This document shows, piece by piece, positions 1-64,000 of a stretch of DNA of 64,000 bases (its first letter is position 1; every line of letters starts with the position of its first letter). The stretch is taken from contig NZ_CP042808.1 in NCBI RefSeq assembly GCF_004014775.2, forward strand, positions 2,012,001 to 2,076,000, in the 5' to 3' direction. Below the pieces are notes generated by a model. The model worked only from the letters and a program-made list of their open reading frames with translations, had not been told where the DNA came from and did not search any database. A program made the position numbers and the translations under genes. Source of the stretch: Acetobacter oryzoeni (lineage in GTDB: Bacteria > Pseudomonadota > Alphaproteobacteria > Acetobacterales > Acetobacteraceae).

Positions 1-158
1 AACAGGCTATGCCCGAAACCCATAAAGGTGACGGAAGTTGTGGCCTACGCAAAGGACGCATGGGATGCAACCCGTTTTACGGCATCAAAGCCTTGAAAAA
101 CATACCTATGTGGGTGTGATGGCTGCTATCTGCTGTGTTCAACCCGTTTTAACCGATA
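1..158. other. Left edge, possible 3' end of an upstream gene
   Basis: Two plus-strand frames are open from the left edge. One stops at position 96 (31 residues, ending RFTASKP) and one stops at 119. Neither fragment shows a motif I recognise, and I cannot tell which, if either, is coding. The rest of the stretch is the upstream region of the lipoprotein gene. No clear promoter or hairpin was seen. Confidence 0.2.
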
Positions 159-173
159 ATGCCGGATCCATAC

Positions 174-764
174 ATGTTCCCTAATCACAACCAACGGCGC
201 AGCCTGTTCCCCCGTATTGCCGCCCCGGGTCTGGCAGCACTTGGGCTGCTGGCCACCCTTGGCGGCTGCGGTGATGGTGAAAGCAAATCCATGGATTTTG
301 CGCCCACCTGCCCCATTACGCATATTCCCTCTGAAGCGGCGGATTACTACCTCTACCAAGGTAAGCAGACAGGCTTTAAAAACATGGTGGCCCGCGCCAG
401 CATCCTGCAATTACAGGGTGATTGCCTTGCCGCAGGCCCCAAGGACCTGAAAACCCGAATCGTGCTGCGCTTTGTGATTGAACGCGGCCCGGCCGCAACA
501 GCCAATACACTCACCCTACCGTGGTTTATTGCCGTGCTGCACGGAGACAGGATTGTGAACAAGCATGTGTTCCACCACACCGTGTCCTTCCCAGCCAACC
601 TCTCCACCTTTGAAGACGACACAAAGGTGATCACGGTAGATCTGCCTATTCCACCCAAAAATGTGGATTCAGATTATCGATTTGAAATTGGCTTCCAGCT
701 AACCAAAGACCAGCTTGAATATAATCAGGTCCATCTGAAACGCGCAGCGTATCAGGCTTACTGA
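174..764 (+). CDS. Putative lipoprotein of unknown function
   Basis: The protein has about 196 residues. It has a typical lipoprotein signal: a basic start (QRRSLFPR), a hydrophobic stretch rich in Ala, Leu and Gly, and the lipobox LGGC at residues 29-32. It should therefore be lipidated on that Cys and held in a membrane facing the periplasm. The mature part is soluble with alternating hydrophobic strands and no catalytic motif I can name. I chose the ATG at 174; an ATG at 159 in the same frame adds five residues and cannot be excluded. The gene stands alone and converges on the UbiB-like gene, with a terminator hairpin between them. Small alphaproteobacterial lipoproteins of this shape are usually annotated as hypothetical. 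Confidence 0.7.
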   Translation: MFPNHNQRRSLFPRIAAPGLAALGLLATLGGCGDGESKSMDFAPTCPITHIPSEAADYYLYQGKQTGFKNMVARASILQLQGDCLAAGPKDLKTRIVLRFVIERGPAATANTLTLPWFIAVLHGDRIVNKHVFHHTVSFPANLSTFEDDTKVITVDLPIPPKNVDSDYRFEIGFQLTKDQLEYNQVHLKRAAYQAY

Positions 765-780
765 TATTAAGCGGCAGCAC

Positions 781-810
781 TTGGCTGGGGGCTTTATCAC
801 CCCCAGCCAA
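781..810. terminator. Hairpin between convergent genes
   Basis: The arms TTGGCTGGGGG (781-791) and CCCCCAGCCAA (800-810) form a perfect 11-bp inverted repeat around an 8-nt loop. It lies between the lipoprotein stop and the stop of the opposite UbiB-like gene, so it can end both transcripts. An AT-rich tail follows on the plus strand. Confidence 0.75.
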
Positions 811-818
811 AATATCTT

Positions 819-2186
819 TTATCGGGAAGCGGGCTGCGTTTCTGATGGAAAATGTGCGGCCGTGACGGCTGCCTGCTGGCGCTGTGCCAAAGCTTGCTCA
901 TCAAAATCCTGCACGATTTCATGGAACAGCTGATACCAGTTCATCTTAACCTTCAGCCGCATGAATACAGACCCCAGCCCAAGGGCTGAACGATCAACCA
1001 GCACAAATTCACGCGGCAGGCGCACACCTCCTGCTTTTTGCAGCCCCTCGTGCACCTTGGACAGAATTTCCCGCCCAAGGGCCGGGTTATTGTCATCCTG
1101 AATGTAGCGTTCTTCATCCACCATCAGCGGTGCGTATAACAGCCCCGCCCATTCGTTCAGAACAGCCACTTTCTCACGCGTCAGGTCACGGAAGCCCCAT
1201 GCTTCATAAGCATGCGCGGCCATATCCATATCCTTGTTACGGAGCGCGTAATAGAGATCTATGTTCCCCTTGATGAACGAAGGCTGGAAAATACGGATAG
1301 CCCCAAAATCCAGCAGGTTCAGGCCGGCATCTTCCCGCATGGTGAAGTTGCCCATATGCGGGTCTCCATGCACCACGCCATACTGATAGAGTGGCACATA
1401 CCAAGCCCGGAACAGCGCACGCGCAATGCGTTTTTTCTGTTCCTCTGTCAGACCGGCCTTGATGGCTGCATTGAGGTTTTGCCCCTGCACCCATTCCATT
1501 GTCAGCAGCCGCTGCGTGCAGAGCTCATCTATCGGCAAGGGCACCGTAACTTCCGGGCAATCTGCCAGCACGGAGTGATAGAGGCGCATATTGGCGGCCT
1601 CATGCCGGTAATCCAGCTCTTCCCGCAGCCGTTCAGAAAGTTCCTCCACCACATCATCCTGCCGGATGGCGTTATCCAGCTTGTGGTAAACCCCAATAGC
1701 CATGCGGAACTGACGCAGATCGGCCTCAACTGCCGCCTTCATATCCGGGTACTGCAACTTGCAGGCTACGCGGCGGCCATCGGCCAGCACAGCCTGATGC
1801 ACCTGCCCAAGGCTGGCTGCCGCAGCAGCTTCCCGCCCGAAGGAACGGAAGTTCTTTTCCCACCCCGGCCCAAGTTCAGCCGTCATGCGGCGGCGCACGA
1901 AGCTCCACCCCATTGGTGGCGCGTTAGACTGAAGCTGCGCCAACTCATCGGCATATTCATCGGGCAATGCACCGGGAATAGTTGCCAGAAGTTGTGCTGC
2001 CTTCATGAGCGGGCCTTTTAGCCCACCCAGCATGGATTTAAGATCTTCAGCGTGAGAAGCCCCGCCAGAACGCAGGCCTATCTTGTTGCCTGCCAGCCGG
2101 GCTGCAATGCCACCAACGGTTCCGGTTGTTTGCACCATACGGCGCAGTTCACCAAAAACGCCGGTATTATCCATATCTCGCGCCAT
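819..2186 (-). CDS. ABC1/UbiB-family atypical kinase (AarF-like)
   Basis: This 455-residue protein has the ABC1 kinase-like core: an Ala-rich loop (AAAASLGQ, near residue 121), a likely nucleotide-binding Lys in CKLQYP (143), the catalytic-loop equivalent HGDPHMGN (273-280) and DFG (293-295). Members act on coenzyme Q synthesis or distribution and have weak ATPase activity. There is no C-terminal pair of membrane segments as in E. coli UbiB, so it fits the shorter ABC1 group better than UbiB itself. The family KxGQ motif reads MKAAQ here (61-65), with Gly replaced by Ala. The stop of the upstream pepF gene lies only 2 bp from this start, so the two are almost certainly co-transcribed. Confidence 0.85.
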   Translation of the reverse strand: MARDMDNTGVFGELRRMVQTTGTVGGIAARLAGNKIGLRSGGASHAEDLKSMLGGLKGPLMKAAQLLATIPGALPDEYADELAQLQSNAPPMGWSFVRRRMTAELGPGWEKNFRSFGREAAAAASLGQVHQAVLADGRRVACKLQYPDMKAAVEADLRQFRMAIGVYHKLDNAIRQDDVVEELSERLREELDYRHEAANMRLYHSVLADCPEVTVPLPIDELCTQRLLTMEWVQGQNLNAAIKAGLTEEQKKRIARALFRAWYVPLYQYGVVHGDPHMGNFTMREDAGLNLLDFGAIRIFQPSFIKGNIDLYYALRNKDMDMAAHAYEAWGFRDLTREKVAVLNEWAGLLYAPLMVDEERYIQDDNNPALGREILSKVHEGLQKAGGVRLPREFVLVDRSALGLGSVFMRLKVKMNWYQLFHEIVQDFDEQALAQRQQAAVTAAHFPSETQPASR

Positions 2187-2188
2187 AA

Positions 2189-4039
2189 TCAGCCCTGCTC
2201 CAACTGGTCAATAAAGCCGGAAATTACATCCAGCCCCTTGCGCCAGAAGCCCGGATCGGATGCATCCAGCCCGAAGGGGGCCAGCAGTTCCTTGTGGCGG
2301 AGGGTGCCGCCTGCTTCCAGCATGGCAATGTATTTATCCTGAAAACCCGGTGCGCCTTCACTAAACACCTGATACAGCGCGTTCACCAGACAATCTCCGA
2401 ATGCATAGGCATATACATAGAACGGAGAATGGATGAAGTGCGGAATATAAGCCCAGAACACATCGTATTCCGGTGTAAAGTTAAAGGCCGGGCCGAGGCT
2501 TTCTGTCTGCACACTGCGCCAGATAGCGCCAATCTGTTCAGGCAGCAGCTCACCTTTTTTACGGGCATCGTGCACACGGGTTTCAAATTCATAAAACGCA
2601 ATCTGGCGCACCACGGTGTTGAGCATATCCTCAACCTTGGCGGCCAGCAGCAGACGGCGGCGCTGCGGGTCTTTTTCTGCATCCAGAAGAGACTGGAATG
2701 TTAGCATCTCGCCGAACACACTGGCCGTTTCAGCCAGCGTCAGCGGCGTGTCGGACATGAAGTAGCCCTGCTTTGCCGCCAGAACCTGATGCACACCATG
2801 GCCCAGCTCATGCGCCAGTGTCATGACATCCCGGATACGGCCATGATAGTTCAGCAGGATGTAAGGATGTGCTGAAGGCACGGTAGGATGCGCAAAAGCA
2901 CCGGGAGATTTGCCCGGTGCTGGTGGCACATCAATCCACGGGTTGGTCAGGAAAGTGTTGATGACCTTGCCCATACGCGGGTCAAAACCATCATACGCCT
3001 TTTGCACAATATTCTTGGCTTCAGACCACGGAATCAGCTTGTCATCATTACCGGGCAGCGGGGCGTTGCGGTCCCAGTGCTCCAGCTTGTCCAGCCCCAT
3101 CCACTTGGCTTTTAGAGCATAATAGCGGTGGGAAAGACGCGGATAATCAGCCCGCACGGCAGAAACAAGCGCATCCACCACCTCATCTTCCACCATGTTG
3201 GAAAGATTGCGTGATGAGGTTGGCCGCGCAAAATGCCGCAGATTATCCGAAATGGATTTATCCTTGGCCAGCGTATTGGTGATGAGCGCAAACAGGCGGA
3301 CATTTTTTTCAAACACGCCGCCTACGGCTTTGCCTGCCTGTTCTCGCGTGGCCCGATCTGTATCAGACAAACGGTTAAGCGCATCTCCTACCGTAATTTC
3401 CTGCCCATCCAGTGTGACGCGCAGGGCTGCAATGGTTTCATCAAACAGGCGGCACCATGCCTGCCCACCAGTTACAGATTTTTCCAGCAGAACTTTTTCC
3501 ACATCATCCGAAAGCTGATGCGGGCGATACATGCGGATATCACGCAGGTAAGGCTGCCAATGCGCCAGTGCGGAGTCTTTCAGCTTTTCCTGAAGATCAG
3601 CTTCTTCCAGCCGGTTTAGTTCCAGCGTGAAAAACAGCAGATGGGTGGAGATAGCCGTCAGCCGTTCATTGATAGACTGACTGAACTGGCTAATGGAAGC
3701 ATCGGAAGAATCGGCTGCAAACAGCAGGGAGGCGTAAGAGCCTGCCTTACCCAGCATTTCCTCGATAACTTCAAAGGTTGCAATGGCGTCTGCCAGTTCC
3801 TTGCCAGAAAGGCCGCTGATTTTGCCCTGATACTGCTTGGCAAAATCCTGTGCCTTTTTTTCTGCTTCAGCCAGATCAGCATGCAGCTTCGGATCATCCA
3901 TCCCCGCGTAAAGGGCTGAAAGATCCCAACGCGGAAGAGAGGCCGCCCCCTGCCCTGCAGGTGTGTTGGCAACAGTACCGGCTTGTGTTGCAAAAACCGG
4001 AAGCGGATGTGAACGGAGGGAATGCGCTGTGTGTTCCAT
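2189..4039 (-). CDS. pepF: Oligoendopeptidase F (M3 zinc metallopeptidase)
   Basis: Cytoplasmic peptidase of the M3 family that cleaves short peptides of roughly 7-17 residues. With the start at MEHTAHSL the protein has 616 residues, normal for the family. The zinc motif HELGH is at about residues 410-414, with the downstream Glu region of the M3 fold (AETASVFGEML) following. An ATG at 4126 would add 29 residues (MFFMSVVHV...) that do not look like the family; the shorter start is a judgement, as no strong ribosome site is visible at either. It is the first gene of a two-gene unit with the ABC1-kinase gene. Confidence 0.88.
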   Translation of the reverse strand: MEHTAHSLRSHPLPVFATQAGTVANTPAGQGAASLPRWDLSALYAGMDDPKLHADLAEAEKKAQDFAKQYQGKISGLSGKELADAIATFEVIEEMLGKAGSYASLLFAADSSDASISQFSQSINERLTAISTHLLFFTLELNRLEEADLQEKLKDSALAHWQPYLRDIRMYRPHQLSDDVEKVLLEKSVTGGQAWCRLFDETIAALRVTLDGQEITVGDALNRLSDTDRATREQAGKAVGGVFEKNVRLFALITNTLAKDKSISDNLRHFARPTSSRNLSNMVEDEVVDALVSAVRADYPRLSHRYYALKAKWMGLDKLEHWDRNAPLPGNDDKLIPWSEAKNIVQKAYDGFDPRMGKVINTFLTNPWIDVPPAPGKSPGAFAHPTVPSAHPYILLNYHGRIRDVMTLAHELGHGVHQVLAAKQGYFMSDTPLTLAETASVFGEMLTFQSLLDAEKDPQRRRLLLAAKVEDMLNTVVRQIAFYEFETRVHDARKKGELLPEQIGAIWRSVQTESLGPAFNFTPEYDVFWAYIPHFIHSPFYVYAYAFGDCLVNALYQVFSEGAPGFQDKYIAMLEAGGTLRHKELLAPFGLDASDPGFWRKGLDVISGFIDQLEQG

Positions 4040-4126
4040 ATTGAACACTTTACAGTGCATTTCTGCTGGAAGCGAGAGGCCGTGAACACAAGCGCAGTTC
4101 ACATGCACAACAGACATGAAAAACAA

Positions 4127-4154
4127 ATGGGCGGAAGGTTGCCCCTCCGCCCAT
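4127..4154 (-). terminator. Terminator of the gltDB operon
   Basis: Read on the minus strand, ATGGGCGGA pairs with TCCGCCCAT across a short loop and is followed by TTTGTTTTT. It sits 34 bp after the gltB stop, as expected for an intrinsic terminator of the operon. Confidence 0.8.
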
Positions 4155-4187
4155 CTGCTTATGTCAGCTTACATTCAGCCTTATGGT

Positions 4188-7100
4188 TCAGGCTGTTTTT
4201 TCCAACTGCTGTTCCGGCGCTGTAAAGCCGATAATACGGGCGTAATCCTTGGGAACAACGTGCCAGAAGTGCGGCAGAACCTCATCCCATTTATGCAGCA
4301 ACATGCTGGCATAAGCAGAACCTGTTTCTTCCACATGCCGTTCAACAAGCCCACGCAGCATCTGCTCCCATTTGGGTTCAGTGACGCGCACCCACAACAA
4401 GGATTCGGGGTTTACCCGGCTGTCAAACACATTGTCCTTATCCAGCACAAAGGCCATGCCGCCGGTAAAGCCTGCGCCAAAGTTATCGCCTACATCATCC
4501 AGCACCACCACGGTGCCGCCGGTCATGTATTCACACCCGTTGGAACCACAGCCTTCTACAACTGCGGTTGCGCCAGAGTTACGCACGGCAAAACGTTCAC
4601 CCGCCTGCCCTGCGGCATACAGTTCACCCGCAGTGGCCCCATACAGAACCGTGTTGCCGATAATGGCGTTCTTGTTAGACACCAACGTGGAGGACGGAGA
4701 AGGACGCACCGTAATGGTTGCGCCAGAAAGCCCCTTACCCACGTAATCGTTGGCATCACCCAGCACTTCCAGCTTGAGCCCCTGCACAGCAAACGCCCCC
4801 AGAGACTGACCAGCAGACCCACGCAGACGCACTGTAAGATGCCCCGGCGCCAGTGTTTTCATGCCAAACTGACGCACGATCAAAGAGGAAATGCGCGTGC
4901 CAATGGCGCGCTGGGTGTTCTGCACATTGTAGTGCAGCTGCATTTTCTCACCGTGGTCGAACAGCGGCTTGGCATCGCCAATCATCTGCGCATCCAGCGT
5001 ATCCGGCACTTCGTTCCGGCCATCCAGCGTGCAGTAGCGGGCAAACGGCCCCGGATCTGCCTGAGACAGCAGGGAGTTCAGATCCAGATCATCCAGATAA
5101 TCATCCCCGCGGGAAACCTGCCGCAGCAGATCCGTACGTCCGATAATTTCATCCAGAGAGCGGAAGCCCAGCGAAGCCAGAATATTCCGCACGTCCTCTG
5201 CAATGAAGGAGAACAGGTTGATGACCTTTTCGGGCGTACCTTCAAATTTGGCACGCATTTTGGGGTCCTGCGAACACACGCCTACCGGGCAGGTGTTGGA
5301 ATGACACTGGCGCACCATAATGCAGCCCATGGCCACAAGGCTGGCTGTGCCAATACCAAATTCCTCAGCCCCAAGCATGGCGGCTATCACCACATCACGC
5401 CCGGTTTTGATGCCACCATCGGCCCGCAGACGCACGCGGTGGCGCAGGCGGTTCAGCATAAGCACCTGATGCGTTTCTGCCAGCCCAAGCTCCCACGGCA
5501 AGCCCGCATATTTAATGGAGCTGAGCGGGCTTGCGCCCGTGCCACCGCAATGGCCGGAAATAAGAATGGCATCAGCTTTTGCCTTGGCCACACCGGCTGC
5601 AATGGTGCCAATGCCGGAACGTGCCACCAGTTTAACGGTAACCGTTGCTTCCGGGTTAATCTGCTTCAGATCGTAAATCAGCTGCGCCAGATCTTCGATC
5701 GAATAGATATCATGATGCGGCGGCGGGGAAATCAGCGTCACACCCGGGGTTGCATGGCGCAACTTGGCAATCAGCTCCGTAACCTTAAAGCCCGGAAGCT
5801 GCCCGCCTTCACCCGGTTTGGCACCCTGTGCCACCTTAATTTCCAGCTCACGGCAATCGTTCAGATACTGTGCCGTAACACCAAACCGGCCAGATGCCAC
5901 CTGCTTGATGGCGGAGGATGCATTATCCCCATTCGGGCGTGGCTTGGCGCGTGCCGGATCTTCCCCACCCTCACCAGAATCGGACTTTGCGCCGATGCGG
6001 TTCATGGCGATAGAAAGCGTTTCATGCGCTTCCGGGCTGAGCGCGCCCAAGGAAATTGCCGGGGAAATCAGGCGTTTACGCAGCTGCGTAATGCTTTCCA
6101 CTTCTTCAACCGGAATAGGCGTGCGCCCATCACGGAAGTCCAACAGATCACGCAGGGCGACAGGTGGCTGAGCATGCACGGCATCTGCATAGCGCTGGTA
6201 GATGGTGAAGCTGCCTGTGGCCACTGCTGTTTGCAGCATATGGATAAGGCCGCCATCGAATGCGTGCTGCTCCCCACTCCGGCGCAGCTTGTAAAGACCG
6301 CCGACAGGCAAGGTGAGCGTATTTGTTGCAGCCCATGCGTGTTCGTGCAGTTGCAGCACATTGCGTGCAATACCGGAAAGCCCAATACCGGAAATACGTG
6401 AAGGCATACCCGGGAAGAACTCTGCCGTAAGCGCGCGGGAAAGGCCAACAGCCTCAAAATTACAACCGCCACGGTAAGACGCCACGATGGAAATACCCAT
6501 CTTGGACATAATTTTGAGCAGGCCTTTATCCACCGCCTTACGGTAGCGTTCCATGCACTCACGCAGGCTCATCTGCCCAAACAAGCCACGGCGATGCCGG
6601 TCTGCAATGCTTTCCTGCGCCAGATAGGGGTTAACCGTGGTGGCACCTACGCCAATTGTCACCGCAATGGCGTGCACATCCAGCGCCGTAGCTGTGCGCA
6701 CGTTCAAAGACGTGAATGTACGCAAGGATGTGCGCACCAGATGCGTATGCACAGCACCTGTTGCCAAAATCATGGGGATAGATGCGCGCTCGGCAGACTG
6801 ATCTTCATCCGTCAGAAACACGTGTGTGCATCCACCACGCACGCCTTCTTCTGCTTCTCGGCGAATACGGGCAATGGCTTCGCGCAGCCCTGCTTCCCCA
6901 TCTTTAGCAGGGAATGTGCAGTCAATCACGCAACCAGACGTACCCGTAAAGTTACGCAGCCCTTCATACTCACCAGATGTCAGCACCGGGCTGGGCAACT
7001 GGAGCATGTCACACTGTTCGGGAGACTGATCCAGAATATTACCCAGATTGCCCAACCGCGTTGTCAGGCTCATCACGCGGGATTCACGCAGGGAATCGAT

Positions 7101-8744
7101 GGGCGGATTGGTAACCTGGCTGAACATCTGCCGGAAGTAGTGCGCCAACCCACGATACCGCGGAGAAAGCACGGCCAGCGGCGTATCATCCCCCATGGAG
7201 CCAATGGCTTCACTGGCGGTAGATACCATCGGGTGCAGAATGGCTTCCAGTTCTTCCAGCGTGCTGCCCACAGCCAACTGGCGGCGGCGCAGTTCTTCGC
7301 CTTCATAATAAACTGGCTCCGTCACATCCGAACGGACGATATGGCCAATTTTCTGGGTACGTTTGATCCAGCTGGAAAAATCCTGCCGTGCAGCCAGCAG
7401 ATCAAGCAGTTCGGTATTACCGTACAGCTTGGCTTCCTGAAGATCGACGCCGATCATCTCACCCGGCCCAAGGCGGCCACGGCTGACAATGGCGTTTTCA
7501 GGCACACGCACCATGCCGGTTTCAGAACCAACAATCAGCAGGTTATCAGTTGTGACCGTATAGCGCAGCGGGCGCAGGCCAGAGCGATCCAACCCAGCCA
7601 CAACCCAGCGGCCATCTGTAGCGCACAGTGCTGCGGGGCCATCCCACGGTTCCATGACTGCGTTGCAATACGTGAACATGTCACGGTGTGCGGGCTTCAT
7701 GGAGGAATTGCCACCCACACTTGCCGGGATCATCAGCGCCTTGGCAAACGGCGCATCGCGCCCTGCAAAAGTCAGCAGTTCGTAAACGTTATCCAGCGTT
7801 GCGGTATCGGACCCACCAGCCTGCACCAGCGGCTTGATATCCGCCATCCACGGATCAAGATCTGGGTGAGAAAGCCGTGTTTCATGGCTTTTCATCCAGT
7901 TGATGTTGCCAGAAATGGTGTTGATTTCACCATTATGCGCAAGGCGGCGGAATGGCTGCGCCAGCTTCCATGTGGGGAAGGTGTTGGTGGAATAACGCTG
8001 GTGATAGATAGCAAAGCGGCTGACAAAGCGTTCATCCAGCAGATCCGGATAAAACTCTGTCAGATGCTCAGCAAGGAACATGCCTTTATAGATAACGGAG
8101 CGGCATGACAGCGAGCAGATATACAGATCAACCTGCGCGGCAATGGCAGCTTTTTCTATCCGGCGGCGGATCACATACAGATCACGCTCAAACTCTTCTT
8201 CCCCTTTGTTGGGAAGATTGCGGATAAGGATCTGCTCAATTTCCGGGCGCGTTGCGTTGGCTTTTTCACCAATGCAGGACGTATCAATCGGCACCTGACG
8301 CCAGCCGTAAATGCCGTAGCCAAACGCCAGAATCTGGGTTTCGATAATCTGGCGGCACTGTTCCTGCGCAGCCAGATCGGTTTTGGGCAGAAACACCTGC
8401 CCGACCGCAATCCGGCTTTCATCCGGCCGATCACCCGTGCTGGTAATGGCATCTGCAAAGAATTCCTGCGGAATTTCTACATGAATACCCGCGCCATCGC
8501 CTGTCTTGCCATCGGCATCCACCGCACCGCGGTGCCAAATCGCTTTCAGCGCGGCAATACCAGCTTCAACCACCTCACGCCGGCGCTTGCCATCCAGTGC
8601 GGCCACAAGGCCCACACCGCAGGAATCGCGCTCATCAGCGGGATCATACAGTCCATCCAGCGCGGCCACGTTGGCATCCCACGCTTTCAGAAATTCCTCG
8701 CCACTTTCAGCGGAAACGGTGTTGGGAAACTGTTCCATATCCAT
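4188..8744 (-). CDS. gltB: Glutamate synthase (NADPH) large subunit
   Basis: Converts glutamine plus 2-oxoglutarate into two glutamates with GltD; central to ammonia assimilation. From the chosen start it has 1518 residues, the usual GltB size. The N-terminal nucleophile is Cys42 in DSCGVG, so a 41-residue propeptide should be removed. Next come the class II amidotransferase domain, the central domain, the FMN/2-oxoglutarate domain with SGHCGGTGASP, the 3Fe-4S cysteines in CxxxxxCxxxxC (CIMVRQCHSNTCPVGVC) and the C-terminal glycine-rich beta-helix (GCGSNGCEYMTGG). The ATG at 8744 overlaps the gltD stop by one base (TAATG), with GGGC upstream, which argues against the longer frame beginning at 8792. 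The order is gltD then gltB, in one operon. Confidence 0.95.
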   Translation of the reverse strand: MDMEQFPNTVSAESGEEFLKAWDANVAALDGLYDPADERDSCGVGLVAALDGKRRREVVEAGIAALKAIWHRGAVDADGKTGDGAGIHVEIPQEFFADAITSTGDRPDESRIAVGQVFLPKTDLAAQEQCRQIIETQILAFGYGIYGWRQVPIDTSCIGEKANATRPEIEQILIRNLPNKGEEEFERDLYVIRRRIEKAAIAAQVDLYICSLSCRSVIYKGMFLAEHLTEFYPDLLDERFVSRFAIYHQRYSTNTFPTWKLAQPFRRLAHNGEINTISGNINWMKSHETRLSHPDLDPWMADIKPLVQAGGSDTATLDNVYELLTFAGRDAPFAKALMIPASVGGNSSMKPAHRDMFTYCNAVMEPWDGPAALCATDGRWVVAGLDRSGLRPLRYTVTTDNLLIVGSETGMVRVPENAIVSRGRLGPGEMIGVDLQEAKLYGNTELLDLLAARQDFSSWIKRTQKIGHIVRSDVTEPVYYEGEELRRRQLAVGSTLEELEAILHPMVSTASEAIGSMGDDTPLAVLSPRYRGLAHYFRQMFSQVTNPPIDSLRESRVMSLTTRLGNLGNILDQSPEQCDMLQLPSPVLTSGEYEGLRNFTGTSGCVIDCTFPAKDGEAGLREAIARIRREAEEGVRGGCTHVFLTDEDQSAERASIPMILATGAVHTHLVRTSLRTFTSLNVRTATALDVHAIAVTIGVGATTVNPYLAQESIADRHRRGLFGQMSLRECMERYRKAVDKGLLKIMSKMGISIVASYRGGCNFEAVGLSRALTAEFFPGMPSRISGIGLSGIARNVLQLHEHAWAATNTLTLPVGGLYKLRRSGEQHAFDGGLIHMLQTAVATGSFTIYQRYADAVHAQPPVALRDLLDFRDGRTPIPVEEVESITQLRKRLISPAISLGALSPEAHETLSIAMNRIGAKSDSGEGGEDPARAKPRPNGDNASSAIKQVASGRFGVTAQYLNDCRELEIKVAQGAKPGEGGQLPGFKVTELIAKLRHATPGVTLISPPPHHDIYSIEDLAQLIYDLKQINPEATVTVKLVARSGIGTIAAGVAKAKADAILISGHCGGTGASPLSSIKYAGLPWELGLAETHQVLMLNRLRHRVRLRADGGIKTGRDVVIAAMLGAEEFGIGTASLVAMGCIMVRQCHSNTCPVGVCSQDPKMRAKFEGTPEKVINLFSFIAEDVRNILASLGFRSLDEIIGRTDLLRQVSRGDDYLDDLDLNSLLSQADPGPFARYCTLDGRNEVPDTLDAQMIGDAKPLFDHGEKMQLHYNVQNTQRAIGTRISSLIVRQFGMKTLAPGHLTVRLRGSAGQSLGAFAVQGLKLEVLGDANDYVGKGLSGATITVRPSPSSTLVSNKNAIIGNTVLYGATAGELYAAGQAGERFAVRNSGATAVVEGCGSNGCEYMTGGTVVVLDDVGDNFGAGFTGGMAFVLDKDNVFDSRVNPESLLWVRVTEPKWEQMLRGLVERHVEETGSAYASMLLHKWDEVLPHFWHVVPKDYARIIGFTAPEQQLEKTA

Positions 8745-10192
8745 TAGCCCTGCTCCGCCTTGGCGGTAGCCGTTACATTTTCCTGAATCCATGCGTGCAT
8801 GCTAGCGGCGGCATCGCGTCCATCACGGATAGCCCACACAACCAGACTGGCCCCACGCACAATATCCCCTGCGGCAAACACGCCCGGCAGAGATGTCATG
8901 AAATCTTTCTGAGCAACCTTGAGCGTCCCCCAACGGGATACGGCCAGATCCTTCTGCCCCCACAGTTGCGGCAGAGGTTCCGGGTCAAACCCAAGAGCCT
9001 TGATAACCAGATCGGCATCCAGCGTGAAAGAAGACCCTTCCAGCGGCTCAACTGACTGACGGCCCGTAGCATCTGGCAGGCCCAGCTTCATCCGCACGGC
9101 ACGCACGCCAGAAACATGGCCATCACCCAAAAAGGCTTCTGGGGCTGCCAACCATTCAAACTGTACGCCTTCTTCTTCCGCATTTTTTACTTCACGGGCA
9201 GAACCGGGCATGTTGGCTTTATCGCGCCGATACAGGCATTTCACGGATTTTGCACCTTGGCGAATAGCCGTGCGCACGCAGTCCATTGCGGTATCACCAC
9301 CGCCCAGAACCACCACGTTTTTGCCCGCTGCATCCAATGCCTGTGCTTCTGGCGGCAAAGTATCGCCCAAGGAGCGACGGTTAGACGCCGTAAGGTAGTC
9401 CAGCGCCTTTTCAATACCTGCCAGCCCAACACCGGGGCCGCCAATTTCGCGCGATTTGTAAACACCAGTTGCAATCAGAACAGCATCATGGCGGCTACGC
9501 AAATCTGCAAAAGACAGTTCGCCTTCACCATCCCCAATGCCTTGGCCAAGATGAAAAACCACGCCGCCTTCTTCCAGCAGCTGATGGCGGCGCGCCACAA
9601 TGTGTTTTTCCAGCTTAAAGCCGGGAATACCGTAAACCAGCAGACCGCCTACCCGATCATACCGATCATACACATGCACTTTATAACCCTGTGCACGCAG
9701 CTGATCTGCCGCTGCCAAACCAGCCGGGCCAGCACCAATAATAGCAACAGACTGGCTACGCTCCAGCACCGGGTTAACGGGTTTAACCCAGCCTTTTTCA
9801 AACGCGGTATCGGTAATGTAGCGTTCTACCGCACCAATGGTCACGCTTTCGAAACCCGGTTCGATAACGCAGTTGCCCTCACACAGCCGATCCTGCGGGC
9901 AAATACGACCACAGATTTCTGGGAACGTATTGGTAGCGGAGGAAACGCCATAGGCCTCTTCCAACCGCCCCTGTGCTGTCAGCATCAGCCAATCAGGAAT
10001 ATTGTTGCCAAGCGGACAATGAACCGAACAGAATGGCACGCCGCACTGTGAACACCGGCTGGCCTGCTGGGCTGCTTCTGGTGTTGCGAAGTCTTCATAA
10101 ATTTCATCAAAATCTGTCCGCCGCGCCGTAGCCGCGCGCTTGTCTGGCTGCTTTTGCGGCACAGAGACAAATTGAAGCATCTTGGTCGTCAT
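8744..10192 (-). CDS. gltD: Glutamate synthase small subunit
   Basis: The protein has 482 residues. It takes electrons from NADPH through FAD and two 4Fe-4S clusters to GltB. The N-terminal cysteine clusters are visible (CSQCGVPFCSVHC and CGRICPQDRLCEGNC), followed by the FAD Rossmann motif GAGPAGLAAADQL and the NADPH motif GGGDTAMDC. The C-terminal FAD-binding segment GVFAAGDI is present. It is the first gene of the gltD-gltB pair and its stop overlaps the gltB start. The upstream region (10193-10386) carries two AT-rich inverted repeats, listed separately, that may influence its expression. Confidence 0.95.
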   Translation of the reverse strand: MTTKMLQFVSVPQKQPDKRAATARRTDFDEIYEDFATPEAAQQASRCSQCGVPFCSVHCPLGNNIPDWLMLTAQGRLEEAYGVSSATNTFPEICGRICPQDRLCEGNCVIEPGFESVTIGAVERYITDTAFEKGWVKPVNPVLERSQSVAIIGAGPAGLAAADQLRAQGYKVHVYDRYDRVGGLLVYGIPGFKLEKHIVARRHQLLEEGGVVFHLGQGIGDGEGELSFADLRSRHDAVLIATGVYKSREIGGPGVGLAGIEKALDYLTASNRRSLGDTLPPEAQALDAAGKNVVVLGGGDTAMDCVRTAIRQGAKSVKCLYRRDKANMPGSAREVKNAEEEGVQFEWLAAPEAFLGDGHVSGVRAVRMKLGLPDATGRQSVEPLEGSSFTLDADLVIKALGFDPEPLPQLWGQKDLAVSRWGTLKVAQKDFMTSLPGVFAAGDIVRGASLVVWAIRDGRDAAASMHAWIQENVTATAKAEQG

Positions 10193-10270
10193 GTGGCATC
10201 CCCGGAGAAAGGGCGCGCCAGACAGACTCCGCCCCTAAACTTTGCTGGGGCTAACGTGCTTGTTCTGTGT

Positions 10271-10308
10271 AAATATAAAAAGACAGCAATGCTTACCTTT
10301 TTATATTT
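10271..10308. promoter_or_regulatory. AT-rich inverted repeat upstream of gltD
   Basis: AAATATAAAAAG (10271-10282) and CTTTTTATATTT (10297-10308) are a perfect 12-bp inverted repeat with a 14-nt spacer, about 80 bp upstream of gltD. It shares the segment ACCTTTTTAT with the next hairpin at 10346-10377. It could be a regulator site for gltDB or a hairpin in RNA; the sequence alone does not decide. Confidence 0.4.
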
Positions 10309-10345
10309 TTCACCATGATGAAACCTAAATTCGTCCAATCGGTCA

Positions 10346-10377
10346 GATAAAAAGGTAACTTTTCGGACCTTTTTATC
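10346..10377 (-). terminator. Probable terminator of the NDUFA9-like gene
   Basis: GATAAAAAGGT (10346-10356) and ACCTTTTTATC (10367-10377) are perfect 11-bp arms around a 10-nt loop, directly after the stop of the gene at 10387. The T-run lies within the second arm. It is symmetrical and could work in both directions, but the stem is AT-rich. Confidence 0.55.
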
Positions 10378-10386
10378 TTCAACCCA

Positions 10387-11340
10387 TTATACAGGAACGG
10401 ATATGTCTTTTTGGGCTTCACCGCCCCTAAACCGCGCCAAGTAAGACGGCACAATAGCCCCAACACTTTGCGGCACTATATTCAATGCTTCAAAACCGGA
10501 TTGGCCCGCCGGCACAACGTTATCAGACGCCAACATCCGTAGCTGATCCTGCGTGAGAAAATGCCCCGGCAGCTGCTCCAAAATCATAGCCTGCAATTTT
10601 GCCAGCGCTGCCGGCACAATAAAAATGGGCTTATGCCGCCGCGTTACACGCAACACAAAACGGGCAATATCCAGCATGGTCATTTCCTGCGGGCCACCCA
10701 ACAAAAACTCCTTTCCCGCAAAAGCTGAAGACTGTGCAGCCATGAATATTGCCTGCGCCACATCCCCCACATACACGGGCTGTAAGCGCGCATGTGCGCC
10801 GTAAACCGGCAAGCACGGCAAATACCGCGCAAGGCCCGCAAACATATTAAAGAAATGATCTTCCGGCCCAAAAATAACCGAAGGCCGTATGATCACCGCA
10901 TCCGGCCGATATTGGCGCACTGCCTTTTCGCCCGCAGCGCGACTTTTACCGTAATCTGAAAGAGCTGTTTCCGAAGCACCAAGTGCGGACATTTGCACAA
11001 ACACCGGCACATTTGCTTCTGCAGCTATACGGGCTACCCGCCCTGCACCTTCCACATTAACAGCTTGGAGCGTTTGCTGCTTTACGGAAGTTAAAACAGC
11101 CACAAGGTTGATCACCACATCCGCACCCTGCACGGCACAGGCCACGGAAGCATCATCCACAACAGATGCATAAAAAGGTGCAATCTGCCCTACACGCCCC
11201 AACGCACGTAAACGTGCCGTTAAATCTGGCCGGCGGCTGGCCACGCGCACTTCATACCCAGCGCGTGCCAGATTTTGCACCACATAACGCCCTACAAACC
11301 CGCCACCACCCAATACGGTTGCAATTTTACGCGCACCCAT
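10387..11340 (-). CDS. NDUFA9-like NAD(P)-binding protein (complex I-associated type)
   Basis: This 317-residue extended SDR protein has an N-terminal dinucleotide motif GGGGFVGRYVVQNL and no full YxxxK catalytic pair in the usual place; the region around residue 135 reads SDYGKSRAAGE, which keeps a Tyr and Lys in YGKSK-like form. It matches the alphaproteobacterial family annotated as complex I NDUFA9 subunit family protein, thought to bind NADPH and to be linked to ubiquinone or complex I function. The gene is single, transcribed away from tRNA-Leu, with a candidate terminator right after its stop. Whether it associates with complex I here is inference. Confidence 0.8.
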   Translation of the reverse strand: MGARKIATVLGGGGFVGRYVVQNLARAGYEVRVASRRPDLTARLRALGRVGQIAPFYASVVDDASVACAVQGADVVINLVAVLTSVKQQTLQAVNVEGAGRVARIAAEANVPVFVQMSALGASETALSDYGKSRAAGEKAVRQYRPDAVIIRPSVIFGPEDHFFNMFAGLARYLPCLPVYGAHARLQPVYVGDVAQAIFMAAQSSAFAGKEFLLGGPQEMTMLDIARFVLRVTRRHKPIFIVPAALAKLQAMILEQLPGHFLTQDQLRMLASDNVVPAGQSGFEALNIVPQSVGAIVPSYLARFRGGEAQKDISVPV

Positions 11341-11453
11341 AAGTCACCCTCATTTTCTAGGTTTACCAAGCATTTTGTGCACTGTGTGCCATTCCCTCCG
11401 CCCACGCCAGAGAGACAAATGACACAAATCTGTCAGAAAAATCATTTTCCCTG

Positions 11454-11482
11454 TTGACGCCCCCCTCACAGCGGGGTAAACG
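11454..11482 (+). promoter_or_regulatory. Candidate promoter of tRNA-Leu
   Basis: TTGACG (11454-11459) and TAAACG (11477-11482) are separated by 17 bp and lie 40 bp before the mature tRNA 5' end. This is a good position for a housekeeping promoter, although the -10 match is weak. Confidence 0.45.
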
Positions 11483-11521
11483 GCTCATCACCAGCCGGGA
11501 ACACTCCTGGTTGCCATTTGA

Positions 11522-11608
11522 GCCCAGATGGCGGAATTGGTAGACGCGCAGGTTTCAGGTACCTGTGGCCGCAAGGTCGTGGAAGTTCGAGTCTTCTTCT
11601 GGGCACCA
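11522..11608 (+). tRNA. tRNA-Leu(CAG)
   Basis: The acceptor arms GCCCAGA and TCTGGGC pair fully. The D-arm GGCGGAATTGGTAGAC, the long class II variable arm typical of Leu tRNAs and the T-loop GTTCGAGTC are present. The anticodon stem CAGGT/ACCTG encloses the loop TTCAGGT, giving anticodon CAG (codon CUG). The CCA end is encoded (11606-11608). Confidence 0.97.
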
Positions 11609-11635
11609 AATATCATATATAACTTATATGATATT
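11609..11635 (+). terminator. Terminator after tRNA-Leu
   Basis: AATATCATATA and TATATGATATT are perfect 11-bp arms with a 5-nt loop, starting one base after the CCA end and followed by TTCTTC. Two further small hairpins lie downstream (GAATTGA/TCAATTC at 11663-11680 and CAGCC-TTCG-GGCTG at 11680-11693), in the leader of the next gene. Confidence 0.65.
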
Positions 11636-11748
11636 TTCTTCTCCCTAAATGGTAAATATAAAGAATTGAGTATTCAATTCAGCCTTCGGGCTGTTTATGA
11701 CACCTCTTTATTCTTTTCACTTACGCGCCTTTAGGCAGAGCAAAACAC

Positions 11749-12687
11749 ATGAAACTTAGCCCGCCCACCAAGGGCCTGCTGCTGTCTTTATTGGGGTTTG
11801 CAGCTTTTTCCATAAGCGATGCTTTCTCCAAACTGCTGACCGGCAGGCTCAACCCATTTGAGGTTGCCTTTTCTGGTGGGGTTTTTGGGCTGCTGCTGGT
11901 TCCGTTTGTTAAAACACGCGGGCAATCGTGGTTGAACATTCTGCCCATTCAAAAACCGGGCATGTGGTGGATTCGGGCTGCGGCTACCTTTGTTGCCACA
12001 GCCGCCAGCGTAGAATCCTTCATGCTTCTGTCCATGCCAGAAGCACTCTCGCTGATGTTCCTTATGCCTTTTATCGCCACCATTCTTTCTGTGGTGGCTC
12101 TTAAGGAAAAAGTGTCCCCTTGGGGCTGGGTTGCGGTGGCAATCGGGTTTGCCGGTGTTCTCATCGTGCTGCGCCCCGGTGTGCGGCCACTTCATTTTGG
12201 GCATGCCTGCGCATTAGCCGCCGCCATTGCCAGTGCTGTAAATGTTATTGCTTACCGGGTAGCTGGTACAGGCACGACAAAACTGGGCGTTCTAGGTTCC
12301 AGCTTAGCCGGACCACTACTGGGAGATGGCCTTCTGGCCCTTCCCAATTTTACATGGCCCGAAACGGTTGCAGATTGGGGAAATCTGTTTGGCTATGGGT
12401 TTCTGGCCGCCCTCGGTCAGTTACTTATTATGTTGGCAGCCACCCTTACCCCTGCCAGCCGCGTTGCATTGCCTCAATATACCCAAATGGTTTGGGCGGT
12501 GCTGTTTAGTTACACACTGTTCCATGAACCGTTGGATAAATGGACAATCATTGGCGTAACAGTTGTTACACTATCTGGCATGCTGGATTGGTTCCGCAAG
12601 CACCTGCTGATCCTTAAGCAACGCCGTCTTGCCCGCAAGCAAGCGCGTCTTCAGCCTGCCAACCCTACGCCAGCTGATGCAAAGTAA
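11749..12687 (+). CDS. EamA/DMT-family membrane transporter
   Basis: This 312-residue integral membrane protein has about ten hydrophobic segments arranged as two EamA repeats, ending in a short basic cytoplasmic tail (KQRRLARKQARLQ). DMT-family members export metabolites or amino acids; the substrate cannot be read from sequence. The segments with PEALSLMFLMPFI and ALGQLLIMLAATLTPAS are typical of the family. The 3' end overlaps the opposite amidase gene by 37 bp, so the genes converge tail to tail. Confidence 0.85.
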   Translation: MKLSPPTKGLLLSLLGFAAFSISDAFSKLLTGRLNPFEVAFSGGVFGLLLVPFVKTRGQSWLNILPIQKPGMWWIRAAATFVATAASVESFMLLSMPEALSLMFLMPFIATILSVVALKEKVSPWGWVAVAIGFAGVLIVLRPGVRPLHFGHACALAAAIASAVNVIAYRVAGTGTTKLGVLGSSLAGPLLGDGLLALPNFTWPETVADWGNLFGYGFLAALGQLLIMLAATLTPASRVALPQYTQMVWAVLFSYTLFHEPLDKWTIIGVTVVTLSGMLDWFRKHLLILKQRRLARKQARLQPANPTPADAK

Positions 12688-13568
12688 CGATTAACGGCAT
12701 CTCGCATGGCCCCGGCCACCATGGCCCGGTGGCCAGCCTGACGCAACGCGGCCTCATCCATCCGGTTTGACATAAAGCCCATTTCAACCAGAACAGAAGG
12801 GATTTGGGCAGATTTCAACACCGCAAAAGCCGCATGCCGATGTGGATGCGGCAGCAGCAACACCCGAGAATTGAAAGCTGACACAACAGCCTGCGCCATG
12901 TGGGCTGACCCTTTGCGGGTTTCCTCTGTTACCAGACTAGCAAGAATCTGCTGCACCTCTGGCGATGCACTGTGCACCATTGGTCCACCATATCTGTCTG
13001 CACTGTTTTCAGTCTTGGCCAAATCCGCTGTCTGACTGTCTGATGCACCGTGCGAATGGGTATAAACACTTGCGCCGCGCACCTGTGGGCTGTGCAAGGC
13101 ATCGGCATGCATGGAAATGAACAGTGAAGCTCCGTGCTGTTGTGCCAATTCCACCCGGCCATCCAGCGGCACAAAATGGTCTCCGGCACGTGTCATGGCC
13201 ACGCGGTAACGGCCTGTTGCCAATAATTGCCGCTTCAATTCCTGCGCGGCAGCTTCTGCCACATGCTTTTCATATGTGCCGGTGTACCCAATGGCGCCTG
13301 GGTCTTTACCGCCATGCCCGGGGTCTAGCATTACAAGCGGAGCAGCAGGCCGTGCTTTGCCAATAATGGCCGGAGCGGCCAGCTTATGCCCTGTTGCCTG
13401 CTTACTTGCAGCCCAAACATCTGCCGGCACACTGGCAGCAACAAGTCCGCCACCACCCAAATACAGCAGGCCGGAACGGCGCATTACGCCCTTCTGCACC
13501 GCTGCAGAAGTAACAGTTTTGCCGTCCATCTTGTCTGCCTGAAAAGCCATTAAAGTGCTCCTATTCAC
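12651..13568 (-). CDS. N-acetylmuramoyl-L-alanine amidase (amidase_3, AmiC-like)
   Basis: Zinc amidase that cuts the bond between muramic acid and the stem peptide of peptidoglycan, acting in the periplasm during daughter-cell separation. The 305-residue protein has the domain start VMLDPGHGGKDPGAIG, the zinc His in SMHADAL and the end VLVEMGFMSN with the catalytic Glu. An export signal is present: MRRSGLLYLGGGGLVAAS from residue 29 has a twin-Arg start and a weakly hydrophobic core, so Tat export is possible. The N-terminus is uncertain because several in-frame starts exist before that Met. It is divergent from rne, with which amidase genes are neighbours in many alphaproteobacteria. Confidence 0.88.
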   Translation of the reverse strand: MNRSTLMAFQADKMDGKTVTSAAVQKGVMRRSGLLYLGGGGLVAASVPADVWAASKQATGHKLAAPAIIGKARPAAPLVMLDPGHGGKDPGAIGYTGTYEKHVAEAAAQELKRQLLATGRYRVAMTRAGDHFVPLDGRVELAQQHGASLFISMHADALHSPQVRGASVYTHSHGASDSQTADLAKTENSADRYGGPMVHSASPEVQQILASLVTEETRKGSAHMAQAVVSAFNSRVLLLPHPHRHAAFAVLKSAQIPSVLVEMGFMSNRMDEAALRQAGHRAMVAGAMRDAVNRYFASAGVGLAG

Positions 13569-14042
13569 TTTATGCCAAAGTGTGCACTGAAAATGACAGA
13601 AAAAAGGTGTATCGGCACCCTAAAACAGTGTTTGTTACGAATGGCTTGCGATTTATAGTTATTTGAGCCATGTTCACACAGCGTGGCACAAGGGTAGAAA
13701 TGCCCGTCATGCGCTTTTTCCGCTCCGTCCATGCCGTGAACGGGGGCCGCCGGTTACATAAATACCGCGCCCGCACGCATAAAGATCAGGGGCAGAAAAC
13801 ACTGACTGAAGGATACATGACCATCGCCCGCCCCTCCCCTTTGCTGAAAACAGCCAGACCGCAGGCCGTACCATGCCTGATGGATGCTGATACAGGGGCA
13901 GCCGTGGAAACTTTGTACGCCTTCCAATTTTTATCGCACGCCTGTTTATATCCGCCGGAAGTGCCCCTGCTCCGTCGTGCCATGCCATTTACGCGGCAGC
14001 ACCACACAGGCTGGCCACCGGCGCACCGGAGTTTTTCTTTTT
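13569..14042 (+). promoter_or_regulatory. Divergent intergenic region and probable long rne leader
   Basis: This is 474 bp between the start of the amidase gene and the chosen rne start. The rne frame stays open upstream to 13884, but that part (HLRGSTTQAGHRRTGVFLF) has no resemblance to RNase E. I read the region as two promoters plus a long 5' untranslated leader. RNase E genes of enterobacteria autoregulate through their leader; a similar role here is inference. No further gene was seen. Confidence 0.45.
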
Positions 14043-16886
14043 ATGTCAAAGCGTATGCTGATCGACGCAACACACGCGGAAGAAACGCGCGTTGTTGTGA
14101 TGGACGGAAATCGGCTTGAAGATTACGATGTTGAATCTGCTGCCAAAAAGCAGCTTAAAGGGAACATCTACCTTGCCCGCGTTGTTCGCGTAGAGCCAAG
14201 CCTGCAGGCCGCCTTTGTAGAATATGGCGGCAACCGTCACGGCTTTCTGGCTTTTAGCGAAATCCATCCTGATTACTATCAGATCCCGGTTTCTGACCGC
14301 GAAAAGCTTCTCGCTTTGCAGGCTGAAGAAGAAGCTCTGCTGGAAAACGGTGAAAACGGCGCTGATGAAGATGATGCGCCAGAAAGCGCAGAAACACAGG
14401 CATCTGACGCTGAACAGGACACTTCTGAATCTGACTCCTCTGCTCAGAATGAGGAAGAGGAAGGTTCAGAACAGGGCCAGCGCGCTGCCAATAAGCAGGA
14501 TGCACCTGATTATGTAGGCGGCGAAACAGATACGGGTGAAGAAGCCCTTATTCAGAAACGCATTGCCCGATTCCTGCGCAACTATCGCATTCAGGAAGTT
14601 ATCCGCCGCCGACAGGTGCTGCTGGTGCAGGTGGTTAAGGAAGAACGCGGCAACAAGGGCGCAGCCCTGACCACCTATGTTTCTCTGGCTGGGCGCTATT
14701 GCGTGCTTATGCCTAATGCCCTGCGTGGTGGTGGCGTTTCACGCAAGATTACATCTGTGGCAGACCGCCGCCGCCTGCGGGATATTGTTTCTGACCTGAA
14801 CCTGCCCCGCGGCATGGCCATGATTGTGCGCACGGCAGGTGCCCAGCGCCCCGGCCCCGAAATTACGCGAGACTGCGAATACCTGCTCCATCTGTGGGAT
14901 GATATCCGGGAGCATACGCTTCAATCTGTTGCACCCGCGCTGATTTACGAAGAAGCGAGCTTGGTAAAACGCGCCATCCGCGATGTTTACACCCGCGAAA
15001 TCAGCGAAATTGTGGTGGATGGAGAAAACGGCTGGAAGGCCGCGCGGGACTTCATGCGCATGCTAATGCCTCAGCATGCAGAAAAAGTCCGACTGTGGAA
15101 CAAGGAAAACCAGCCCCTGTTCACGCACTACCACGTGGAAGGGCATCTGGATGCCATGTTCTCCCCTGTGGTGTCTCTGCGCTCTGGCGGTTATCTGGTT
15201 ATCAACCAGACAGAAGCTCTGGTTGCCATTGACGTAAACTCCGGCAAAGCCACCAGCCAGCGTAATATTGAAGAAACAGCCTTCCGTACCAATCAGGAAG
15301 CAGCTGATGAAGTGGCCCGCCAACTGCGCCTGCGTGATCTGGCTGGGCTGATTGTGATCGACTTCATTGATATGGAGTCCCGCCGTCACAACTCCATGAT
15401 CGAACGCCGCCTGAAAGATGCCCTACGGCATGATCGGGCCCGTATTCAGATTGGCTCCATCTCCCACTTCGGGTTGCTGGAAATGTCGCGCCAACGGTTG
15501 CGGCCATCTGTGGCAGAAGCTGCCTTCATGCCCTGCCCGCACTGTAATGGCACAGGCATGATGCGCAGCATCGAAAGCTCCGCCCTGCATGTTCTGCGCG
15601 CAGTGGAAGAGGAAGGTGCGCGCCGCCGTTCTTCCGCTATTACCGTGCATGTTGCTGCGGATATTGCTTTCTATATCCTGAACAACAAGCGAGACTGGTT
15701 GACCCAGATTGAACAGCGCCACCAGATGGAAGTGCTGTTTGCCGCAGACAATACGCTGCCTGCTCCGGAAGTTCGGATCGAACGTCGCCAGCATGCCCGT
15801 CCGCCACGGATCCAGCCACCATTGCCTCCAGTTGAAAACATTGTGGCAGATGAGGTTGTTGCAGCCGCGCCAGAAATTCCGGCGGCAGAACCTTCTGCCA
15901 TTCAGGAAGCTGTCGATAATTCGGATGAGCCACGTCGTCGCCGTCGCCGTCGGCGCCGTCGGCGGAGTGATCAGGATACCAATCAGACATCTGCGACACA
16001 GACGCAATCTGATGCCGTCACACCGGAAGCAGATGAAGCCGCACCAATTGCAGCCTCTGAAAATGCAGCAGAACCTGTTGCAGAAGCAGATGCAGAAACC
16101 AATCTGGTGCCGGGCCGGCGTAGAACCCGCCGCTCCCGCGTGCGCAAACCGGCTGAAACGCGCACAGAAATCCACGTAGATATCGAAGAAGGTCCCGCAC
16201 CACGACCCACTATGCCAGCATGGGAAGGCCCAACACCGGCCAATCCATTTGGCGGGGCGCCAGATATTTTCGAGCTGCTGGAAAATACTGCACGCCAACA
16301 GGCTGCCGAAGTTGCACCAGAACCCAAAGCGGCAAACGTGCAGGAAGAAACTGCAAGCGCACCTGCTGAACCAGTGAAAACAGAAGAGGTTACGCCTCAG
16401 CCTGTTGCGACCGCAGCGGAAGAGCCTGAAAAAACGGAAGAAGCGCCTAAACCACGCCGCCGCCGTACACGTAAGAAGGTAGAACCTGCAGCAGAAGAAA
16501 CTGCCGAACAGGCTGAAGCTCCTGTAGCAGCACCGGCAGATGAGGCTGCCTCAGCTGAAGCAGAGCCGCCCAAAAAGCCTGTGCGCCGCCGCACAACCCG
16601 CCGCAAAACAGCGGCAAAGGATGAGACTGCGGAAACAGCAGAACCTTCCACAGCCGAAACTGCCGAGGAAAAGCCGAAGAAAACAACGCGTCGGCGTACT
16701 ACTCGCAAAAAGGCAGAACCCGCACCTGCTACGGAAGCTGCCAGCGAAAGCGAAGCTGTAGCTGCCCCTAAAGCAGCCGCAACCGAGGCTTCTGATAAAC
16801 AAACGGAAGAAGCTATCGTTCAGCCTATCGTGATCGAAGATAGCCCGCCGGCAACGCGCAGACGTACCGGCTGGTGGAAGAAGTAA
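14043..16886 (+). CDS. rne: Ribonuclease E
   Basis: Essential endoribonuclease that starts mRNA decay and processes rRNA and tRNA precursors. It has 947 residues from the start MSKRMLIDATHAEETRV, which is the family start. The S1 domain (about residues 38-190) carries a long acidic insertion as in other alphaproteobacteria. The DNase I-like domain has the metal Asp in VAIDVNSG and LIVIDFIDM, followed by the zinc-link CPHCNGTG. The C-terminal third is low complexity: blocks of Arg, including a run of eleven, alternate with Ala/Glu-rich stretches and repeated RRRTTRKK-like motifs. This matches the disordered RNA-binding and degradosome-scaffold tail. A stem-loop follows the stop. Confidence 0.95.
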   Translation: MSKRMLIDATHAEETRVVVMDGNRLEDYDVESAAKKQLKGNIYLARVVRVEPSLQAAFVEYGGNRHGFLAFSEIHPDYYQIPVSDREKLLALQAEEEALLENGENGADEDDAPESAETQASDAEQDTSESDSSAQNEEEEGSEQGQRAANKQDAPDYVGGETDTGEEALIQKRIARFLRNYRIQEVIRRRQVLLVQVVKEERGNKGAALTTYVSLAGRYCVLMPNALRGGGVSRKITSVADRRRLRDIVSDLNLPRGMAMIVRTAGAQRPGPEITRDCEYLLHLWDDIREHTLQSVAPALIYEEASLVKRAIRDVYTREISEIVVDGENGWKAARDFMRMLMPQHAEKVRLWNKENQPLFTHYHVEGHLDAMFSPVVSLRSGGYLVINQTEALVAIDVNSGKATSQRNIEETAFRTNQEAADEVARQLRLRDLAGLIVIDFIDMESRRHNSMIERRLKDALRHDRARIQIGSISHFGLLEMSRQRLRPSVAEAAFMPCPHCNGTGMMRSIESSALHVLRAVEEEGARRRSSAITVHVAADIAFYILNNKRDWLTQIEQRHQMEVLFAADNTLPAPEVRIERRQHARPPRIQPPLPPVENIVADEVVAAAPEIPAAEPSAIQEAVDNSDEPRRRRRRRRRRRSDQDTNQTSATQTQSDAVTPEADEAAPIAASENAAEPVAEADAETNLVPGRRRTRRSRVRKPAETRTEIHVDIEEGPAPRPTMPAWEGPTPANPFGGAPDIFELLENTARQQAAEVAPEPKAANVQEETASAPAEPVKTEEVTPQPVATAAEEPEKTEEAPKPRRRRTRKKVEPAAEETAEQAEAPVAAPADEAASAEAEPPKKPVRRRTTRRKTAAKDETAETAEPSTAETAEEKPKKTTRRRTTRKKAEPAPATEAASESEAVAAPKAAATEASDKQTEEAIVQPIVIEDSPPATRRRTGWWKK

Positions 16887-16902
16887 ATCACACCATGCCT
16901 CT

Positions 16903-16936
16903 ACCAGATCTAAAGGGTTTTCCCTTTAGATCTGGT
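16903..16936 (+). terminator. Strong stem-loop after rne
   Basis: A perfect 15-bp inverted repeat (ACCAGATCTAAAGGG and its complement) encloses a TTTT loop, 16 bp after the rne stop. No T-run follows the stem, so it may act as an mRNA 3' stabiliser or need a factor to terminate. Confidence 0.6.
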
Positions 16937-17060
16937 GGGTAGCCATATCTGCCAGAAGCAAACGGATAGCAGATGTGGCCACTACATATTTTTCTTCTGC
17001 TGCACCTTGTGGTAGGAGTGCAGGCCTAATTTGACACGCCTTGCCTCCGCCGGAGTTTTC

Positions 17061-17792
17061 ATGAACCATCCCCGCCCTGCCCATCAGACCGAAACATCTT
17101 TCGGCACGGAAGATAACGGGCGCATAGTTCTGGCTCTACCTAAAGGCCGTATCCTCAAAGCCGTGTCCCCTCTTATGTCTGGCACAGGCATGGCCCCTGC
17201 CCCGGAATGTTTGGGCGGAGATAGCCGCAAACTGCGCTTTCCCACCCAGGACCCACAGGTTGATGTGGTGCGCGTGCGCTCGTTTGATGTGGCAACCTTT
17301 GTAGCCAGCGGTGGTGCTCAGGTTGGCGTTTGCGGCGCTGATGTGCTGATGGAATTCGATTACCCCGAAATTTATGCCCCGCTTGATCTGGGTATTGGCG
17401 CATGCCGCATTTCTGTCGCGCAGCCTGCCCACCTTCCGCATGATCCGCAGGAATGGAAGCGATGGTCCGAAGTGCGCGTGGCCACCAAATACCCTGCTAT
17501 CACGCGGCGCTTTTTTGCAGCACGGGGCATTAACGCCACCATCGTGCATTTGCATGGCGCTATGGAACTGGCCCCCATGCTTGGGCTTTCTCGTCTGATT
17601 GTGGATCTGGTAGACACGGGCTCTACCCTAAAAGCCAACGGCTTGAAGGAAGTGGAAACCATCGCGCAGGTTACCAGCCGCGTAATTGTTAACCGCACGG
17701 CCCTTAAAACCCGCCCGGAACAGATTGACCGCATTCTCTCCCGCTTTCGCACGGCGCTTGCTGCATCCTCGCCCGTTGCGGAAAATGTGTAA
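17061..17792 (+). CDS. hisG: ATP phosphoribosyltransferase
   Basis: First step of histidine synthesis: ATP plus PRPP gives phosphoribosyl-ATP. It has 243 residues, starting with LALPKGRIL and containing the PRPP loop region LVDTGSTLKANGL. It ends soon after the catalytic core, so it lacks the C-terminal histidine-binding domain and belongs to the short form, which in other bacteria needs HisZ; no hisZ is in this window. I took the ATG at 17061, preceded by CCGGAG at the right distance, rather than a TTG at 17031. It is followed after 14 bp by hisD, so the two form an operon. Confidence 0.93.
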   Translation: MNHPRPAHQTETSFGTEDNGRIVLALPKGRILKAVSPLMSGTGMAPAPECLGGDSRKLRFPTQDPQVDVVRVRSFDVATFVASGGAQVGVCGADVLMEFDYPEIYAPLDLGIGACRISVAQPAHLPHDPQEWKRWSEVRVATKYPAITRRFFAARGINATIVHLHGAMELAPMLGLSRLIVDLVDTGSTLKANGLKEVETIAQVTSRVIVNRTALKTRPEQIDRILSRFRTALAASSPVAENV

Positions 17793-17806
17793 GGCAGACG
17801 CATTCC

Positions 17807-19120
17807 ATGAAACGGCTTGATACGCGCGAACCGAATTTTGAAACCGAATTTACCGCCCTTCTTTCAAACCGTGAGGAACAAGGGCAGGAAGTTCATAAAC
17901 CGGTTGCGGATATTCTGGCTGCGGTGCGCAAAGAGGGCGATACTGCACTTTGCGCCTTTACGGAACGCTTTGATCGCCTGCCCCTTACGGCTCAGCAGCT
18001 TGCCTTTACAGCAGAAGAAATTGAGCAAGCACGTGCAAAAGTAAGACCGGAGTTGCTGGAAGCTCTGGATGTTGCGGCACAACGTATCGAGTCCTTCCAT
18101 AAAAACCAGCTGCCTTCTGATATCCGTTACACAGATGATGTTGGTATGACACTGGGCATGCGCTGGATTCCGCTGGATGCTGTGGGCCTGTATGTGCCCG
18201 GTGGCAAAGCCGCATACCCCTCTTCCGTGCTGATGAACGCCATTCCCGCCAAAGTTGCTGGGGTAAAGCGTTTAGCCATGTGCGTGCCCACGCCTGATGG
18301 AGTTATTAATCCACTGGTGCTGGCCGCCGCGCATCGCGCCGGTGTGACAGAAATCTACCGTGTTGGTGGTGCGCAAGCAGTGGGTGCCATGGCTTACGGC
18401 ACGCAAACTATCCGCCCGGTTGACCGGATTGTTGGCCCGGGCAACGCATATGTGGCCGAAGCCAAGCGTCAGGTTTTTGGCTACGTGGGCATAGATAGCA
18501 TTGCTGGCCCATCTGATGTGGTGGTGATTGCCGATTCGAATACAAATCCGCGCCTCATTGCTCTAGACCTACTGGCACAGGCTGAGCATGACGAATGCGC
18601 GCAGGCCACTCTCATTACCCCGGATGCAGCGTTTGCAGACACCGTGATTGCGGCTGTGGAAGCTGAACTGCGCGTGCTCTCCCGCGCAGCTATTGCCGGT
18701 GCAAGCTGGGCCCGTAACGGGGCGGTGCTCATCTGCCGCGACATGAAAGAAGCAGTGGAACTGGCAAACTGCCTTGCCCCTGAACATCTTGAACTGATGG
18801 TAGATGACCCGGAAAGCCTGTTTGCCCATGTGCGCCATGCCGGGGCGGCTTTTCTGGGCCGTTTCTGCCCAGAAGCAGTTGGGGATTACGTAGGTGGTCC
18901 CAACCATGTGCTGCCGACTTCACGCACCGCGCGTTTTGCTTCTGGCCTGTCTGTTTTTGACTTCCTGAAGCGTACAACGTTCCTTTCCGGTGGGCCTGAT
19001 GCCCTCCGCCAGATTGGACCTGCTGCTGTAGCATTGGCTCAGGCCGAAGGCCTGGAAGCCCATGCACTTAGCGTTTCCGCCAGACTGGATGCACTGGCAG
19101 CCTCAACACCTAATGCTTGA
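17807..19120 (+). CDS. hisD: Histidinol dehydrogenase
   Basis: Catalyses the last two steps of histidine synthesis, two NAD-linked oxidations of L-histidinol to L-histidine. It has 437 residues, the standard length. Family signatures are visible: YVPGGKAAYPSSVLMNA, VGGAQAVGAMAYGT, VDRIVGPGNAYVAEAK, the zinc-site region IDSIAGPSDV with QAEHDECA, and PNHVLPT near the C-terminus. It sits 14 bp after hisG and is followed by infA after a 74-bp gap. Confidence 0.96.
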   Translation: MKRLDTREPNFETEFTALLSNREEQGQEVHKPVADILAAVRKEGDTALCAFTERFDRLPLTAQQLAFTAEEIEQARAKVRPELLEALDVAAQRIESFHKNQLPSDIRYTDDVGMTLGMRWIPLDAVGLYVPGGKAAYPSSVLMNAIPAKVAGVKRLAMCVPTPDGVINPLVLAAAHRAGVTEIYRVGGAQAVGAMAYGTQTIRPVDRIVGPGNAYVAEAKRQVFGYVGIDSIAGPSDVVVIADSNTNPRLIALDLLAQAEHDECAQATLITPDAAFADTVIAAVEAELRVLSRAAIAGASWARNGAVLICRDMKEAVELANCLAPEHLELMVDDPESLFAHVRHAGAAFLGRFCPEAVGDYVGGPNHVLPTSRTARFASGLSVFDFLKRTTFLSGGPDALRQIGPAAVALAQAEGLEAHALSVSARLDALAASTPNA

Positions 19121-19194
19121 CCATAGGCTGCCGGTCACCCATATCTGCTCACCAAGATTGACCTTTAACGGCTCTGAAACATACGAAGGATGCA

Positions 19195-19413
19195 ATGTCT
19201 AAAGAAGACATGATTGAATTTAGCGGCACGGTAACTGAACTGCTGCCTAATGCCATGTTCCGCGTAAAGCTGGACAATGAACACGTTATTCTGGCGCACA
19301 CCAGCGGCAAAATGCGTAAAAACCGTATTCGCGTTCTGGCGGGCGACCGCGTGAATGTTGAAATGACACCTTACGACCTTTCCAAGGGTCGCATTACGTT
19401 CCGCTTCAAATAA
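19195..19413 (+). CDS. infA: Translation initiation factor IF-1
   Basis: This 72-residue single OB-fold protein binds the ribosomal A site during initiation. The sequence [20 protein letters not shown] and the centre [19 protein letters not shown] are typical of the family. It ends GRITFRFK, as expected. The short gap of 4 bp to maf suggests one transcript through maf, the RNase G-like gene and yacG. Confidence 0.97.
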
Positions 19414-19417
19414 AGCC

Positions 19418-20050
19418 GTGACAGTTTCCGGCCAGCAGAACTCCGTTAAAGGAGAGGCACCTCTCCTTGTACTGGCATCTGCTTCGCCCCGGCGGGTAGA
19501 TCTGCTGCGCCAGATTGGCGTAGTGCCTGACCGCATTGTTCCGGCTGATATTGACGAAACACCCGCAAAAAACGAACTTCCTCGCGCTTATGCGCGCCGT
19601 ATGGCGTTAGAAAAAGCGCGCGCTGTAGCTGCCTATGTGACCGAACCCGCATTAATTCTTGCTGCGGATACAGTGGTTACGTTGGGGCGGCGTATTTTGC
19701 CCAAAGCCGAAAACCGTGAAACAGCGCAATTCTGTCTGGAACGTCTTTCTGGCAGACGGCACACGGTCATCACATCTGTTGCTGTTATGCCCAGTGCCAC
19801 TTGGTCAAAAGGCAAAGCAGCGGACCGGCTGGTAGAAACAGCAGTTACGTTTAACCGCCTCACGCCTCATCAGATCAACGCCTTGTTAGATGCAGGTGAT
19901 TGGGAAGGCAAAGCAGGTGGTTATGCCCTGCAAGGCCATGCAGCCAGCTTTATTCGCTTTCTATCTGGCAGCAGCTCAGCTGTTATTGGGTTGCCTCTGT
20001 TCGAAACAGCCCAACTTTTACGTGGGCAACCCGGGCCTTGGCTGGCGTGA
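19418..20050 (+). CDS. maf: Maf-family nucleoside triphosphate pyrophosphatase
   Basis: Hydrolyses non-canonical or certain canonical nucleoside triphosphates to monophosphates, a house-cleaning role. The protein has 210 residues with the motifs LASASPRRVDLL, EKARAV, LAADTVV and YALQGHAASFI. It starts at GTG, 4 bp after the infA stop, with no obvious ribosome site, which suggests translation depends on infA readthrough by ribosomes. Its TGA overlaps the ATG of the next gene by one base (TGATG). Confidence 0.9.
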   Translation: MTVSGQQNSVKGEAPLLVLASASPRRVDLLRQIGVVPDRIVPADIDETPAKNELPRAYARRMALEKARAVAAYVTEPALILAADTVVTLGRRILPKAENRETAQFCLERLSGRRHTVITSVAVMPSATWSKGKAADRLVETAVTFNRLTPHQINALLDAGDWEGKAGGYALQGHAASFIRFLSGSSSAVIGLPLFETAQLLRGQPGPWLA

Positions 20051-21132
20051 TGCAATATTTGCGTGTTGCCACCTTTCCGGGTGAAATGCGCCTTGCCGTT
20101 ACCCAAGATGATGCGCTGCTGGATTACGCACTTTGGCGGCCAGCTGCCCCGGATCTTGTTGGCAATATTTATGTTGCCCGCGTGGCGGCGCAAGCAGCCT
20201 TTATGGGTGGGGCTTTTGTTGATCTGGGCCAAGGCTTGCAGGGCTTTCTATCTGATCAGAAAGCGGTCTCGCATCTTACCGAAGGCCAAAGCATAACAGT
20301 TTGCGTTTCTCGCGCTGCACAAGGTGGCAAGGGTGTGCGTGTACGCATGCTGGAGCCTTCTGCACAAGGTAAGGATATTGGCCTTGTAACTGCTGGCCCA
20401 ACACCTTTAGAGCGTTTGGCCAGCCAATGGCCTAAGGCAACCATTGTAGTAGATACCCCACAAGCAGCTGCCCGCGTGCCTCTATCCTTACGCGCAAAAA
20501 GAGACTCCGGGTTTACACCCATGCCACCAGAAATCGTGGCTGCATGTCATGCTCTGGAAGACAGCACCGTAGAACTGCCCGGCAATATGCAGGCCACCAT
20601 TACGCCCACCCCTGCACTTGTTGCCATTGATATAGATGCCCCACCTGTTGCGGGGTCTCGGCCTAAGCAGACTGCACAATTTGCTGCAAACCGTGATGCA
20701 TTGCCTGAACTTTTGCACCAAATTCGCCTGCGCAATCTTTCTGGCGCCATTGTTATTGATCCAGCAGGGATGGCCATGCGCAAGCGTCAGGCCTTGCAGG
20801 ATGTTGTGCAGGCAGCCTTGCAGGCAGACCCTCTTCGCCCACGCTGCCTTGGTGTCAGCGCTTTAGGGCTGATTGAAATTGTGCGCCCGCGTATTTATCC
20901 TTCTCTTCCAGAGCTTCTAAACTCTTCCCATGGGCATGCGCTTAAGGCGCTCCGCACCATTTTGGCAGAAGCCCCTACAGCAACCATCTTACGTGGCAGT
21001 ATTCCCCTTATTCGGGCACTGGAGCAGGACCCGCAAGCTGTGGCAGACTGTGTGCAGCTCCGTGGGAAGCCTTTAGCCCTAAAGGCTGATCCTGCTTTGC
21101 CTGATTTTTTCTGGACGGTTCAGGACGCATGA
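20050..21132 (+). CDS. Ribonuclease E/G-family protein (RNase G-like)
   Basis: This 360-residue short member of the RNase E/G family begins at the ATG overlapping the maf stop. An S1-like N-terminal part ([20 protein letters not shown]) is followed by the catalytic domain with the metal Asp residues kept in VAIDIDAP and AIVIDPAGM. The CPxCxG zinc-link of RNase E is missing, so it may not form the same tetramer. A member in this place, after maf and before yacG, is common in alphaproteobacteria. Its targets are unknown; a role in rRNA 5' end processing is inference. Confidence 0.85.
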
Positions 21133-21314
21133 CTTCTAAACCCGCTAAATGCCCCGTATGCGGCAAACCTGCACAGGCTGAATTTCGGCCTTTTTGCTCA
21201 AAACGTTGTGCGGATGTGGATCTCGGCCGCTGGTTTTCTGGCGACTATCGTATTCCCGGTGCGCCTGCTCCGATTGAAAATGATGAAAAAGCTGAAAGAA
21301 ATGACGAAAGGTGA
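21129..21314 (+). CDS. yacG: DNA gyrase inhibitor YacG (zinc-binding)
   Basis: This 61-residue protein carries a four-cysteine zinc site (CPVCGKP and CSKRCADVD) followed by [13 protein letters not shown], the YacG signature. In E. coli YacG binds GyrB and inhibits gyrase. The gene overlaps the RNase G-like gene by 4 bp (ATGA) and is the last gene of the infA-maf-rng-yacG unit, just before tRNA-Phe. Confidence 0.93.
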
Positions 21315-21369
21315 CTTGATCTCGTGCAAAGAGTGAGATACATGCTCTCTCACGCCGCGAGGCTGCGGT

Positions 21370-21445
21370 GCCCAAGTAGCTCAGTTGGTAGAGCATGCGA
21401 CTGAAAATCGCAGTGTCGGTGGTTCGATCCCGCCCTTGGGCACCA
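21370..21445 (+). tRNA. tRNA-Phe(GAA), attachment site of the element
   Basis: The acceptor arms GCCCAAG and CTTGGGC pair fully. The D-arm AGCTCAGTTGGTAGAGC and the T-arm GGTTCGATCC are present, and the loop CTGAAAA gives anticodon GAA. CCA is encoded at 21443-21445. The last 16 bases are repeated at 32296, marking this gene as the integration target; the tRNA stays intact. Confidence 0.97.
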
Positions 21446-22577
21446 TATCATATTTTTTCCCTTTAATTACAATGCGTTGCGGGCTGTTTTTGCCCCACTC
21501 TGCATTTTTCGCTTCATTGTGGGACATTTCTTGTCCCTGCATACGTGCGAACGCACTCGCTGCCAGTCGCTTCTGATCTGCTGCAAGCGTGTAGCGTTGA
21601 ACCTCTTTCAATGACCGGTGGCCTGTTACAGCCGCGATCTCATGCGCTGTGCATCCGATCTCTGCCATCCGCACCGCTGCTGCCTTACGCAAGCCATGCG
21701 CTGCGCAATGCGGTAGCCCTGCTTCGTTGCACCATTGGCGAAACCGATTCCCAAAACCTTCTGGCGTGTATGGGTTGCCATAGGTGCTTTGGATGAATGT
21801 GTTTCCCTCTAACGCGCCTGGTGTTGCCTCTATGATTTTCTTGAGTTCAGGAAAGATTGGCAGCGTGAGTGTGACAGGCTTCTTCTTGATGTTCTTTTCT
21901 TGGGTGAAGGTGATGTATCCATTCCGCACATCCTTGATGCCCATCTGCACCACATCACCACGGCGCTGCCCTGTGTAAAGCAGCATGGCAAAAGCCAATC
22001 TGGCAGGCGTTCCAATCGGGTGGGTATTTTCGAACTGCTCGATTTCTTTTTCTGACCAGCTATGAAAACCCGTTCCTGATGATGGAATATAAGGCACGTC
22101 CTTGGCTGGATTTTTGCTTAACGCGCCAATCTGAACACCATATGCAAAAAGCTGGCGTAAGGCTTTGAGAATGCCGTTGCTTGCCGCTACTTTGCCCTGC
22201 TTGCTATCTCGCAACGCCAGAACATGCCGTGGCTGGATGGTAGCAACCTGAAACTTGCCGCATGTTTCACACAGACCATCCAGAACGCCATGCCGGACAT
22301 ACTGGGTGCGACCATCCAGCCGTGCAAATATGGCCGAACCAAAATAGCTTATGCACAGATCCCGAAAACTGCCCGGAATGACGACTTCTCTGGTTGGCGT
22401 GGCTGGCAGGATTTCGCCTGCCATTGCCTTGCGGTATTCTTCATCAAATTCCGGCGTTCCGGGTATCTGATGCAGCCGGACTTTTCTATGGCCCGGACGG
22501 CGCAAATACACACGCACATTGCCGTGCCGGTCTATATCTTCTGACACGTATTTATAGCGCCGCTTCACCTGTATCAT
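21381..22577 (-). CDS. Tyrosine recombinase / integrase
   Basis: This 398-residue phage-type integrase has an N-terminal arm-binding part, a SAM-like core-binding part and the catalytic domain with Arg in LYTGQRRGD, HGLRKAA, and GHRSLKEVQRYT containing the nucleophilic Tyr. It starts at ATG 22577, overlapping the AlpA-like gene by 4 bp. The 3' end runs into the antisense strand of tRNA-Phe, so the last residues (GGIEPPTLRFSVACSTN) come from host tRNA sequence. In the excised circle the frame would instead end GGISTPNKNK with a TAG now at 32268-32270. Confidence 0.93.
   Translation of the reverse strand: MIQVKRRYKYVSEDIDRHGNVRVYLRRPGHRKVRLHQIPGTPEFDEEYRKAMAGEILPATPTREVVIPGSFRDLCISYFGSAIFARLDGRTQYVRHGVLDGLCETCGKFQVATIQPRHVLALRDSKQGKVAASNGILKALRQLFAYGVQIGALSKNPAKDVPYIPSSGTGFHSWSEKEIEQFENTHPIGTPARLAFAMLLYTGQRRGDVVQMGIKDVRNGYITFTQEKNIKKKPVTLTLPIFPELKKIIEATPGALEGNTFIQSTYGNPYTPEGFGNRFRQWCNEAGLPHCAAHGLRKAAAVRMAEIGCTAHEIAAVTGHRSLKEVQRYTLAADQKRLAASAFARMQGQEMSHNEAKNAEWGKNSPQRIVIKGKKYDMVPKGGIEPPTLRFSVACSTN
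21430..21446. repeat. attL core (17 bp)
   Basis: CCGCCCTTGGGCACCAT, the 3' end of tRNA-Phe plus one base, is repeated exactly at 32296-32312. It contains the short palindrome GCCC-TT-GGGC. Together with the adjacent integrase this identifies the left end of the element. Confidence 0.9.
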
Positions 22578-22852
22578 TTTTTAACGATTGCATCCCATTC
22601 GTTAGGTGCATCCTGCATTTCCGACTGGGCAGAATATTGCAGCTCTGTGCCGGTCATTCTTGCCGCCGCTGCTACTAAAGCAGGCCGGAACCAGATTGAT
22701 ATTGATCCTATACGCGCCGGTTTAGGGACAAGTCCCTGCTCAACCATTTTGTCAAAAGTGCTTTCGCTTACATCAAAAAATGCCGATGCAGCTTTACGGC
22801 GCAAAACAATAGGCAAAAGACCGGGCGGCAGATGGTCATAACGCGATTTCAC
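22574..22852 (-). CDS. AlpA/excisionase-like small DNA-binding protein
   Basis: This 92-residue protein has a winged-helix or MerR-like N-terminal half: LRRKAASAFFDVSESTFDKMVEQGLVPKPARIG resembles the first helix-turn-helix of AlpA or Xis proteins, with SIWFRPAL as the wing and next helix. Such proteins control integrase expression or direct excision; in Gram-negative PICIs AlpA is a key regulator. It starts at GTG 22852, overlapping the portal stop by 4 bp (GTGA), and its own stop overlaps the integrase start (ATGA). It is therefore at the end of the capsid operon, not divergent from it. Confidence 0.75.
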   Translation of the reverse strand: MKSRYDHLPPGLLPIVLRRKAASAFFDVSESTFDKMVEQGLVPKPARIGSISIWFRPALVAAAARMTGTELQYSAQSEMQDAPNEWDAIVKK

Positions 22853-23973
22853 GCTGCATCCTCCTGCTTGGGATTATATCCTTCCTGCTCACGAATTTCG
22901 TTCACGGTCAGAATTTGATTCTGTATGGCAATGCCATAGGACTGCCAGCGGGTTGCGTAGTCACCACGCATCAGACTGGACAGGTCTATGTGCATTTCGA
23001 ACGGGCTGGATGCACCAAACACTGAACGCTTGAATTCAGCTTCAATCTTGCGTGCCCAAGGCAGCAACGTATTGGTGGCAAACCACAAGCTGGCCTGTGT
23101 TGCGTTCGTGAATGTGTTGTTGCTGTAATCCTGCACAATCGGTGGCGGCACACCATAGACTCGGCACAGTTCCTGAACGCTGAACTTGCGGCTTTCCAAT
23201 GCTTCGGCATCTTCTGGGCTGATACCGATAGATTGCCACTTCATGCCATTGGACATAACCATGACCTGACGTGCATTGCCGGTGCCAGAAAACTTGTTGC
23301 GGACTTCCTGCTTCAATTCATCCAGTGCGGCTGGTGCAGGCCGTGCATTTTCGAATGTGATGATGCCGCTTGGTGTGGCTTGGTTCTGCCACATGTTCAG
23401 GCTGTAATCTTGCAAGGCAGCAGCAGCCGTATGCACATCTCTTGCGCGGCTTAACCTGCTACGTCCCATCAGCCCATCATCTGAACGGTCGCGCAGGTGG
23501 AAAACCTCATCATCCAGATAGGTGCGTGTGATACCTTGCCATGCAATGACCGTGTAGCGCAGGCGACCTGATGCCAGCCTATCCACCTGCACGCATTGCC
23601 ACGGCACAGGTGTTAATCCCGTAGGACGGCCTGCACCATCATACTGGATGGTCAGCAGCGCGTTGCCTGTCAGCAGAACACTACCCATGAGCCATTCCAC
23701 AAGATCGGGCCATGTCTGATTCTCATTGGGCTGGCGTATCAGCCGCGCCACTGGATGGTTTGGGGCTTCTGTTCTGGTATCGCCAGATGTGTTGTAAACA
23801 TACACATCCAGCGAACCAATGCCGCTGCCAATCGCGTTGACGCAAGCCAGAACAGTTGACAGTCCTTCTGGATTGCCGGGACCGCGTGGAAACCACATGC
23901 TGGGCAAAACAGGTTCTGCTGATACCGTATCGCGCTTTTCTGTGCGGCCAAAAAGGCGATCAAGAAAGCTCAT
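22849..23973 (-). CDS. Phage portal protein, HK97 family
   Basis: This 374-residue protein is expected to form the dodecameric ring at one capsid vertex through which DNA enters and tails attach. Family-like segments include STVLACVNAIGSGIGSLDVYVY, PNENQTWPDLVEWLMGSVLLTGNAL, QELCRVYGVPPPIVQDY and NTLLPWARKIEAEF. It is slightly short for the family (often about 400) but complete at both ends. The ATG at 23973 overlaps the protease stop by one base (TGATG), showing tight coupling. Confidence 0.92.
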   Translation of the reverse strand: MSFLDRLFGRTEKRDTVSAEPVLPSMWFPRGPGNPEGLSTVLACVNAIGSGIGSLDVYVYNTSGDTRTEAPNHPVARLIRQPNENQTWPDLVEWLMGSVLLTGNALLTIQYDGAGRPTGLTPVPWQCVQVDRLASGRLRYTVIAWQGITRTYLDDEVFHLRDRSDDGLMGRSRLSRARDVHTAAAALQDYSLNMWQNQATPSGIITFENARPAPAALDELKQEVRNKFSGTGNARQVMVMSNGMKWQSIGISPEDAEALESRKFSVQELCRVYGVPPPIVQDYSNNTFTNATQASLWFATNTLLPWARKIEAEFKRSVFGASSPFEMHIDLSSLMRGDYATRWQSYGIAIQNQILTVNEIREQEGYNPKQEDAA

Positions 23974-24506
23974 CAGATTGTCTCCAAGAAGCGCAGCCGT
24001 TGTGCAGGTGTCAGACCAACCAGACGGCTACGTGCTGATATGGTGGTATCGGCATAGGCAGGAAACGCCTGCACAACGCTGATCTCCACCAGATCGACTG
24101 CACGCAGTTCCCGTTGATCTGACGCGGGCCACGCTTCATCTTTGACGCGGAAACCAAAAGACATGCCGCCCAGATCACGCCGCTCGGCCAAAGCCAGAAC
24201 ATCATGACCAAGCTGGGTGTCTGGGATTGCCAGTTCAAAATGCAGCCCGCGCGTGTCTTCCGCCAGTTTGAGCGAACCAGACGCCGTGCGTGCCAGCAGC
24301 CTAGTTGGGTCATGATCTACCAAGGCAAGAATATCCGGGTTGCTCTGGAGCGTTTGTGAAAACGCCCCAGAACGGATGGTTTCTGAAAAACTGCCAATGC
24401 GAGCTGATGCCCCAAACACTGCGGCATAGCCTTCCAGCTTGCGACCGGCGGCGCGAAATTCTACGCCACACGAACGCCTTTCCACGCTGCCAGTCGCGCC
24501 CGTCAT
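23973..24506 (-). CDS. HK97-type prohead protease (S78 family)
   Basis: The protein has about 177 residues from ATG 24506, which overlaps the capsid stop by 4 bp (ATGA); a longer frame to 24572 is less likely. The N-terminal fold with EGYAAVFG, the His in LVDHDPTRLLARTASGSL and the Ser in LGGMSFGF match the catalytic site of HK97-like prohead proteases, which remove the capsid delta domain during maturation. Its presence suggests the element makes a mature capsid of its own. Confidence 0.9.
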   Translation of the reverse strand: MTGATGSVERRSCGVEFRAAGRKLEGYAAVFGASARIGSFSETIRSGAFSQTLQSNPDILALVDHDPTRLLARTASGSLKLAEDTRGLHFELAIPDTQLGHDVLALAERRDLGGMSFGFRVKDEAWPASDQRELRAVDLVEISVVQAFPAYADTTISARSRLVGLTPAQRLRFLETI

Positions 24507-25795
24507 TGCGTAATACCTGTCAGGGTCAGCAATGTTTGTGGCCGCACGACCAGAACGTCTGCACGCATCCATGCCACGAAGCCAATCTGCCCGTTTTCTG
24601 CATACAGTTCGTTCAACACGCTAATCTGCAAGCTGGTGCGCATACCAACGTAGACCTGGGAAAAATCGCCCATGACAATGCTGCTGGCGTTATTGTCCGT
24701 GCCCTGATTTACCGGAACGCTTGTGGTTGTGAGGCGCGGAATAGTGGAAACATCAGCCGGGGCAGATAATGGGTTGCCGTTGGCATCCTTGAAACCACGA
24801 ATTGCACGGTTGGTGCGCGGCGCCATAATCATGGCAGACACCTTGCCTGCATTCACGTTTTCCAGATCAAGCACGGCATCCAAAACCGGGTCCCAGTTTG
24901 TTAACTTGCCGTTGAGAGCTGATGTCTGGATGTTTGGCGTGTTGACGATGCCAAGCGGGCTGTTGGCGGTGCCATCACCAAACAGAATGGCCTGATCTAA
25001 TGCCAAAGCACCAGATGCAGCAAAGGCGGAACGGATAATGCTATCCACATTCTGCCCATCTTCCAGCAGTTCGCGGCTGATCTTGCAGCGCAATGCCCAT
25101 GACTTGGCGGTCATTTTCACCTGGTCAAAGGTGCTTTCATCTTCAACAATGGCGGCATTTTCTGCCCGCCATGCACCTACTGGTGTTTTGGTCAGCCGCC
25201 CGAATGTAAGAGACTGGGAACCCATCGGCACAGTGCGGCAACCAGCACAGAAAGAAACCGTTGCTGCTCGCAGTTCATCAAGAATACCGGCAGCGACTGG
25301 CACAGGCACAAGCGCACCGCCTGAACCAATGCTGCTTTCTGACATGACGCGGCGTTCAAGTTCAGTCTGCGGGCCACGATAAAGCGCACGCAAGAAGCCA
25401 CCAAGGCCGAGTTCTTGTGCGCGGTTTTCTGTTGCAGGCAGGAATGATGCAAGACTATGCCGCGCCTCCAAAACCGGAACAGTCTGACCTTCCTGTGTGC
25501 GCAAGAACAGGCCGTCAAAATTCTCTGGCGTCCTGGCTGGTTCATCGAACCCGGCAACACGGATTTCTGGCTGCACTGGCGCACCACCGCCTATGCGATC
25601 GGCTGGCGCTGTTCTGTCCAGTTCATCAATTTGCGCCTGACGCGCCATACGGCTTTCCAAACCGGCCAATTCAGTGGACAGTTCTGTCCAGCGGGTCTGT
25701 GCTTCGGTCGGTAATGCATCTGGATGTGCAGTATTCAAGGCACGCAGTTCAGTTGCAATTTCTGCTTTACGTGCCTGCATTTCGCGGAGTGTCAT
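24503..25795 (-). CDS. Major capsid protein, HK97 fold
   Basis: This 430-residue protein has an N-terminal helical, charged delta-like domain (MTLREMQARKAEIATELRAL, residues 1 to roughly 100), which should serve as scaffold and be cleaved by the neighbouring protease. The HK97-fold body follows, with segments such as GGALVPVPVAAGILDELR, TKTPVGAWRAENA, FGDGTANSPLGIVN and DFSQVYVGMRTSL. The C-terminus is the usual VLVVRPQTLLTLTGI. The gene directly follows a 50-residue frame (TAAATG) and precedes the protease. No separate scaffold gene is needed or seen. Confidence 0.93.
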   Translation of the reverse strand: MTLREMQARKAEIATELRALNTAHPDALPTEAQTRWTELSTELAGLESRMARQAQIDELDRTAPADRIGGGAPVQPEIRVAGFDEPARTPENFDGLFLRTQEGQTVPVLEARHSLASFLPATENRAQELGLGGFLRALYRGPQTELERRVMSESSIGSGGALVPVPVAAGILDELRAATVSFCAGCRTVPMGSQSLTFGRLTKTPVGAWRAENAAIVEDESTFDQVKMTAKSWALRCKISRELLEDGQNVDSIIRSAFAASGALALDQAILFGDGTANSPLGIVNTPNIQTSALNGKLTNWDPVLDAVLDLENVNAGKVSAMIMAPRTNRAIRGFKDANGNPLSAPADVSTIPRLTTTSVPVNQGTDNNASSIVMGDFSQVYVGMRTSLQISVLNELYAENGQIGFVAWMRADVLVVRPQTLLTLTGITQ

Positions 25796-25948
25796 TTACA
25801 GCCCTTCCATTTCATGAACAAAGCCAAATTCGTTGACTTCTTCACGATAAAATTCCTCAAAAACCCGGCGTGGGTTCATGTCTTCCACAAGTTTGGATAC
25901 GAGGCTGCCAATGGTTTGAAATGGCGAAAGTTCTTTATTTTCACTCAT
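25796..25948 (-). CDS. Small acidic protein (50 aa) just before the capsid gene
   Basis: A short frame from ATG 25948 encodes 50 residues, starting MSENKELSPFQTIGSLVSKL and ending FVHEMEGL. Its TAA touches the capsid ATG (TAAATG), as expected for coupled genes. It is acidic and probably helical; I know no family for it. Possible roles are a capsid-associated or size-determining factor, but that is only a guess from position. A weak ribosome site (GTGGA) lies upstream. Confidence 0.5.
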   Translation of the reverse strand: MSENKELSPFQTIGSLVSKLVEDMNPRRVFEEFYREEVNEFGFVHEMEGL

Positions 25949-25962
25949 TGGATGAATTCCAC

Positions 25963-25991
25963 TTGTACTTCTATTATGCCTCGCCTATAAC
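25963..25991 (+). promoter_or_regulatory. Candidate promoter on the plus strand inside the element
   Basis: TTGTAC (25963-25968) and TATAAC (25986-25991) are spaced by 17 bp on the plus strand, against the direction of all element genes. With the terminator at 26034-26081 they would frame a transcript of about 84 nt. Confidence 0.4.
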
Positions 25992-25997
25992 TTGGGA

Positions 25998-26081
25998 GGC
26001 ATTGCGGGACGGTCATTCTCGTAATCGGATAAGAGCGTTGCAGGGTGGTGGTTTCCAGTTCAGCCCCTGCAACGCTTTTTT
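25998..26081 (+). ncRNA. Candidate small RNA in the satellite, about 84 nt
   Basis: No open frame of note lies here. A sigma70-like site upstream would start transcription near 25998. The end is a textbook intrinsic terminator: AGCGTTGCAGGG (26034-26045) and CCCTGCAACGCT (26065-26076) pair fully, loop of 19 nt, then T6. No plus-strand protein gene exists for this terminator to serve. A short regulatory RNA is the simplest reading; a leftover terminator is the alternative. Confidence 0.4.
26034..26081 (+). terminator. Intrinsic terminator on the plus strand
   Basis: A 12-bp perfect stem is followed by a T-run on the plus strand only; the minus-strand exit (CTTATCC) has no T-run. It stands just after the stop (26084) of the minus-strand gene downstream of the AT-rich patch. 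Confidence 0.75.
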
Positions 26082-26083
26082 AT

Positions 26084-26980
26084 TTATAAAACTGACCGCA
26101 TAAAGGCTATGCGTGTTGTTGCGCTAAGATTTATTACTATTTTTACGGAAGCATTTTCTATAACTGACAATTCTGCTTGAATGTCTTCTTTGTCTTTATT
26201 CTTGAATATATCTTTGAAAATAAGATCAGCTCCTCTTTCCCATCCTCGGATTTGGAATGCAAATATCAGTTCATCTTCTTCCAATCTATTAACAGCAACA
26301 TAATCACCATTTATAATTGTAAGTATTACATCTCCTTTCCCAGCCTTATATAAATCCCATTCATCACCATTTTCCATAATACTCATTACGCAATTAAATG
26401 TAATGTCATCGGAAGACTTGAAATTTAATTCATCAATACCAATATCATTGGTTTCTTTGCAAATAATATCCTTATAGTGCGGTAATTTTATTAAATTAGC
26501 ATCAAGAAGCAATCTATCTGCTTCTTTTCTATGCTCAGGCCACGGCATAGGGTCAATAATTGCCTTAGCCCAGCCACGCAAAGCAACATTCTCCAAAAAT
26601 GTAATTACAAATTTTGCCGCTTGTGTTGGTCCAATGCCAATGCTTGCGATAGCTCCTACAAATGCAATGCGCCGCAAACCATTTACAGATACAAGCCGCT
26701 TTTTGCCGTGTCCCTTAGCTACCTGATCTTCTGGAAACAATTCTGGCATTCTGTTCATAAGCATAACAATATTAGCTTCCGTCATACCAGATGCCTGTGC
26801 CAACTGACGTATATCAAATTGTATCATTTTCCACTCATGCTCAGAAATTAATATGCCCATGAGAGATATATCACGCAGGTTATAACTTGCGTCAATACTA
26901 TTTTGCACTGGCAATGGAAAAACAGGGAATGGAACTGGTGGCCGTTCTGGTTTTGGCTCGCAGGGATGACGGAAAAACAT
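26084..26980 (-). CDS. Unknown protein with HTH-like N-terminal part, possible satellite cargo
   Basis: The protein has 298 residues from ATG 26980, which follows the previous stop by 2 bp and has GGGAG at -8; a longer frame to 27055 overlaps the previous gene and is less likely. The segment IRQLAQASGMTEANIVMLMNR followed by LRRIAFVGAIASIGIGPTQAAK resembles a MerR-like DNA-binding domain. The C-terminal half is acidic and mixed, with no known motif. The gene is clearly richer in A and T, and in Asn, Ile and Lys codons, than the capsid and terminase genes, so it was probably acquired separately. Confidence 0.6.
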   Translation of the reverse strand: MFFRHPCEPKPERPPVPFPVFPLPVQNSIDASYNLRDISLMGILISEHEWKMIQFDIRQLAQASGMTEANIVMLMNRMPELFPEDQVAKGHGKKRLVSVNGLRRIAFVGAIASIGIGPTQAAKFVITFLENVALRGWAKAIIDPMPWPEHRKEADRLLLDANLIKLPHYKDIICKETNDIGIDELNFKSSDDITFNCVMSIMENGDEWDLYKAGKGDVILTIINGDYVAVNRLEEDELIFAFQIRGWERGADLIFKDIFKNKDKEDIQAELSVIENASVKIVINLSATTRIAFMRSVL

Positions 26981-26982
26981 CT

Positions 26983-27441
26983 TTATGCTCCCTGCATTTT
27001 CATAATTTCGGGAGCCAAATCTTGTAGCAGAGAAAGTAGAAGTGTTTCTTCCCACAAGCCACTATGTGCACTATATGCAATGTGTTTGCCTGCCCATACA
27101 GCAAGAGCACGAGCTTTTGCTTTTATGCCTTCCGGCGTAACGGCACGCCAAAGAACAATGCTCTCTACAACCTCATCATTTCGGTCATAAATAGAGTTAA
27201 CAATGACATCTCGCCTGTCATCATCATCAATTCTATTTACGCCATCATAGAAAGATTGTGCGAATTGGTTATCTTTGATGAAGCGTTCACACAGAGCAAT
27301 GCCAACAGCGTCTTTCCCTTCCGGCTTCGCGGCAGGCGCGGCGGTCAGGGTTTCTGGTTTTGCCAACCCGGCGGCGGCAATGCCTGCCAGTGCGGCGGCT
27401 CCAAATGCGGGGAAAATGTCACGACGAGACAATGAGCGCAT
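26983..27441 (-). CDS. Putative exported protein with twin-arginine-like signal
   Basis: The protein has about 152 residues from ATG 27441; an upstream ATG at 27489 adds 16 residues that would mask the signal. The start MRSLSRRDIFPAFGAAALAGIAAAGLA is a clear SRRxxF-type Tat signal followed by an Ala/Pro-rich linker and a small helical domain ending LAPEIMKMQGA. It has no Cys pair or catalytic motif I can name. The downstream unknown gene follows after 2 bp, so the two form a pair inserted between terminase and capsid genes. Confidence 0.6.
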   Translation of the reverse strand: MRSLSRRDIFPAFGAAALAGIAAAGLAKPETLTAAPAAKPEGKDAVGIALCERFIKDNQFAQSFYDGVNRIDDDDRRDVIVNSIYDRNDEVVESIVLWRAVTPEGIKAKARALAVWAGKHIAYSAHSGLWEETLLLSLLQDLAPEIMKMQGA

Positions 27442-27685
27442 GACGTGCGACTCCTTCAGCTTTGATTGCCGAAGGCACCTACTGATCAAAGCGCGCGCCT
27501 CCGGGGGTTGATCACCTGGCTGAAGTCAGGCCGAGGGTTTTTAGGCTTGCGCCCTGGACAGCGCCCACGCCCCCGGAGAAATTCTATTTGCGCGGATACC
27601 ACGTTACGTGCAGTCACCGCTTCAGCTACAAGGAGTGATCAAACTCCGCTGGTGAACCTGCCAAAACCCGATTCCTGTGTCAACA
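27442..27685. promoter_or_regulatory. Structured non-coding stretch between terL and the exported-protein gene
   Basis: No convincing gene is present. The stretch holds three TGATCA palindromes (27483, 27509, 27636), the last inside GGAGTGATCAAACTCC, and long-range arms CTCCGGGGG (27499-27507) and CCCCCGGAG (27570-27578). It may contain the promoter and operators of the exported-protein/capsid operon, or a packaging site; neither can be shown. Confidence 0.35.
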
Positions 27686-29320
27686 TCACAACGCGATCAC
27701 ATCGAAAAATAGTTCTTCCTCGGCGGGCTCACTTGCAGCCAAGCCTACGGCCACCACACTAGCAACCAGTGGGTCAATACGGCCTCTGGCACGCTGCTTA
27801 CTCAACTTGCGATTGCCCGCCGGGTCAGTATCCAAAGCCGCGTTCGATACAGCCCAGCGCAGCAATGGATTGCCGCCGTGTTGCAGCGTGCCTTGAAGAA
27901 CCACGGTTTCAAAAGCCGTTATGGCTGGTGACTGATCTTTGAAGCCCATGCCCACGGGTGACAACGGCAGGCTTATGCCCTCACGGTCTGCAACGGCCTC
28001 CAAGTCTTTCAGGTTCCACCTATCCAGCCCGATAGCAACCACATCCAGCCCTTCTATGGCTTGCGCAACCCACATCAGAAGCCATGCACGATCAATGGCA
28101 CGCCCTGGTATTGCTTCAATCAGACCAGCCGAAAGCCATTCCCGGTATGGTGCGTGATCTTCAGATTGCTTCACGTCCACCAGCTCACTTGGCAAGAATG
28201 CCTTGACGGTCAGTTTTCCGGTTTCCGGCCAATAGAAGCTAAAGGCCGTCAAGTCAGATGCGCCTGACGCCAGATCAAGCCCACAATAACACGGCCCTGC
28301 TGCTTCGGCCTCTCCCGCGCAGGCGTCCCAATCATCAGGACGCAAAAAACGCACGTCTGATGTCACCGGCTGGTTCAGGGTGTAAGCTCGAAAAGCTGCT
28401 TCCTGTGACGGCACGCGCATGGCCTGCATTGCCTGGGAGCGTATGTCCTCCACGCTGCGGAATGTGCCCAGCGCAGGGTTTGCCATGCGCCACGTTGCCT
28501 CAACCCACGGGTCTGCATCCATAGGCGCGGACCAGACAAAGGACTTGAACGTCCGATCTGGGAAGGTGCCATCTGCCACGCTGGCACCGTAACGTAAAAG
28601 CTCCTCAAGTGGGTTATCTGCATCTGGTGATCTGGTGGAAATGCCCAGCAGCAGGCTTTCCCTGTGCGCACCGCCGCCGGTCTTAAGTGCGTCAAACAGA
28701 TCACGGTCGCGCCACTGGGCAACCTCATCCGCAATCGCAAAGGTTGGTGAAAGGCCGTGTGCCTTACGAGCATCTGCTGACAGTGCCTTATAGACCGAGC
28801 CGGTCACGGCATCCTCTACGGTTTTATTGAAGGCCCGCACCACCAGACGCGCTGCAAGCTGGGGCTGTTCCAAGGCAAAGGCCACCATCTCATCAAACAC
28901 AATGGACGCCTGCCCGCGATCTGCGGCAGCACTCAACACCTGCCCACGTTTTACAGCTTCCGGCCCGCACAAATGGGCAAGCGCCAAAGCTGATGCCAGC
29001 CCTGTTTTACCGTTCTTCCTGCCCATGCTGATAACGCCGGTGCGCACAAAGCGCAGGCCGTTTTCATCGGTCTCATACAAGGCGCGGATGATATCTTTCT
29101 GCCACTCATCCAGCCGCATGGGCTGGCCTGCCAGAGCGCCACTGGTAATTGTCAGGCGTTCTATCCAGCAGATCAGCCTCTCTGCCCGCGTTTCTCCTAC
29201 CAGTGGAAGTTCACCGGTGCTTGCAACTTGGTCCCCACCGGGTGCATCACCAAAGAGCGGCAATGGTGCCGGGGTCTTTGTCTTTAAAACCGGTTTGGCA
29301 CCGGGTCCACGAAGGCCCAT
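27686..29320 (-). CDS. Phage terminase large subunit
   Basis: This 544-residue DNA-packaging motor has a Walker A-like segment VISMGRKNGKTGLASALALA, a Walker B FAIADEVAQW and a C-terminal RNase H-like nuclease with GLDLASGASDLTAF and LDRWNLKDL. It should cut and pump DNA into the prohead through the portal. The N-terminus MGLRGPGAKPVLK resembles the basic start common in P27-type small terminases. No separate small terminase gene was found in the element, so recognition may depend on this protein, the HNH protein or an unrecognised gene. Confidence 0.92.
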   Translation of the reverse strand: MGLRGPGAKPVLKTKTPAPLPLFGDAPGGDQVASTGELPLVGETRAERLICWIERLTITSGALAGQPMRLDEWQKDIIRALYETDENGLRFVRTGVISMGRKNGKTGLASALALAHLCGPEAVKRGQVLSAAADRGQASIVFDEMVAFALEQPQLAARLVVRAFNKTVEDAVTGSVYKALSADARKAHGLSPTFAIADEVAQWRDRDLFDALKTGGGAHRESLLLGISTRSPDADNPLEELLRYGASVADGTFPDRTFKSFVWSAPMDADPWVEATWRMANPALGTFRSVEDIRSQAMQAMRVPSQEAAFRAYTLNQPVTSDVRFLRPDDWDACAGEAEAAGPCYCGLDLASGASDLTAFSFYWPETGKLTVKAFLPSELVDVKQSEDHAPYREWLSAGLIEAIPGRAIDRAWLLMWVAQAIEGLDVVAIGLDRWNLKDLEAVADREGISLPLSPVGMGFKDQSPAITAFETVVLQGTLQHGGNPLLRWAVSNAALDTDPAGNRKLSKQRARGRIDPLVASVVAVGLAASEPAEEELFFDVIAL

Positions 29321-29396
29321 TTTTTAAAATCCCAATTTTGAACTAACTATTTTTTGACCCCCAGCACGGTCGAGAACCCCAAGCCCTGAGCGATTT

Positions 29397-29726
29397 TTAA
29401 GCCACATGAAAGCCGCGCCAAGGGTCAAGGTTTTCCAGCATGTCAGCCCATCCGCTAAGGCCAAAGCTGGTTGCGCCCACACCTTCGGTTTGGTCTTGGG
29501 TGATAGACCGATCACGCGCTGCCTGATGGTAGATGGCTGCTGCAATGTCCATCACTGTGCGGGTGATGGTCTGCGGCATCGGGTCAAGGGTGGTCACATC
29601 CTGCCCGCAATAATCGGATGCAATGCCCCATGCCTGATTTAAAGCCATTGCAACACGATTGGCATCTACGGTTTCAGATTGGGCGGTCAGATCAGCAATA
29701 AAAGTTGATGTCAGGTCTGTAGTCAT
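29397..29726 (-). CDS. Head-tail connector, gp6-like
   Basis: This 109-residue small protein starts at ATG 29726, overlapping the HNH stop by 4 bp (ATGA). The pattern of a short helical start, ALNQAWGIASDYCGQDV, a helix with TVMDIAAAIYHQAARDR and an end WADMLENLDPWRGF is that of gp6/adaptor proteins, which build the ring below the portal and prepare for tail joining. The assignment is by shape, not by a strict motif. In a satellite it would be the interface to helper tails. Confidence 0.65.
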   Translation of the reverse strand: MTTDLTSTFIADLTAQSETVDANRVAMALNQAWGIASDYCGQDVTTLDPMPQTITRTVMDIAAAIYHQAARDRSITQDQTEGVGATSFGLSGWADMLENLDPWRGFHVA

Positions 29727-29995
29727 GAATTCCACCAGTGGTTTGGGTCTACGGGCTGACCATTCGTGTTGCAGCCCTTGAGGTATGGTTCATTGCCGTG
29801 TCTGCGCATGTTGTGGTGCCGAATGCATAGACCACGCAGGTTTTCCAATGCGTCTGCACCGCCTTTGGAGCGCGGTATGATGTGGTCAGCCACTACAGCA
29901 CGGGCATTGCAGCCGGGTGTTGTGCAAATCCGGTCACGTTTCAGGCACGCAGCACGCAAGCGTTTCCAGAACGTGGTTTTGTAAAAGCTCGTCAT
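29723..29995 (-). CDS. HNH endonuclease
   Basis: This 90-residue protein contains C-T-T-P-G-C, VADHIIPRSKGGADALENLRGLCIRHHNMRR: the two Cys of the zinc-binding HNH variant, the catalytic His in DH, Asn in the middle and the final His pair. In HK97-like phages an HNH protein next to terminase genes is required for cos cleavage and packaging. The ATG at 29995 lies about 23 bp from the large inverted repeat at 30018-30138. Confidence 0.88.
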   Translation of the reverse strand: MTSFYKTTFWKRLRAACLKRDRICTTPGCNARAVVADHIIPRSKGGADALENLRGLCIRHHNMRRHGNEPYLKGCNTNGQPVDPNHWWNS

Positions 29996-30017
29996 TAGGC
30001 TGCTTTCTGCACCATGT

Positions 30018-30138
30018 AGGGACGCAGTGACGCACAGGGACGCACTTTTCTATAGAAGGGTATGTCCGTGCGTAGGTGTGCGCGCACACGCATGGGCGCT
30101 CTATAAGAAAGTGCGTCCCTGTGCGTCACTGCGTCCCT
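30018..30138. repeat. Iteron-rich 31-bp inverted repeat, candidate replication origin
   Basis: Two perfect 31-bp arms (30018-30048 and 30108-30138) flank a 59-bp spacer. Each arm has three copies of GACGCA (30021, 30029, 30039; complements at 30112, 30122, 30130). The spacer holds the palindromes TTCTATAGAA (30048-30057) and GTGTGCGCGCACAC (30076-30089). It lies 14 bp after the primase-helicase stop. In SaPIs the origin is made of iterons next to rep/pri, so an origin is the leading reading; a packaging site or a terminator is possible. Confidence 0.6.
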
Positions 30139-30152
30139 GTTTGATGTGTAAT

Positions 30153-32180
30153 TCATACCATTTTTTCCCACAATCGAACGCCACCAGTCCCGCGAACAGT
30201 GCCACGTTTCCAGCCAAGGCGTTCCATAATTTTGGCAATTCGGCGTTGGTCTGCTGTGCCTATCTTCTTGTTTTCAAAGAATAAGCAGTCATGAGCCACC
30301 TGATGGATGGTGACTTTATTTCGGCCAATCAAATGGTTTGCAATCAAGCCTTCCCATTCATCCTGCTCAAAACGTGCTTCTTGCTCTGGTTTGATGAAAA
30401 ACTTCTCAAAACTGGCATCTGGCCACCATTGCGCACCATGCCGAAACGCATGAACAGCCTCGGCAAGTATCTGGTCACGATCAGCCGCCAGATCATCAAT
30501 GGAAATTTCGCCTATCTTCACGGGCCAATATCGGCGTCCGCCTGTCTCATCAGACAGGTAGACGGATTTATTGGTGGTTCCGACAAACAGACATTGCCTT
30601 GGCTCTATCACCTCACACCGGCCGAATGGTGGCCTGAAGCGTTCTGTTGTTCGTGTGATGAAATGCTTGAGCATTTCGTTTTCGGCTTTGCCTAAGGCTG
30701 AAAGCTCTGCAATTTCCAGCAGCCATTTGCCGCGCAGATGCATTTGCACATCTTTGCCGGTTTTCAGGTCTGGCATACCATCAGAATACCATTCACCACC
30801 TAGAATGGCGCAGGCTGTAGACTTTTTTGCACCCTGTTCGCCTTCCAGCACCATCATGTAGTCTGCCTTGCATCCGGGTTTGAAGATGCGAGCAACCATT
30901 GCAATCAGGAACATGCGGCCAATACCGGCATGGTATTCTGACATTTCCGCACCAAGGTAATCTGTCAGCCACGTATCAAGTCTGGGTATTTTGTCCCATT
31001 GCAGGCCGTTCAGATAATCACGCACAGGATGGTAGGCGCGTTCTACGGCTACACATCTGACAGCTTGGTGCATGATTTCGCTGCTAACACGGCGCAAACC
31101 GGCAATCTGCAAGCGTTCCTGAACGTGCGTTACATCTTCATCCGTGATCGGACGTGGCGTGAACGGCTCCGCCTGCGGGCCGAGTGGTTGTGCCAAGTAT
31201 GGCAGGCAGACCATCTGGTTGTATGCGAATTTCCCTGAATATGCAGGGTCTGCACGCAAAGCCAGAAGCACATTTGCTACGTTGGGAATCGGCTGCCCGC
31301 GATCATCACGCAAGCACATTTCCAGCCAATCTGGTGAGAGAATTTCCTTGGGTTCCACATCGGCAGCATCATAATCTGGCGCTGCTTCTGCAAGTGCTGC
31401 CAGTTCTTGCGCACCGTGTCCGGCCTCTAACCAGTCGAATACATCACCTTTTGCTGGCAAATCTGGCAATGTGAGGATGCGCACACGCTTGGCCTTGCCA
31501 TGCAATGCTTTGGCGACTCGGTTTGCATGATCTTTGCCGGGTGCATCATTGTCCGGCAGGATGACTACATCTGCACCGCGCAAGCTGCTGGAATAATCTG
31601 CACGCCATTTTCCTGCACCGCCGGGACTACATGTTGCCGCAAAGCCATATTCAGCCATGCGTAAGGCTGATTTTTCGCCTTCTACAACATAGATCGGCTG
31701 ACCTGCCTGCATGGCTTGCTGGATTTCCGGCAAACGATACAAGACACGCCGCACGCCTTTGGTTTGCCAAGACCATTTGCCGCCTTCCAGTGGCCTGCGC
31801 TGGCGAAAGTCCTTCGGCTCCATCCGGCAGACCTGAAAAAGCAGTTCACCATCCTCGCTCACATAATCGTAAGTCTGGACAATCTGGCCTTTCTGGGTCG
31901 GTTTGCGTTCTAATTTTTCAAGGTATCCGTGGTCTTGCAGCCACTTAATGGCTTCTGCCTTGGGCACACGCTGTTCACGCATGACCAAAGCAACAACACC
32001 GCCACCTTCGCCGGTTTCATTGTCAAACCACGTTCCCTTGCTCACATCGAGACAGAACGAACCACGACTTCCCCAGCGCCATTCTGTTTTTATGGACTGG
32101 CTTTTGTTGGGTTCGCCAAGCAAGCGCCGCGCAACATCGCTAGCACACGCTTTGAAGGCAGTATTCCCGGCGTCACTCAT
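30153..32180 (-). CDS. Toprim primase / VapE-type helicase (Pri-Rep)
   Basis: The protein has 675 residues from ATG 32180; the frame continues to 32219 but MSDAGNTAF is the better start. The N-terminal half carries a Toprim-like domain with YVVEGEKSALRM and VVILPDNDAPGKDHA. The C-terminal half is a virulence-associated E (VapE) ATPase with LEGEQGAKKSTACAILGG as Walker A and EIAELSALGKAENEMLKHF after it. Such fusions replicate phage satellites and small prophages. It is the first gene of the element from the right end, and the iteron repeat directly follows it. Confidence 0.9.
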   Translation of the reverse strand: MSDAGNTAFKACASDVARRLLGEPNKSQSIKTEWRWGSRGSFCLDVSKGTWFDNETGEGGGVVALVMREQRVPKAEAIKWLQDHGYLEKLERKPTQKGQIVQTYDYVSEDGELLFQVCRMEPKDFRQRRPLEGGKWSWQTKGVRRVLYRLPEIQQAMQAGQPIYVVEGEKSALRMAEYGFAATCSPGGAGKWRADYSSSLRGADVVILPDNDAPGKDHANRVAKALHGKAKRVRILTLPDLPAKGDVFDWLEAGHGAQELAALAEAAPDYDAADVEPKEILSPDWLEMCLRDDRGQPIPNVANVLLALRADPAYSGKFAYNQMVCLPYLAQPLGPQAEPFTPRPITDEDVTHVQERLQIAGLRRVSSEIMHQAVRCVAVERAYHPVRDYLNGLQWDKIPRLDTWLTDYLGAEMSEYHAGIGRMFLIAMVARIFKPGCKADYMMVLEGEQGAKKSTACAILGGEWYSDGMPDLKTGKDVQMHLRGKWLLEIAELSALGKAENEMLKHFITRTTERFRPPFGRCEVIEPRQCLFVGTTNKSVYLSDETGGRRYWPVKIGEISIDDLAADRDQILAEAVHAFRHGAQWWPDASFEKFFIKPEQEARFEQDEWEGLIANHLIGRNKVTIHQVAHDCLFFENKKIGTADQRRIAKIMERLGWKRGTVRGTGGVRLWEKMV

Positions 32181-32295
32181 AGAGTCGCACCGTGCCGAAT
32201 TTGTGGGACAGAACCCCAAAAAAACGCTATAAAAAAGTGGCAGAGGCTTTTACCCACCGCGCTGTAACTATTTGTTTTTATTGGGGGTAGAAATG

Positions 32296-32312
32296 CCGCC
32301 CTTGGGCACCAT
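32296..32312. repeat. attR core (17 bp)
   Basis: An exact second copy of CCGCCCTTGGGCACCAT found at the end of tRNA-Phe. It marks the right end of the element. Confidence 0.9.
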
Positions 32313-32524
32313 TTAACGGTAAAACCGTTCTCCCCCTAAAAATTTAATAATGCTGCAATTAAGTGGCTTTCTATCCATTATCTTAATATGCGCGCAAAAT
32401 GCGTAGCACCTCATGCGCCCTGTTCTCCCTTTTTGCGCGGCTATGTAACCGTTTTCCCCCTTATTTGTAGCCACAAAGCCTTTCTTCCGCCCTGATTGTT
32501 CGAAATAAAGAAAGCATATTCTTT

Positions 32525-32565
32525 CAACCTCCTTAGGTTGAGAAGATAGGCTATCCGTGTATAGT
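32525..32565 (+). promoter_or_regulatory. Promoter with palindrome for the cytochrome c gene
   Basis: TTGAGA (32538-32543) and TATAGT (32560-32565) are 16 bp apart and 35 bp before the start codon. The palindrome CAACCT-CCTT-AGGTTG (32525-32540) overlaps the -35 box and may be an operator. A good ribosome site CAGGAG precedes the ATG. Confidence 0.5.
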
Positions 32566-32599
32566 CATTTCATTATCGAACAGTTTTCAGGAGTATTTT

Positions 32600-33070
32600 A
32601 TGAAAAAGACCGTTCTCGCTCTGCTAGCAGCTGTTACCGGGGGCGTAGGCTTTTCCGGTGCGGCGCATGCAGCGGCAGATGGCGCACAGCTTTATGCAAC
32701 GCACTGTGCCATGTGCCACCAGAGCAGCGGCGATGGCGTTCCTGGGCAGTTTCCTCCCCTGAAAGGACGCATTGACAAAATTGCGGCTTCTCCTGAAGGC
32801 AAAACCTACGTGACGCACGTACTGCTGAACGGCCTTGCTGGCAGCCTGAAGGCAGCTGGTGGTTCCTACATGGGGTACATGCCTTCCATGTCATCCATGT
32901 CTGATGAAGAAATTGCCGCTCTGCTGACTTATGTTTCTTCCCTGAGTGGCGCGGCTTCTACGCCCACCTTCTCGGCTGATGATATTAAAAAGGAACGCGC
33001 TACACCGCTGCAGCCGGGTGTTGTGCTGGAAGAGCGTGAAAAGCTGAATGCTGCTCACCCTCTGCCATAA
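32600..33070 (+). CDS. Periplasmic class I cytochrome c (monohaem)
   Basis: This 156-residue protein has a cleavable signal peptide (MKKTVLALLAAVTGGVGFSG, cleavage near AHA-A). The mature protein has one haem site CAMCH, a distal Met in GYMPSMSSM and the helix DEEIAALLTYVSS. It should carry electrons between periplasmic dehydrogenases and a terminal oxidase. In acetic acid bacteria similar small cytochromes accompany membrane alcohol and aldehyde dehydrogenases; the partner is not fixed by this window. It is a single gene with its own promoter and terminator. Confidence 0.88.
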   Translation: MKKTVLALLAAVTGGVGFSGAAHAAADGAQLYATHCAMCHQSSGDGVPGQFPPLKGRIDKIAASPEGKTYVTHVLLNGLAGSLKAAGGSYMGYMPSMSSMSDEEIAALLTYVSSLSGAASTPTFSADDIKKERATPLQPGVVLEEREKLNAAHPLP

Positions 33071-33078
33071 ATGAAACA

Positions 33079-33114
33079 AGAGCCAGTCATTGCTATAAAT
33101 GGCTGGCTCTTTTT
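33079..33114 (+). terminator. Terminator of the cytochrome c gene
   Basis: AGAGCCAGTCATT (33079-33091) pairs with AATGGCTGGCTCT (33098-33110) with one G-T pair and a 6-nt loop, then TTTT. A classic intrinsic terminator 8 bp after the stop. Confidence 0.88.
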
Positions 33115-33139
33115 AATTCTCTTTAATTTTTAAAAATAT

Positions 33140-33358
33140 TTAGCCGCTAACGTCTGGATTGCCTTCGGTAGCATCTACTGTGCCTGCTCTCTTTCGGCGT
33201 CCATCTACAGCTTCTGCAATTTCAGACACCAGATCCAGATATTTCTCCCGATCAGTTTCTACAGAAGAACCAAACTGATTGAGCAAGGCGAGAATCAGGT
33301 CCTCCCGTGTTGCATGTTTTTTCTCCCTCCGTGGGGAAAAGTGCTTTTTACCGGACAT
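33140..33358 (-). CDS. Small hypothetical protein (72 aa)
   Basis: This small, charged protein starts MSGKKHFSPRREKKHATRED and continues LILALLNQFGSSVETDREKYLDLVSEIAEAVDGRRKRAG. The middle is likely helical; there is no signal peptide or known motif. The gene lies 48 bp after the SDR stop on the same strand and may be read with it. Its frame is intact and shows normal codon use, so I keep it as a probable gene. Confidence 0.5.
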   Translation of the reverse strand: MSGKKHFSPRREKKHATREDLILALLNQFGSSVETDREKYLDLVSEIAEAVDGRRKRAGTVDATEGNPDVSG

Positions 33359-33406
33359 GAAATTTCACTCCTTTACACCTGCATGCAGCTGCATGTGCTG
33401 CTTTGC

Positions 33407-34168
33407 TTATTGTGCAGTGTAACCACCATCAATCACCAGTTCACTTCCGGTAACAAATTTGGATTCATCCGAGGCAAGATACAAAATACCATAAGCAATA
33501 TCGTTGGGCTCACCCAAATGGCCAATGGGGTGCAGATCCACCAGTTTTTGGCGGGCAGCGGCATCTTCCTTGGTGAGACCGGCCACCATTGGTGTCCAGA
33601 TATAACCGGGGTGCACTGAATTGACGCGAATCTTGTAACCAGATTTGGCACAATGTAGAGCCGCAGATTTTGTAAACAGCCTTACCCCACCTTTACTGGC
33701 ATTATAAGCAGCCAATGTTGGATCCCCAACCAAGCCTTCAATAGAAGACAGATTGACAATAGACCCACCACCAGACTTCTTCATGGCCTCAATAGCCACC
33801 TGTGTGCCCAGAAATACGCCATCCAGATTGATGGACTGAACGCGCCGCCAATCTTCCAGAGATGTACTTTCCACACTGCCAGAATACGCAATGCCTGCAT
33901 TGTTCACTGCAATATCCAGCCGCCCATAAAGCTTGAGCGTCTGCTCAATAGCAGCCTTCCATGCAGCCTCATCCGTTACATTCAATTTGACAAATACGGC
34001 TTCACCACCTGCTGCCTTAATTTCTGCAACGGCTTTCTGCCCGTCTTCTTCTTTCAGGTCACCAATAACAACCTTAGCGCCTTCCTTGGCCAAAAGCTGT
34101 GCGGTTGCCTTGCCTATGCCGTTAGCGGCGCCAGAAACAATAGCCACCTTGCCTGCCACACGTGCCAT
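33407..34168 (-). CDS. SDR-family oxidoreductase ((R)-alcohol dehydrogenase-like)
   Basis: Classical short-chain dehydrogenase of 253 residues from MARVAGKVAIVSGAANGIG; a longer frame to 34237 adds a non-family tail. The motifs SGAANGIG (cofactor loop), NNAG, the catalytic Ser in LSSIEG and YNASKGG are in place. The C-terminus DGGYTAQ is the ending known from (R)-specific alcohol dehydrogenases of the Lactobacillus type, so reduction of ketones or oxidation of secondary alcohols is likely. Cofactor choice is not clear from the sequence. An aldehyde dehydrogenase gene lies upstream on the same strand, about 190 bp away. Confidence 0.85.
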   Translation of the reverse strand: MARVAGKVAIVSGAANGIGKATAQLLAKEGAKVVIGDLKEEDGQKAVAEIKAAGGEAVFVKLNVTDEAAWKAAIEQTLKLYGRLDIAVNNAGIAYSGSVESTSLEDWRRVQSINLDGVFLGTQVAIEAMKKSGGGSIVNLSSIEGLVGDPTLAAYNASKGGVRLFTKSAALHCAKSGYKIRVNSVHPGYIWTPMVAGLTKEDAAARQKLVDLHPIGHLGEPNDIAYGILYLASDESKFVTGSELVIDGGYTAQ

Positions 34169-34361
34169 AATACTTTTCCCCCATTTATGCATTCTGTTGC
34201 ATTGCATGCTGATCCCAGCCTGAATCAGATATCCCAACCATGACCTGCATCAATTCTTGCAAATGTGTATTTTGGAGCATCTCAAAATGCCCCAAAGATT
34301 GGGACAAACTTCTGCCCTGAACATAATGTGCCAGGACAATGATAGTTTCTTTCCGAGCCGT

Positions 34362-35813
34362 TCACTGCTTTTTTGAGTCTGCCCCGTACCCAATAATTGC
34401 TTTGGTTTCCAGAAACTCTGCAATTCCAAAGCGGCTGCATTCACGACCATTGCCAGACAGACCATAGCCACCAAACGGGGCCTTTACGGTCCACGCTGCA
34501 CCATTAAGGGTAACTGTGCCGGCCCGGAGTTTGCGCGCAACCCGGCGCGCACGCTCCTCGCTGCCTGATTGCACATATGCCGCCAAACCATATGGCGTGC
34601 CATTTGCCAGCCGGATGGCATCATCTTCATCCGCATACCCCATGATGCACAAAACCGGACCGAAGATTTCTTCCTGCGCAATCACCATATCCGATGTCAC
34701 GTGACCAAACACGGTTGGGCGCACGTAATAGCCTTGCGCAAGCCCTTCTGGGCGCCCTACCCCGCCAGCAGCCAGAATGGCTCCTTGAGCCGTGCCTTCT
34801 TCAATCAATGCCTGAATACGCTTAAACTGGCTGGCACTTACAACGGGGCCAAGCTCTGTCATGCTATCAGCCGGATCGCCCACACGCAGGCCATTCGCAA
34901 CTTTAGCAGCAATATCCATGGCCTTTTCCATCAGCTCATGCGGCACCAACATGCGGGTTGGTGCATCACAGGACTGGCCAGAGTTTCCAAAACAGTCTTG
35001 GGCACCTCGTTCTACTGCATCTGCAAAATCCGTATCAGGGAAAATAATATTGGCAGATTTGCCGCCCAGTTCCTGCAAAACACGTTTAACAGTAGGCGCT
35101 GCGGCCTGCGCCACGGCAATACCTGCCTGTGTTGACCCGGTAAAAGACACCACATTGACCAACGGATGACTTGCCAAGGCTTCTCCGGCCACAGGGCCAT
35201 CACCCTGCACCATGTTATATACACCAGCGGGCAGACCTGCTTCATGCAGGATTTCTGTAAATATAATGGCAGATAAAGGTGCAATTTCACTGGGTTTGAG
35301 CACAACAGTGCATCCGGCAGCCAAGGCAGGCATAACCTTGCAGGCTATCTGGTTCATGGGCCAGTTCCATGGCGTAATCAGCCCGGCAACACCTATTGGT
35401 TCATGAGCGATAAGAATATCATCCTCACATTCCTCAAACTTGTAGTGGCGCAAGGCATCTAGCGTTTCTTCTATATGCGCCAAGCCTGCCGGTGTCTGAC
35501 TTTCCCGCGCGAGAGTGATGGGAGCCCCCATTTCCAGAGAGATCGCCCGCGACATCTCTTCCGCTCTGCGCTGATAGAGAGAGGGAATACGGCCTAGAAC
35601 CTCTAGCCGTTCTGCACGCGTTGTGGTGCTCCATGCCTCAAATGCCGCATGAGCAGCCTCAATAGCCCGATTCACATCCTGCGCGTGGGCCAATGCAATA
35701 CGGCCACATGGCTTCTCTGTTGCTGGGTTGATAATGTCTTTTTGATCTTGAGCAGATGGGGAAACCCACTGCCCATTGATAAAAAATCTTTCAGAATTTT
35801 CTAAACAATCCAT
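34362..35813 (-). CDS. NAD(P)-dependent aldehyde dehydrogenase
   Basis: This 483-residue cytoplasmic enzyme oxidises aldehydes to acids. The cofactor-binding segment PWNWPMNQIACKVMPAL, the Glu of LQELGGKSANIIF and the catalytic Cys in GNSGQSCDAPTR are all present, and the end is GGYGLSGNGRECSRFGIAEFLE. The exact substrate is unclear. It is followed by the SDR gene on the same strand, so an alcohol-to-acid route is plausible but not shown. The upstream region to dld (35814-36067, 254 bp) holds both promoters; nothing else is seen there. Confidence 0.9.
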   Translation of the reverse strand: MDCLENSERFFINGQWVSPSAQDQKDIINPATEKPCGRIALAHAQDVNRAIEAAHAAFEAWSTTTRAERLEVLGRIPSLYQRRAEEMSRAISLEMGAPITLARESQTPAGLAHIEETLDALRHYKFEECEDDILIAHEPIGVAGLITPWNWPMNQIACKVMPALAAGCTVVLKPSEIAPLSAIIFTEILHEAGLPAGVYNMVQGDGPVAGEALASHPLVNVVSFTGSTQAGIAVAQAAAPTVKRVLQELGGKSANIIFPDTDFADAVERGAQDCFGNSGQSCDAPTRMLVPHELMEKAMDIAAKVANGLRVGDPADSMTELGPVVSASQFKRIQALIEEGTAQGAILAAGGVGRPEGLAQGYYVRPTVFGHVTSDMVIAQEEIFGPVLCIMGYADEDDAIRLANGTPYGLAAYVQSGSEERARRVARKLRAGTVTLNGAAWTVKAPFGGYGLSGNGRECSRFGIAEFLETKAIIGYGADSKKQ

Positions 35814-36067
35814 TTCATCACCCTCCAGTAACCGCCTGATGCGTTGGGCATTTCAGGATAATACGACAAACGCGCCCCAACATGTTATAACAGCCATGCG
35901 TTACCAGAAACGGGGGTAGCCAAAGACTTTCTTGCTTGCCTATGCCATGTTTCTTGTCATTTGTTATTCACGGCGCAATATCAGGCATAACCGTGAAAAC
36001 AGCTTTACGTTATACTCTTGCCGGTATCTGAAACACGACCTCCGGCTGCCGTAGAAAGGATTTATGC

Positions 36068-37783
36068 GTGACAACCGCCGCAGAAAACAACAAACAGCTG
36101 ATTGAACAGCTGAAGAATATAGCTGGCCAGCACCATGTCCTGACCGGAGAAGACAGCACATATCGCTTTACCCATGGTTTTCGCTTTGGCGCGGGTAAGG
36201 TGCTTGCTGTTGTCCAGCCGGGCTCACTTATCGAACTTTGGCATGTTGCTCAGGCCTGCGTAAATGCTGATAAAATTATTATCATGCAGGCCGCCAATAC
36301 GGGTCTGACTGGTGGTTCCACCCCCGATGGCAATAATTATGACCGCGATATCGTGCTTATCAGCACGTTGCGGCTGGATAAATCTCACCTGATTGGCAAC
36401 GGCAAGCAGGTGGTGTGCCTACCGGGTGCCACGCTTTACGAACTGGAAAGCAAACTGGCTGCCATTGGGCGCGAACCGCATTCTGTTATTGGTTCCTCCT
36501 GTATTGGTGCCTCTGTTTTGGGTGGTGTGAGCAACAACTCTGGTGGCGCATTGGTGCAGCGCGGCCCTGCCTATACAGAAATGGCTGTGTTTGGTCAGGT
36601 CGGGCCAGATGGTAAACTGCAACTCGTTAACCACTTGGGTATCCAACTGGGGAATGACCCGGAAGCCATACTGCAGAAGCTGGAAGCTGGCACCTTTACA
36701 GAAGCAGATATTGATTGGAACGCCGGCAAAGGGCACGATGGCAATTACATCAACCACGTGCGCGAAATTGATGCCGACACCCCTGCCCGCTACAATGCAG
36801 ATCCGGCACGCTGGTACGAAGCTGCAGGCTGCGCGGGCAAGCTGGTTGTGTTTGCTGTGCGCCTTGATACCTTCCCCGCCAACAAAGACACATCTGTTTT
36901 TTATATCGGCACTAACAATACGGATGAGCTGGAAAACCTGCGCCGCCATGTGCTGACAGCATTTAATGAACTGCCGATTGCGGGGGAATATATCCACCGT
37001 GATGCGTTTAATATTGCTGAAAAATACGGCAAGGATACCTTTGCAGTTATCCGTTATTTTGGCACCAAGTTCTTGCCAAAAATGTTCGCCATGAAATCAC
37101 GGTTTGACATTTTTGCCAAAAAACTTGGCTTCCTGCCCGACCACCTGAGTGATCGGATCATGCAGGCTGTCAGCTACCTGCTGCCTCGCCAATTGCCTAA
37201 GCGGATGCTAGATTATCGGGACAAGTTTGAACACCACCTCATGCTCAAGGTCTCGCACGATCTGGCTGGACCTATGCGCCAATATCTGCAGACATATTTT
37301 GGCAGTGTCACTGGCGAATATTTTGAATGCACGCCAGAAGAAGGCAAACTTGCCTTCCTGCATCGTTTTGCTGCTGCTGGCGCGGCTGTAAGATACCGCG
37401 CAGTGCACCATAAGGAAGCAGAAGACATTGTGGCGCTAGACGTTGCCCTGCGCCGGAATGATCGGGAGTGGTTTGAAAAACTTCCGCAGGATATTGAAAA
37501 CAAGCTGATTGTTAAACTCTATTACGGCCACTTCCTCTGCCATGTCATGCATCAGGACTACGTGGTGAAAAAGGGTTACAATGCCATAGCTGTTGAGCAT
37601 GAAATGCTGCCCGGTTTGGATGCCCGTGGAGCGCGCTATCCGGCTGAGCATAATGTGGGCCACCTGTACAAGGCTCCGCAAAACATGCTGGATCACTATC
37701 AGCAGCTTGATCCCTGCAACTGCATGAACCCCGGCATTGGCCAGGCAACAAAACGCAAAAACTGGGTTGCAGAAAGCGTGTAA
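36068..37783 (+). CDS. dld: Quinone-dependent D-lactate dehydrogenase
   Basis: The protein has 571 residues, the same length as E. coli Dld, a peripheral inner-membrane FAD enzyme that oxidises D-lactate to pyruvate and gives electrons to quinone. The FAD-binding (PCMH) part is visible: VLAVVQPGSLIELW, MQAANTGLTGGSTPDG, NGKQVVCLPGATLYELE and SCIGASVLGGVSNNSGGAL. The membrane-binding basic part near residues 360-385 (LLPRQLPKRMLDYRDK) fits. The C-terminus has DPCNCMNPGIG. GTG at 36068 is the start, with AAGGA 10 bp before it. Confidence 0.93.
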   Translation: MTTAAENNKQLIEQLKNIAGQHHVLTGEDSTYRFTHGFRFGAGKVLAVVQPGSLIELWHVAQACVNADKIIIMQAANTGLTGGSTPDGNNYDRDIVLISTLRLDKSHLIGNGKQVVCLPGATLYELESKLAAIGREPHSVIGSSCIGASVLGGVSNNSGGALVQRGPAYTEMAVFGQVGPDGKLQLVNHLGIQLGNDPEAILQKLEAGTFTEADIDWNAGKGHDGNYINHVREIDADTPARYNADPARWYEAAGCAGKLVVFAVRLDTFPANKDTSVFYIGTNNTDELENLRRHVLTAFNELPIAGEYIHRDAFNIAEKYGKDTFAVIRYFGTKFLPKMFAMKSRFDIFAKKLGFLPDHLSDRIMQAVSYLLPRQLPKRMLDYRDKFEHHLMLKVSHDLAGPMRQYLQTYFGSVTGEYFECTPEEGKLAFLHRFAAAGAAVRYRAVHHKEAEDIVALDVALRRNDREWFEKLPQDIENKLIVKLYYGHFLCHVMHQDYVVKKGYNAIAVEHEMLPGLDARGARYPAEHNVGHLYKAPQNMLDHYQQLDPCNCMNPGIGQATKRKNWVAESV

Positions 37784-37815
37784 TCGCAACTTTCTGTTAG
37801 CCTAGCATAACACTC

Positions 37816-37852
37816 AAAACCCGATGCGGCTCCTTTGGCTGCATCGGGTTTT
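37816..37852. terminator. Bidirectional terminator between dld and the zinc peptidase gene
   Basis: AAAACCCGATGC (37816-37827) and GCATCGGGTTTT (37841-37852) are perfect 12-bp arms. A-run and T-run flank the stem, so it works for both convergent genes. Confidence 0.88.
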
Positions 37853-37889
37853 ATTTTGCGCATACATCAAGCCCACACGCTCCAAGAGT

Positions 37890-38966
37890 TTATGATTTAT
37901 TCTGAGCACCTCGAATAAGATCATGAATGAAATGCAGTTTGTGTAGAACGCCCTGCGTTAACGTAAATGGATAAAAATCTGGCAAACCCATGGAACGATT
38001 CAAATTATTGACCGCATAAGTGAGCGGAACCCATGCGTCGATAATTTCCTCAAAAGGCATGGTTGTATATGGATCTCCATGCGGAGAAAGAGGAGCATCC
38101 CCACCAACTGTAGCACTTACCGTCATATCGTAAGCCAATGCTGTTTCTAGTGTAGAAACGATATGGAAGTAATGCGCCCATGTTTCCGCAAAATCTTCCC
38201 ATGGGTGAGATGTCGCATAAAAGCTTACAAAATTCTCACGCCAGTTTTGTGGAGGAGATTGCGCATAATAAGTTTGTAATGCAGCCTGATAATCTGCACG
38301 ATCATCACCAAATACAGCACGGCAGGCTTCCAGCTTTCCACCGTCTCTTACCAGAACGTTCCAGTAATAATGCCCAATTTCATGGCGAAAATGCCCTAGC
38401 AGAGTACGGTAATATTCTCCCATTTCAATGCGCATCTTTTCACGGTAGGCATCATCTGCCTCCTTAGTGGCAATCGTGATAATGCCGTTGCTATGGCCTG
38501 TCATGACGGCAACAGAACCATCTGCCGCATCATCCAGAAAATCAAACGCCAAACCGTTTTCCGGGTCCTGCCGCCGGTTTTTAAATGGAAGCTTCAAACG
38601 CAGAATTGTGTAAAACATCCTGTGTTTTGCAACTTCCAGTTTGTACCAACGGTCTTTATTTTCTGGCACATTCAGATTGGGGATCACGCGGTTAAATTGA
38701 CAGGCAATACAGAACCCGGCAGATGCACCATTATCTGCGGCTAATGTCAGCCAGTTACACACGCCATAAGCATGATTGATACAAAAGGCATGCGCTTTGC
38801 CTTCTGCCTTTTCTTCCAAAGGCAACCATGTTCCATCGGCCTGAGGTTCTAGCGCAGTCATGGCAGCAAGCTCTGGCAAATAGCCTACAGTAACACCACA
38901 GCACTCACATTGTGTCGCCTCAAACCCCACCAGATGGTTGCAGGATTGGCAGAAAAACCGTTTCAT
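37890..38966 (-). CDS. Putative zinc-binding metallopeptidase (COG4307/DUF2248-like)
   Basis: This 358-residue protein has an N-terminal zinc ribbon (CQSCNHLV and CECCGVTVGY), a second Cys pair (CIACQF) and a metallopeptidase-like helix FRHEIGHYYW with the HExxH pattern. Proteins of this family travel with transglutaminase and ATP-grasp genes, as here. Its stop faces dld; its ATG overlaps the transglutaminase stop by 4 bp, so the two are coupled. The substrate is unknown; action on a peptide made by the divergent genes is a reasonable inference. Confidence 0.8.
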   Translation of the reverse strand: MKRFFCQSCNHLVGFEATQCECCGVTVGYLPELAAMTALEPQADGTWLPLEEKAEGKAHAFCINHAYGVCNWLTLAADNGASAGFCIACQFNRVIPNLNVPENKDRWYKLEVAKHRMFYTILRLKLPFKNRRQDPENGLAFDFLDDAADGSVAVMTGHSNGIITIATKEADDAYREKMRIEMGEYYRTLLGHFRHEIGHYYWNVLVRDGGKLEACRAVFGDDRADYQAALQTYYAQSPPQNWRENFVSFYATSHPWEDFAETWAHYFHIVSTLETALAYDMTVSATVGGDAPLSPHGDPYTTMPFEEIIDAWVPLTYAVNNLNRSMGLPDFYPFTLTQGVLHKLHFIHDLIRGAQNKS

Positions 38967-39802
38967 TGTTGGGGTAAGTGCTGCACTTGCATGAACACAT
39001 CAAATACGGCTTTGCAACAATCCAACACGCCAGAAACTGGCGCTGCATCCTGCGGGGTATTTGCAACTGCCAACGGAATATGCCCTGCTCCTGCCAGAAA
39101 ACCAGATGTGGTATCAAACCCAATCCAGCCCTTTTGCGGGATAAGAACCTGCGCCCACGCGTGTAAGTCACCATTCAGGGTTGTCATCTTACCTTCCGCA
39201 CATTCTTCCTGAATAAGATAACCGGAAACAAAGCGCGCCGAAAAACCAAGCTGACGCGCGGCACTTACCAGCAACCATGCGCTATCTCGGCAAGAACCGC
39301 TTGCACGCTGCAATGTTTCCTCTGCCGTCCAGACCCCCGGCTCCATACGCCGTTGGTATTGAATCCGCTGTGCGATAAGCTGGTTAAGGGCTTTTATTTT
39401 ATCCAAAGGGTTTTGCGCGGCCAGAACCTGATGCGCACCTATGAGTGATTGCATATTCTCACTTATATGCTGCGGCGTTTGCCCATTTCCCTCATTCACA
39501 GGTTCCGAGCCTATAACTGTATGAGCAAGAGGATCATACGGCGTAAGATCCACCATCAGCGCAACTTCAATATCAAACTGCGTCACCTGATCGGCACATT
39601 CAACACACGCAATCTGATTGCCCAGTGCATCCTGTGTCCAATTTACCAAGCATTCTGCTGGTTGCACATGTAGGTTATACGAGAGCACAGGTGTGCGGGA
39701 ATATAGCGTAGGGCGTAGCCGAATTGTTTGTGGCCCCATGCTGACGGGCCTATCATACCGATAGCAGGTTCGATGCGTCAGCATAACGTGAGAACTCATC
39801 AA
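38963..39802 (-). CDS. Transglutaminase-like cysteine protein
   Basis: This 279-residue protein has an N-terminal beta-barrel region (LTHRTCYRYDRPVSMGPQTIRLRP) followed by a transglutaminase-like papain fold. The triad is visible: Cys in ASGSCRDSAWL, His in DLHAWAQVL and Asp in GFDTTSG. Bacterial members are usually peptidases or amide-forming enzymes rather than cross-linkers. No signal peptide is present, so it should be cytoplasmic. It is the first gene of a pair with the zinc peptidase and is divergent from the ATP-grasp gene, with 244 bp between them. Confidence 0.88.
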   Translation of the reverse strand: MMSSHVMLTHRTCYRYDRPVSMGPQTIRLRPTLYSRTPVLSYNLHVQPAECLVNWTQDALGNQIACVECADQVTQFDIEVALMVDLTPYDPLAHTVIGSEPVNEGNGQTPQHISENMQSLIGAHQVLAAQNPLDKIKALNQLIAQRIQYQRRMEPGVWTAEETLQRASGSCRDSAWLLVSAARQLGFSARFVSGYLIQEECAEGKMTTLNGDLHAWAQVLIPQKGWIGFDTTSGFLAGAGHIPLAVANTPQDAAPVSGVLDCCKAVFDVFMQVQHLPQQ

Positions 39803-40046
39803 ACCCTAACCCTGTCTTTTATCTTATTTATGGCAAGCATTGTTGCCTCGTTCAACAAGAACACACACTTGTAGCGTAAAACCATAGCAGCATGGTCTGC
39901 ACATGCAATACATATCCAACGCAATCAAAAACTTGCTCAAATAGCCGCTTTTTTAGACTTGGCAAACATCTGGAAACCTGTTCAGTTAATTCGGTAGTGA
40001 AACGAGTTGAGGCCGCACTGGCCACCAGCCTGACGGGAAAGAAACC

Positions 40047-41525
40047 ATGACACCAACAGCCCTGCATGCTCCCCCTCAGGCCACTTCCTCAGGATTACTG
40101 GATAATTACCACATCCCTGATTTTTTCTGCGAGTTGATGAATCGGCGTGATCCAACGCCCGCCACCCTACAATGTGTAAAAGACCGGCTTGCAGCACTCA
40201 GTCTGTCAGAACTGCGCCGCCGAACGCAGGCTGCAGAGGCCCAGCTCTACCGCATGGGCATTACCTTTACAGTGTATTCAGATAAGGAAGCGATTGACCG
40301 TATTCTGCCATTTGATGCCATCCCCCGCGTTATTACCGCACAGGAGTGGGACCACGTAGAGCGCGGTGTGCAACAGCGTATTCAGGCTATCAATCTGTTT
40401 TTGCATGATATTTACCATGATCGAAACATCCTGCGTGATGGCATATTACCCGCCGAACTGGTGCTGAATAACCCCAATTACTGTGAGGCCATGGTGGGGG
40501 TAGATGTTCCGGGCGGCGTTTATGTGCATATCAACGGCACGGATCTGATACGGGATGATAACGGCCAGTTTCTGATTCTGGAAGATAATGCCCGTACGCC
40601 CTCCGGCGTATCCTACGTTATTGAAAACAGGCATATGATGCTACGCCTTATGCCGGATCTGGCATCGGGCCTGCCCATTCGCTCGGTTGAAGAATATGGC
40701 CTGCGCCTACATCAAACCTTGTGTGAAGTGGCCCCAGAAGGCGTAGTGGATCCACAAGTCGTTCTTCTTTCTCCCGGCATTTATAATTCTGCTTACTTTG
40801 AGCATGTTTTCCTCTCGCGCGAGATGGGCGTGCCCCTTGTGGAAGGTAAAGATCTGTTTGTTGAAAACCATCGGGTGTTTATGCGCACGGTTAACGGCCC
40901 GCGGGCCGTACATGCCATTTATCGCCGCCTGAATGATGATTTCTTGGACCCACTCGCGTTTAACCCTAACAGTTTGTTGGGGGTTCCCGGATTGGTAGAA
41001 GCGTATAGACGCGGCAACGTCACGCTCGCTAATGCCTTAGGCACAGGTGTAGCTGACGATAAAGCCGTATATGCTTATATGCCGCGCATTATTCGGTACT
41101 ATTTAGGGCAAGACCCCATTCTGCAAAGTGTTGAAACGCATATCTGCGCAGAACCAGACGGCCTTGCCTATACGCTAGCCAATCTGAACAAGCTGGTTAT
41201 AAAACCTGTTGGAGAATCAGGGGGGTATGGCCTGTTAATTGGCCCGCACGCCAGCCAAAAAGAACTGGCAGATTTTAGAGAAAAATTACTGGCTGATCCT
41301 TCCAACTATATCAGCCAACCCGTTATCAATCTGTCTGTCACCCCCACCCTCTGCCCGGATGGCGTGGAAGCCCGGCATGTGGACCTCCGTCCCTTTGCCT
41401 TAACCGGTCGCTCTGTATGGGTTTTGCCCGGTGGTTTGGCCCGTGTGGCACTCCGCAAAGGGTCTCTGGTGGTGAATTCATCTCAGGGTGGTGGTTCTAA
41501 AGATACATGGGTGATGGCATCATGA
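40047..41525 (+). CDS. Circularly permuted type 2 ATP-grasp protein
   Basis: This 492-residue protein has the family marks VHINGTDLIRDDNGQFLILEDNARTPSGVSYVIENR, NPNYCEAMVGVDVP and, near the end, KPVGESGGYGLLIGPHAS followed by DLRPFALTG. ATP-grasp enzymes join a carboxylate to an amine using ATP; this permuted class is predicted to build small peptides or amides. It is translated as a pair with the alpha-E protein (4-bp overlap) and divergent from the transglutaminase gene. This four-gene grouping recurs in proteobacteria and has been discussed as an uncharacterised amidoligase system. Confidence 0.9.
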   Translation: MTPTALHAPPQATSSGLLDNYHIPDFFCELMNRRDPTPATLQCVKDRLAALSLSELRRRTQAAEAQLYRMGITFTVYSDKEAIDRILPFDAIPRVITAQEWDHVERGVQQRIQAINLFLHDIYHDRNILRDGILPAELVLNNPNYCEAMVGVDVPGGVYVHINGTDLIRDDNGQFLILEDNARTPSGVSYVIENRHMMLRLMPDLASGLPIRSVEEYGLRLHQTLCEVAPEGVVDPQVVLLSPGIYNSAYFEHVFLSREMGVPLVEGKDLFVENHRVFMRTVNGPRAVHAIYRRLNDDFLDPLAFNPNSLLGVPGLVEAYRRGNVTLANALGTGVADDKAVYAYMPRIIRYYLGQDPILQSVETHICAEPDGLAYTLANLNKLVIKPVGESGGYGLLIGPHASQKELADFREKLLADPSNYISQPVINLSVTPTLCPDGVEARHVDLRPFALTGRSVWVLPGGLARVALRKGSLVVNSSQGGGSKDTWVMAS

Positions 41526-42529
41526 TGAACGAAACACAGGGCCACCTGCTCTCTCGCTACGCCGAATGCATGATGTGGCTGGCACGCTATATGGAGCGCA
41601 CAGAAAATCTGGCCCGCCTTCTGGAGGTAACAGAAACATTTGTGCGCGATGCCAACGGCCAGATTGCATGGCATTCCATTGTGCAAATTAACTCGGACGA
41701 GCAAACTTTTCTTGCCCTGCACCCATCAGGCGATGCAGACGCCGTCGCCAGCTTTTATCTGACAGAACAGGCAAACCCGGCCTCTATCTGCGCAACTGCC
41801 CACGCAATACGTGAAAATGCGCGTGCTGTTCGCCCTTTGGTTTCTATTGAAATGTGGACACAGTTAAATGTGTTCACGCGCTGGGTTCTGGATCTAAAAG
41901 AAAAGGACATTTATCAAAACAGCCTTTCAAGCCTGTGCACACATATCAAACAGGATTGTCAGGCTCATTTTGGTATTACAGAAGGCACGCTTTACCGCGA
42001 TCAGGCATGGCTTTTTTACAAACTCGGCAAAACGCTTGAGCGGTGCGACCAAATTACGCGCTTGGTAGATATTCGCTACCATATGCTGCTGCCGCAGGGA
42101 GAGGCTCCCGGCTCTGAAATCGACATCACACAATGGACAGCTGTATTGCGTTCTGCCGCAGCCTACCATGCTTTCCGACGCTTGCGGCCTGTTACAATTA
42201 CGCCTGCCAATATTGTAGGCTTCTTGCTAAAGAATGAAGGTTTCTGCCGGTCCTTAGCTGCCAATTTGCGCTTGATGGATGAAACGCTCGCGCTTTTAGC
42301 CTCTTACCCCGGTTTGCGTTCACGTTGCAGCCAACTGCAGGAATGTGTTGCAGAACTGCGCGTGACACTTGCTGATCAAACTGCAGAAGATATCATTATT
42401 CGTGGCCTACATGATTACATGAGTTGGATACAACAGCAGCTTGCACAGCTACAGGGGCAGATTGCATTGGAATTCTGGCCTCCTGTTTCAGTTGTATCCG
42501 TTCAGGCAGATTTTCAGATGCAAGCCTAA
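41522..42529 (+). CDS. Alpha-E domain protein
   Basis: This 335-residue all-helical protein with the alpha-E domain starts LLSRYAECMMWLARYMERTENLARLLEVTE, a conserved opening of the family. Further segments such as FYKLGKTLERCDQITRLVDIRYH are also typical. It is always found with circularly permuted ATP-grasp proteins and may act as a partner or a transferase module; its activity is unknown. The ATG at 41522 overlaps the upstream stop (ATGA); an ATG at 41507 in the same frame is possible. Confidence 0.88.
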   Translation: MMNETQGHLLSRYAECMMWLARYMERTENLARLLEVTETFVRDANGQIAWHSIVQINSDEQTFLALHPSGDADAVASFYLTEQANPASICATAHAIRENARAVRPLVSIEMWTQLNVFTRWVLDLKEKDIYQNSLSSLCTHIKQDCQAHFGITEGTLYRDQAWLFYKLGKTLERCDQITRLVDIRYHMLLPQGEAPGSEIDITQWTAVLRSAAAYHAFRRLRPVTITPANIVGFLLKNEGFCRSLAANLRLMDETLALLASYPGLRSRCSQLQECVAELRVTLADQTAEDIIIRGLHDYMSWIQQQLAQLQGQIALEFWPPVSVVSVQADFQMQA

Positions 42530-42576
42530 GATTGGTTGCATAGAGTATAAAAGCTTTTGGATATAATTTTGGAAAA

Positions 42577-43434
42577 CTAGATGTAATCCAAACCAATATC
42601 CAAAGCTTTTACGCTATGGGTTAGCCACCCTGCAGAAATAACATCCACTCCGGTTTCAGCAACAGCGCGCACTGTTTCATGCGTAATCCCGCCTGATGCC
42701 TCGGCTATGGCAGAGCCCTTGATCATACTGACAGCTTTACGCAGAGTGTCCGTATCCATATTATCCAGCAGATAGGCATCAGCACCGCCGCAGGCTAGAG
42801 CAGTTTTTAACTGTTGAAGCGTATCTACCTCTAGTTCGATTTTCATAAGATGACCTGTTCGCTCACGTGCTTTTTGCAAAGCCACATCAACCCGTCCACC
42901 ACACAAGGCAAGGTGATTATCCTTGATCAAAATAGCATCATCTAACCGAAAACGATGATTGCCACCTCCTCCCGCCTTTACAGCATATTTTTGCAAAGCC
43001 CTTAAACCCGGCAGTGTTTTACGGGTGCAGCAAATAACAGCTTTTGTGCCCGCCACTGCATCCACCATCTGGCGTGTTTGAGTGGCAATACCACTCAGAT
43101 GCGAGAGGATATTCAGGGCTGTCCGCTCTCCTGCCAGAACAGTTAGGGCATCGCCTTCTACTTCGGCAATTACATCACCAATGGCCAGCTTGTCCCCATC
43201 CTGCTTGAGGGTACGAAACTGCACATGCTCGTCCAACAAAGCAAAAGCTTGCCGTGCGCCTTCAAGCCCCGCAATAACACCTGGATGACGCGCACGAAAT
43301 ACTGCGCGTATTTTCTGCTCCGGCGTTACCAATGCTTGCGTGGTAATATCTCCTCCCTGCCCCAGATCTTCAAACAATGCGGCTTGAACAACAGGTTTCC
43401 ATAACAAAGCAGGAAAATGGCATGTGTAAGACAT
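42577..43434 (-). CDS. nadC: Nicotinate-nucleotide pyrophosphorylase (carboxylating)
   Basis: Makes nicotinate mononucleotide from quinolinate and PRPP, the third step of de novo NAD synthesis. The 285-residue protein contains DLGQGGDITTQAL, GERTALNILSHLSGIATQT, CCTRKTLPGLRALQKYAVKAGGG in part, IKDNHL and the sheet IELEVDTLQQL. It follows nadA after about 26 bp. nadB is not between them, unlike in many nadABC operons. Confidence 0.95.
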   Translation of the reverse strand: MSYTCHFPALLWKPVVQAALFEDLGQGGDITTQALVTPEQKIRAVFRARHPGVIAGLEGARQAFALLDEHVQFRTLKQDGDKLAIGDVIAEVEGDALTVLAGERTALNILSHLSGIATQTRQMVDAVAGTKAVICCTRKTLPGLRALQKYAVKAGGGGNHRFRLDDAILIKDNHLALCGGRVDVALQKARERTGHLMKIELEVDTLQQLKTALACGGADAYLLDNMDTDTLRKAVSMIKGSAIAEASGGITHETVRAVAETGVDVISAGWLTHSVKALDIGLDYI

Positions 43435-43460
43435 ATGTATGGAAGCTCCTATCCTAGCCT

Positions 43461-44441
43461 TTAAACACGCAGCATACGCTCAACAGCCAAGCGGGCACGC
43501 TCTTGCAAGGCTTCATGGATAACAACCTCGGCCTCCAGATTTTCCAAAGACTTTCGGATAGCGGGCAATGTAATCCGCTTCATATGCGGGCACAGATTAC
43601 AGGGCCGCACAAAAGTTGTGTTTGGATATTCTGCTGCCAAATTGTCACTCATAGAACATTCTGTTACCAGAAGGACTTTTTCGGGTTTTTCTTGCGCAAT
43701 ATAGGTAATCATCTGGGCAGTGGAGCCCGAATAATCTGCCGCTGCCACTACCTCTGGTGGGCATTCAGGATGCGCAACAACTTTAACCCCTGGATGCATA
43801 CGCCGATATTGCCGAATTTCTTGCGGGGTAAACCGTTCATGCACCTCACAATGTGCAGGCCATGTTATCATTTCAATTCCGGTTTCAGCCTGAATATTAC
43901 GGGCCAGAAACTCATCTGGAATCATGATGACACGCGGAACGTTCAGACTTTCCACCACCTTGCGCGCATTACCTGAAGTGCAGCAGATATCGCTTTCGGC
44001 CTTAACTGCGGCGGTGCTGTTCACATAAGTTACAACAGGCACGCCGGGATACGCTTGTTTAAGGCTACGCACATTCTCGGCTGTAATGCCTTCCGCCAAA
44101 GAACAACCTGCAGCTACATCCGGAATAAGAACTTTCTTTTCTGCATTCAGCAATTTGGCTGTTTCTGCCATAAAATGCACGCCAGCCATAAGAATGATAT
44201 CGGCATCTATATTCTGCGCTGCACGTGCAAGAGCAAGGCTATCGCCCCGTATATCAGCCACACAATGAAAGATTTCTGGCGTTTGATAGTTATGCGCGAG
44301 AATAACGGCATTATGCTGCTTTTTAAGGCGTATAATCGCCTCAATATCCGCTGCATACCGTTCTTCCCACAAATCTCGTGCCATAATGCTGGCTACAGGC
44401 TGATACAGAGTATCCCTGTCTGGAACATTGACGACCAACAT
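43461..44441 (-). CDS. nadA: Quinolinate synthase
   Basis: Condenses iminoaspartate with dihydroxyacetone phosphate to quinolinate using a 4Fe-4S cluster. It has 326 residues. The three cluster cysteines are expected in AAGCSLAEG, the segment AHPECPPEV and RPCNLCPHMKR. AHNYQTPEI and GVHFMAETAKLL are family motifs. The ATG at 44441 has a strong ribosome site (AGGAGGG). The promoter region is covered by a long palindrome, listed separately. It forms an operon with nadC. Confidence 0.95.
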   Translation of the reverse strand: MLVVNVPDRDTLYQPVASIMARDLWEERYAADIEAIIRLKKQHNAVILAHNYQTPEIFHCVADIRGDSLALARAAQNIDADIILMAGVHFMAETAKLLNAEKKVLIPDVAAGCSLAEGITAENVRSLKQAYPGVPVVTYVNSTAAVKAESDICCTSGNARKVVESLNVPRVIMIPDEFLARNIQAETGIEMITWPAHCEVHERFTPQEIRQYRRMHPGVKVVAHPECPPEVVAAADYSGSTAQMITYIAQEKPEKVLLVTECSMSDNLAAEYPNTTFVRPCNLCPHMKRITLPAIRKSLENLEAEVVIHEALQERARLAVERMLRV

Positions 44442-44450
44442 GAATACCCT

Positions 44451-44495
44451 CCTGCGCGGTACATATGCTCAATTTGAGTATATGTACCGCACAGG
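44451..44495. promoter_or_regulatory. Long palindrome before nadA, candidate NadQ/NrtR operator
   Basis: GCGGTACATATGCTCAA and TTGAGTATATGTACCGC (44456-44490) are 17-bp arms around one central base with a single mismatch; CCTG/CAGG extend the symmetry to 45 bp with one more mismatch. It starts 10 bp upstream of the nadA ATG and follows the gene of an NrtR-like regulator. A palindromic operator in front of the NAD genes is expected for this regulator family. Confidence 0.7.
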
Positions 44496-44521
44496 AAAAA
44501 CAAGCACTTTGAACCTACTTT

Positions 44522-45406
44522 TTATAACAATGGCGTTAGCGGCAATTTAGCGCCAGCCAGATAGCAGTTCTGCCCTGCTTCTGGCCGAAAACAGTATAGT
44601 TTTGCAGGCCGCCCCTGCTGAGGCACATCAAAATTACCCGTTTCTTCCACCAGCTTTTGCTGCAAAACCAGGCGTCTGAAGTTTTGCTTGTGCATCCAAC
44701 AACCCGCCAATGCTTCCATGGCCAACTGAAGCTGCAACAATGTAAATGTCTGTGGCAACAGATCGAATACAACCGCTGTATAGCGAATTTTAGCCCGCAC
44801 GCGCGAAAGAGCTGTCGCCAAAACGCGCCTATAATCTGCCTGCATTGGCAAACCTAATTGAAGTTGTCCTTCAAAATGTTTGGCTTCGTGCACCAAACCA
44901 GCTTCCCACAAAAGTTCGTAACGGTCTAAAGCCAGTTCATCGTTCCATGGATGCGGAGAAAGGCCAAACAGTCTGGCGCATCTTTGCTGTTTGGCAGAAC
45001 TCTTTCCGGCCCAATTTTTCAGTAATAAAATGATACTTTCCAGGAGAGGCTGAGCCTCTGGATTTCTCCGATCCTCCCACGGAAAGTAATCATATAGGGA
45101 ACGCTCTGCTATTGTTTGGTCTGCATTGGAACTGATCAGAGCCATATAGGAAATACGCACCAAGCGGCTTTTATCTGCCACCTGCGTATCTGCAAACGTA
45201 TAAAGCTGTTCTGTATGACCCAATATCACGCCCGTTTGCTGCTCCACCCATCGGCATAGTTCCTTTTGCAAGGAATGACCGCCCAAGGTTAACGGGCCAG
45301 ATGGTAAGGCCAGACCATTTTCCAGCGTAAGCACACAGGGCGTATCCTTTCTGACATTCAAAAGAACGGCTACAAGCTCTGCCCTGCAAAACGCTGTCTG
45401 TTTCAT
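44522..45406 (-). CDS. NrtR/NadQ-like regulator of NAD synthesis (NUDIX-like plus winged helix)
   Basis: The 294-residue protein is built from an N-terminal NUDIX-like domain (residues about 8-150, LVAVLLNVRKDTPCVLTLENG) in which the catalytic Nudix box is not preserved, and a C-terminal winged-helix part ending with NFRRLVLQQKLVEETG and GRPAKLYCF. This order is that of COG4111/NrtR-type regulators, which sense NAD-related ligands and repress NAD genes. Position directly upstream of nadA-nadC on the same strand and the large palindrome between them support this. NadQ is the name used in alphaproteobacteria; I am confident of the family, less of the exact orthology. Confidence 0.8.
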   Translation of the reverse strand: MKQTAFCRAELVAVLLNVRKDTPCVLTLENGLALPSGPLTLGGHSLQKELCRWVEQQTGVILGHTEQLYTFADTQVADKSRLVRISYMALISSNADQTIAERSLYDYFPWEDRRNPEAQPLLESIILLLKNWAGKSSAKQQRCARLFGLSPHPWNDELALDRYELLWEAGLVHEAKHFEGQLQLGLPMQADYRRVLATALSRVRAKIRYTAVVFDLLPQTFTLLQLQLAMEALAGCWMHKQNFRRLVLQQKLVEETGNFDVPQQGRPAKLYCFRPEAGQNCYLAGAKLPLTPLL

Positions 45407-45663
45407 GAAGCCTCAATAATGGAGCAAAAATGAAAATATCATGGATGAAATCTGCATACTCATTTTTCATATGGGCGTGAAGATTCCACACAAAAAAACA
45501 GATATTCTTAACAATGTTTCCACTGCAATATTTTCCAAATGCACATGTCTCGTGATATTATACAGAGACATCATTCATTTCTGGCATCTTCAGGCTGATA
45601 TTTGTGCTTGTTTAGATAAAGATATAGAAACTTTTTGAAAGAAATCAGGATATTCCCGCGCCC

Positions 45664-46296
45664 ATGAAGACGCCTACAAAACATGATATCGCAAAAAAGA
45701 AAATTGTAGATTCAGCACGCGCGCTTATTGCTGAACGCGGATTTTCGGCAGTGGGCCTTTCGCAAATTCTAGAAGTTGCGGGTATTCCCAAGGGTTCGTT
45801 TTACCATTATTTTGCATCTAAAGAGGCGTTTGGAGAGGAACTTCTCCGCTCTTACATGCATGATTATTTAATAAATATTCATGCGCTCTTTGCCACACCA
45901 GATAAAAATGGTGCGCAAAAGTTATTTTCTTATCTGGATTTCTGGCGCTGTTCACATATCAAAGGGCAAGTTGGGGATAAATGCCTGATTGTTAAACTGG
46001 CCGCAGAGGTTTCTGACATATCAGAACGCATGCGCCGTATTATGGAAACCGGCACAGCTTCCGTTATCACCCATGTCTCTCAAGTTATCAAAATAGGACA
46101 GGAGGACGGGTCTGTACACTCCGCCCTACCTGCCCATAAACTTGCATCATCACTCTATCAGCTCTGGCTGGGTGCAACCTTAATGACGAAAATTACGCAT
46201 TCATCCCATCCAATGGATGAAGCATGGCAAACTTCGCTCACGCTTCTTGGTTGCACCGCAAATCAGATCAGTCCAGCCGCACGGAAGGACGAATAA
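45664..46296 (+). CDS. TetR-family regulator, NemR-like
   Basis: This 210-residue protein has an HTH in SARALIAERGFSAVGLSQILEVAGIPKGSFYHYFASKEAFGEELL. The ligand domain strongly recalls E. coli NemR, including the segment DKCLIVKLAAEVSDISERMRR, where the Cys corresponds to the redox-active Cys106 of NemR (SGCLTVKLSAEV). NemR responds to electrophiles such as quinones, aldehydes and bleach. Upstream lies an inverted repeat ATGTCTC (45545-45551) / GAGACAT (45565-45571). The 3' end overlaps the opposite NDH-2 gene by 29 bp. Likely targets here are discussed under the aldehyde dehydrogenase promoter. Confidence 0.85.
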   Translation: MKTPTKHDIAKKKIVDSARALIAERGFSAVGLSQILEVAGIPKGSFYHYFASKEAFGEELLRSYMHDYLINIHALFATPDKNGAQKLFSYLDFWRCSHIKGQVGDKCLIVKLAAEVSDISERMRRIMETGTASVITHVSQVIKIGQEDGSVHSALPAHKLASSLYQLWLGATLMTKITHSSHPMDEAWQTSLTLLGCTANQISPAARKDE

Positions 46297-47560
46297 CGGT
46301 TTCTACCATATCAGCAAAGATGGAAGCCAAGCCGCGTATCCAGCCAAACAGTTCTATCTGGTGCTGACGATACAGCATGATATGCCCAATACGGGCTGAA
46401 AGCCCATGCAGCATACCGCCCCCCATAACGCGGCCACCCGGCAGAGCGGCCCAGCCATTGTAATTACCCAATGCAACAATGGCGCCTTTGTTATGGAAGA
46501 TGCAGGAAGGCACTTCCTTACCGCTTTCCAGCCATGCTGGCAGATGCTGTGCCAGATGATGCGCCTGCTGGCGAGCAACCTGTGCCGTAGCGGGCAGCGG
46601 ATCATCTACAATGTAAGAACAATCCCCCATTGCAAAAATACGATCATCATCAACAGAACACAGGTTGGGTTTGACGTTGATCTGCCCAGAACGGCTTAGG
46701 GAAAGGCCGCCATAGGTTTTTGTCACCTCCGGCGCCTTCACACCGGCTGCCCATACGCGCAGGGTAGCTGGCACATGTGTGCCATCTTTAAGCGTAAACC
46801 CTGTGGGATCAGCAGCAGCAACACGCGCAGATGTGCGCACATTCACACCAATCCGCTCCAGTTCCTGCTGCGCTGCAATGGAAACAGATTCCGGAAAGGC
46901 AGGAAGAATACGTGCGCCAGACTGTAACAAAGTGATGCTCAGTTTTGGCGGTGCCTTGCCAAATGCATGCAAGCTGACCGGGTCAACAATCTCAAGAGAT
47001 TTATGAAGTTCCGCAGCGAGCTGAGTGCCTGTGGCCCCACCCCCAACAATAGCAATATCCAATTCGGAATTATCAGCAAATGACTTCAGAATTTCCATTC
47101 TGAACTTTTCATTAAAAGCATTTGCTTCAACAAGATTATCAATAAACAGACAATTTTCCAGTACACCGGGGGTGCCAAAATCATTGGCGCGGCTTCCGAT
47201 GGACAGCACAATGGCATCATACGTCATGGTTCTGCTATCCAGAACCTTGCTGCCGTCTGATGCATGTAGGGGGCTTAAAACAACTTCCCGCTTTTCTCTA
47301 TCAATAGAAACAACTTCACCAGGCCAGAATTCAAAATTGTGGCTGCTGGCTTGTGCCATAAAACTGATGCGGTCATTTTCATTCTGCACTGTGCCTGCGG
47401 CAAAGCAATGCAGCATGGGCTTCCATACATGTGAAAAGCTTTTATCAATAAGCGTGATACGTGCTTTTCCATGCCGGCCAAGTGTTTTACCCAGACGCGT
47501 TGCAAGGGCAAGTCCTGCCACTCCGCCACCGACAATAAGAATTTCAGACTTGGACGACAT
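46268..47560 (-). CDS. ndh: Type II NADH:quinone oxidoreductase
   Basis: This 430-residue flavoprotein oxidises NADH and reduces quinone without pumping protons. It has two Rossmann motifs (ILIVGGGVAGLALATRLG for FAD and IAIVGGGATGTQLAAEL for NADH), the C-terminal FAD contact FAMGDCSYI, and AATAQVARQQAHHLAQHL-like quinone-site sequence (PATAQVARQQ). The C-terminus likely forms the amphipathic membrane anchor. Acetic acid bacteria rely on NDH-2 for fast NADH turnover. Upstream there is a short palindrome ATAACGTTAT (47597-47606) and an AT-rich stretch without genes. Confidence 0.9.
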   Translation of the reverse strand: MSSKSEILIVGGGVAGLALATRLGKTLGRHGKARITLIDKSFSHVWKPMLHCFAAGTVQNENDRISFMAQASSHNFEFWPGEVVSIDREKREVVLSPLHASDGSKVLDSRTMTYDAIVLSIGSRANDFGTPGVLENCLFIDNLVEANAFNEKFRMEILKSFADNSELDIAIVGGGATGTQLAAELHKSLEIVDPVSLHAFGKAPPKLSITLLQSGARILPAFPESVSIAAQQELERIGVNVRTSARVAAADPTGFTLKDGTHVPATLRVWAAGVKAPEVTKTYGGLSLSRSGQINVKPNLCSVDDDRIFAMGDCSYIVDDPLPATAQVARQQAHHLAQHLPAWLESGKEVPSCIFHNKGAIVALGNYNGWAALPGGRVMGGGMLHGLSARIGHIMLYRQHQIELFGWIRGLASIFADMVETVIRPSVRLD

Positions 47561-47738
47561 CAGGTTTACATGCCTCTTTCAGGAAGTAAGCGGGAGATAA
47601 CGTTATATTTTGGGATGAATATTTTTATTAAAAAGAATTATTTGTTATTACACTATATAATTCTAATTACTTATATTTCTTATACTATAACTATTCTGTG
47701 AAAGCAGGCACCTTTACAGGCGCCTGCTAACAGTATGA

Positions 47739-49130
47739 TCAGAACGGTGCGTCGATATCGACCGTGTTGATCAGCTTGTGGTTCACGAACTCTTTGATAC
47801 CAAGACCAATCAGTTCACGACCATAACCGGAGTTTTTAATACCACCGAAGGGCAGATCTGCCTTAGGCACCAGCGGATGGTTGATGAACACCATACCCGT
47901 GCGGATTTTTGCAGCCACACGTGCGCCGCGTGCTTCGTCTTTAGTGAAGACAGAACCACCCAGACCATAAGGAGAATCATTGGCAATGCGGATTGCATCG
48001 TTCTCGTCTTTTGCACGATACAACTGCGTTACCGGGCCAAAGAATTCCCAATGGCGGGCTGCGTTATCACCGTCCAGACCGGTCATCAGCAGCGGACGGA
48101 AGAAAGCACCCTTACCAGGAACTTCTGGCCCAATTACTTCAACCTTCGCACCATGCTTGATGGCTTCTGTCACCTGGCGATGCAGATCATCCATAGCGCC
48201 TTTGGAGCACAGAGGTGCCAGCGTTGTGGAAGGATCCATCGGGTCACCAGCTTTCAGCTCGGAAACACCCTTTTTGTACAGTTCCAGGAAGCGATCATAA
48301 ATGGAATCAGCAACAATCAGACGCTTGGCAGATACACATACCTGGCCAGCATTCCAATGGCGGCCAATAACGGCCCATTTAGCAGCTTTTTCTACGTCGG
48401 CATCGTCCAGAACAATAAAGGCGTCTGCGCCGCCCAGTTCCATGGTTGCCTTTTTCAGGGCTTTACCAGCAACACCAGCAATAATGGTGCCTGCGCCTTC
48501 AGAACCTGTTAGTGCCACACCGCAAACGCGGGGGTCATTCAGGATAACTTCTGTGTGGCGGCGTGCTGTATAAAGGTTACGGAACAGACCTTTTGGCAGG
48601 CCAGCTTCGTTCATCAGTTCTTCACATGCAGCAGCGCACTGCGGCAGGTTGGAAGCGTGCTTAAGCAGAACAGCGTTACCAGCAGAAAGCTGCGGCGCAA
48701 TAATGCGAACAACCTGATAGAACGGGAAGTTCCATGGCTCAATTGCCAGCACAATACCCAGAGGTTCGTGCACCAGAACAGCCTTGCCTTCAGCCGGATC
48801 AGCAACCGGCAGGGATTCCGGCTTCAGCAGCTCTTCTGCATATTTTGCATAGTATTCGAAAATTTCAGCAGAAAGGATAACTTCCGCTTTGGACTCTGCA
48901 AACAGCTTGCCCATTTCCAGCGTGCCCAGACGGGCATACTTATCAACATCACGACGCAGAATGGCAGCTGCGGCATTCATAATACGAGCGCGTTCAGCAA
49001 AGGAGGTATCACGCCATTTTTCAAAAGCGGCATGAGCTTCGGACAGTGCGGTCTGAACTTCCTGATCTGTAGCTTCAGGAAAATTAGCAAGAACTTCCCC
49101 TGTATAGGGATTGGTTGTCGCGTACGCCAT
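47739..49130 (-). CDS. NAD-dependent succinate-semialdehyde-type dehydrogenase (Sad-like)
   Basis: The protein has 463 residues from MAYATTNPYTGEVL; a frame open to 49238 adds 36 residues that are not family-like. It has EPWNFPFYQVVRIIAPQL, the Glu motif MELGGADAFIVLDDAD and the catalytic Cys in NAGQVCVSAKR, and ends with SGYGRELIGLGIKEF, as in E. coli Sad/YneI. Substrates are probably succinate semialdehyde or other small aldehydes. The upstream region has two copies of a TAGACC-type site, suggesting control by the NemR-like regulator. Confidence 0.88.
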   Translation of the reverse strand: MAYATTNPYTGEVLANFPEATDQEVQTALSEAHAAFEKWRDTSFAERARIMNAAAAILRRDVDKYARLGTLEMGKLFAESKAEVILSAEIFEYYAKYAEELLKPESLPVADPAEGKAVLVHEPLGIVLAIEPWNFPFYQVVRIIAPQLSAGNAVLLKHASNLPQCAAACEELMNEAGLPKGLFRNLYTARRHTEVILNDPRVCGVALTGSEGAGTIIAGVAGKALKKATMELGGADAFIVLDDADVEKAAKWAVIGRHWNAGQVCVSAKRLIVADSIYDRFLELYKKGVSELKAGDPMDPSTTLAPLCSKGAMDDLHRQVTEAIKHGAKVEVIGPEVPGKGAFFRPLLMTGLDGDNAARHWEFFGPVTQLYRAKDENDAIRIANDSPYGLGGSVFTKDEARGARVAAKIRTGMVFINHPLVPKADLPFGGIKNSGYGRELIGLGIKEFVNHKLINTVDIDAPF

Positions 49131-49240
49131 TTTTACCTCGTGAACAGTGAAATGGAAAAAGCAGAACGAGCCCGCAAATGCGGCATGCACCCGGCAGAGC
49201 AGAATGCTCTTATGTGTGGCATCGTCTCCCTCATCCAAAA

Positions 49241-49402
49241 AATAGACCGGTCAACTTTTATCGAGCAGGAAAATCCCTGATGGTAAAGTTCCATATACAA
49301 ACTGGAAATATTCCTACCGAATCTGTATGGCCTGTTCTGGTTATCTGTATATGAACGGATATAGATGAAGTCAATTTATAATTAGACCAGTCGTCTTATA
49401 AC
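49241..49402. promoter_or_regulatory. Two TAGACC-type operator candidates upstream of the aldehyde dehydrogenase
   Basis: AATAGACCGGTCAACTTTTA (49241) and ATTAGACCAGTCGTCTTATA (49381) align over 20 bp with TAGACC-GTC--CTT-TA in common; the first contains the palindrome GACCGGTC. They flank a 118-bp stretch. NemR-type proteins bind TAGACC-like inverted repeats, as far as I recall, and a NemR-like gene lies 3 kb away. The rest of 49131-49587 holds no gene. Confidence 0.5.
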
Positions 49403-49494
49403 TCTTATCCCATTTATGGTGGGATCGTATAAATGGGTTCAAGCAGGTATTATGCTTCTGCCCTCCCCCTTTCACCTTGCCATGTAGTAAATAC

Positions 49495-49528
49495 AAAAAA
49501 GCTGAAAGGGATATTGCCCTTCCAGCTT
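49495..49528 (-). terminator. Terminator of the MFS exporter gene
   Basis: On the minus strand AAGCTGGAAGGG pairs with CCCTTTCAGCTT (one mismatch, 6-nt loop) and TTTTTT follows. It is 60 bp after the stop of the MFS gene at 49588. Confidence 0.85.
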
Positions 49529-49587
49529 AAAATGTTCGCACACAACTCAATATAGAATGCCGTCTCAGGCACTCTATCATAATCTAT

Positions 49588-50823
49588 TCAGGAAATAGGT
49601 TGCCTGATTTCTTTCTGCCCACTCCGGCGCAACACCAGAATTGCCAGCAAATACACGACAAGACCACCAGCTGAGAGAACAGCGCCCCCAACACCCAGAG
49701 CCGAATACCCAAACTGATGTGCCAGCAACATGCTCCCCAGCGCTGCCCCCAATGCATTGGCAATATTAAATGCAGAGTGGTTAAGGGAAGCCGCCAAGGT
49801 TTGTGCATCCCCAGCAAAATCCATCAGACGTGTCTGCAATGCAGGCCCCAAACCATTTACAAAGGTTGGAATAAGAAAGACAGCAAGCGCCAAGAGCAAC
49901 GGCTGATGCAAAACCGTAGAAAATCCAAGCATAACAACTGCACTTCCGCCAAGAGCCAGTATTGCAGCAAGATCCAACTTACGATCAACAAGCCATGCGC
50001 CCAGATTGGCCCCCACCAACATGCCCATGCCCCAGATAATCATGTACACCATAACGGACCATTCCGGCACATGCGTTACATTCTGCAGGATACTGGTAAG
50101 ATAAGTATAAATGGCGAACATACCGCCAAAACCGATAGCCGCTGTAAGCAACGTAAGCAAAACCTGCGTGTTACCCATGGCAGAAACTTCTTTAAGCGGT
50201 GAGTTCTTGCGGTTGGGTTGATCTGCCGGAATATACCGCCACACCCCCAAAAAGGTAATGCAGCCAAATATACCGATAATAAGATAGGCCACACGCCAGC
50301 CAAAATGATCCGCCGCAAATGTAGAAAACGGTGCGCCAACCAAAGTGGAAATGGCAATACCAGACAGAACCCGCCCAACAGCCCATCCGCGGCGTGAACG
50401 CTCCACCATGGAAGCCGCAACAAGCGCAGAAATACCAAATAATGCCCCATGCGGCAGGCCGGTAATAAACCGCGCCACTTCAACCAGTTCTGGCGTGGGC
50501 ATGCAAATGCTCAGGAAATTCCCGAAACAAAACAACACCAACAAAGAAAGAAGGAGCTCTCTACGGGAAAGCCGAGCACCCAGAATTGTAATAAGTGGCG
50601 CGCCAATCACCACCCCCAAAGCATAGGCTGTAATGGCGTATCCTGCATCTGCCGCAGATAGATGTAAGGAACGAGCAAATTCTGGCAACATGCCCATAAT
50701 GGCAAATTCACCAGTTCCCACAACAAAAGTGCCAAAAGTAAGAATAAATAGGGCTGCAGCACGACCATGAGGGGGCTCAATGAACGAAGTACTTGCGGGA
50801 GGAGGCTGAGGAGCTGTGGTCAT
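49588..50823 (-). CDS. MFS exporter (AraJ-like drug/sugar efflux type)
   Basis: This 411-residue protein has twelve predicted membrane segments. The first loop GTGEFAIMGMLPEFARSLHLSAADAGYAITAYALGVVIGAPL is the pattern of AraJ/YdhP-type exporters (DHA1 group), with GARLSRRELLL as motif A region. The substrate is not readable; sugars, amino acid derivatives or drugs are possible. Downstream is the 139-frame heme-binding-like gene's neighbour region; the GlcG-like gene lies upstream on the same strand with a gap of only 25 bp, suggesting an operon. Confidence 0.85.
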   Translation of the reverse strand: MTTAPQPPPASTSFIEPPHGRAAALFILTFGTFVVGTGEFAIMGMLPEFARSLHLSAADAGYAITAYALGVVIGAPLITILGARLSRRELLLSLLVLFCFGNFLSICMPTPELVEVARFITGLPHGALFGISALVAASMVERSRRGWAVGRVLSGIAISTLVGAPFSTFAADHFGWRVAYLIIGIFGCITFLGVWRYIPADQPNRKNSPLKEVSAMGNTQVLLTLLTAAIGFGGMFAIYTYLTSILQNVTHVPEWSVMVYMIIWGMGMLVGANLGAWLVDRKLDLAAILALGGSAVVMLGFSTVLHQPLLLALAVFLIPTFVNGLGPALQTRLMDFAGDAQTLAASLNHSAFNIANALGAALGSMLLAHQFGYSALGVGGAVLSAGGLVVYLLAILVLRRSGQKEIRQPIS

Positions 50824-50848
50824 TTAAAAACTCAAAAATAAGATAGGA

Positions 50849-51250
50849 TCAGTTATTTACGGCCTGCTTCATTGCAACACGCGCAATGGCAATATCATCT
50901 TCCGTTTTGGCGCCGGAAACACCTATGGCACCTAAAAAGGAACCATCAGTGGCTTTAATTACCAACCCACCGCCAAAGCTGGTTAAACCACCGTTTGTAT
51001 TTTCCAGTGTATAGGCCTCACCATTCGGGTGGCCTTTTGATGCAAAATCCGCACTGTCCATCTGAAACAGAGCCGCCGTGCGCGCCTTTTTCTGGCTGAC
51101 ATCAACCACACCTAATGGCGCCCCATCCATCCGGGCAAAAACCACTGGCCATGCAGCGGTATCTACAATGGAGACACATACATTCACATTAAGCCGGCGT
51201 GCCTCTGCCAAGGCGGCATCCAGCATGGATAAAGCCATAGAAAGCTGCAT
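50849..51250 (-). CDS. GlcG/HbpS-family protein
   Basis: This small 133-residue protein from MQLSMALSM has the family fold: a helix with AALAEARRL, the strand VCVSIVDTAAWPVVFARMDGAPLGVVDVSQKKARTAA, and the Gly-rich GGGLVIKATDGSFLGAIGVSGAKTEDD. Members bind haem or cobalamin, or occur in glycolate loci; the role here is unknown. A slightly longer frame begins at 51268. It probably shares a transcript with the MFS gene. Confidence 0.8.
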   Translation of the reverse strand: MQLSMALSMLDAALAEARRLNVNVCVSIVDTAAWPVVFARMDGAPLGVVDVSQKKARTAALFQMDSADFASKGHPNGEAYTLENTNGGLTSFGGGLVIKATDGSFLGAIGVSGAKTEDDIAIARVAMKQAVNN

Positions 51251-51425
51251 GAAACAGAACTCCTGCACGAAGAAAAGCGCGCAGACTACTCATCTCGCTC
51301 TTAAATGAAAGAGAAATTATACACAAAACACATTTATTTAACGGCAATGAACATATTCTTGTTACAAATTGAGTGTGAGGCCCTTATTGGTTTTTTATTT
51401 TCGGCCCCACAATTCCTCCGATAGT

Positions 51426-51998
51426 CTATTTTTGTTCTCTACGTGCCAGATCTGCCAATGCCTGTATCTGGCGCGTAAGAAAAGCGCGTGTTCGCTCGTC
51501 TGTCAGTTCCTGCTTGTCTGTATCAAACTTATCCGCTGCCTGACCTATCATGGCTTCTGGCCTGTTCAGCACAAGAGCATCCATAAACACCATGCTCTGG
51601 CGTATGTGATACTGCGCACGTGCACCACCAATCATTCCGGGAGAAACCGTCTGTAATGCAACAGGCTTACGTGCAAATGGTTGCGGCGTAAGACGAGAAA
51701 GCCAATCAAGCGCGTTTTTCAGCACACCCGGCACGGAATAATTATATTCTGGCGTAACAATAATAACGCCGTCGGCTTTCCTAATCTGCTCCCCCATCGC
51801 AAGCACAGCAGCAGGAAAACCCTGCTCCTGCACATCCTGATTATAATGTGGAAACTCAGCAATGGACCCGAGTGCTGAAATAGTTATGCCCTCTGGCGCC
51901 AATGCAGGTAACGTGCGTGCCACAATACCGTTATAAGATGCCTTACGCAGGCTTCCCAACATCGTTACAAAATGTAGAGTTTCTTTTCCCTGCGTCAT
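51426..51998 (-). CDS. NADPH-dependent FMN reductase family protein
   Basis: This 190-residue flavodoxin-like protein begins with the FMN phosphate-binding loop GSLRKASYNG and has the signature TPEYNYSVPGVLKNALDWLSR. Proteins of this group reduce quinones, azo compounds or chromate with NADPH. The gene lies near the pirin and NemR-like genes, both linked to electrophile or quinone stress, which fits a protective role. The frame is complete; the intergenic part up to 52096 holds nothing else visible. Confidence 0.87.
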   Translation of the reverse strand: MTQGKETLHFVTMLGSLRKASYNGIVARTLPALAPEGITISALGSIAEFPHYNQDVQEQGFPAAVLAMGEQIRKADGVIIVTPEYNYSVPGVLKNALDWLSRLTPQPFARKPVALQTVSPGMIGGARAQYHIRQSMVFMDALVLNRPEAMIGQAADKFDTDKQELTDERTRAFLTRQIQALADLARREQK

Positions 51999-52096
51999 AT
52001 TTTCTGCCCTAACTTGAAGTCATTATTGAACAATAGACCGCCATGGATGACATGACGTGCAGTCTGCACAATCGTTGCGTGCCATGGCATGAGGTA

Positions 52097-53017
52097 TCAG
52101 GCTGAGATATTGCCAAAATGTCCGCTCTTGAAATCTTCAATCGCCTGACGGATTTCCTCCCGCGTGTTCATGACAAACGGTCCATATCCGGCAATAGGTT
52201 CATTCAACGGTGCGCCAGTTAAAACAAGAAAACTGGAAGGCTGGGTTGCTTGTAATGTTACCTCTGCCCCTTCCCTGCCCAGAAGCGCAAATTGTGCACT
52301 TCCCACTTCTTCCGCACCATTCACAATCAGCTTCCCTTCGAGTGAAACAATGGCTGCGTTATGCCCTGCTGGCAAAGGAAGCGTGATGTGTGCTCCTTCC
52401 TCCAGCTTCCCGTCCCATACATTCAGCGGAGAGAAAATATGCGCAGGTCCGTGTTGGCCTTCATAATCTCCTGCAATAATACGCAAGCTGCCAGTATTGC
52501 CCGGGAATATAACTGCCGGAATATTTCCTGCCTCTATAGTTTGGTAACCTGCCGGCACACCTTTGTCTTTGGCGGGCAAATTCACCCACAACTGCACCAT
52601 CCGAAAATCTCCTCCCGTTTTTGCATAGGTTGGAGAATGAAATTCCTCATGCTGGATGCCATTGCCTGCTGTCATCCACTGCACATCCCCGGGGCCAATA
52701 ATACCGCCACCGCCAGATGAATCACGGTGTTCCACTTCACCATCATAAACAATGGTAACGGTTTCAAACCCTTTGTGTGGATGCTGGCCTACGCCGCGCC
52801 GCTTATCTGTGGGCGCAAATTTATGCGGGCCAGCATAATCTAACAGCAGAAACGGGCTCAGATGCTCACCAAAATCTGTATAGGAAAACAGAGAGCGTAC
52901 GGGAAAACCATCACCAACCCAGTGCCCACGGTCATTTCCATAACGACCAAGAATTTTCTTCTGCATGACTTTTGTCCTGTCTGAAGCAAGAAGCGCTTTT
53001 GCGCCTTGTGTTGACAT
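52097..53017 (-). CDS. Pirin-family protein
   Basis: This 306-residue bicupin has the metal-binding residues of pirins in the segment GVGQHPHKGFETVTIVYDGEVEHRDSSGG and HEEFHSP, and the second cupin beyond residue 150. Some bacterial pirins (YhhW-type) have quercetinase activity, others regulate metabolism. The start at 53017 has AAAGGTG upstream; an ATG at 52966 (MQKKILGRYG) is possible. It is divergent from a LysR regulator, its likely controller. Confidence 0.88.
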   Translation of the reverse strand: MSTQGAKALLASDRTKVMQKKILGRYGNDRGHWVGDGFPVRSLFSYTDFGEHLSPFLLLDYAGPHKFAPTDKRRGVGQHPHKGFETVTIVYDGEVEHRDSSGGGGIIGPGDVQWMTAGNGIQHEEFHSPTYAKTGGDFRMVQLWVNLPAKDKGVPAGYQTIEAGNIPAVIFPGNTGSLRIIAGDYEGQHGPAHIFSPLNVWDGKLEEGAHITLPLPAGHNAAIVSLEGKLIVNGAEEVGSAQFALLGREGAEVTLQATQPSSFLVLTGAPLNEPIAGYGPFVMNTREEIRQAIEDFKSGHFGNISA

Positions 53018-53086
53018 GAAACATGCACCTTTCTTATCGTCTTATAAAGATTCCTAAATAAAACATTGCGTTGCATGAGCAGGACG

Positions 53087-54013
53087 ATGAGAGACCTTAA
53101 CGACTTTGGATATTTTGTGCAGGTTGTAAAATATGGTGGTTTTTCTGCCGCTGCGCGTGCAACTGGCCTACAAAAATCTCTTCTCAGCCGCCGCATCCGC
53201 CTTTTGGAAGAACGCCTGCATACGCGCCTGATCCAACGCTCATCACGCCACTTTAGTGTTACAGAAACAGGACATCGTTTTTACGAACACTGTATTGCCA
53301 TGTTGGAGGAAGCAGACACGGCAGAGCGCTCTGTAGCCCAACTTCAAAGCGAGCCCTGTGGGCTTGTGCGCCTAAGCTGCCCTGTAGCCTTACTGAACTT
53401 TCAGTTTGGCGCCTTACTTGCCCGCTTTATCATGCTCTATCCGGCCGTAACACTACAGCTTGAAAGCACCAACAGGCGCGTAGATGTTTTAAAAGAAGGC
53501 ATGGATCTTGCAATACGCGTGCGGTTTCCGCCCATTGCATCATCCGATCTTGTAATGCGTACGCTTGATACCAGCACGCAATGTTTAATTGCAGCCCCTA
53601 GCCTTGTACCTCGCCCTCTGGCTTCTCCGGCTGATTTAAACGCCTTTCCCAGCCTGGATTTTCATACCACGCCGGGTTCTCACTCATGGTTGCTCGAAAA
53701 TCAGGAAGGACAAACAGCGACCATTTTCCATGAACCACGATTGGCAACAGACGATATGGCTGTGCTACGTGAAGCTGCCCTTGTAGGTGCAGGTATTGTG
53801 CAAATGCCCACCATGATGGTTTGGCAGGATATTGAAGCAGGGCGCCTCGTACGTGTGCTTCCTGGCTGGCAGCCACAAGCAGGTATTATTCATGCAGTCT
53901 TTCCATCTCGCCGTGGGCTTGTACCCGCTGTTCGCGCTTTACTGGATTTTTTGGCCGCGGAATGCCGCACACAACGCAACCTGGCCACTGAAGCTTTTAA
54001 AACATCCCTCTGA
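53087..54013 (+). CDS. LysR-family transcriptional regulator
   Basis: The protein has 308 residues. The N-terminal winged helix MRDLNDFGYFVQVVKYGGFSAAARATGLQKSLLSRRIRLLEERLHTRLIQRSSR is standard. The C-terminal effector domain shows LVRLSCPVALLNF and ends near LLDFLA. ATGs at 53075 and 53087 are both possible starts. It diverges from the pirin gene with about 70 bp between them, so it most likely controls that gene. Confidence 0.9.
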   Translation: MRDLNDFGYFVQVVKYGGFSAAARATGLQKSLLSRRIRLLEERLHTRLIQRSSRHFSVTETGHRFYEHCIAMLEEADTAERSVAQLQSEPCGLVRLSCPVALLNFQFGALLARFIMLYPAVTLQLESTNRRVDVLKEGMDLAIRVRFPPIASSDLVMRTLDTSTQCLIAAPSLVPRPLASPADLNAFPSLDFHTTPGSHSWLLENQEGQTATIFHEPRLATDDMAVLREAALVGAGIVQMPTMMVWQDIEAGRLVRVLPGWQPQAGIIHAVFPSRRGLVPAVRALLDFLAAECRTQRNLATEAFKTSL

Positions 54014-54188
54014 CACAAAACCCTCTTTTCAAAACAGATAACAAAAACATTTTTTCAGAATTGTAAAAACGGAAACCTTATTTGTCGGGAACGTTGTATC
54101 TACACGCCCTACACCAATCAGGCAGACACCCAAAGATCCTGCCATTTTGGATGCGGCTTGTTCCACTACAATATGTATGAGGTTTGTT

Positions 54189-54338
54189 ATGGCCGAAAAG
54201 AAAAACAAAGACAGCAAAAAGCAGGCTCAAGATGAAAAGCTTGATGAGGCTTTGGATGAAAGCTTTCCGGCTAGTGATCCGCCGTCTCAAACGGGTTTTA
54301 CCGGAGATAAAGATCCACCTAAAAAACCCAAGAAATAA
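54189..54338 (+). CDS. Small acidic-basic protein with SFPASDPPS motif
   Basis: A 49-residue protein starting MAEKKNKDSKKQAQ, with the core LDEALDESFPASDPPS and a Lys/Pro-rich end. The motif is common in small conserved alphaproteobacterial proteins of unknown function. The ATG at 54189 is chosen; a longer frame starts at 54147. A hairpin after the stop ends it opposite exbD. Confidence 0.75.
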   Translation: MAEKKNKDSKKQAQDEKLDEALDESFPASDPPSQTGFTGDKDPPKKPKK

Positions 54339-54369
54339 GAATGTTTATCTTTAACGTGCCTTCAAGATA

Positions 54370-54405
54370 GCTCTCTCTTTAGGCAAACATTCCTAAAGAG
54401 AGAGC
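54370..54405. terminator. Hairpin between convergent genes
   Basis: GCTCTCTCTTTAGG (54370-54383) and CCTAAAGAGAGAGC (54392-54405) form a perfect 14-bp stem with an 8-nt loop. It lies between the small protein gene and the end of the exb operon. Confidence 0.75.
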
Positions 54406-54413
54406 CTCCCTTA

Positions 54414-54854
54414 TTACTTACCGTCAGCGAACTGTTCCTGTCCGACGATTCCGAGTTTTGTGACGCCGAGGCGCTGTGCGTCGGCCATGACGTGGATGAC
54501 GGTTTTGTAGTCAGCCAGACGGTTGGGCTGGAGGTGGAACTCCGGGCGGGAAGCCTCTGGCCCGCTGGCGATCTCACGCAGATGCGCCTGCAGATCGGCC
54601 TCGCCATTGATGGGCTGGCCATTCCAGGTCAGCGAGTTGTCAAAGTCCACAACCAGTGTCACCACAGGTGTTTCTTCCGTGCTGGGCGGCGGGTTGCCCT
54701 GCGGCAGATCAATCGAGACCGCCTGCGTCTGCAACGGGATGGTGATGATCAGCATGATCAGCAGCACCAGCATCACGTCAATCAGCGGCGTGGTGTTGAT
54801 ATCGACAATGCCTTCATCTTCCGTTGTGCTCTCGGAGCCAACATTCATGCCCAT
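54414..54854 (-). CDS. exbD: ExbD/TolR biopolymer transport protein (second copy)
   Basis: This 146-residue protein has one N-terminal membrane segment with the key Asp in NTTPLIDVMLVLLIMLIITIP, followed by a periplasmic domain with HVMADAQRLGVTKLGIV. It is part of the proton-driven motor that energises TonB. It is the last gene of the receptor-tonB-exbB-exbD-exbD unit and differs from the first ExbD in much of the periplasmic part, so the two may form mixed stators. Confidence 0.92.
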   Translation of the reverse strand: MGMNVGSESTTEDEGIVDINTTPLIDVMLVLLIMLIITIPLQTQAVSIDLPQGNPPPSTEETPVVTLVVDFDNSLTWNGQPINGEADLQAHLREIASGPEASRPEFHLQPNRLADYKTVIHVMADAQRLGVTKLGIVGQEQFADGK

Positions 54855-54908
54855 GGCCTGTGCTCTCCCCCACAGGATGGGGTGGCGTGCTGCGCCACCC
54901 GCCCCTGC

Positions 54909-55328
54909 CTATTTCGGCTTTTCCGTAATGAAATCGATATGGCTGATGCCCGCTTCCTGACACGTCGCCACCAGACGGCCCACACTCTCATAGCGTGTGG
55001 TCACATCTCCGCGGATCTGGATCTGCGGCTGGGGCTTCTGCACCGCCGCCTTCTCCAGCCGGGCCAGAAGATCGGCCCGGTCCCTGATCGGCGTTTCATC
55101 CCAGAAGGTCTGACCATCCGCCGTGACTGCCAAAACCACATTGCTCAGCTTGGTCTGGGTTGGCTGGTTCATGTCCTTGGGCAGCTGCACCTTCACGGTA
55201 TGTGTCGCCACCGGAATGGTGATCAGAAAGATGATCAGCAGCACCAGCATCACATCCACAAGCGGTGTGGTGTTGATGGCGGAGACGACGTCGTCTTCCC
55301 CGCCGCTATCGCCAACCTGCATGCCCAT
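54909..55328 (-). CDS. exbD: ExbD/TolR biopolymer transport protein (first copy)
   Basis: This 139-residue protein has the membrane segment with NTTPLVDVMLVLLIIFLITIPVA and the essential Asp, then a periplasmic part (VVLAVTADGQTFWDETPI). It works with ExbB as the proton channel for TonB. The start MGMQVGDSGG parallels MGMNVGSEST of the second copy, showing they arose by duplication. Gap of 29 bp from the exbB stop. Confidence 0.93.
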   Translation of the reverse strand: MGMQVGDSGGEDDVVSAINTTPLVDVMLVLLIIFLITIPVATHTVKVQLPKDMNQPTQTKLSNVVLAVTADGQTFWDETPIRDRADLLARLEKAAVQKPQPQIQIRGDVTTRYESVGRLVATCQEAGISHIDFITEKPK

Positions 55329-55357
55329 AAGCGTTCTCCTTGCCTTGACCTGAGCGA

Positions 55358-56392
55358 TTAGCCGACGCGGTTGGAAACCGTGGCCGTGGTGGGGGAGTTA
55401 TCCGGGCGCACCACAATCTGATCCACCGCAGCCCCATGACGCACGCCACCGATGAGGATGGACTGCAGGTCAGCAGCAAAGTCACGCACCAGGTCCATGG
55501 CCGTCTTGTTGCGGCGCACCAGCAGGTTGTAGCCCAGAACGGCCGGCACCGCGGTGGCCAGACCAATGGCCGTCATGATCAGGGATTCACCCACGGGCCC
55601 TGCCACCTTGTCGATGGAAGCCTGACCGGCAATGCCGATGGCTGTCAGCGCGTGGTAGATCCCCCACACCGTGCCGAACAGACCGATGAACGGAGAGGTG
55701 GAACCCACGGTGCCCAGAAAGGCCAGACCCTTTTGCAGGCTGTTCTGGATGTTGTTGACCGCGCGCTGGATGGACATGCCCGTCCAGCTATGCAGGTCAA
55801 TGCTTTCCTGCATCGTGCCTTCATGGTGTTCGGCAGCCACAATACCGGTATCGGCGATGTAGCGGAACGGGGATGTGGAAGTGAGTGCGGAAGCACCTTC
55901 CTGAATGCTGTGCTTGGTCCAGAAGCTTTTGGTGGCTTCCTTGGCGGCAGCGAACAGGCGGGCCTGCTCGATGAACTTGGTGATCATGATATACCATGTG
56001 CCCAGGGACATGGTGAGCATGATCAGCAGCACGCCGCGGGCAATGATATCCCCATTGGACCACAGAGCACCCAGACCGTAGGGGTTGGCTTCTTCCTTGG
56101 TGTCTGCTGCAGGTGGCGCCTGTTCGGCCGGGGCGCTGGCAGCAGGTGCAGGCGCTTCTGGCGCCGCAGGGGCTGGGGCTGCATCCGGTGTGGCGGCAGG
56201 TGCCGGTGCGGAAGATGGCGCCGCATCAGGAGCCGGGGCCGTGGCTGCGGGTGCGGGTGCTGCGGGCGCGGCATCCTGCGCAAAAGCCGCAACTGGGGCT
56301 GCAGTGCTCATCAGCAGCGCCAGAGCCGGAGCCGCAAGACCTGACACAAAAGAACGGGGCAGTCTGGTCATCTTCCTCATAATCCTCATCAT
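55358..56392 (-). CDS. exbB: ExbB/TolQ-family motor protein with Ala-Pro-rich leader
   Basis: This 344-residue protein begins with a signal-like segment (LPRSFVSGLAAPALALLMSTAAPVAAFAQ), followed by about 70 residues of Ala/Pro-rich linker expected in the periplasm. The TolQ/ExbB core follows with three membrane segments, including FLGTVGSTSPFIGLFGTVWGIYHAL and GPVGESLIMTAIGLATAVPAVLGYN. It forms the proton-driven pentamer with ExbD. Long AP-rich leaders are seen in other alphaproteobacterial ExbB proteins. Confidence 0.93.
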   Translation of the reverse strand: MMRIMRKMTRLPRSFVSGLAAPALALLMSTAAPVAAFAQDAAPAAPAPAATAPAPDAAPSSAPAPAATPDAAPAPAAPEAPAPAASAPAEQAPPAADTKEEANPYGLGALWSNGDIIARGVLLIMLTMSLGTWYIMITKFIEQARLFAAAKEATKSFWTKHSIQEGASALTSTSPFRYIADTGIVAAEHHEGTMQESIDLHSWTGMSIQRAVNNIQNSLQKGLAFLGTVGSTSPFIGLFGTVWGIYHALTAIGIAGQASIDKVAGPVGESLIMTAIGLATAVPAVLGYNLLVRRNKTAMDLVRDFAADLQSILIGGVRHGAAVDQIVVRPDNSPTTATVSNRVG

Positions 56393-56461
56393 CAGGGCCC
56401 GATCCGGCAGGGTATGGCCATTATGGGCCGGGCAATCCGTTATTGTGTTCGTAAGCTGATC

Positions 56462-57205
56462 TTAGTCATCCAGCTTGAAGTGGATGACATAGACCTTGTG
56501 CAGTTCCTTCACCGGCACACCATTGCGCATGGCCGGGCGATAACGGGCCTTGTGCACGTAATCCAACGCCGCCTGGGCAAAGGCCTGACCACCAGAGACC
56601 GACTGCACCTGGCAGTTGCTGGTCATGCCCGTGGGTTCCACATCACATGCAACCGTCACGCGGCCCTCGATGTTGTCTTCCTCCATTTCTGGGGGATAGA
56701 CCGGCTGCACATGGTTAAGCGGTGCCGTTCCGGCCGTGGTGTCTGGCGCATCGGATGACGGTGCGCTGGCTGCGGGTTCGGTGGCGGCAGGTGGCGCCTT
56801 GGCCGTTTTGGTCTGTGGGGGTGCCGGATGTTTGGGGGGCGCCTTGGCCACATGCTTGATGGGCGGCTTGGGCGGCGGTGGCACCTTGATCTTGGGCGGT
56901 GGAATGAACGGCGGCGGCGGCTCTGCCATCACCGGCGGTGGCGGCGGCGGTGGAGGTGGCGGCGGTGGCGGCTGAGGTGGTGGCAGCACTTCCGTCTGAA
57001 TGGGCGGGTGTTCAACGGGCACGCTCGCCTTCGTGCCCATCCCATACATCAGCCCCCACACACCAGCTCCATGCAAAAGAAGAACCGCTATAAGCGCACC
57101 AGCCCCAACCGCACCACCAGCGCGAAGAACATAACGCTCCTTCCCCTCTGTTCGTTGAGCAGCGTCACTTTCCAGCTTTTCGGAGTGTTCTGAAATATTC
57201 TGCAT
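56462..57205 (-). CDS. tonB: TonB energy transducer
   Basis: The protein has about 247 residues from ATG 57205 with GAGAG upstream; a start at 57271 adds 22 residues and is possible. It has a cytoplasmic start, one membrane segment (GGAVGAGALIAVLLLHGAGVW), a long Pro-rich spacer with a run of 13 prolines and Lys-Pro repeats, and the C-terminal TonB domain from QPVYPPEMEEDNIEGRVTV to YRPAMRNGVPV. It links the ExbBD motor to outer-membrane receptors. The GC-rich codon use of tonB-exbBDD stands out against the flanks. Confidence 0.93.
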   Translation of the reverse strand: MQNISEHSEKLESDAAQRTEGKERYVLRAGGAVGAGALIAVLLLHGAGVWGLMYGMGTKASVPVEHPPIQTEVLPPPQPPPPPPPPPPPPPVMAEPPPPFIPPPKIKVPPPPKPPIKHVAKAPPKHPAPPQTKTAKAPPAATEPAASAPSSDAPDTTAGTAPLNHVQPVYPPEMEEDNIEGRVTVACDVEPTGMTSNCQVQSVSGGQAFAQAALDYVHKARYRPAMRNGVPVKELHKVYVIHFKLDD

Positions 57206-57309
57206 TATGCTCTCGCTGTTTTTGCACTGGCTTGGGCTATTTGTTTCAACAACCCAAGATGTGTCAGCCATGGTTCCAAAGGCTTAAATGTGAACACCTT
57301 CCTTTCCCT

Positions 57310-59781
57310 TTAGAAATCCAAAGAAGTTTTCACATAATACATCCCGCCGCTGAACCCATACGGAGAATAGGATGCGTATTTGGCAAGACCTTGCTGGGTA
57401 TTGGCAATGGAGCTTGGCACACGGGTAGGATGCTTATTTCCTACATTGTTAGCCCCAATACCCACAGTCCACCGCGGGAAAATTTTATAGTCAACTTCCA
57501 GATTGGTAATAAAGCCCGGATTCTGCTGGAACGGTACACTGCCCGCCCCTGTTGGGGATGCCATATAGACAATGGAACCATACCGAAGTTCCTGCGCCAT
57601 AAAGGACCACTTTCCACGCGTCCAATTGACGCTGATCTGCTCACGATTTTTGGGAGCAGAGTGCAACACCATCATCTTGGTATATTCATTTACCAGATCA
57701 GACTTTGCAGAACGAATTTCGTTGTCCGAGAAGTTGATCCCCATAGCAAAGCGGAACTGACCAAGATTTTTTGTGTGCAGGGTATAATCTGCACTCAAAT
57801 CGCCACCAAATGTCTGCGTATTATACAGGTTTGCATAATATGAGAGTGAGGTTGCGCTTTCCAGATTTGCGTTTTTCAGCATTTCCAGAAGAACAGAGTC
57901 ATTCTGATCTACCGAATAGGTTTTTGTGCTCCCCATTCTGCCGTTAATGGCAATGTAATAGAGGTTGCCTGTTACGTGGAAATCATCAACCGGCGTGGAA
58001 TCAAAACCGATTGAGTAGCTACGAGAATATTCCCCTTTCATGCTGCCCGCACCAAGATATTTAGCAATCTGGCTGCCTGCAGGAATCTGGTCTACCGTAT
58101 AGCCAGGATACGGCGCAGAATAGAAGTAGTTCATCGCACCCAAGGTAGGTGGACGATACCCCGTATTCACATTCGCACGGATCGCCCAACGCTTATTAAA
58201 GTTGTAGCGCGTGCCAACAGACCCTGTTTCCACTGTTGCAATGTTATTATAGCTGCCAACACGGCCACCCAATGTCCATTCCCACTGCTTGGTCACGTAG
58301 AAATCAAGATTGACATTACCTTCATAAACATCGCGGTTCTGATAGGTTGCCGCCATGGGAACGTTACCAGGGTGATCTGTTGCGCCCATCCCGCTCCATG
58401 AGGCCATTTCACCTTCAACCATCTGGAAAGTATCGTGGCGATATTCACCACCAAACCGCAGATTGATAGGCCGTGGCGCCCAATCTGGACGGAACGAACG
58501 AGAACCACGCAGGCCAGCCGTTAACTCTGTTGCAACTGAAGCACCATCATAAAAAGATGTTTGCGTGCTGCCGGGTATGGAAACGTTTTCAGAATTGGTA
58601 GTGCGGTAATTCTGCTTATCACGTGCGTAGGTTACATAAGCATCCCATGCAAAACCAAACTTGCGGGCCTTGATGCCGTTATCCGTTTCAAAATCCAGCT
58701 GATCCATTGCAATATAAGGCTGGTTACCAGCTGGATACAGGTCTGGATTGATCCACTCATCAGACGCCGTGTTGGCACGGTAGGTTTCAGGCACGTTGGC
58801 ACGTCTGTGAGAAAACGTGGAAGTGCTGTAGAAATTGAACCCGCTACTTGCCAACGGCACAGACATGTTTTCGCTGATAGTTTCCAGTGTGGATTTAGGA
58901 ATACCTAGCCCACGCTGAACATTGCGGTTTGCCGTTTCATTTCTGGAATCATCAAACATTGTCCCATAAAAATCGCCGCCACGTGTGGTTGGCAATTGAT
59001 GAGAAATCTGCGCTGCAAGATCCAGATAGCCACCATTATGACCCAGCGCCATACCGTAGTTAGCCGAGCCATCCAAGGCCTGACCATCACCTGCATAATA
59101 ACCACTGTTCTTAAAATTAACGCTGCCACCATGCGTATTGTGCTTGAGCACAATGTTTACAGCACCGGCAATGGCATCCTGCCCATAAAGGGCCGAAGCA
59201 CCTTCTGTAACAACTTCAATATGATCAATGGCAGATACTGGAATGAGAGAAATATCAGCAGGCTCACTCCCCCAGTTTGTGCCAGAGTTTGAATTGAAGT
59301 TGGCCCCGATATGCCGGCGATGACCATTCACCAAAATTAGCGTATCATCAGGAGATTGCCCACGCAGCTGCATAGTCTGCACAAATGAACTGGCACCACC
59401 ACCTGGCAAAGCTGCTGTTGTAATAGCCGGGTTTGCCTGTGCCAGAGCAGAGAGCACGTTTGTCTGGCCTGTTTTTAACAGTTCAGCACCCGTCACCACA
59501 GTAACCTGCGTCGTACTATGCTTTTGCGTTACCGGAGAAAATACAGAGTTGCTGGAATGTCCACCAACTTCAACAGCCTCTTCACCACCACGCAATGCCG
59601 CAAGATTTTTGGTGCGTCGGGTTGGCGCTGCTTTTGCACTTTTGGTTTTTTTTACAAGAACCTTTTGTGGGTTTGCTGTTGCAGATGTTGTATCTGCAGC
59701 AAACCCACTTTCTGCCGGAATGAGAGCACCGAATGCCACACTCGCGACAAGCGACAATTCAAACTTTGAGATCCTGGCCAT
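57310..59781 (-). CDS. TonB-dependent outer-membrane receptor
   Basis: This 823-residue protein has a signal peptide (SLVASVAFGALIPAESGFA), a TonB-box-like EEAVEVGG near residue 71, a plug domain (VTVVTGAELLKTGQTNVLSALAQANPAITT, DTLILVNGHRRH, IDHIEVVTEGASALYGQDAIAGAVNIV) and a 22-strand barrel ending in MYYVKTSLDF with a terminal Phe. It is the first gene of the unit with tonB-exbBDD, about 100 bp upstream. The ligand is unknown; iron chelates are common, but the promoter shows no site I can call a Fur box. Confidence 0.92.
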   Translation of the reverse strand: MARISKFELSLVASVAFGALIPAESGFAADTTSATANPQKVLVKKTKSAKAAPTRRTKNLAALRGGEEAVEVGGHSSNSVFSPVTQKHSTTQVTVVTGAELLKTGQTNVLSALAQANPAITTAALPGGGASSFVQTMQLRGQSPDDTLILVNGHRRHIGANFNSNSGTNWGSEPADISLIPVSAIDHIEVVTEGASALYGQDAIAGAVNIVLKHNTHGGSVNFKNSGYYAGDGQALDGSANYGMALGHNGGYLDLAAQISHQLPTTRGGDFYGTMFDDSRNETANRNVQRGLGIPKSTLETISENMSVPLASSGFNFYSTSTFSHRRANVPETYRANTASDEWINPDLYPAGNQPYIAMDQLDFETDNGIKARKFGFAWDAYVTYARDKQNYRTTNSENVSIPGSTQTSFYDGASVATELTAGLRGSRSFRPDWAPRPINLRFGGEYRHDTFQMVEGEMASWSGMGATDHPGNVPMAATYQNRDVYEGNVNLDFYVTKQWEWTLGGRVGSYNNIATVETGSVGTRYNFNKRWAIRANVNTGYRPPTLGAMNYFYSAPYPGYTVDQIPAGSQIAKYLGAGSMKGEYSRSYSIGFDSTPVDDFHVTGNLYYIAINGRMGSTKTYSVDQNDSVLLEMLKNANLESATSLSYYANLYNTQTFGGDLSADYTLHTKNLGQFRFAMGINFSDNEIRSAKSDLVNEYTKMMVLHSAPKNREQISVNWTRGKWSFMAQELRYGSIVYMASPTGAGSVPFQQNPGFITNLEVDYKIFPRWTVGIGANNVGNKHPTRVPSSIANTQQGLAKYASYSPYGFSGGMYYVKTSLDF

Positions 59782-60031
59782 CGCATCACCCTCAAATCCG
59801 GTAGGATTAAGAAAATATCGTATGAAATTATGATACGGTTCCGTTACGTTTTGACGTCATATTTAATATTGATATATCTCCCCTGCGCTCAAGGCAGAGC
59901 TTATATCTCTCGGTAAAACCGAGGTTTTGCATAATAAAAAATCCCCGCAAAGCTGCGCTTACAGCTTTCACGGGGGCTTTCCTATGCAATCAATAGATAC
60001 TCCTAAGTATCTATATTTCTCTTTTAAGCAC
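59782..60031. promoter_or_regulatory. Upstream region of the receptor, with MFS terminator
   Basis: The 250 bp between the receptor start and the MFS stop hold CGTAT/ATACG arms around 59818-59836, the palindrome TGACGTCA (59852-59859), a small hairpin CTCGGT-AAA-ACCGAG (59909-59923) and the MFS terminator. The first two may be regulator sites for the receptor operon. Confidence 0.35.
59943..59975 (-). terminator. Terminator of the downstream MFS gene
   Basis: On the minus strand a GC-rich stem (CCCCGTGAAAGCTG against CAGCTTTGCGGGG, one bulge) is followed by TTTTTTATT. It lies 57 bp after the MFS stop. Confidence 0.85.
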
Positions 60032-61252
60032 TTATGCCATAACAATCGGCTTACGCACTGTCAGCAGCGAAATGAAGCCAGCGAAAATCAACGCAACTGA
60101 ACAACTATACCATGCCATATTAAAATTGCCTGTATATGACACAATATATCCTGTCAGAATTGGCGCTGTAAGCCCAATGGCATTGCTGAAAGTAAGCGTA
60201 ACCCCTGTAACGGATCCTATTTTCTGTCCATCCTGCAACATGTCGGCCAACATGGCTGTGTTGGCACCATTTGCTGCAATCAGACAGCAAAGAGACAGAG
60301 ATAAAATAATAAGGATAGGTGTTGCCTGATGAAAGAAAGGGAGAACACCAATCATCGCACTTCCCATAATACAAAACGCGACAATAAACCGGCGATGACT
60401 AGAATCTGAATGATTGCGGAATACAATGTGCTCCGCAATACGCCCTAAAATAATAGCTCCCACAGCGCCCAGTACATAACATCCTGCCGTACCACTCCCT
60501 GATCCAATAACATTAACATGTAGTTCATGAATAAGGTAAAATGGCACCCAGGACATCAATAGAAAATTCAGAAAGTTTTGAGTACACTGCACAACCAGAA
60601 TGCCGCAAAAGGTTGAAGATCGAAAGAGTGCACATACTTCTGAAAACCGAATAGGGCGAACACGCGGTTGCGCGGCAGTTTTAGCCGGATTTCTATAAAT
60701 CAGCCACCATGCAAGAGCCCAAACAAGCCCAATGGCACCCAAGGCCATAAATTCAAACCGCCACCCTACTTTTGCTATAAGATACGCGCCAGCAATTGTT
60801 CCCCCAGCCAACCCAATCTGCATACCGGTCAGCAATATGGTCATCACTGTTCCACGCTCATGCGGCTTGGCCCAGTTCCGAACTATAGTTGCCCCAACCC
60901 CGAATGTAGGAGCCTCTCCTACCCCCAACAGCATGCGTGATAAAATAAATTGAGTAACATTTTGTGTAAGTCCGCCAAGCACCATGGCACATGACCAAAC
61001 AGAAACAGCCAGACTACCAACCAAACGCGCGCCAACAAGATCCAGAAATATTGTTGAAGGCAAATTCAGCAAAAAATAAGACCACAGAAAGCTGGAAGAA
61101 ACCCACCCCATCTGCACGGAAGACAAGGAGAACTCCTGCCCCAATGCCGGAAGTGAAATAGAAAGAGCTGCGCGGTCTCCATAACTGATGACATACATCA
61201 GAAAAATCATAGTGAAGAATATGTATCTTGATGAACCTGCAGCCTTGTTCAT
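60032..61252 (-). CDS. MFS transporter, anion:cation symporter (ACS) type
   Basis: This 406-residue protein has twelve membrane segments. The opening FLMYVISYGDRAALSISLPALGQEF, with Asp-Arg in the first segment, and SRMLLGVGEAPTFGVGATIVRNWAKPHERGTV are typical of the ACS group that imports organic anions such as hexuronates, glucarate or phthalate-like acids. The substrate cannot be fixed. The gene has its own terminator; the upstream neighbour is a DMT transporter about 130 bp away. Confidence 0.87.
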   Translation of the reverse strand: MNKAAGSSRYIFFTMIFLMYVISYGDRAALSISLPALGQEFSLSSVQMGWVSSSFLWSYFLLNLPSTIFLDLVGARLVGSLAVSVWSCAMVLGGLTQNVTQFILSRMLLGVGEAPTFGVGATIVRNWAKPHERGTVMTILLTGMQIGLAGGTIAGAYLIAKVGWRFEFMALGAIGLVWALAWWLIYRNPAKTAAQPRVRPIRFSEVCALFRSSTFCGILVVQCTQNFLNFLLMSWVPFYLIHELHVNVIGSGSGTAGCYVLGAVGAIILGRIAEHIVFRNHSDSSHRRFIVAFCIMGSAMIGVLPFFHQATPILIILSLSLCCLIAANGANTAMLADMLQDGQKIGSVTGVTLTFSNAIGLTAPILTGYIVSYTGNFNMAWYSCSVALIFAGFISLLTVRKPIVMA

Positions 61253-61383
61253 ATCTTCCTCTACCCTTCAACTTTATGGCTCCAAGAGCCACCCTGCATC
61301 GCGCAGATCATCAATATTACTTACGATACCGAAACATTATGGACGCAATTCACCCGTCTATAAAAGAAAAAACGTCTTTCATA

Positions 61384-62301
61384 TTATGCGCCAGAAGAAG
61401 ATTCTGTTTCTAAAACCACTTTTTGTTTTTGTGGTCGTTCATGCCTTAACATCCACAGGCCTGAACCAATAATCAGCAGACCACCTATAAACATGGCAAC
61501 ACCAGGTATCTCATGAAAACCTAGCCAGCCGATAAGAGCCGCCCAAATCAGACCGCAATATGCAAATGGCCCAATGGCTGAAACCTGAGCCGAAGCAAAA
61601 GCCTCTGTCTGCAACACCTGTGCAATGCCAGCAAAAGCACCAACTGCAATAAGGCATAATACATCAGCCCGTGTTGGCATCTGCCAGACAAAAGGTAGAG
61701 CTGCTGCTGTAGCAATTGTCATTAAAATGGCCTGCCACATTGCAATTGTTGTGCTTTTTTCCGTTGCTGAAAGCTGCCGGATCTGCATGGTTGTTAATGC
61801 CCCAACAGCGCCCTGCCCCAACGCAACAGCGTAAGCCCATGTAGGCACCGTACCATGTGCCGCTCCTAACAGACCCTTGCCGGTTGCAACAATAATAACC
61901 CCAACAAATCCGACACCTACCGCAACCCATCTTTGAACAGATGGCCGTTCATGCATGAATGGGATAGACAGCAAGATGAGAAACAGCGGCTGTGTATAAG
62001 AAAGAACCTGCTGTTCAGCTAACGGCAGATGAGTGACTGCCACAACAGTCATAATCATGCTGATAAGCCCCACAACAGAGCGAATAACATGGCCGCCAAA
62101 GTGGTGCGTTTTTAAAACCAGACCACCACGTAAAGCGATGGCAATAACAAACGGCATTGAAAAGAGATTTCTAAAAAAGACAATTTCAACAACAGAAAGT
62201 GTTGAACCTGTAATTTTTTGAAGCGCATTAAGCAGAGCCGTAAACAATGTTGCCAAGGCAAGAAAATAAGCGCCTCGCGCCAAATTATGCTGCATAGCCA
62301 T
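61384..62301 (-). CDS. EamA/DMT-family membrane transporter
   Basis: This 305-residue protein has ten membrane segments in two EamA repeats, for example IVFFRNLFSMPFVIAIALRGG, VLSYTQPLFLILLSIPFMHERPS and QVSAIGPFAYCGLIWAALIGWLGFHEIPG. It probably exports small metabolites. It is distinct from the other DMT gene in the window (11749). It lies after the pxp genes with a 112-bp T-rich gap, so it may have its own promoter. Confidence 0.87.
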   Translation of the reverse strand: MAMQHNLARGAYFLALATLFTALLNALQKITGSTLSVVEIVFFRNLFSMPFVIAIALRGGLVLKTHHFGGHVIRSVVGLISMIMTVVAVTHLPLAEQQVLSYTQPLFLILLSIPFMHERPSVQRWVAVGVGFVGVIIVATGKGLLGAAHGTVPTWAYAVALGQGAVGALTTMQIRQLSATEKSTTIAMWQAILMTIATAAALPFVWQMPTRADVLCLIAVGAFAGIAQVLQTEAFASAQVSAIGPFAYCGLIWAALIGWLGFHEIPGVAMFIGGLLIIGSGLWMLRHERPQKQKVVLETESSSGA

Positions 62302-62413
62302 TATTGCTCTGCTCCGGACAGAAACATATCCTCTTTTTTCTGTCCTTTTTTGCGCAAAATCATATCCTTTTTCTTACCGTATTTTCCACTGTTATCTGCC
62401 AGATAATGGCAGC

Positions 62414-63175
62414 TTACTCCGTATCCGCCGCAGCAATTCTTCCGCCCATGGCATGAACCTGAGTTGCAATGGCCTCTGCTAATTTATCGGAACCCGCCGT
62501 ATCACTATGCACAAGTATGGAACGTGATTTTATAGGTAATATTTTACCATCAATTGTCGTTACACTTCCTGTTTCCAAGAAGTTCTTTACACGCTCTTTA
62601 ACTTTATCAAGATCATGAATCACTGCCCCTTCCTCCCCACGTGGAACCAGAGCTCCGGTGGATTGATAGGCCCGATCTGCCAGAAAAAGATATCGCACAC
62701 GTAATCCTGCTTTTCTGGCAGCAAGATCGATGGGGTGCCCCTCCATAGCCAGCATAACCAGTTCAGGATCAATTTTTGCAATCACACGGGCTAAGCGGTC
62801 TGCTAAATCCTGATCAGCGTTGGCCATATTCCCAAAAGCAGCATGGTAACTTACATGCCCCACACGCATATCATGCCTTGCAGCAATCCCTTTCAGTGCG
62901 CCAATCTGATAAGCCAGCATCGCTTCCATTTCTTCTGGGCTGACCACCATATTGCGCCGACCAAACCCCATGCGATCTGGCAAACCGGGATGCGCCCCAA
63001 TGCTCACTCCCTGTTCCTTGGCTGCTTTTACCACGCGATCCATAATCAGATGATCACCTGCGTGAAAACCGCACGCGATGTTTGCAGATGAAATCACCTT
63101 CATCAGCGCATCATCATTGGCAACAGTCCACCGGCCAAAGCCTTCGCCAATATCAGCGTTCAAATCAATCTTCAT
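62414..63175 (-). CDS. pxpA: 5-oxoprolinase subunit PxpA (LamB/YcsF family)
   Basis: This 253-residue protein begins MKIDLNADIGEGFGRW and has the segments ISSANIACGFHAGDH, SIGAHPGLPDRMGFGRR and EVFADRAYQ-like FLADRAYQSTGALVPR, all signatures of the family. PxpA with PxpB and PxpC converts 5-oxoproline to glutamate using ATP. Its ATG overlaps the PxpC stop by 4 bp (ATGA). Subunit B should lie upstream, outside the window. Confidence 0.93.
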   Translation of the reverse strand: MKIDLNADIGEGFGRWTVANDDALMKVISSANIACGFHAGDHLIMDRVVKAAKEQGVSIGAHPGLPDRMGFGRRNMVVSPEEMEAMLAYQIGALKGIAARHDMRVGHVSYHAAFGNMANADQDLADRLARVIAKIDPELVMLAMEGHPIDLAARKAGLRVRYLFLADRAYQSTGALVPRGEEGAVIHDLDKVKERVKNFLETGSVTTIDGKILPIKSRSILVHSDTAGSDKLAEAIATQVHAMGGRIAAADTE

Positions 63176-64000
63176 GATTTTTTACCGGCTTTTCCGGCAT
63201 CCCTTCTGATGAGCGATTTTTTGTAAAGTGCCGCAATATCTTGAATATTGTTCAGATAGTCATCAACTTCTTGCATGGCCCGCAAGCCTTCTGCCTGATC
63301 GCATTGCTGGAACTGAATGTAACTTCCGATACGTGCCTGCGCGAGCCGCCACACATCAGCATCAATTACTGTTGCAATACGTGGGTAACCACCAGCAGTA
63401 TTGGCATCTGCCATCTGCACAATAGGCTCCCCAGCAGGAGGAACTTGAATAAGACCCGGAATGACACCGTAAGAACGTAATTCCACAGGGTGCTGCAGTT
63501 TCAGCGCGCCACCTTTTAGGCGGTACCCCAAACGGTTACTTTGCGCTGTGATTTGCCATGATGCATCCCAAAAATGCTTGCGAGAGTCTTCAGAAAACAA
63601 AAGATAATCCGTTGCCGGAATAACCCGTAATGTTACGGTTTTTTCCTTTTCACAGGTTACTTTCAATGCCTGCGATGGTGGAAGCGCCCCAAAGCCATCA
63701 GGCACACACCCTCCGACACATGCAAGATGATCCCCCTGTTCCAAGGGGCGGCCATGATAGCCACCAAATCCACCTCGCAATTGCGTGCTACGGGACCCAA
63801 GAACCTCCGGCACATTAATGCCACCACATACGCAAAGATACATCCGTGCACCAACGGTAGGATGATCAATTGTTAAAACATCTCCGTCTTGGGCAGACAC
63901 AACAAACCAAGGCAGGATTTTTCTTTCGCCAAGTGTGAGAGCACCTTCCCCACCTGTGACAACAAAACTAACTGCTTTGTCGAAACGAACCTTGAATGGA
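63172..64000 (-). CDS. pxpC: 5-oxoprolinase subunit PxpC, 5' end cut by the window
   Basis: The frame is open to the right edge, so the N-terminal part is missing (about 50 residues by comparison with the family). The visible part has VTGGEGALTLGERKILPWFVVSAQDGDVL, ARMYLCVCGGINVPEVLGSRST, GRPLEQGDHLA and the C-terminal KLQHPVELRSYGVIPGLIQVPP with GEPIVQMADANTAGGYPRIATV. This is the biotin-dependent carboxyltransferase-like subunit (AHS2 domain) of the PxpABC complex. A start at 63900 is not real. Confidence 0.92.
   Translation of the reverse strand, partial: PFKVRFDKAVSFVVTGGEGALTLGERKILPWFVVSAQDGDVLTIDHPTVGARMYLCVCGGINVPEVLGSRSTQLRGGFGGYHGRPLEQGDHLACVGGCVPDGFGALPPSQALKVTCEKEKTVTLRVIPATDYLLFSEDSRKHFWDASWQITAQSNRLGYRLKGGALKLQHPVELRSYGVIPGLIQVPPAGEPIVQMADANTAGGYPRIATVIDADVWRLAQARIGSYIQFQQCDQAEGLRAMQEVDDYLNNIQDIAALYKKSLIRRDAGKAGKKS

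What the first reader, a model, noticed from the sequence alone, without database searches (positions are those of the whole stretch)
21430..32312. A tailless, capsid-forming phage satellite integrated in tRNA-Phe
The 10.9-kb element has int, AlpA-like, portal, protease, capsid, connector, HNH, TerL and a Toprim-VapE primase, but no tail, lysis or repressor gene. Published capsid-forming PICIs make their own heads and use helper tails. All frames are intact and overlapping, which speaks against a decayed prophage. An acetic acid bacterial member would extend this class to a new host group, as far as I know.
Basis: partly seen in the sequence, partly recalled or inferred. Interest (0 to 1): 0.85.

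Follow-up and report, generated by a model that had tools for sequence, protein, structure and literature searches.

The report
Tail-less capsid-forming satellite in Acetobacter
A 10.9-kb piece of mobile DNA in a vinegar bacterium carries genes to copy itself and to build and fill a virus head but none recognised for a tail or for lysis, and it belongs to a large, similarly sized family in alphaproteobacteria that probably borrows tails from other viruses.

Summary
Window 21430-32312 is a 10,866-bp element in tRNA-Phe with a 17-bp repeat; two congeners show the empty site. One strand encodes VapE primase, HNH, gp6-like adaptor, HK97-type TerL, accessory genes, MCP, S78 protease, portal, AlpA and integrase. 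Head genes are full length and under purifying selection. A portal-profile scan gave 76 loci, 69 alphaproteobacterial by title. Order is MCP>protease>portal in 65 of 65 with all three found, opposite to eight tailed phages but like an E. coli EDL933 block that I take to be EcCIEDL933. 33 repeat-bounded elements average 10.5 kb, s.d. 0.47. An inverted iteron array follows the primase, much as described for PICI origins. Best reading: a capsid-forming satellite that makes its own heads and takes tails and lysis from a helper; transfer is untested. New variant of a known kind.

The parts
21370..21445 (+). tRNA-Phe (gaa), attachment target, left intact
   Evidence: ARAGORN
21430..21446 (.). att core copy on the tRNA side (CCGCCCTTGGGCACCAT)
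   Evidence: empty sites
32296..32312 (.). att core copy at the far end
   Evidence: empty sites
21381..22577 (-). tyrosine integrase; its end reads antisense through the tRNA
   Evidence: PF00589 2.3e-21; coordinates
22574..22852 (-). AlpA-like small regulator or excisionase
   Evidence: phrog_25900 5.6e-6, phrog_9834 0.0052; no Pfam match
22849..23973 (-). portal protein
   Evidence: PF04860 3.9e-90
23973..24572 (-). prohead serine protease (S78)
   Evidence: PF04586 1.3e-42
24503..25795 (-). HK97-fold major capsid protein
   Evidence: PF05065 2.9e-43
26084..26860 (-). orf323, probable MerR-type regulator upstream of the capsid gene
   Evidence: profile of 7 kin (A3) aligns with the commonest protein of this slot (A6), probability 96.8, E 2e-10; 17 of 38 A6 members match MerR_1 at 0.01 or better. 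Against: the window protein itself has no Pfam match up to E 1 and no PHROG match; best two PDB matches are unrelated
26983..27441 (-). orf168, small protein with a twin-arginine-like signal (by eye); accessory, role unknown
   Evidence: 14 ORFs in 13 loci, cluster 3; no Pfam match up to E 1
27686..29320 (-). terminase large subunit, HK97 type, with an N-terminal MGLRGPGAKP extension
   Evidence: PF20441 5.4e-32; 39% identity to HK633; extension
29397..29726 (-). orf112, gp6-like head-tail adaptor
   Evidence: Phage_connect_1 in 6 of 9 family members; PHROG head-tail adaptor families in all 9 at E up to 1, best 4.7e-6
29723..29995 (-). HNH endonuclease (packaging, inferred)
   Evidence: clusters with ORFs of which L079 2.1e-7 and L037 3.2e-8 match PF01844; not scanned itself
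30018..30138 (.). inverted iteron array, likely replication origin: two 39-nt arms with three iterons each, 43 nt between
30153..32219 (-). Toprim and VapE-type primase/helicase
   Evidence: PF05272 2e-75; Toprim_2 0.0027, below its cut-off

Best explanation
The element is an intact capsid-forming phage satellite (cf-PICI-like). Shown from sequence: it sits in tRNA-Phe between att repeats beside a tyrosine integrase, carries a primase followed by a two-armed iteron array, and encodes an HK97-type head and packaging set with one head-tail adaptor, but no recognised tail or lysis gene; these genes are under purifying selection and the layout is kept in a large family. Inferred: a helper phage induces it (through AlpA and/or the MerR-type protein), it excises, replicates from its own origin, builds small heads sized for about 10.5 kb, packages its DNA with its own TerL and HNH, and leaves with helper tails through helper lysis.
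For: Gene content; att repeat and two empty sites; dN/dS 0 to 0.33 for window against L045-L048 in portal, protease, MCP, TerL, HNH and adaptor; MCP>protease>portal in 65 of 65 genome loci with all three found (11 of 76 incomplete) and 81 of 82 viral loci (2 of 84 incomplete; the odd one has protease and portal in one ORF after MCP; near-copies not removed), while the same profiles put portal before MCP in 8 of 8 tailed phage records; 33 elements of 9,018-11,262 bp, mean 10,497, s.d. 469, 32 of them assigned to 11 tRNA types; adaptor and head-closure genes next to portal in some relatives; iteron arrays in 13 of 71 regions, 0 of 71 shuffles, close to the PICI origin layout of PMC6092414 (passages); tailed-type portals form one side of a branch, 100/99, 15 rows, with the EDL933 portal on the satellite side; A. 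farinalis L048 keeps the head genes with another integrase in tRNA-Gly.
Against: No induction, particle or transfer data. No separate TerS and no head-closure gene recognised in the window. 6 of 32 related elements lack TerL and HNH, and one of these (L072, Rhizobium) has a tape-measure-like ORF (PF06791 2.3e-15). No helper seen in the own genome: one PF04860 portal, the element's own, no sheath, one more terminase-like ORF. Kinship with the EDL933 block is partial: its portal scores below two tailed phages on the family profile (324 against 386 and 374 bits) and is no more identical to the window's (31% against 33-34%), its MCP is not closer than those of tailed phages, and its TerL falls elsewhere.
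Confidence: 0.87

Rival explanations
1. Decayed prophage: a tailed phage that lost tail and lysis genes by deletion and is now dying.
For: Tail and lysis genes are missing; 6 of 32 relatives lack TerL and HNH.
Against: Full-length frames and low dN/dS across seven relatives (AlpA not found in L048, primase not in the L033 contig); narrow size range in 11 tRNA types; one head order; no near tailed kin: all 1,783 phage records with a portal match are under 60% identity, the 25 best listed at 35.5% or less.
Confidence: 0.05
2. A self-sufficient tail-less virus: the head itself, or an unknown entry protein, delivers the DNA without a helper tail.
For: Tail-less dsDNA phages of acetic acid bacteria exist (Gluconobacter phage GC1, a tectivirus, PMC5795452, start of abstract seen in the listings); orf168 and its counterparts between TerL and MCP are uncharacterised.
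Against: The head is HK97-type with portal and gp6-like adaptor, and some relatives add a head-closure protein, parts that join tails in tailed phages; no lysis gene recognised.
Confidence: 0.05
3. A domesticated head module that serves the host, such as a gene-transfer-agent-like particle or a defence device.
For: The element holds the only PF04860 portal of its genome; one relative carries an SspD-like gene (L034, 7.9e-14).
Against: Integrase, AlpA, att repeats, origin-like array, patchy presence (5 of 49 genomes of the genus, own included, with portal at 79% or more), change of integrase and site.
Confidence: 0.03

Closest known systems
cf-PICI of the EcCIEDL933 type (block at 1680.3-1695.5 kb of E. 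coli EDL933; that this is EcCIEDL933 is recalled)
   Same: Integrase, MCP>protease>portal order, adaptor, HNH, TerL, no tail or lysis gene annotated in the block; its portal lies on the satellite side of the branch from tailed portals; its protease is the best match to the family profile among the comparators (142 against at most 99 bits)
   Different: 15.2 kb between a 21-bp repeat; head genes first, then closure, connector, HNH, TerS, TerL. The Acetobacter element runs packaging first, then head, int last, no separate TerS, 10.9 kb. MCP and TerL do not group with EDL933's
Gram-negative PICIs (PMC6092414, passages)
   Same: Specific att site, one-strand transcription, alpA or merR regulator, primase followed directly by two iteron sets
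   Different: The element adds its own head genes; the iterons flank a G+C-rich centre (67%) with short A+T boxes at its edges, instead of an A+T-rich region; int ends the block
HK97-type tailed phages (HK633, Fostie)
   Same: TerL 39% identical to HK633; HK97-fold capsid; gp6-like adaptor; HNH beside the terminase in Fostie
   Different: They run TerS-TerL-portal-protease-MCP-connectors-tail; here MCP-protease-portal and no tail
MulchRoom and MiniFlayer satellites of Streptomyces (PMC10690885, passages)
   Same: Satellites with their own head and packaging genes
   Different: They lack key replication genes and one does not integrate; the paper reports no significant homology to cf-PICIs

Membership tests
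cf-PICI (features as in PMC10690885, passages) | Own MCP, head protease, portal and head-tail connectors | tested here: met
   only one connector recognised in the window
[quoted passage not shown]
   TerL and HNH present; no separate TerS recognised; family TerLs carry an MGxRGPG-type N-terminal extension (69 of 74 distinct) that might replace it (inference)
cf-PICI (features as in PMC10690885, passages) | Depends on a helper for tails: no tail genes of its own | tested here: met
   for the window; among 143 accessory ORFs of 32 related elements one tape-measure match; the PHROG table shows only 25 of 103 families
cf-PICI | Forms particles with own capsid and helper tail | not testable with these tools
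   needs induction and microscopy
cf-PICI | Common ancestry of head genes with a known cf-PICI | tested here: inconclusive
   Portal tree and protease score agree; the AU test does not tell whether the EDL933 row lies inside or at the base of the satellite side (p 0.477) and long branches meet there; portal score, MCP and TerL do not point to EDL933
PICI (features as in PMC6092414, passages) | Specific attachment site | tested here: met
PICI (features as in PMC6092414, passages) | One-strand transcription with alpA or merR regulator (Gram-negative type) | tested here: met
   MerR-type orf323 by profile comparison
PICI (features as in PMC6092414, passages) | Origin just 3' of the initiator gene: two iteron sets flanking an A+T-rich region | tested here: inconclusive
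   Two iteron sets in place; the centre is 67% G+C with short A+T boxes
PICI (features as in PMC6092414, passages) | Phage interference functions | not tested
   No PADLOC match for orf323, orf168 or orf112; interference genes were not otherwise sought
PICI (features as in PMC6092414, passages) | Phage-dependent induction and specific packaging | not testable with these tools
   experiment needed

The most novel reading that the evidence does not exclude
A separate, large radiation of capsid-forming satellites in Alphaproteobacteria, built on a fixed 10-11 kb plan (replicon and origin, HNH, terminase without separate TerS, accessory slot with a MerR-type protein, reversed head cassette, integrase), whose narrow size range reflects a dedicated small capsid, and which has exchanged replication, integration and terminase modules while keeping MCP-protease-portal.
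Probability: 0.5. Interest if true: 0.7.

Novelty: new variant of a known kind. Interest (0 to 1): 0.6.

Why it matters
If right, alphaproteobacteria, from vinegar bacteria to rhizobia and sphingomonads, host a widespread class of satellites that carry head machinery but depend on other phages' tails. The narrow 10.5-kb size gives a testable link between genome length and capsid size. Iterons that change with their element offer a system for asking how PICI-type primases choose their origins. Acetobacter has inducible phages with contractile tails and an integrase-based vector (PMC8566455: sections 7 and 8 and passages seen), so tail borrowing could be tested outside the enterobacteria.

Tried and rejected
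Decayed prophage: rejected on full-length frames, dN/dS, size range and order. 'No internal stops' is by construction, since ORFs were cut at stops; the informative part is that lengths agree (portal 374 in window, L045-L048 and L033; TerL 544 in seven of eight rows). A resident helper: portal, sheath and terminase families searched in the own genome; the ORF list of 39.7 kb around the second terminase was looked at by eye only. This does not exclude other tail types. Element on plasmids: 465 records with a portal match, all under 60% identity. Isolated phages of the family: no record at 60% or more for portal, MCP or TerL. Defence cargo in the window: no PADLOC match for orf323, orf168 or orf112. 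A published account in acetic acid bacteria: 'satellite' occurs 0 times in the main text of PMC9379143, PMC8566455 and PMC13028821 (sections 7 and 8 of PMC8566455 read); the rows listed showed none (these list 20 of 188, 12 of 12, 3 of 3, 6 of 6, 12 of 13, 12 of 50, 10 of 636 and 12 of 12 papers). Subscription and non-CC-BY papers are not covered. Profiles against solved structures: nothing significant for orf112; for orf323 the best two matches are a designed repeat protein and PcfF, with SoxR and CueR at E 0.7-1.6. Structure prediction could not be run. TerL of L100 falls outside the family, which otherwise forms one group with support of only 53, and its place beside HK97-type TerL has support 22. 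L115 joins the EDL933 row on long branches. Single contigs titled as other phyla may be misplaced MAG contigs; not checked.
Full report
Observation. The block 21381-32312 has its genes on the minus strand: from the right, VapE-type primase, HNH, orf112, TerL, orf168, orf323, a 50-codon ORF, MCP, S78 protease, portal, AlpA-like, integrase. The ends are a 17-bp exact repeat, one copy at the 3' end of tRNA-Phe, so the element is 10,866 bp. Two genomes of the same genus, G152 and G174, have the tRNA followed at once by sequence like that right of the far repeat. In G176 the tRNA copy and a second copy of the repeat lie on different contigs, so something else may sit there. The genus is Acetobacter by inference: the contig of G179 has the length of the A. 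pomorum LHT 2458 contig that carries the 99% relative.

Relatives. A first scan of viral contigs with the portal gave 15 loci, on contigs of 4.6-12.6 kb. A portal profile gave 76 loci in one genome each of 84,980 species (some genomes give two) and 80 kept of 236 in viral contigs, the longest contig 22.4 kb. By record title 69 of the 76 are Alphaproteobacteria; the other seven are three Desulfovibrio and single contigs titled Nitrosovibrio, Phycisphaerales, Clostridia and Solirubrobacterales, several of them MAGs. In the genus 5 of 49 genomes, own included, have a portal at 79% or more; 10 others only at 34% or less. In a family sample 23 of 150 genomes had a portal match at 1e-10: nine at 44% identity or more, 14 at 37% or less.

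Order and size. Local profiles built from the window proteins were run on ORFs of 40 aa or more in 189 loci. MCP>protease>portal holds in 65 of 65 genome loci with all three found (11 of 76 incomplete), in 15 of 15 of the first viral scan and in 66 of 67 of the second (2 of 69 incomplete); the exception, L122, has protease and portal in one ORF after MCP. As a control, the same profiles put TerL, then portal, then MCP in all eight phage records fetched, and MCP, protease, portal in the EDL933 block. For lengths I kept 32 genome loci with a direct repeat of at least 16 bp at or beside a tRNA (L111: tRNA-like repeat, no tRNA called), plus the window: 9,018-11,262 bp, median 10,607, mean 10,497, s.d. 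469. Left out were viral loci, two genome loci with 13-bp repeats (L074 10,976; L090 11,474) and all without a repeat. The search reached 13.5 kb upstream of the integrase end and began about 6 kb from it, so much longer or shorter elements would be missed; the lengths do not pile up at either limit. 32 of the 33 use 11 tRNA types. 26 of the 32 have TerL, HNH, MCP, protease, portal and int; L061, L062, L067, L072, L087 and L111 lack TerL and HNH.

No tail. Of 181 candidate accessory ORFs in the 32 elements I scanned the 143 on the plus strand (75 aa or more; 38 minus-strand ORFs left out). Pfam: replication families, MerR_1 (7), Phage_connect_1 (5), other helix-turn-helix families, and single hits to Terminase_4 and TMP_2. 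PHROGs: the 25 commonest of 103 families are replication, adaptor or unknown; 78 are not shown. The tape-measure hit is L072 of Rhizobium sp. Root274, an element without TerL. Between portal and int, 14 ORFs form a gp6-like cluster (example L179, 4.1e-9; includes sphingomonads L085 and L095) and four a head-closure cluster (example L178, 3.6e-15). So such elements stop at the neck.

Selection. Window proteins were compared with seven relatives (AlpA not found in L048, primase not in the L033 contig). For window against A. syzygii L046 dN/dS is: portal 0.044, MCP 0.062, TerL 0.066, protease 0.144, primase 0.110, adaptor 0.174. Synonymous differences are high (pS 0.47-0.71), so values are rough. 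Against A. pomorum L045, int and portal differ at pS 0.04-0.06 but TerL and MCP at 0.15-0.18, which points to recombination.

Origin. After the primase stop lie two 39-nt arms, 95% complementary, 43 nt apart, each holding three iterons of 8-10 nt. In relatives the layout is kept while the word changes in nearly all copies together (AGTGACGCA in L046, GGTGACGC in L045, ATGACAGC in L049). Such arrays scored 20 or more in 13 of 71 regions and in none of 71 single-base shuffles; 11 of the 13 are among 25 loci with a VapE-type primase just upstream (that 25 includes near-copies skipped). The other 58 regions, many with other replication genes, did not reach that score. [quoted passage not shown] Here the centre is 67% G+C with short A+T boxes at its edges.

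Regulator. The slot between TerL and MCP most often holds one protein family (44 ORFs in 41 of 91 loci). Of 38 members scanned (three near-copies and three short or unclear ORFs left out) 17 match MerR_1. The family of orf323 aligns with it over 89 columns, probability 96.8, E 2e-10. Whether it represses or activates is open.

Packaging. TerL is 39% identical to HK633. 69 of 74 distinct full-length family TerLs start with a GxRG[PR]-type stretch, two more come close, three do not have it; HK633 and EDL933 TerL lack it. That it does the work of TerS is my inference; its likeness to P27-type TerS starts is recalled, and the EDL933 TerS does not show it.

Kinship with cf-PICIs. From PMC10690885 and PMC11389934 (passages) cf-PICIs carry MCP, protease, portal, connectors, TerS, TerL and HNH, depend on helpers for tails, and form three capsid radiations. 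The EDL933 block, which I take from memory to be EcCIEDL933, has int, small genes, DUF927, MCP, protease, portal, closure, connector, HNH, TerS, TerL in 15.2 kb between a 21-bp repeat. In the portal tree (64 rows, quick; 57 rows, careful, after I dropped five long tailed-type rows, L110 and Fostie) tailed-type portals are one side of a branch (99; 100/99) and the EDL933 portal is on the other. The root is unknown. Its protease scores best among comparators, but its portal scores third, MCP fifth and TerL fifth. So the elements work like cf-PICIs and may share part of the head with them; they form a branch of their own.

Mechanism. Shown: site, gene set, selection, array, order, size. Inferred: helper-triggered expression, excision, replication, small heads, own packaging, helper tails and lysis. 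AlpA activates a PICI in PMC6092414; here it lies beside int at the end of the block.

Novelty. The rows listed by my searches gave no account of satellites in Acetobacter or of this branch (see Tried and rejected). As contigs are in IMG/VR and the published cf-PICI set could not be inspected, I call it a new variant of a known kind.

Noticed in passing
L072:5126-7144 (Rhizobium sp. Root274), also L061, L062, L067, L087, L111: Six of 32 related elements keep MCP, protease, portal and int at about the same size but lack TerL and HNH; one has a tape-measure-like ORF. They may also borrow the packaging motor.
   Followed up: partly
window 26983-27441 and the TerL-MCP gap of relatives: The slot between TerL and MCP holds small proteins, some with twin-arginine-like signals, others sharing mainly an N-terminal 'LRADSxRxNP'-like stretch.
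   Followed up: partly
L034:2577-3494: An SspD-like gene (PADLOC 7.9e-14) sits between primase and HNH: possible defence cargo.
   Followed up: no
window element against L045 (A. pomorum): Mosaic divergence: int and portal nearly identical, TerL and MCP about three times more diverged at synonymous sites.
   Followed up: no
L253 and L254 (G176): Two copies of the tRNA-Phe repeat on different contigs suggest another insert at the same site; its content was not read.
   Followed up: no
G000:C1:523633-525087: A second terminase-like ORF; no phage neighbours were obvious by eye in 39.7 kb.
   Followed up: partly
window 55001-57000: A 62.5% G+C stretch between regions of about 48-51%.
   Followed up: no
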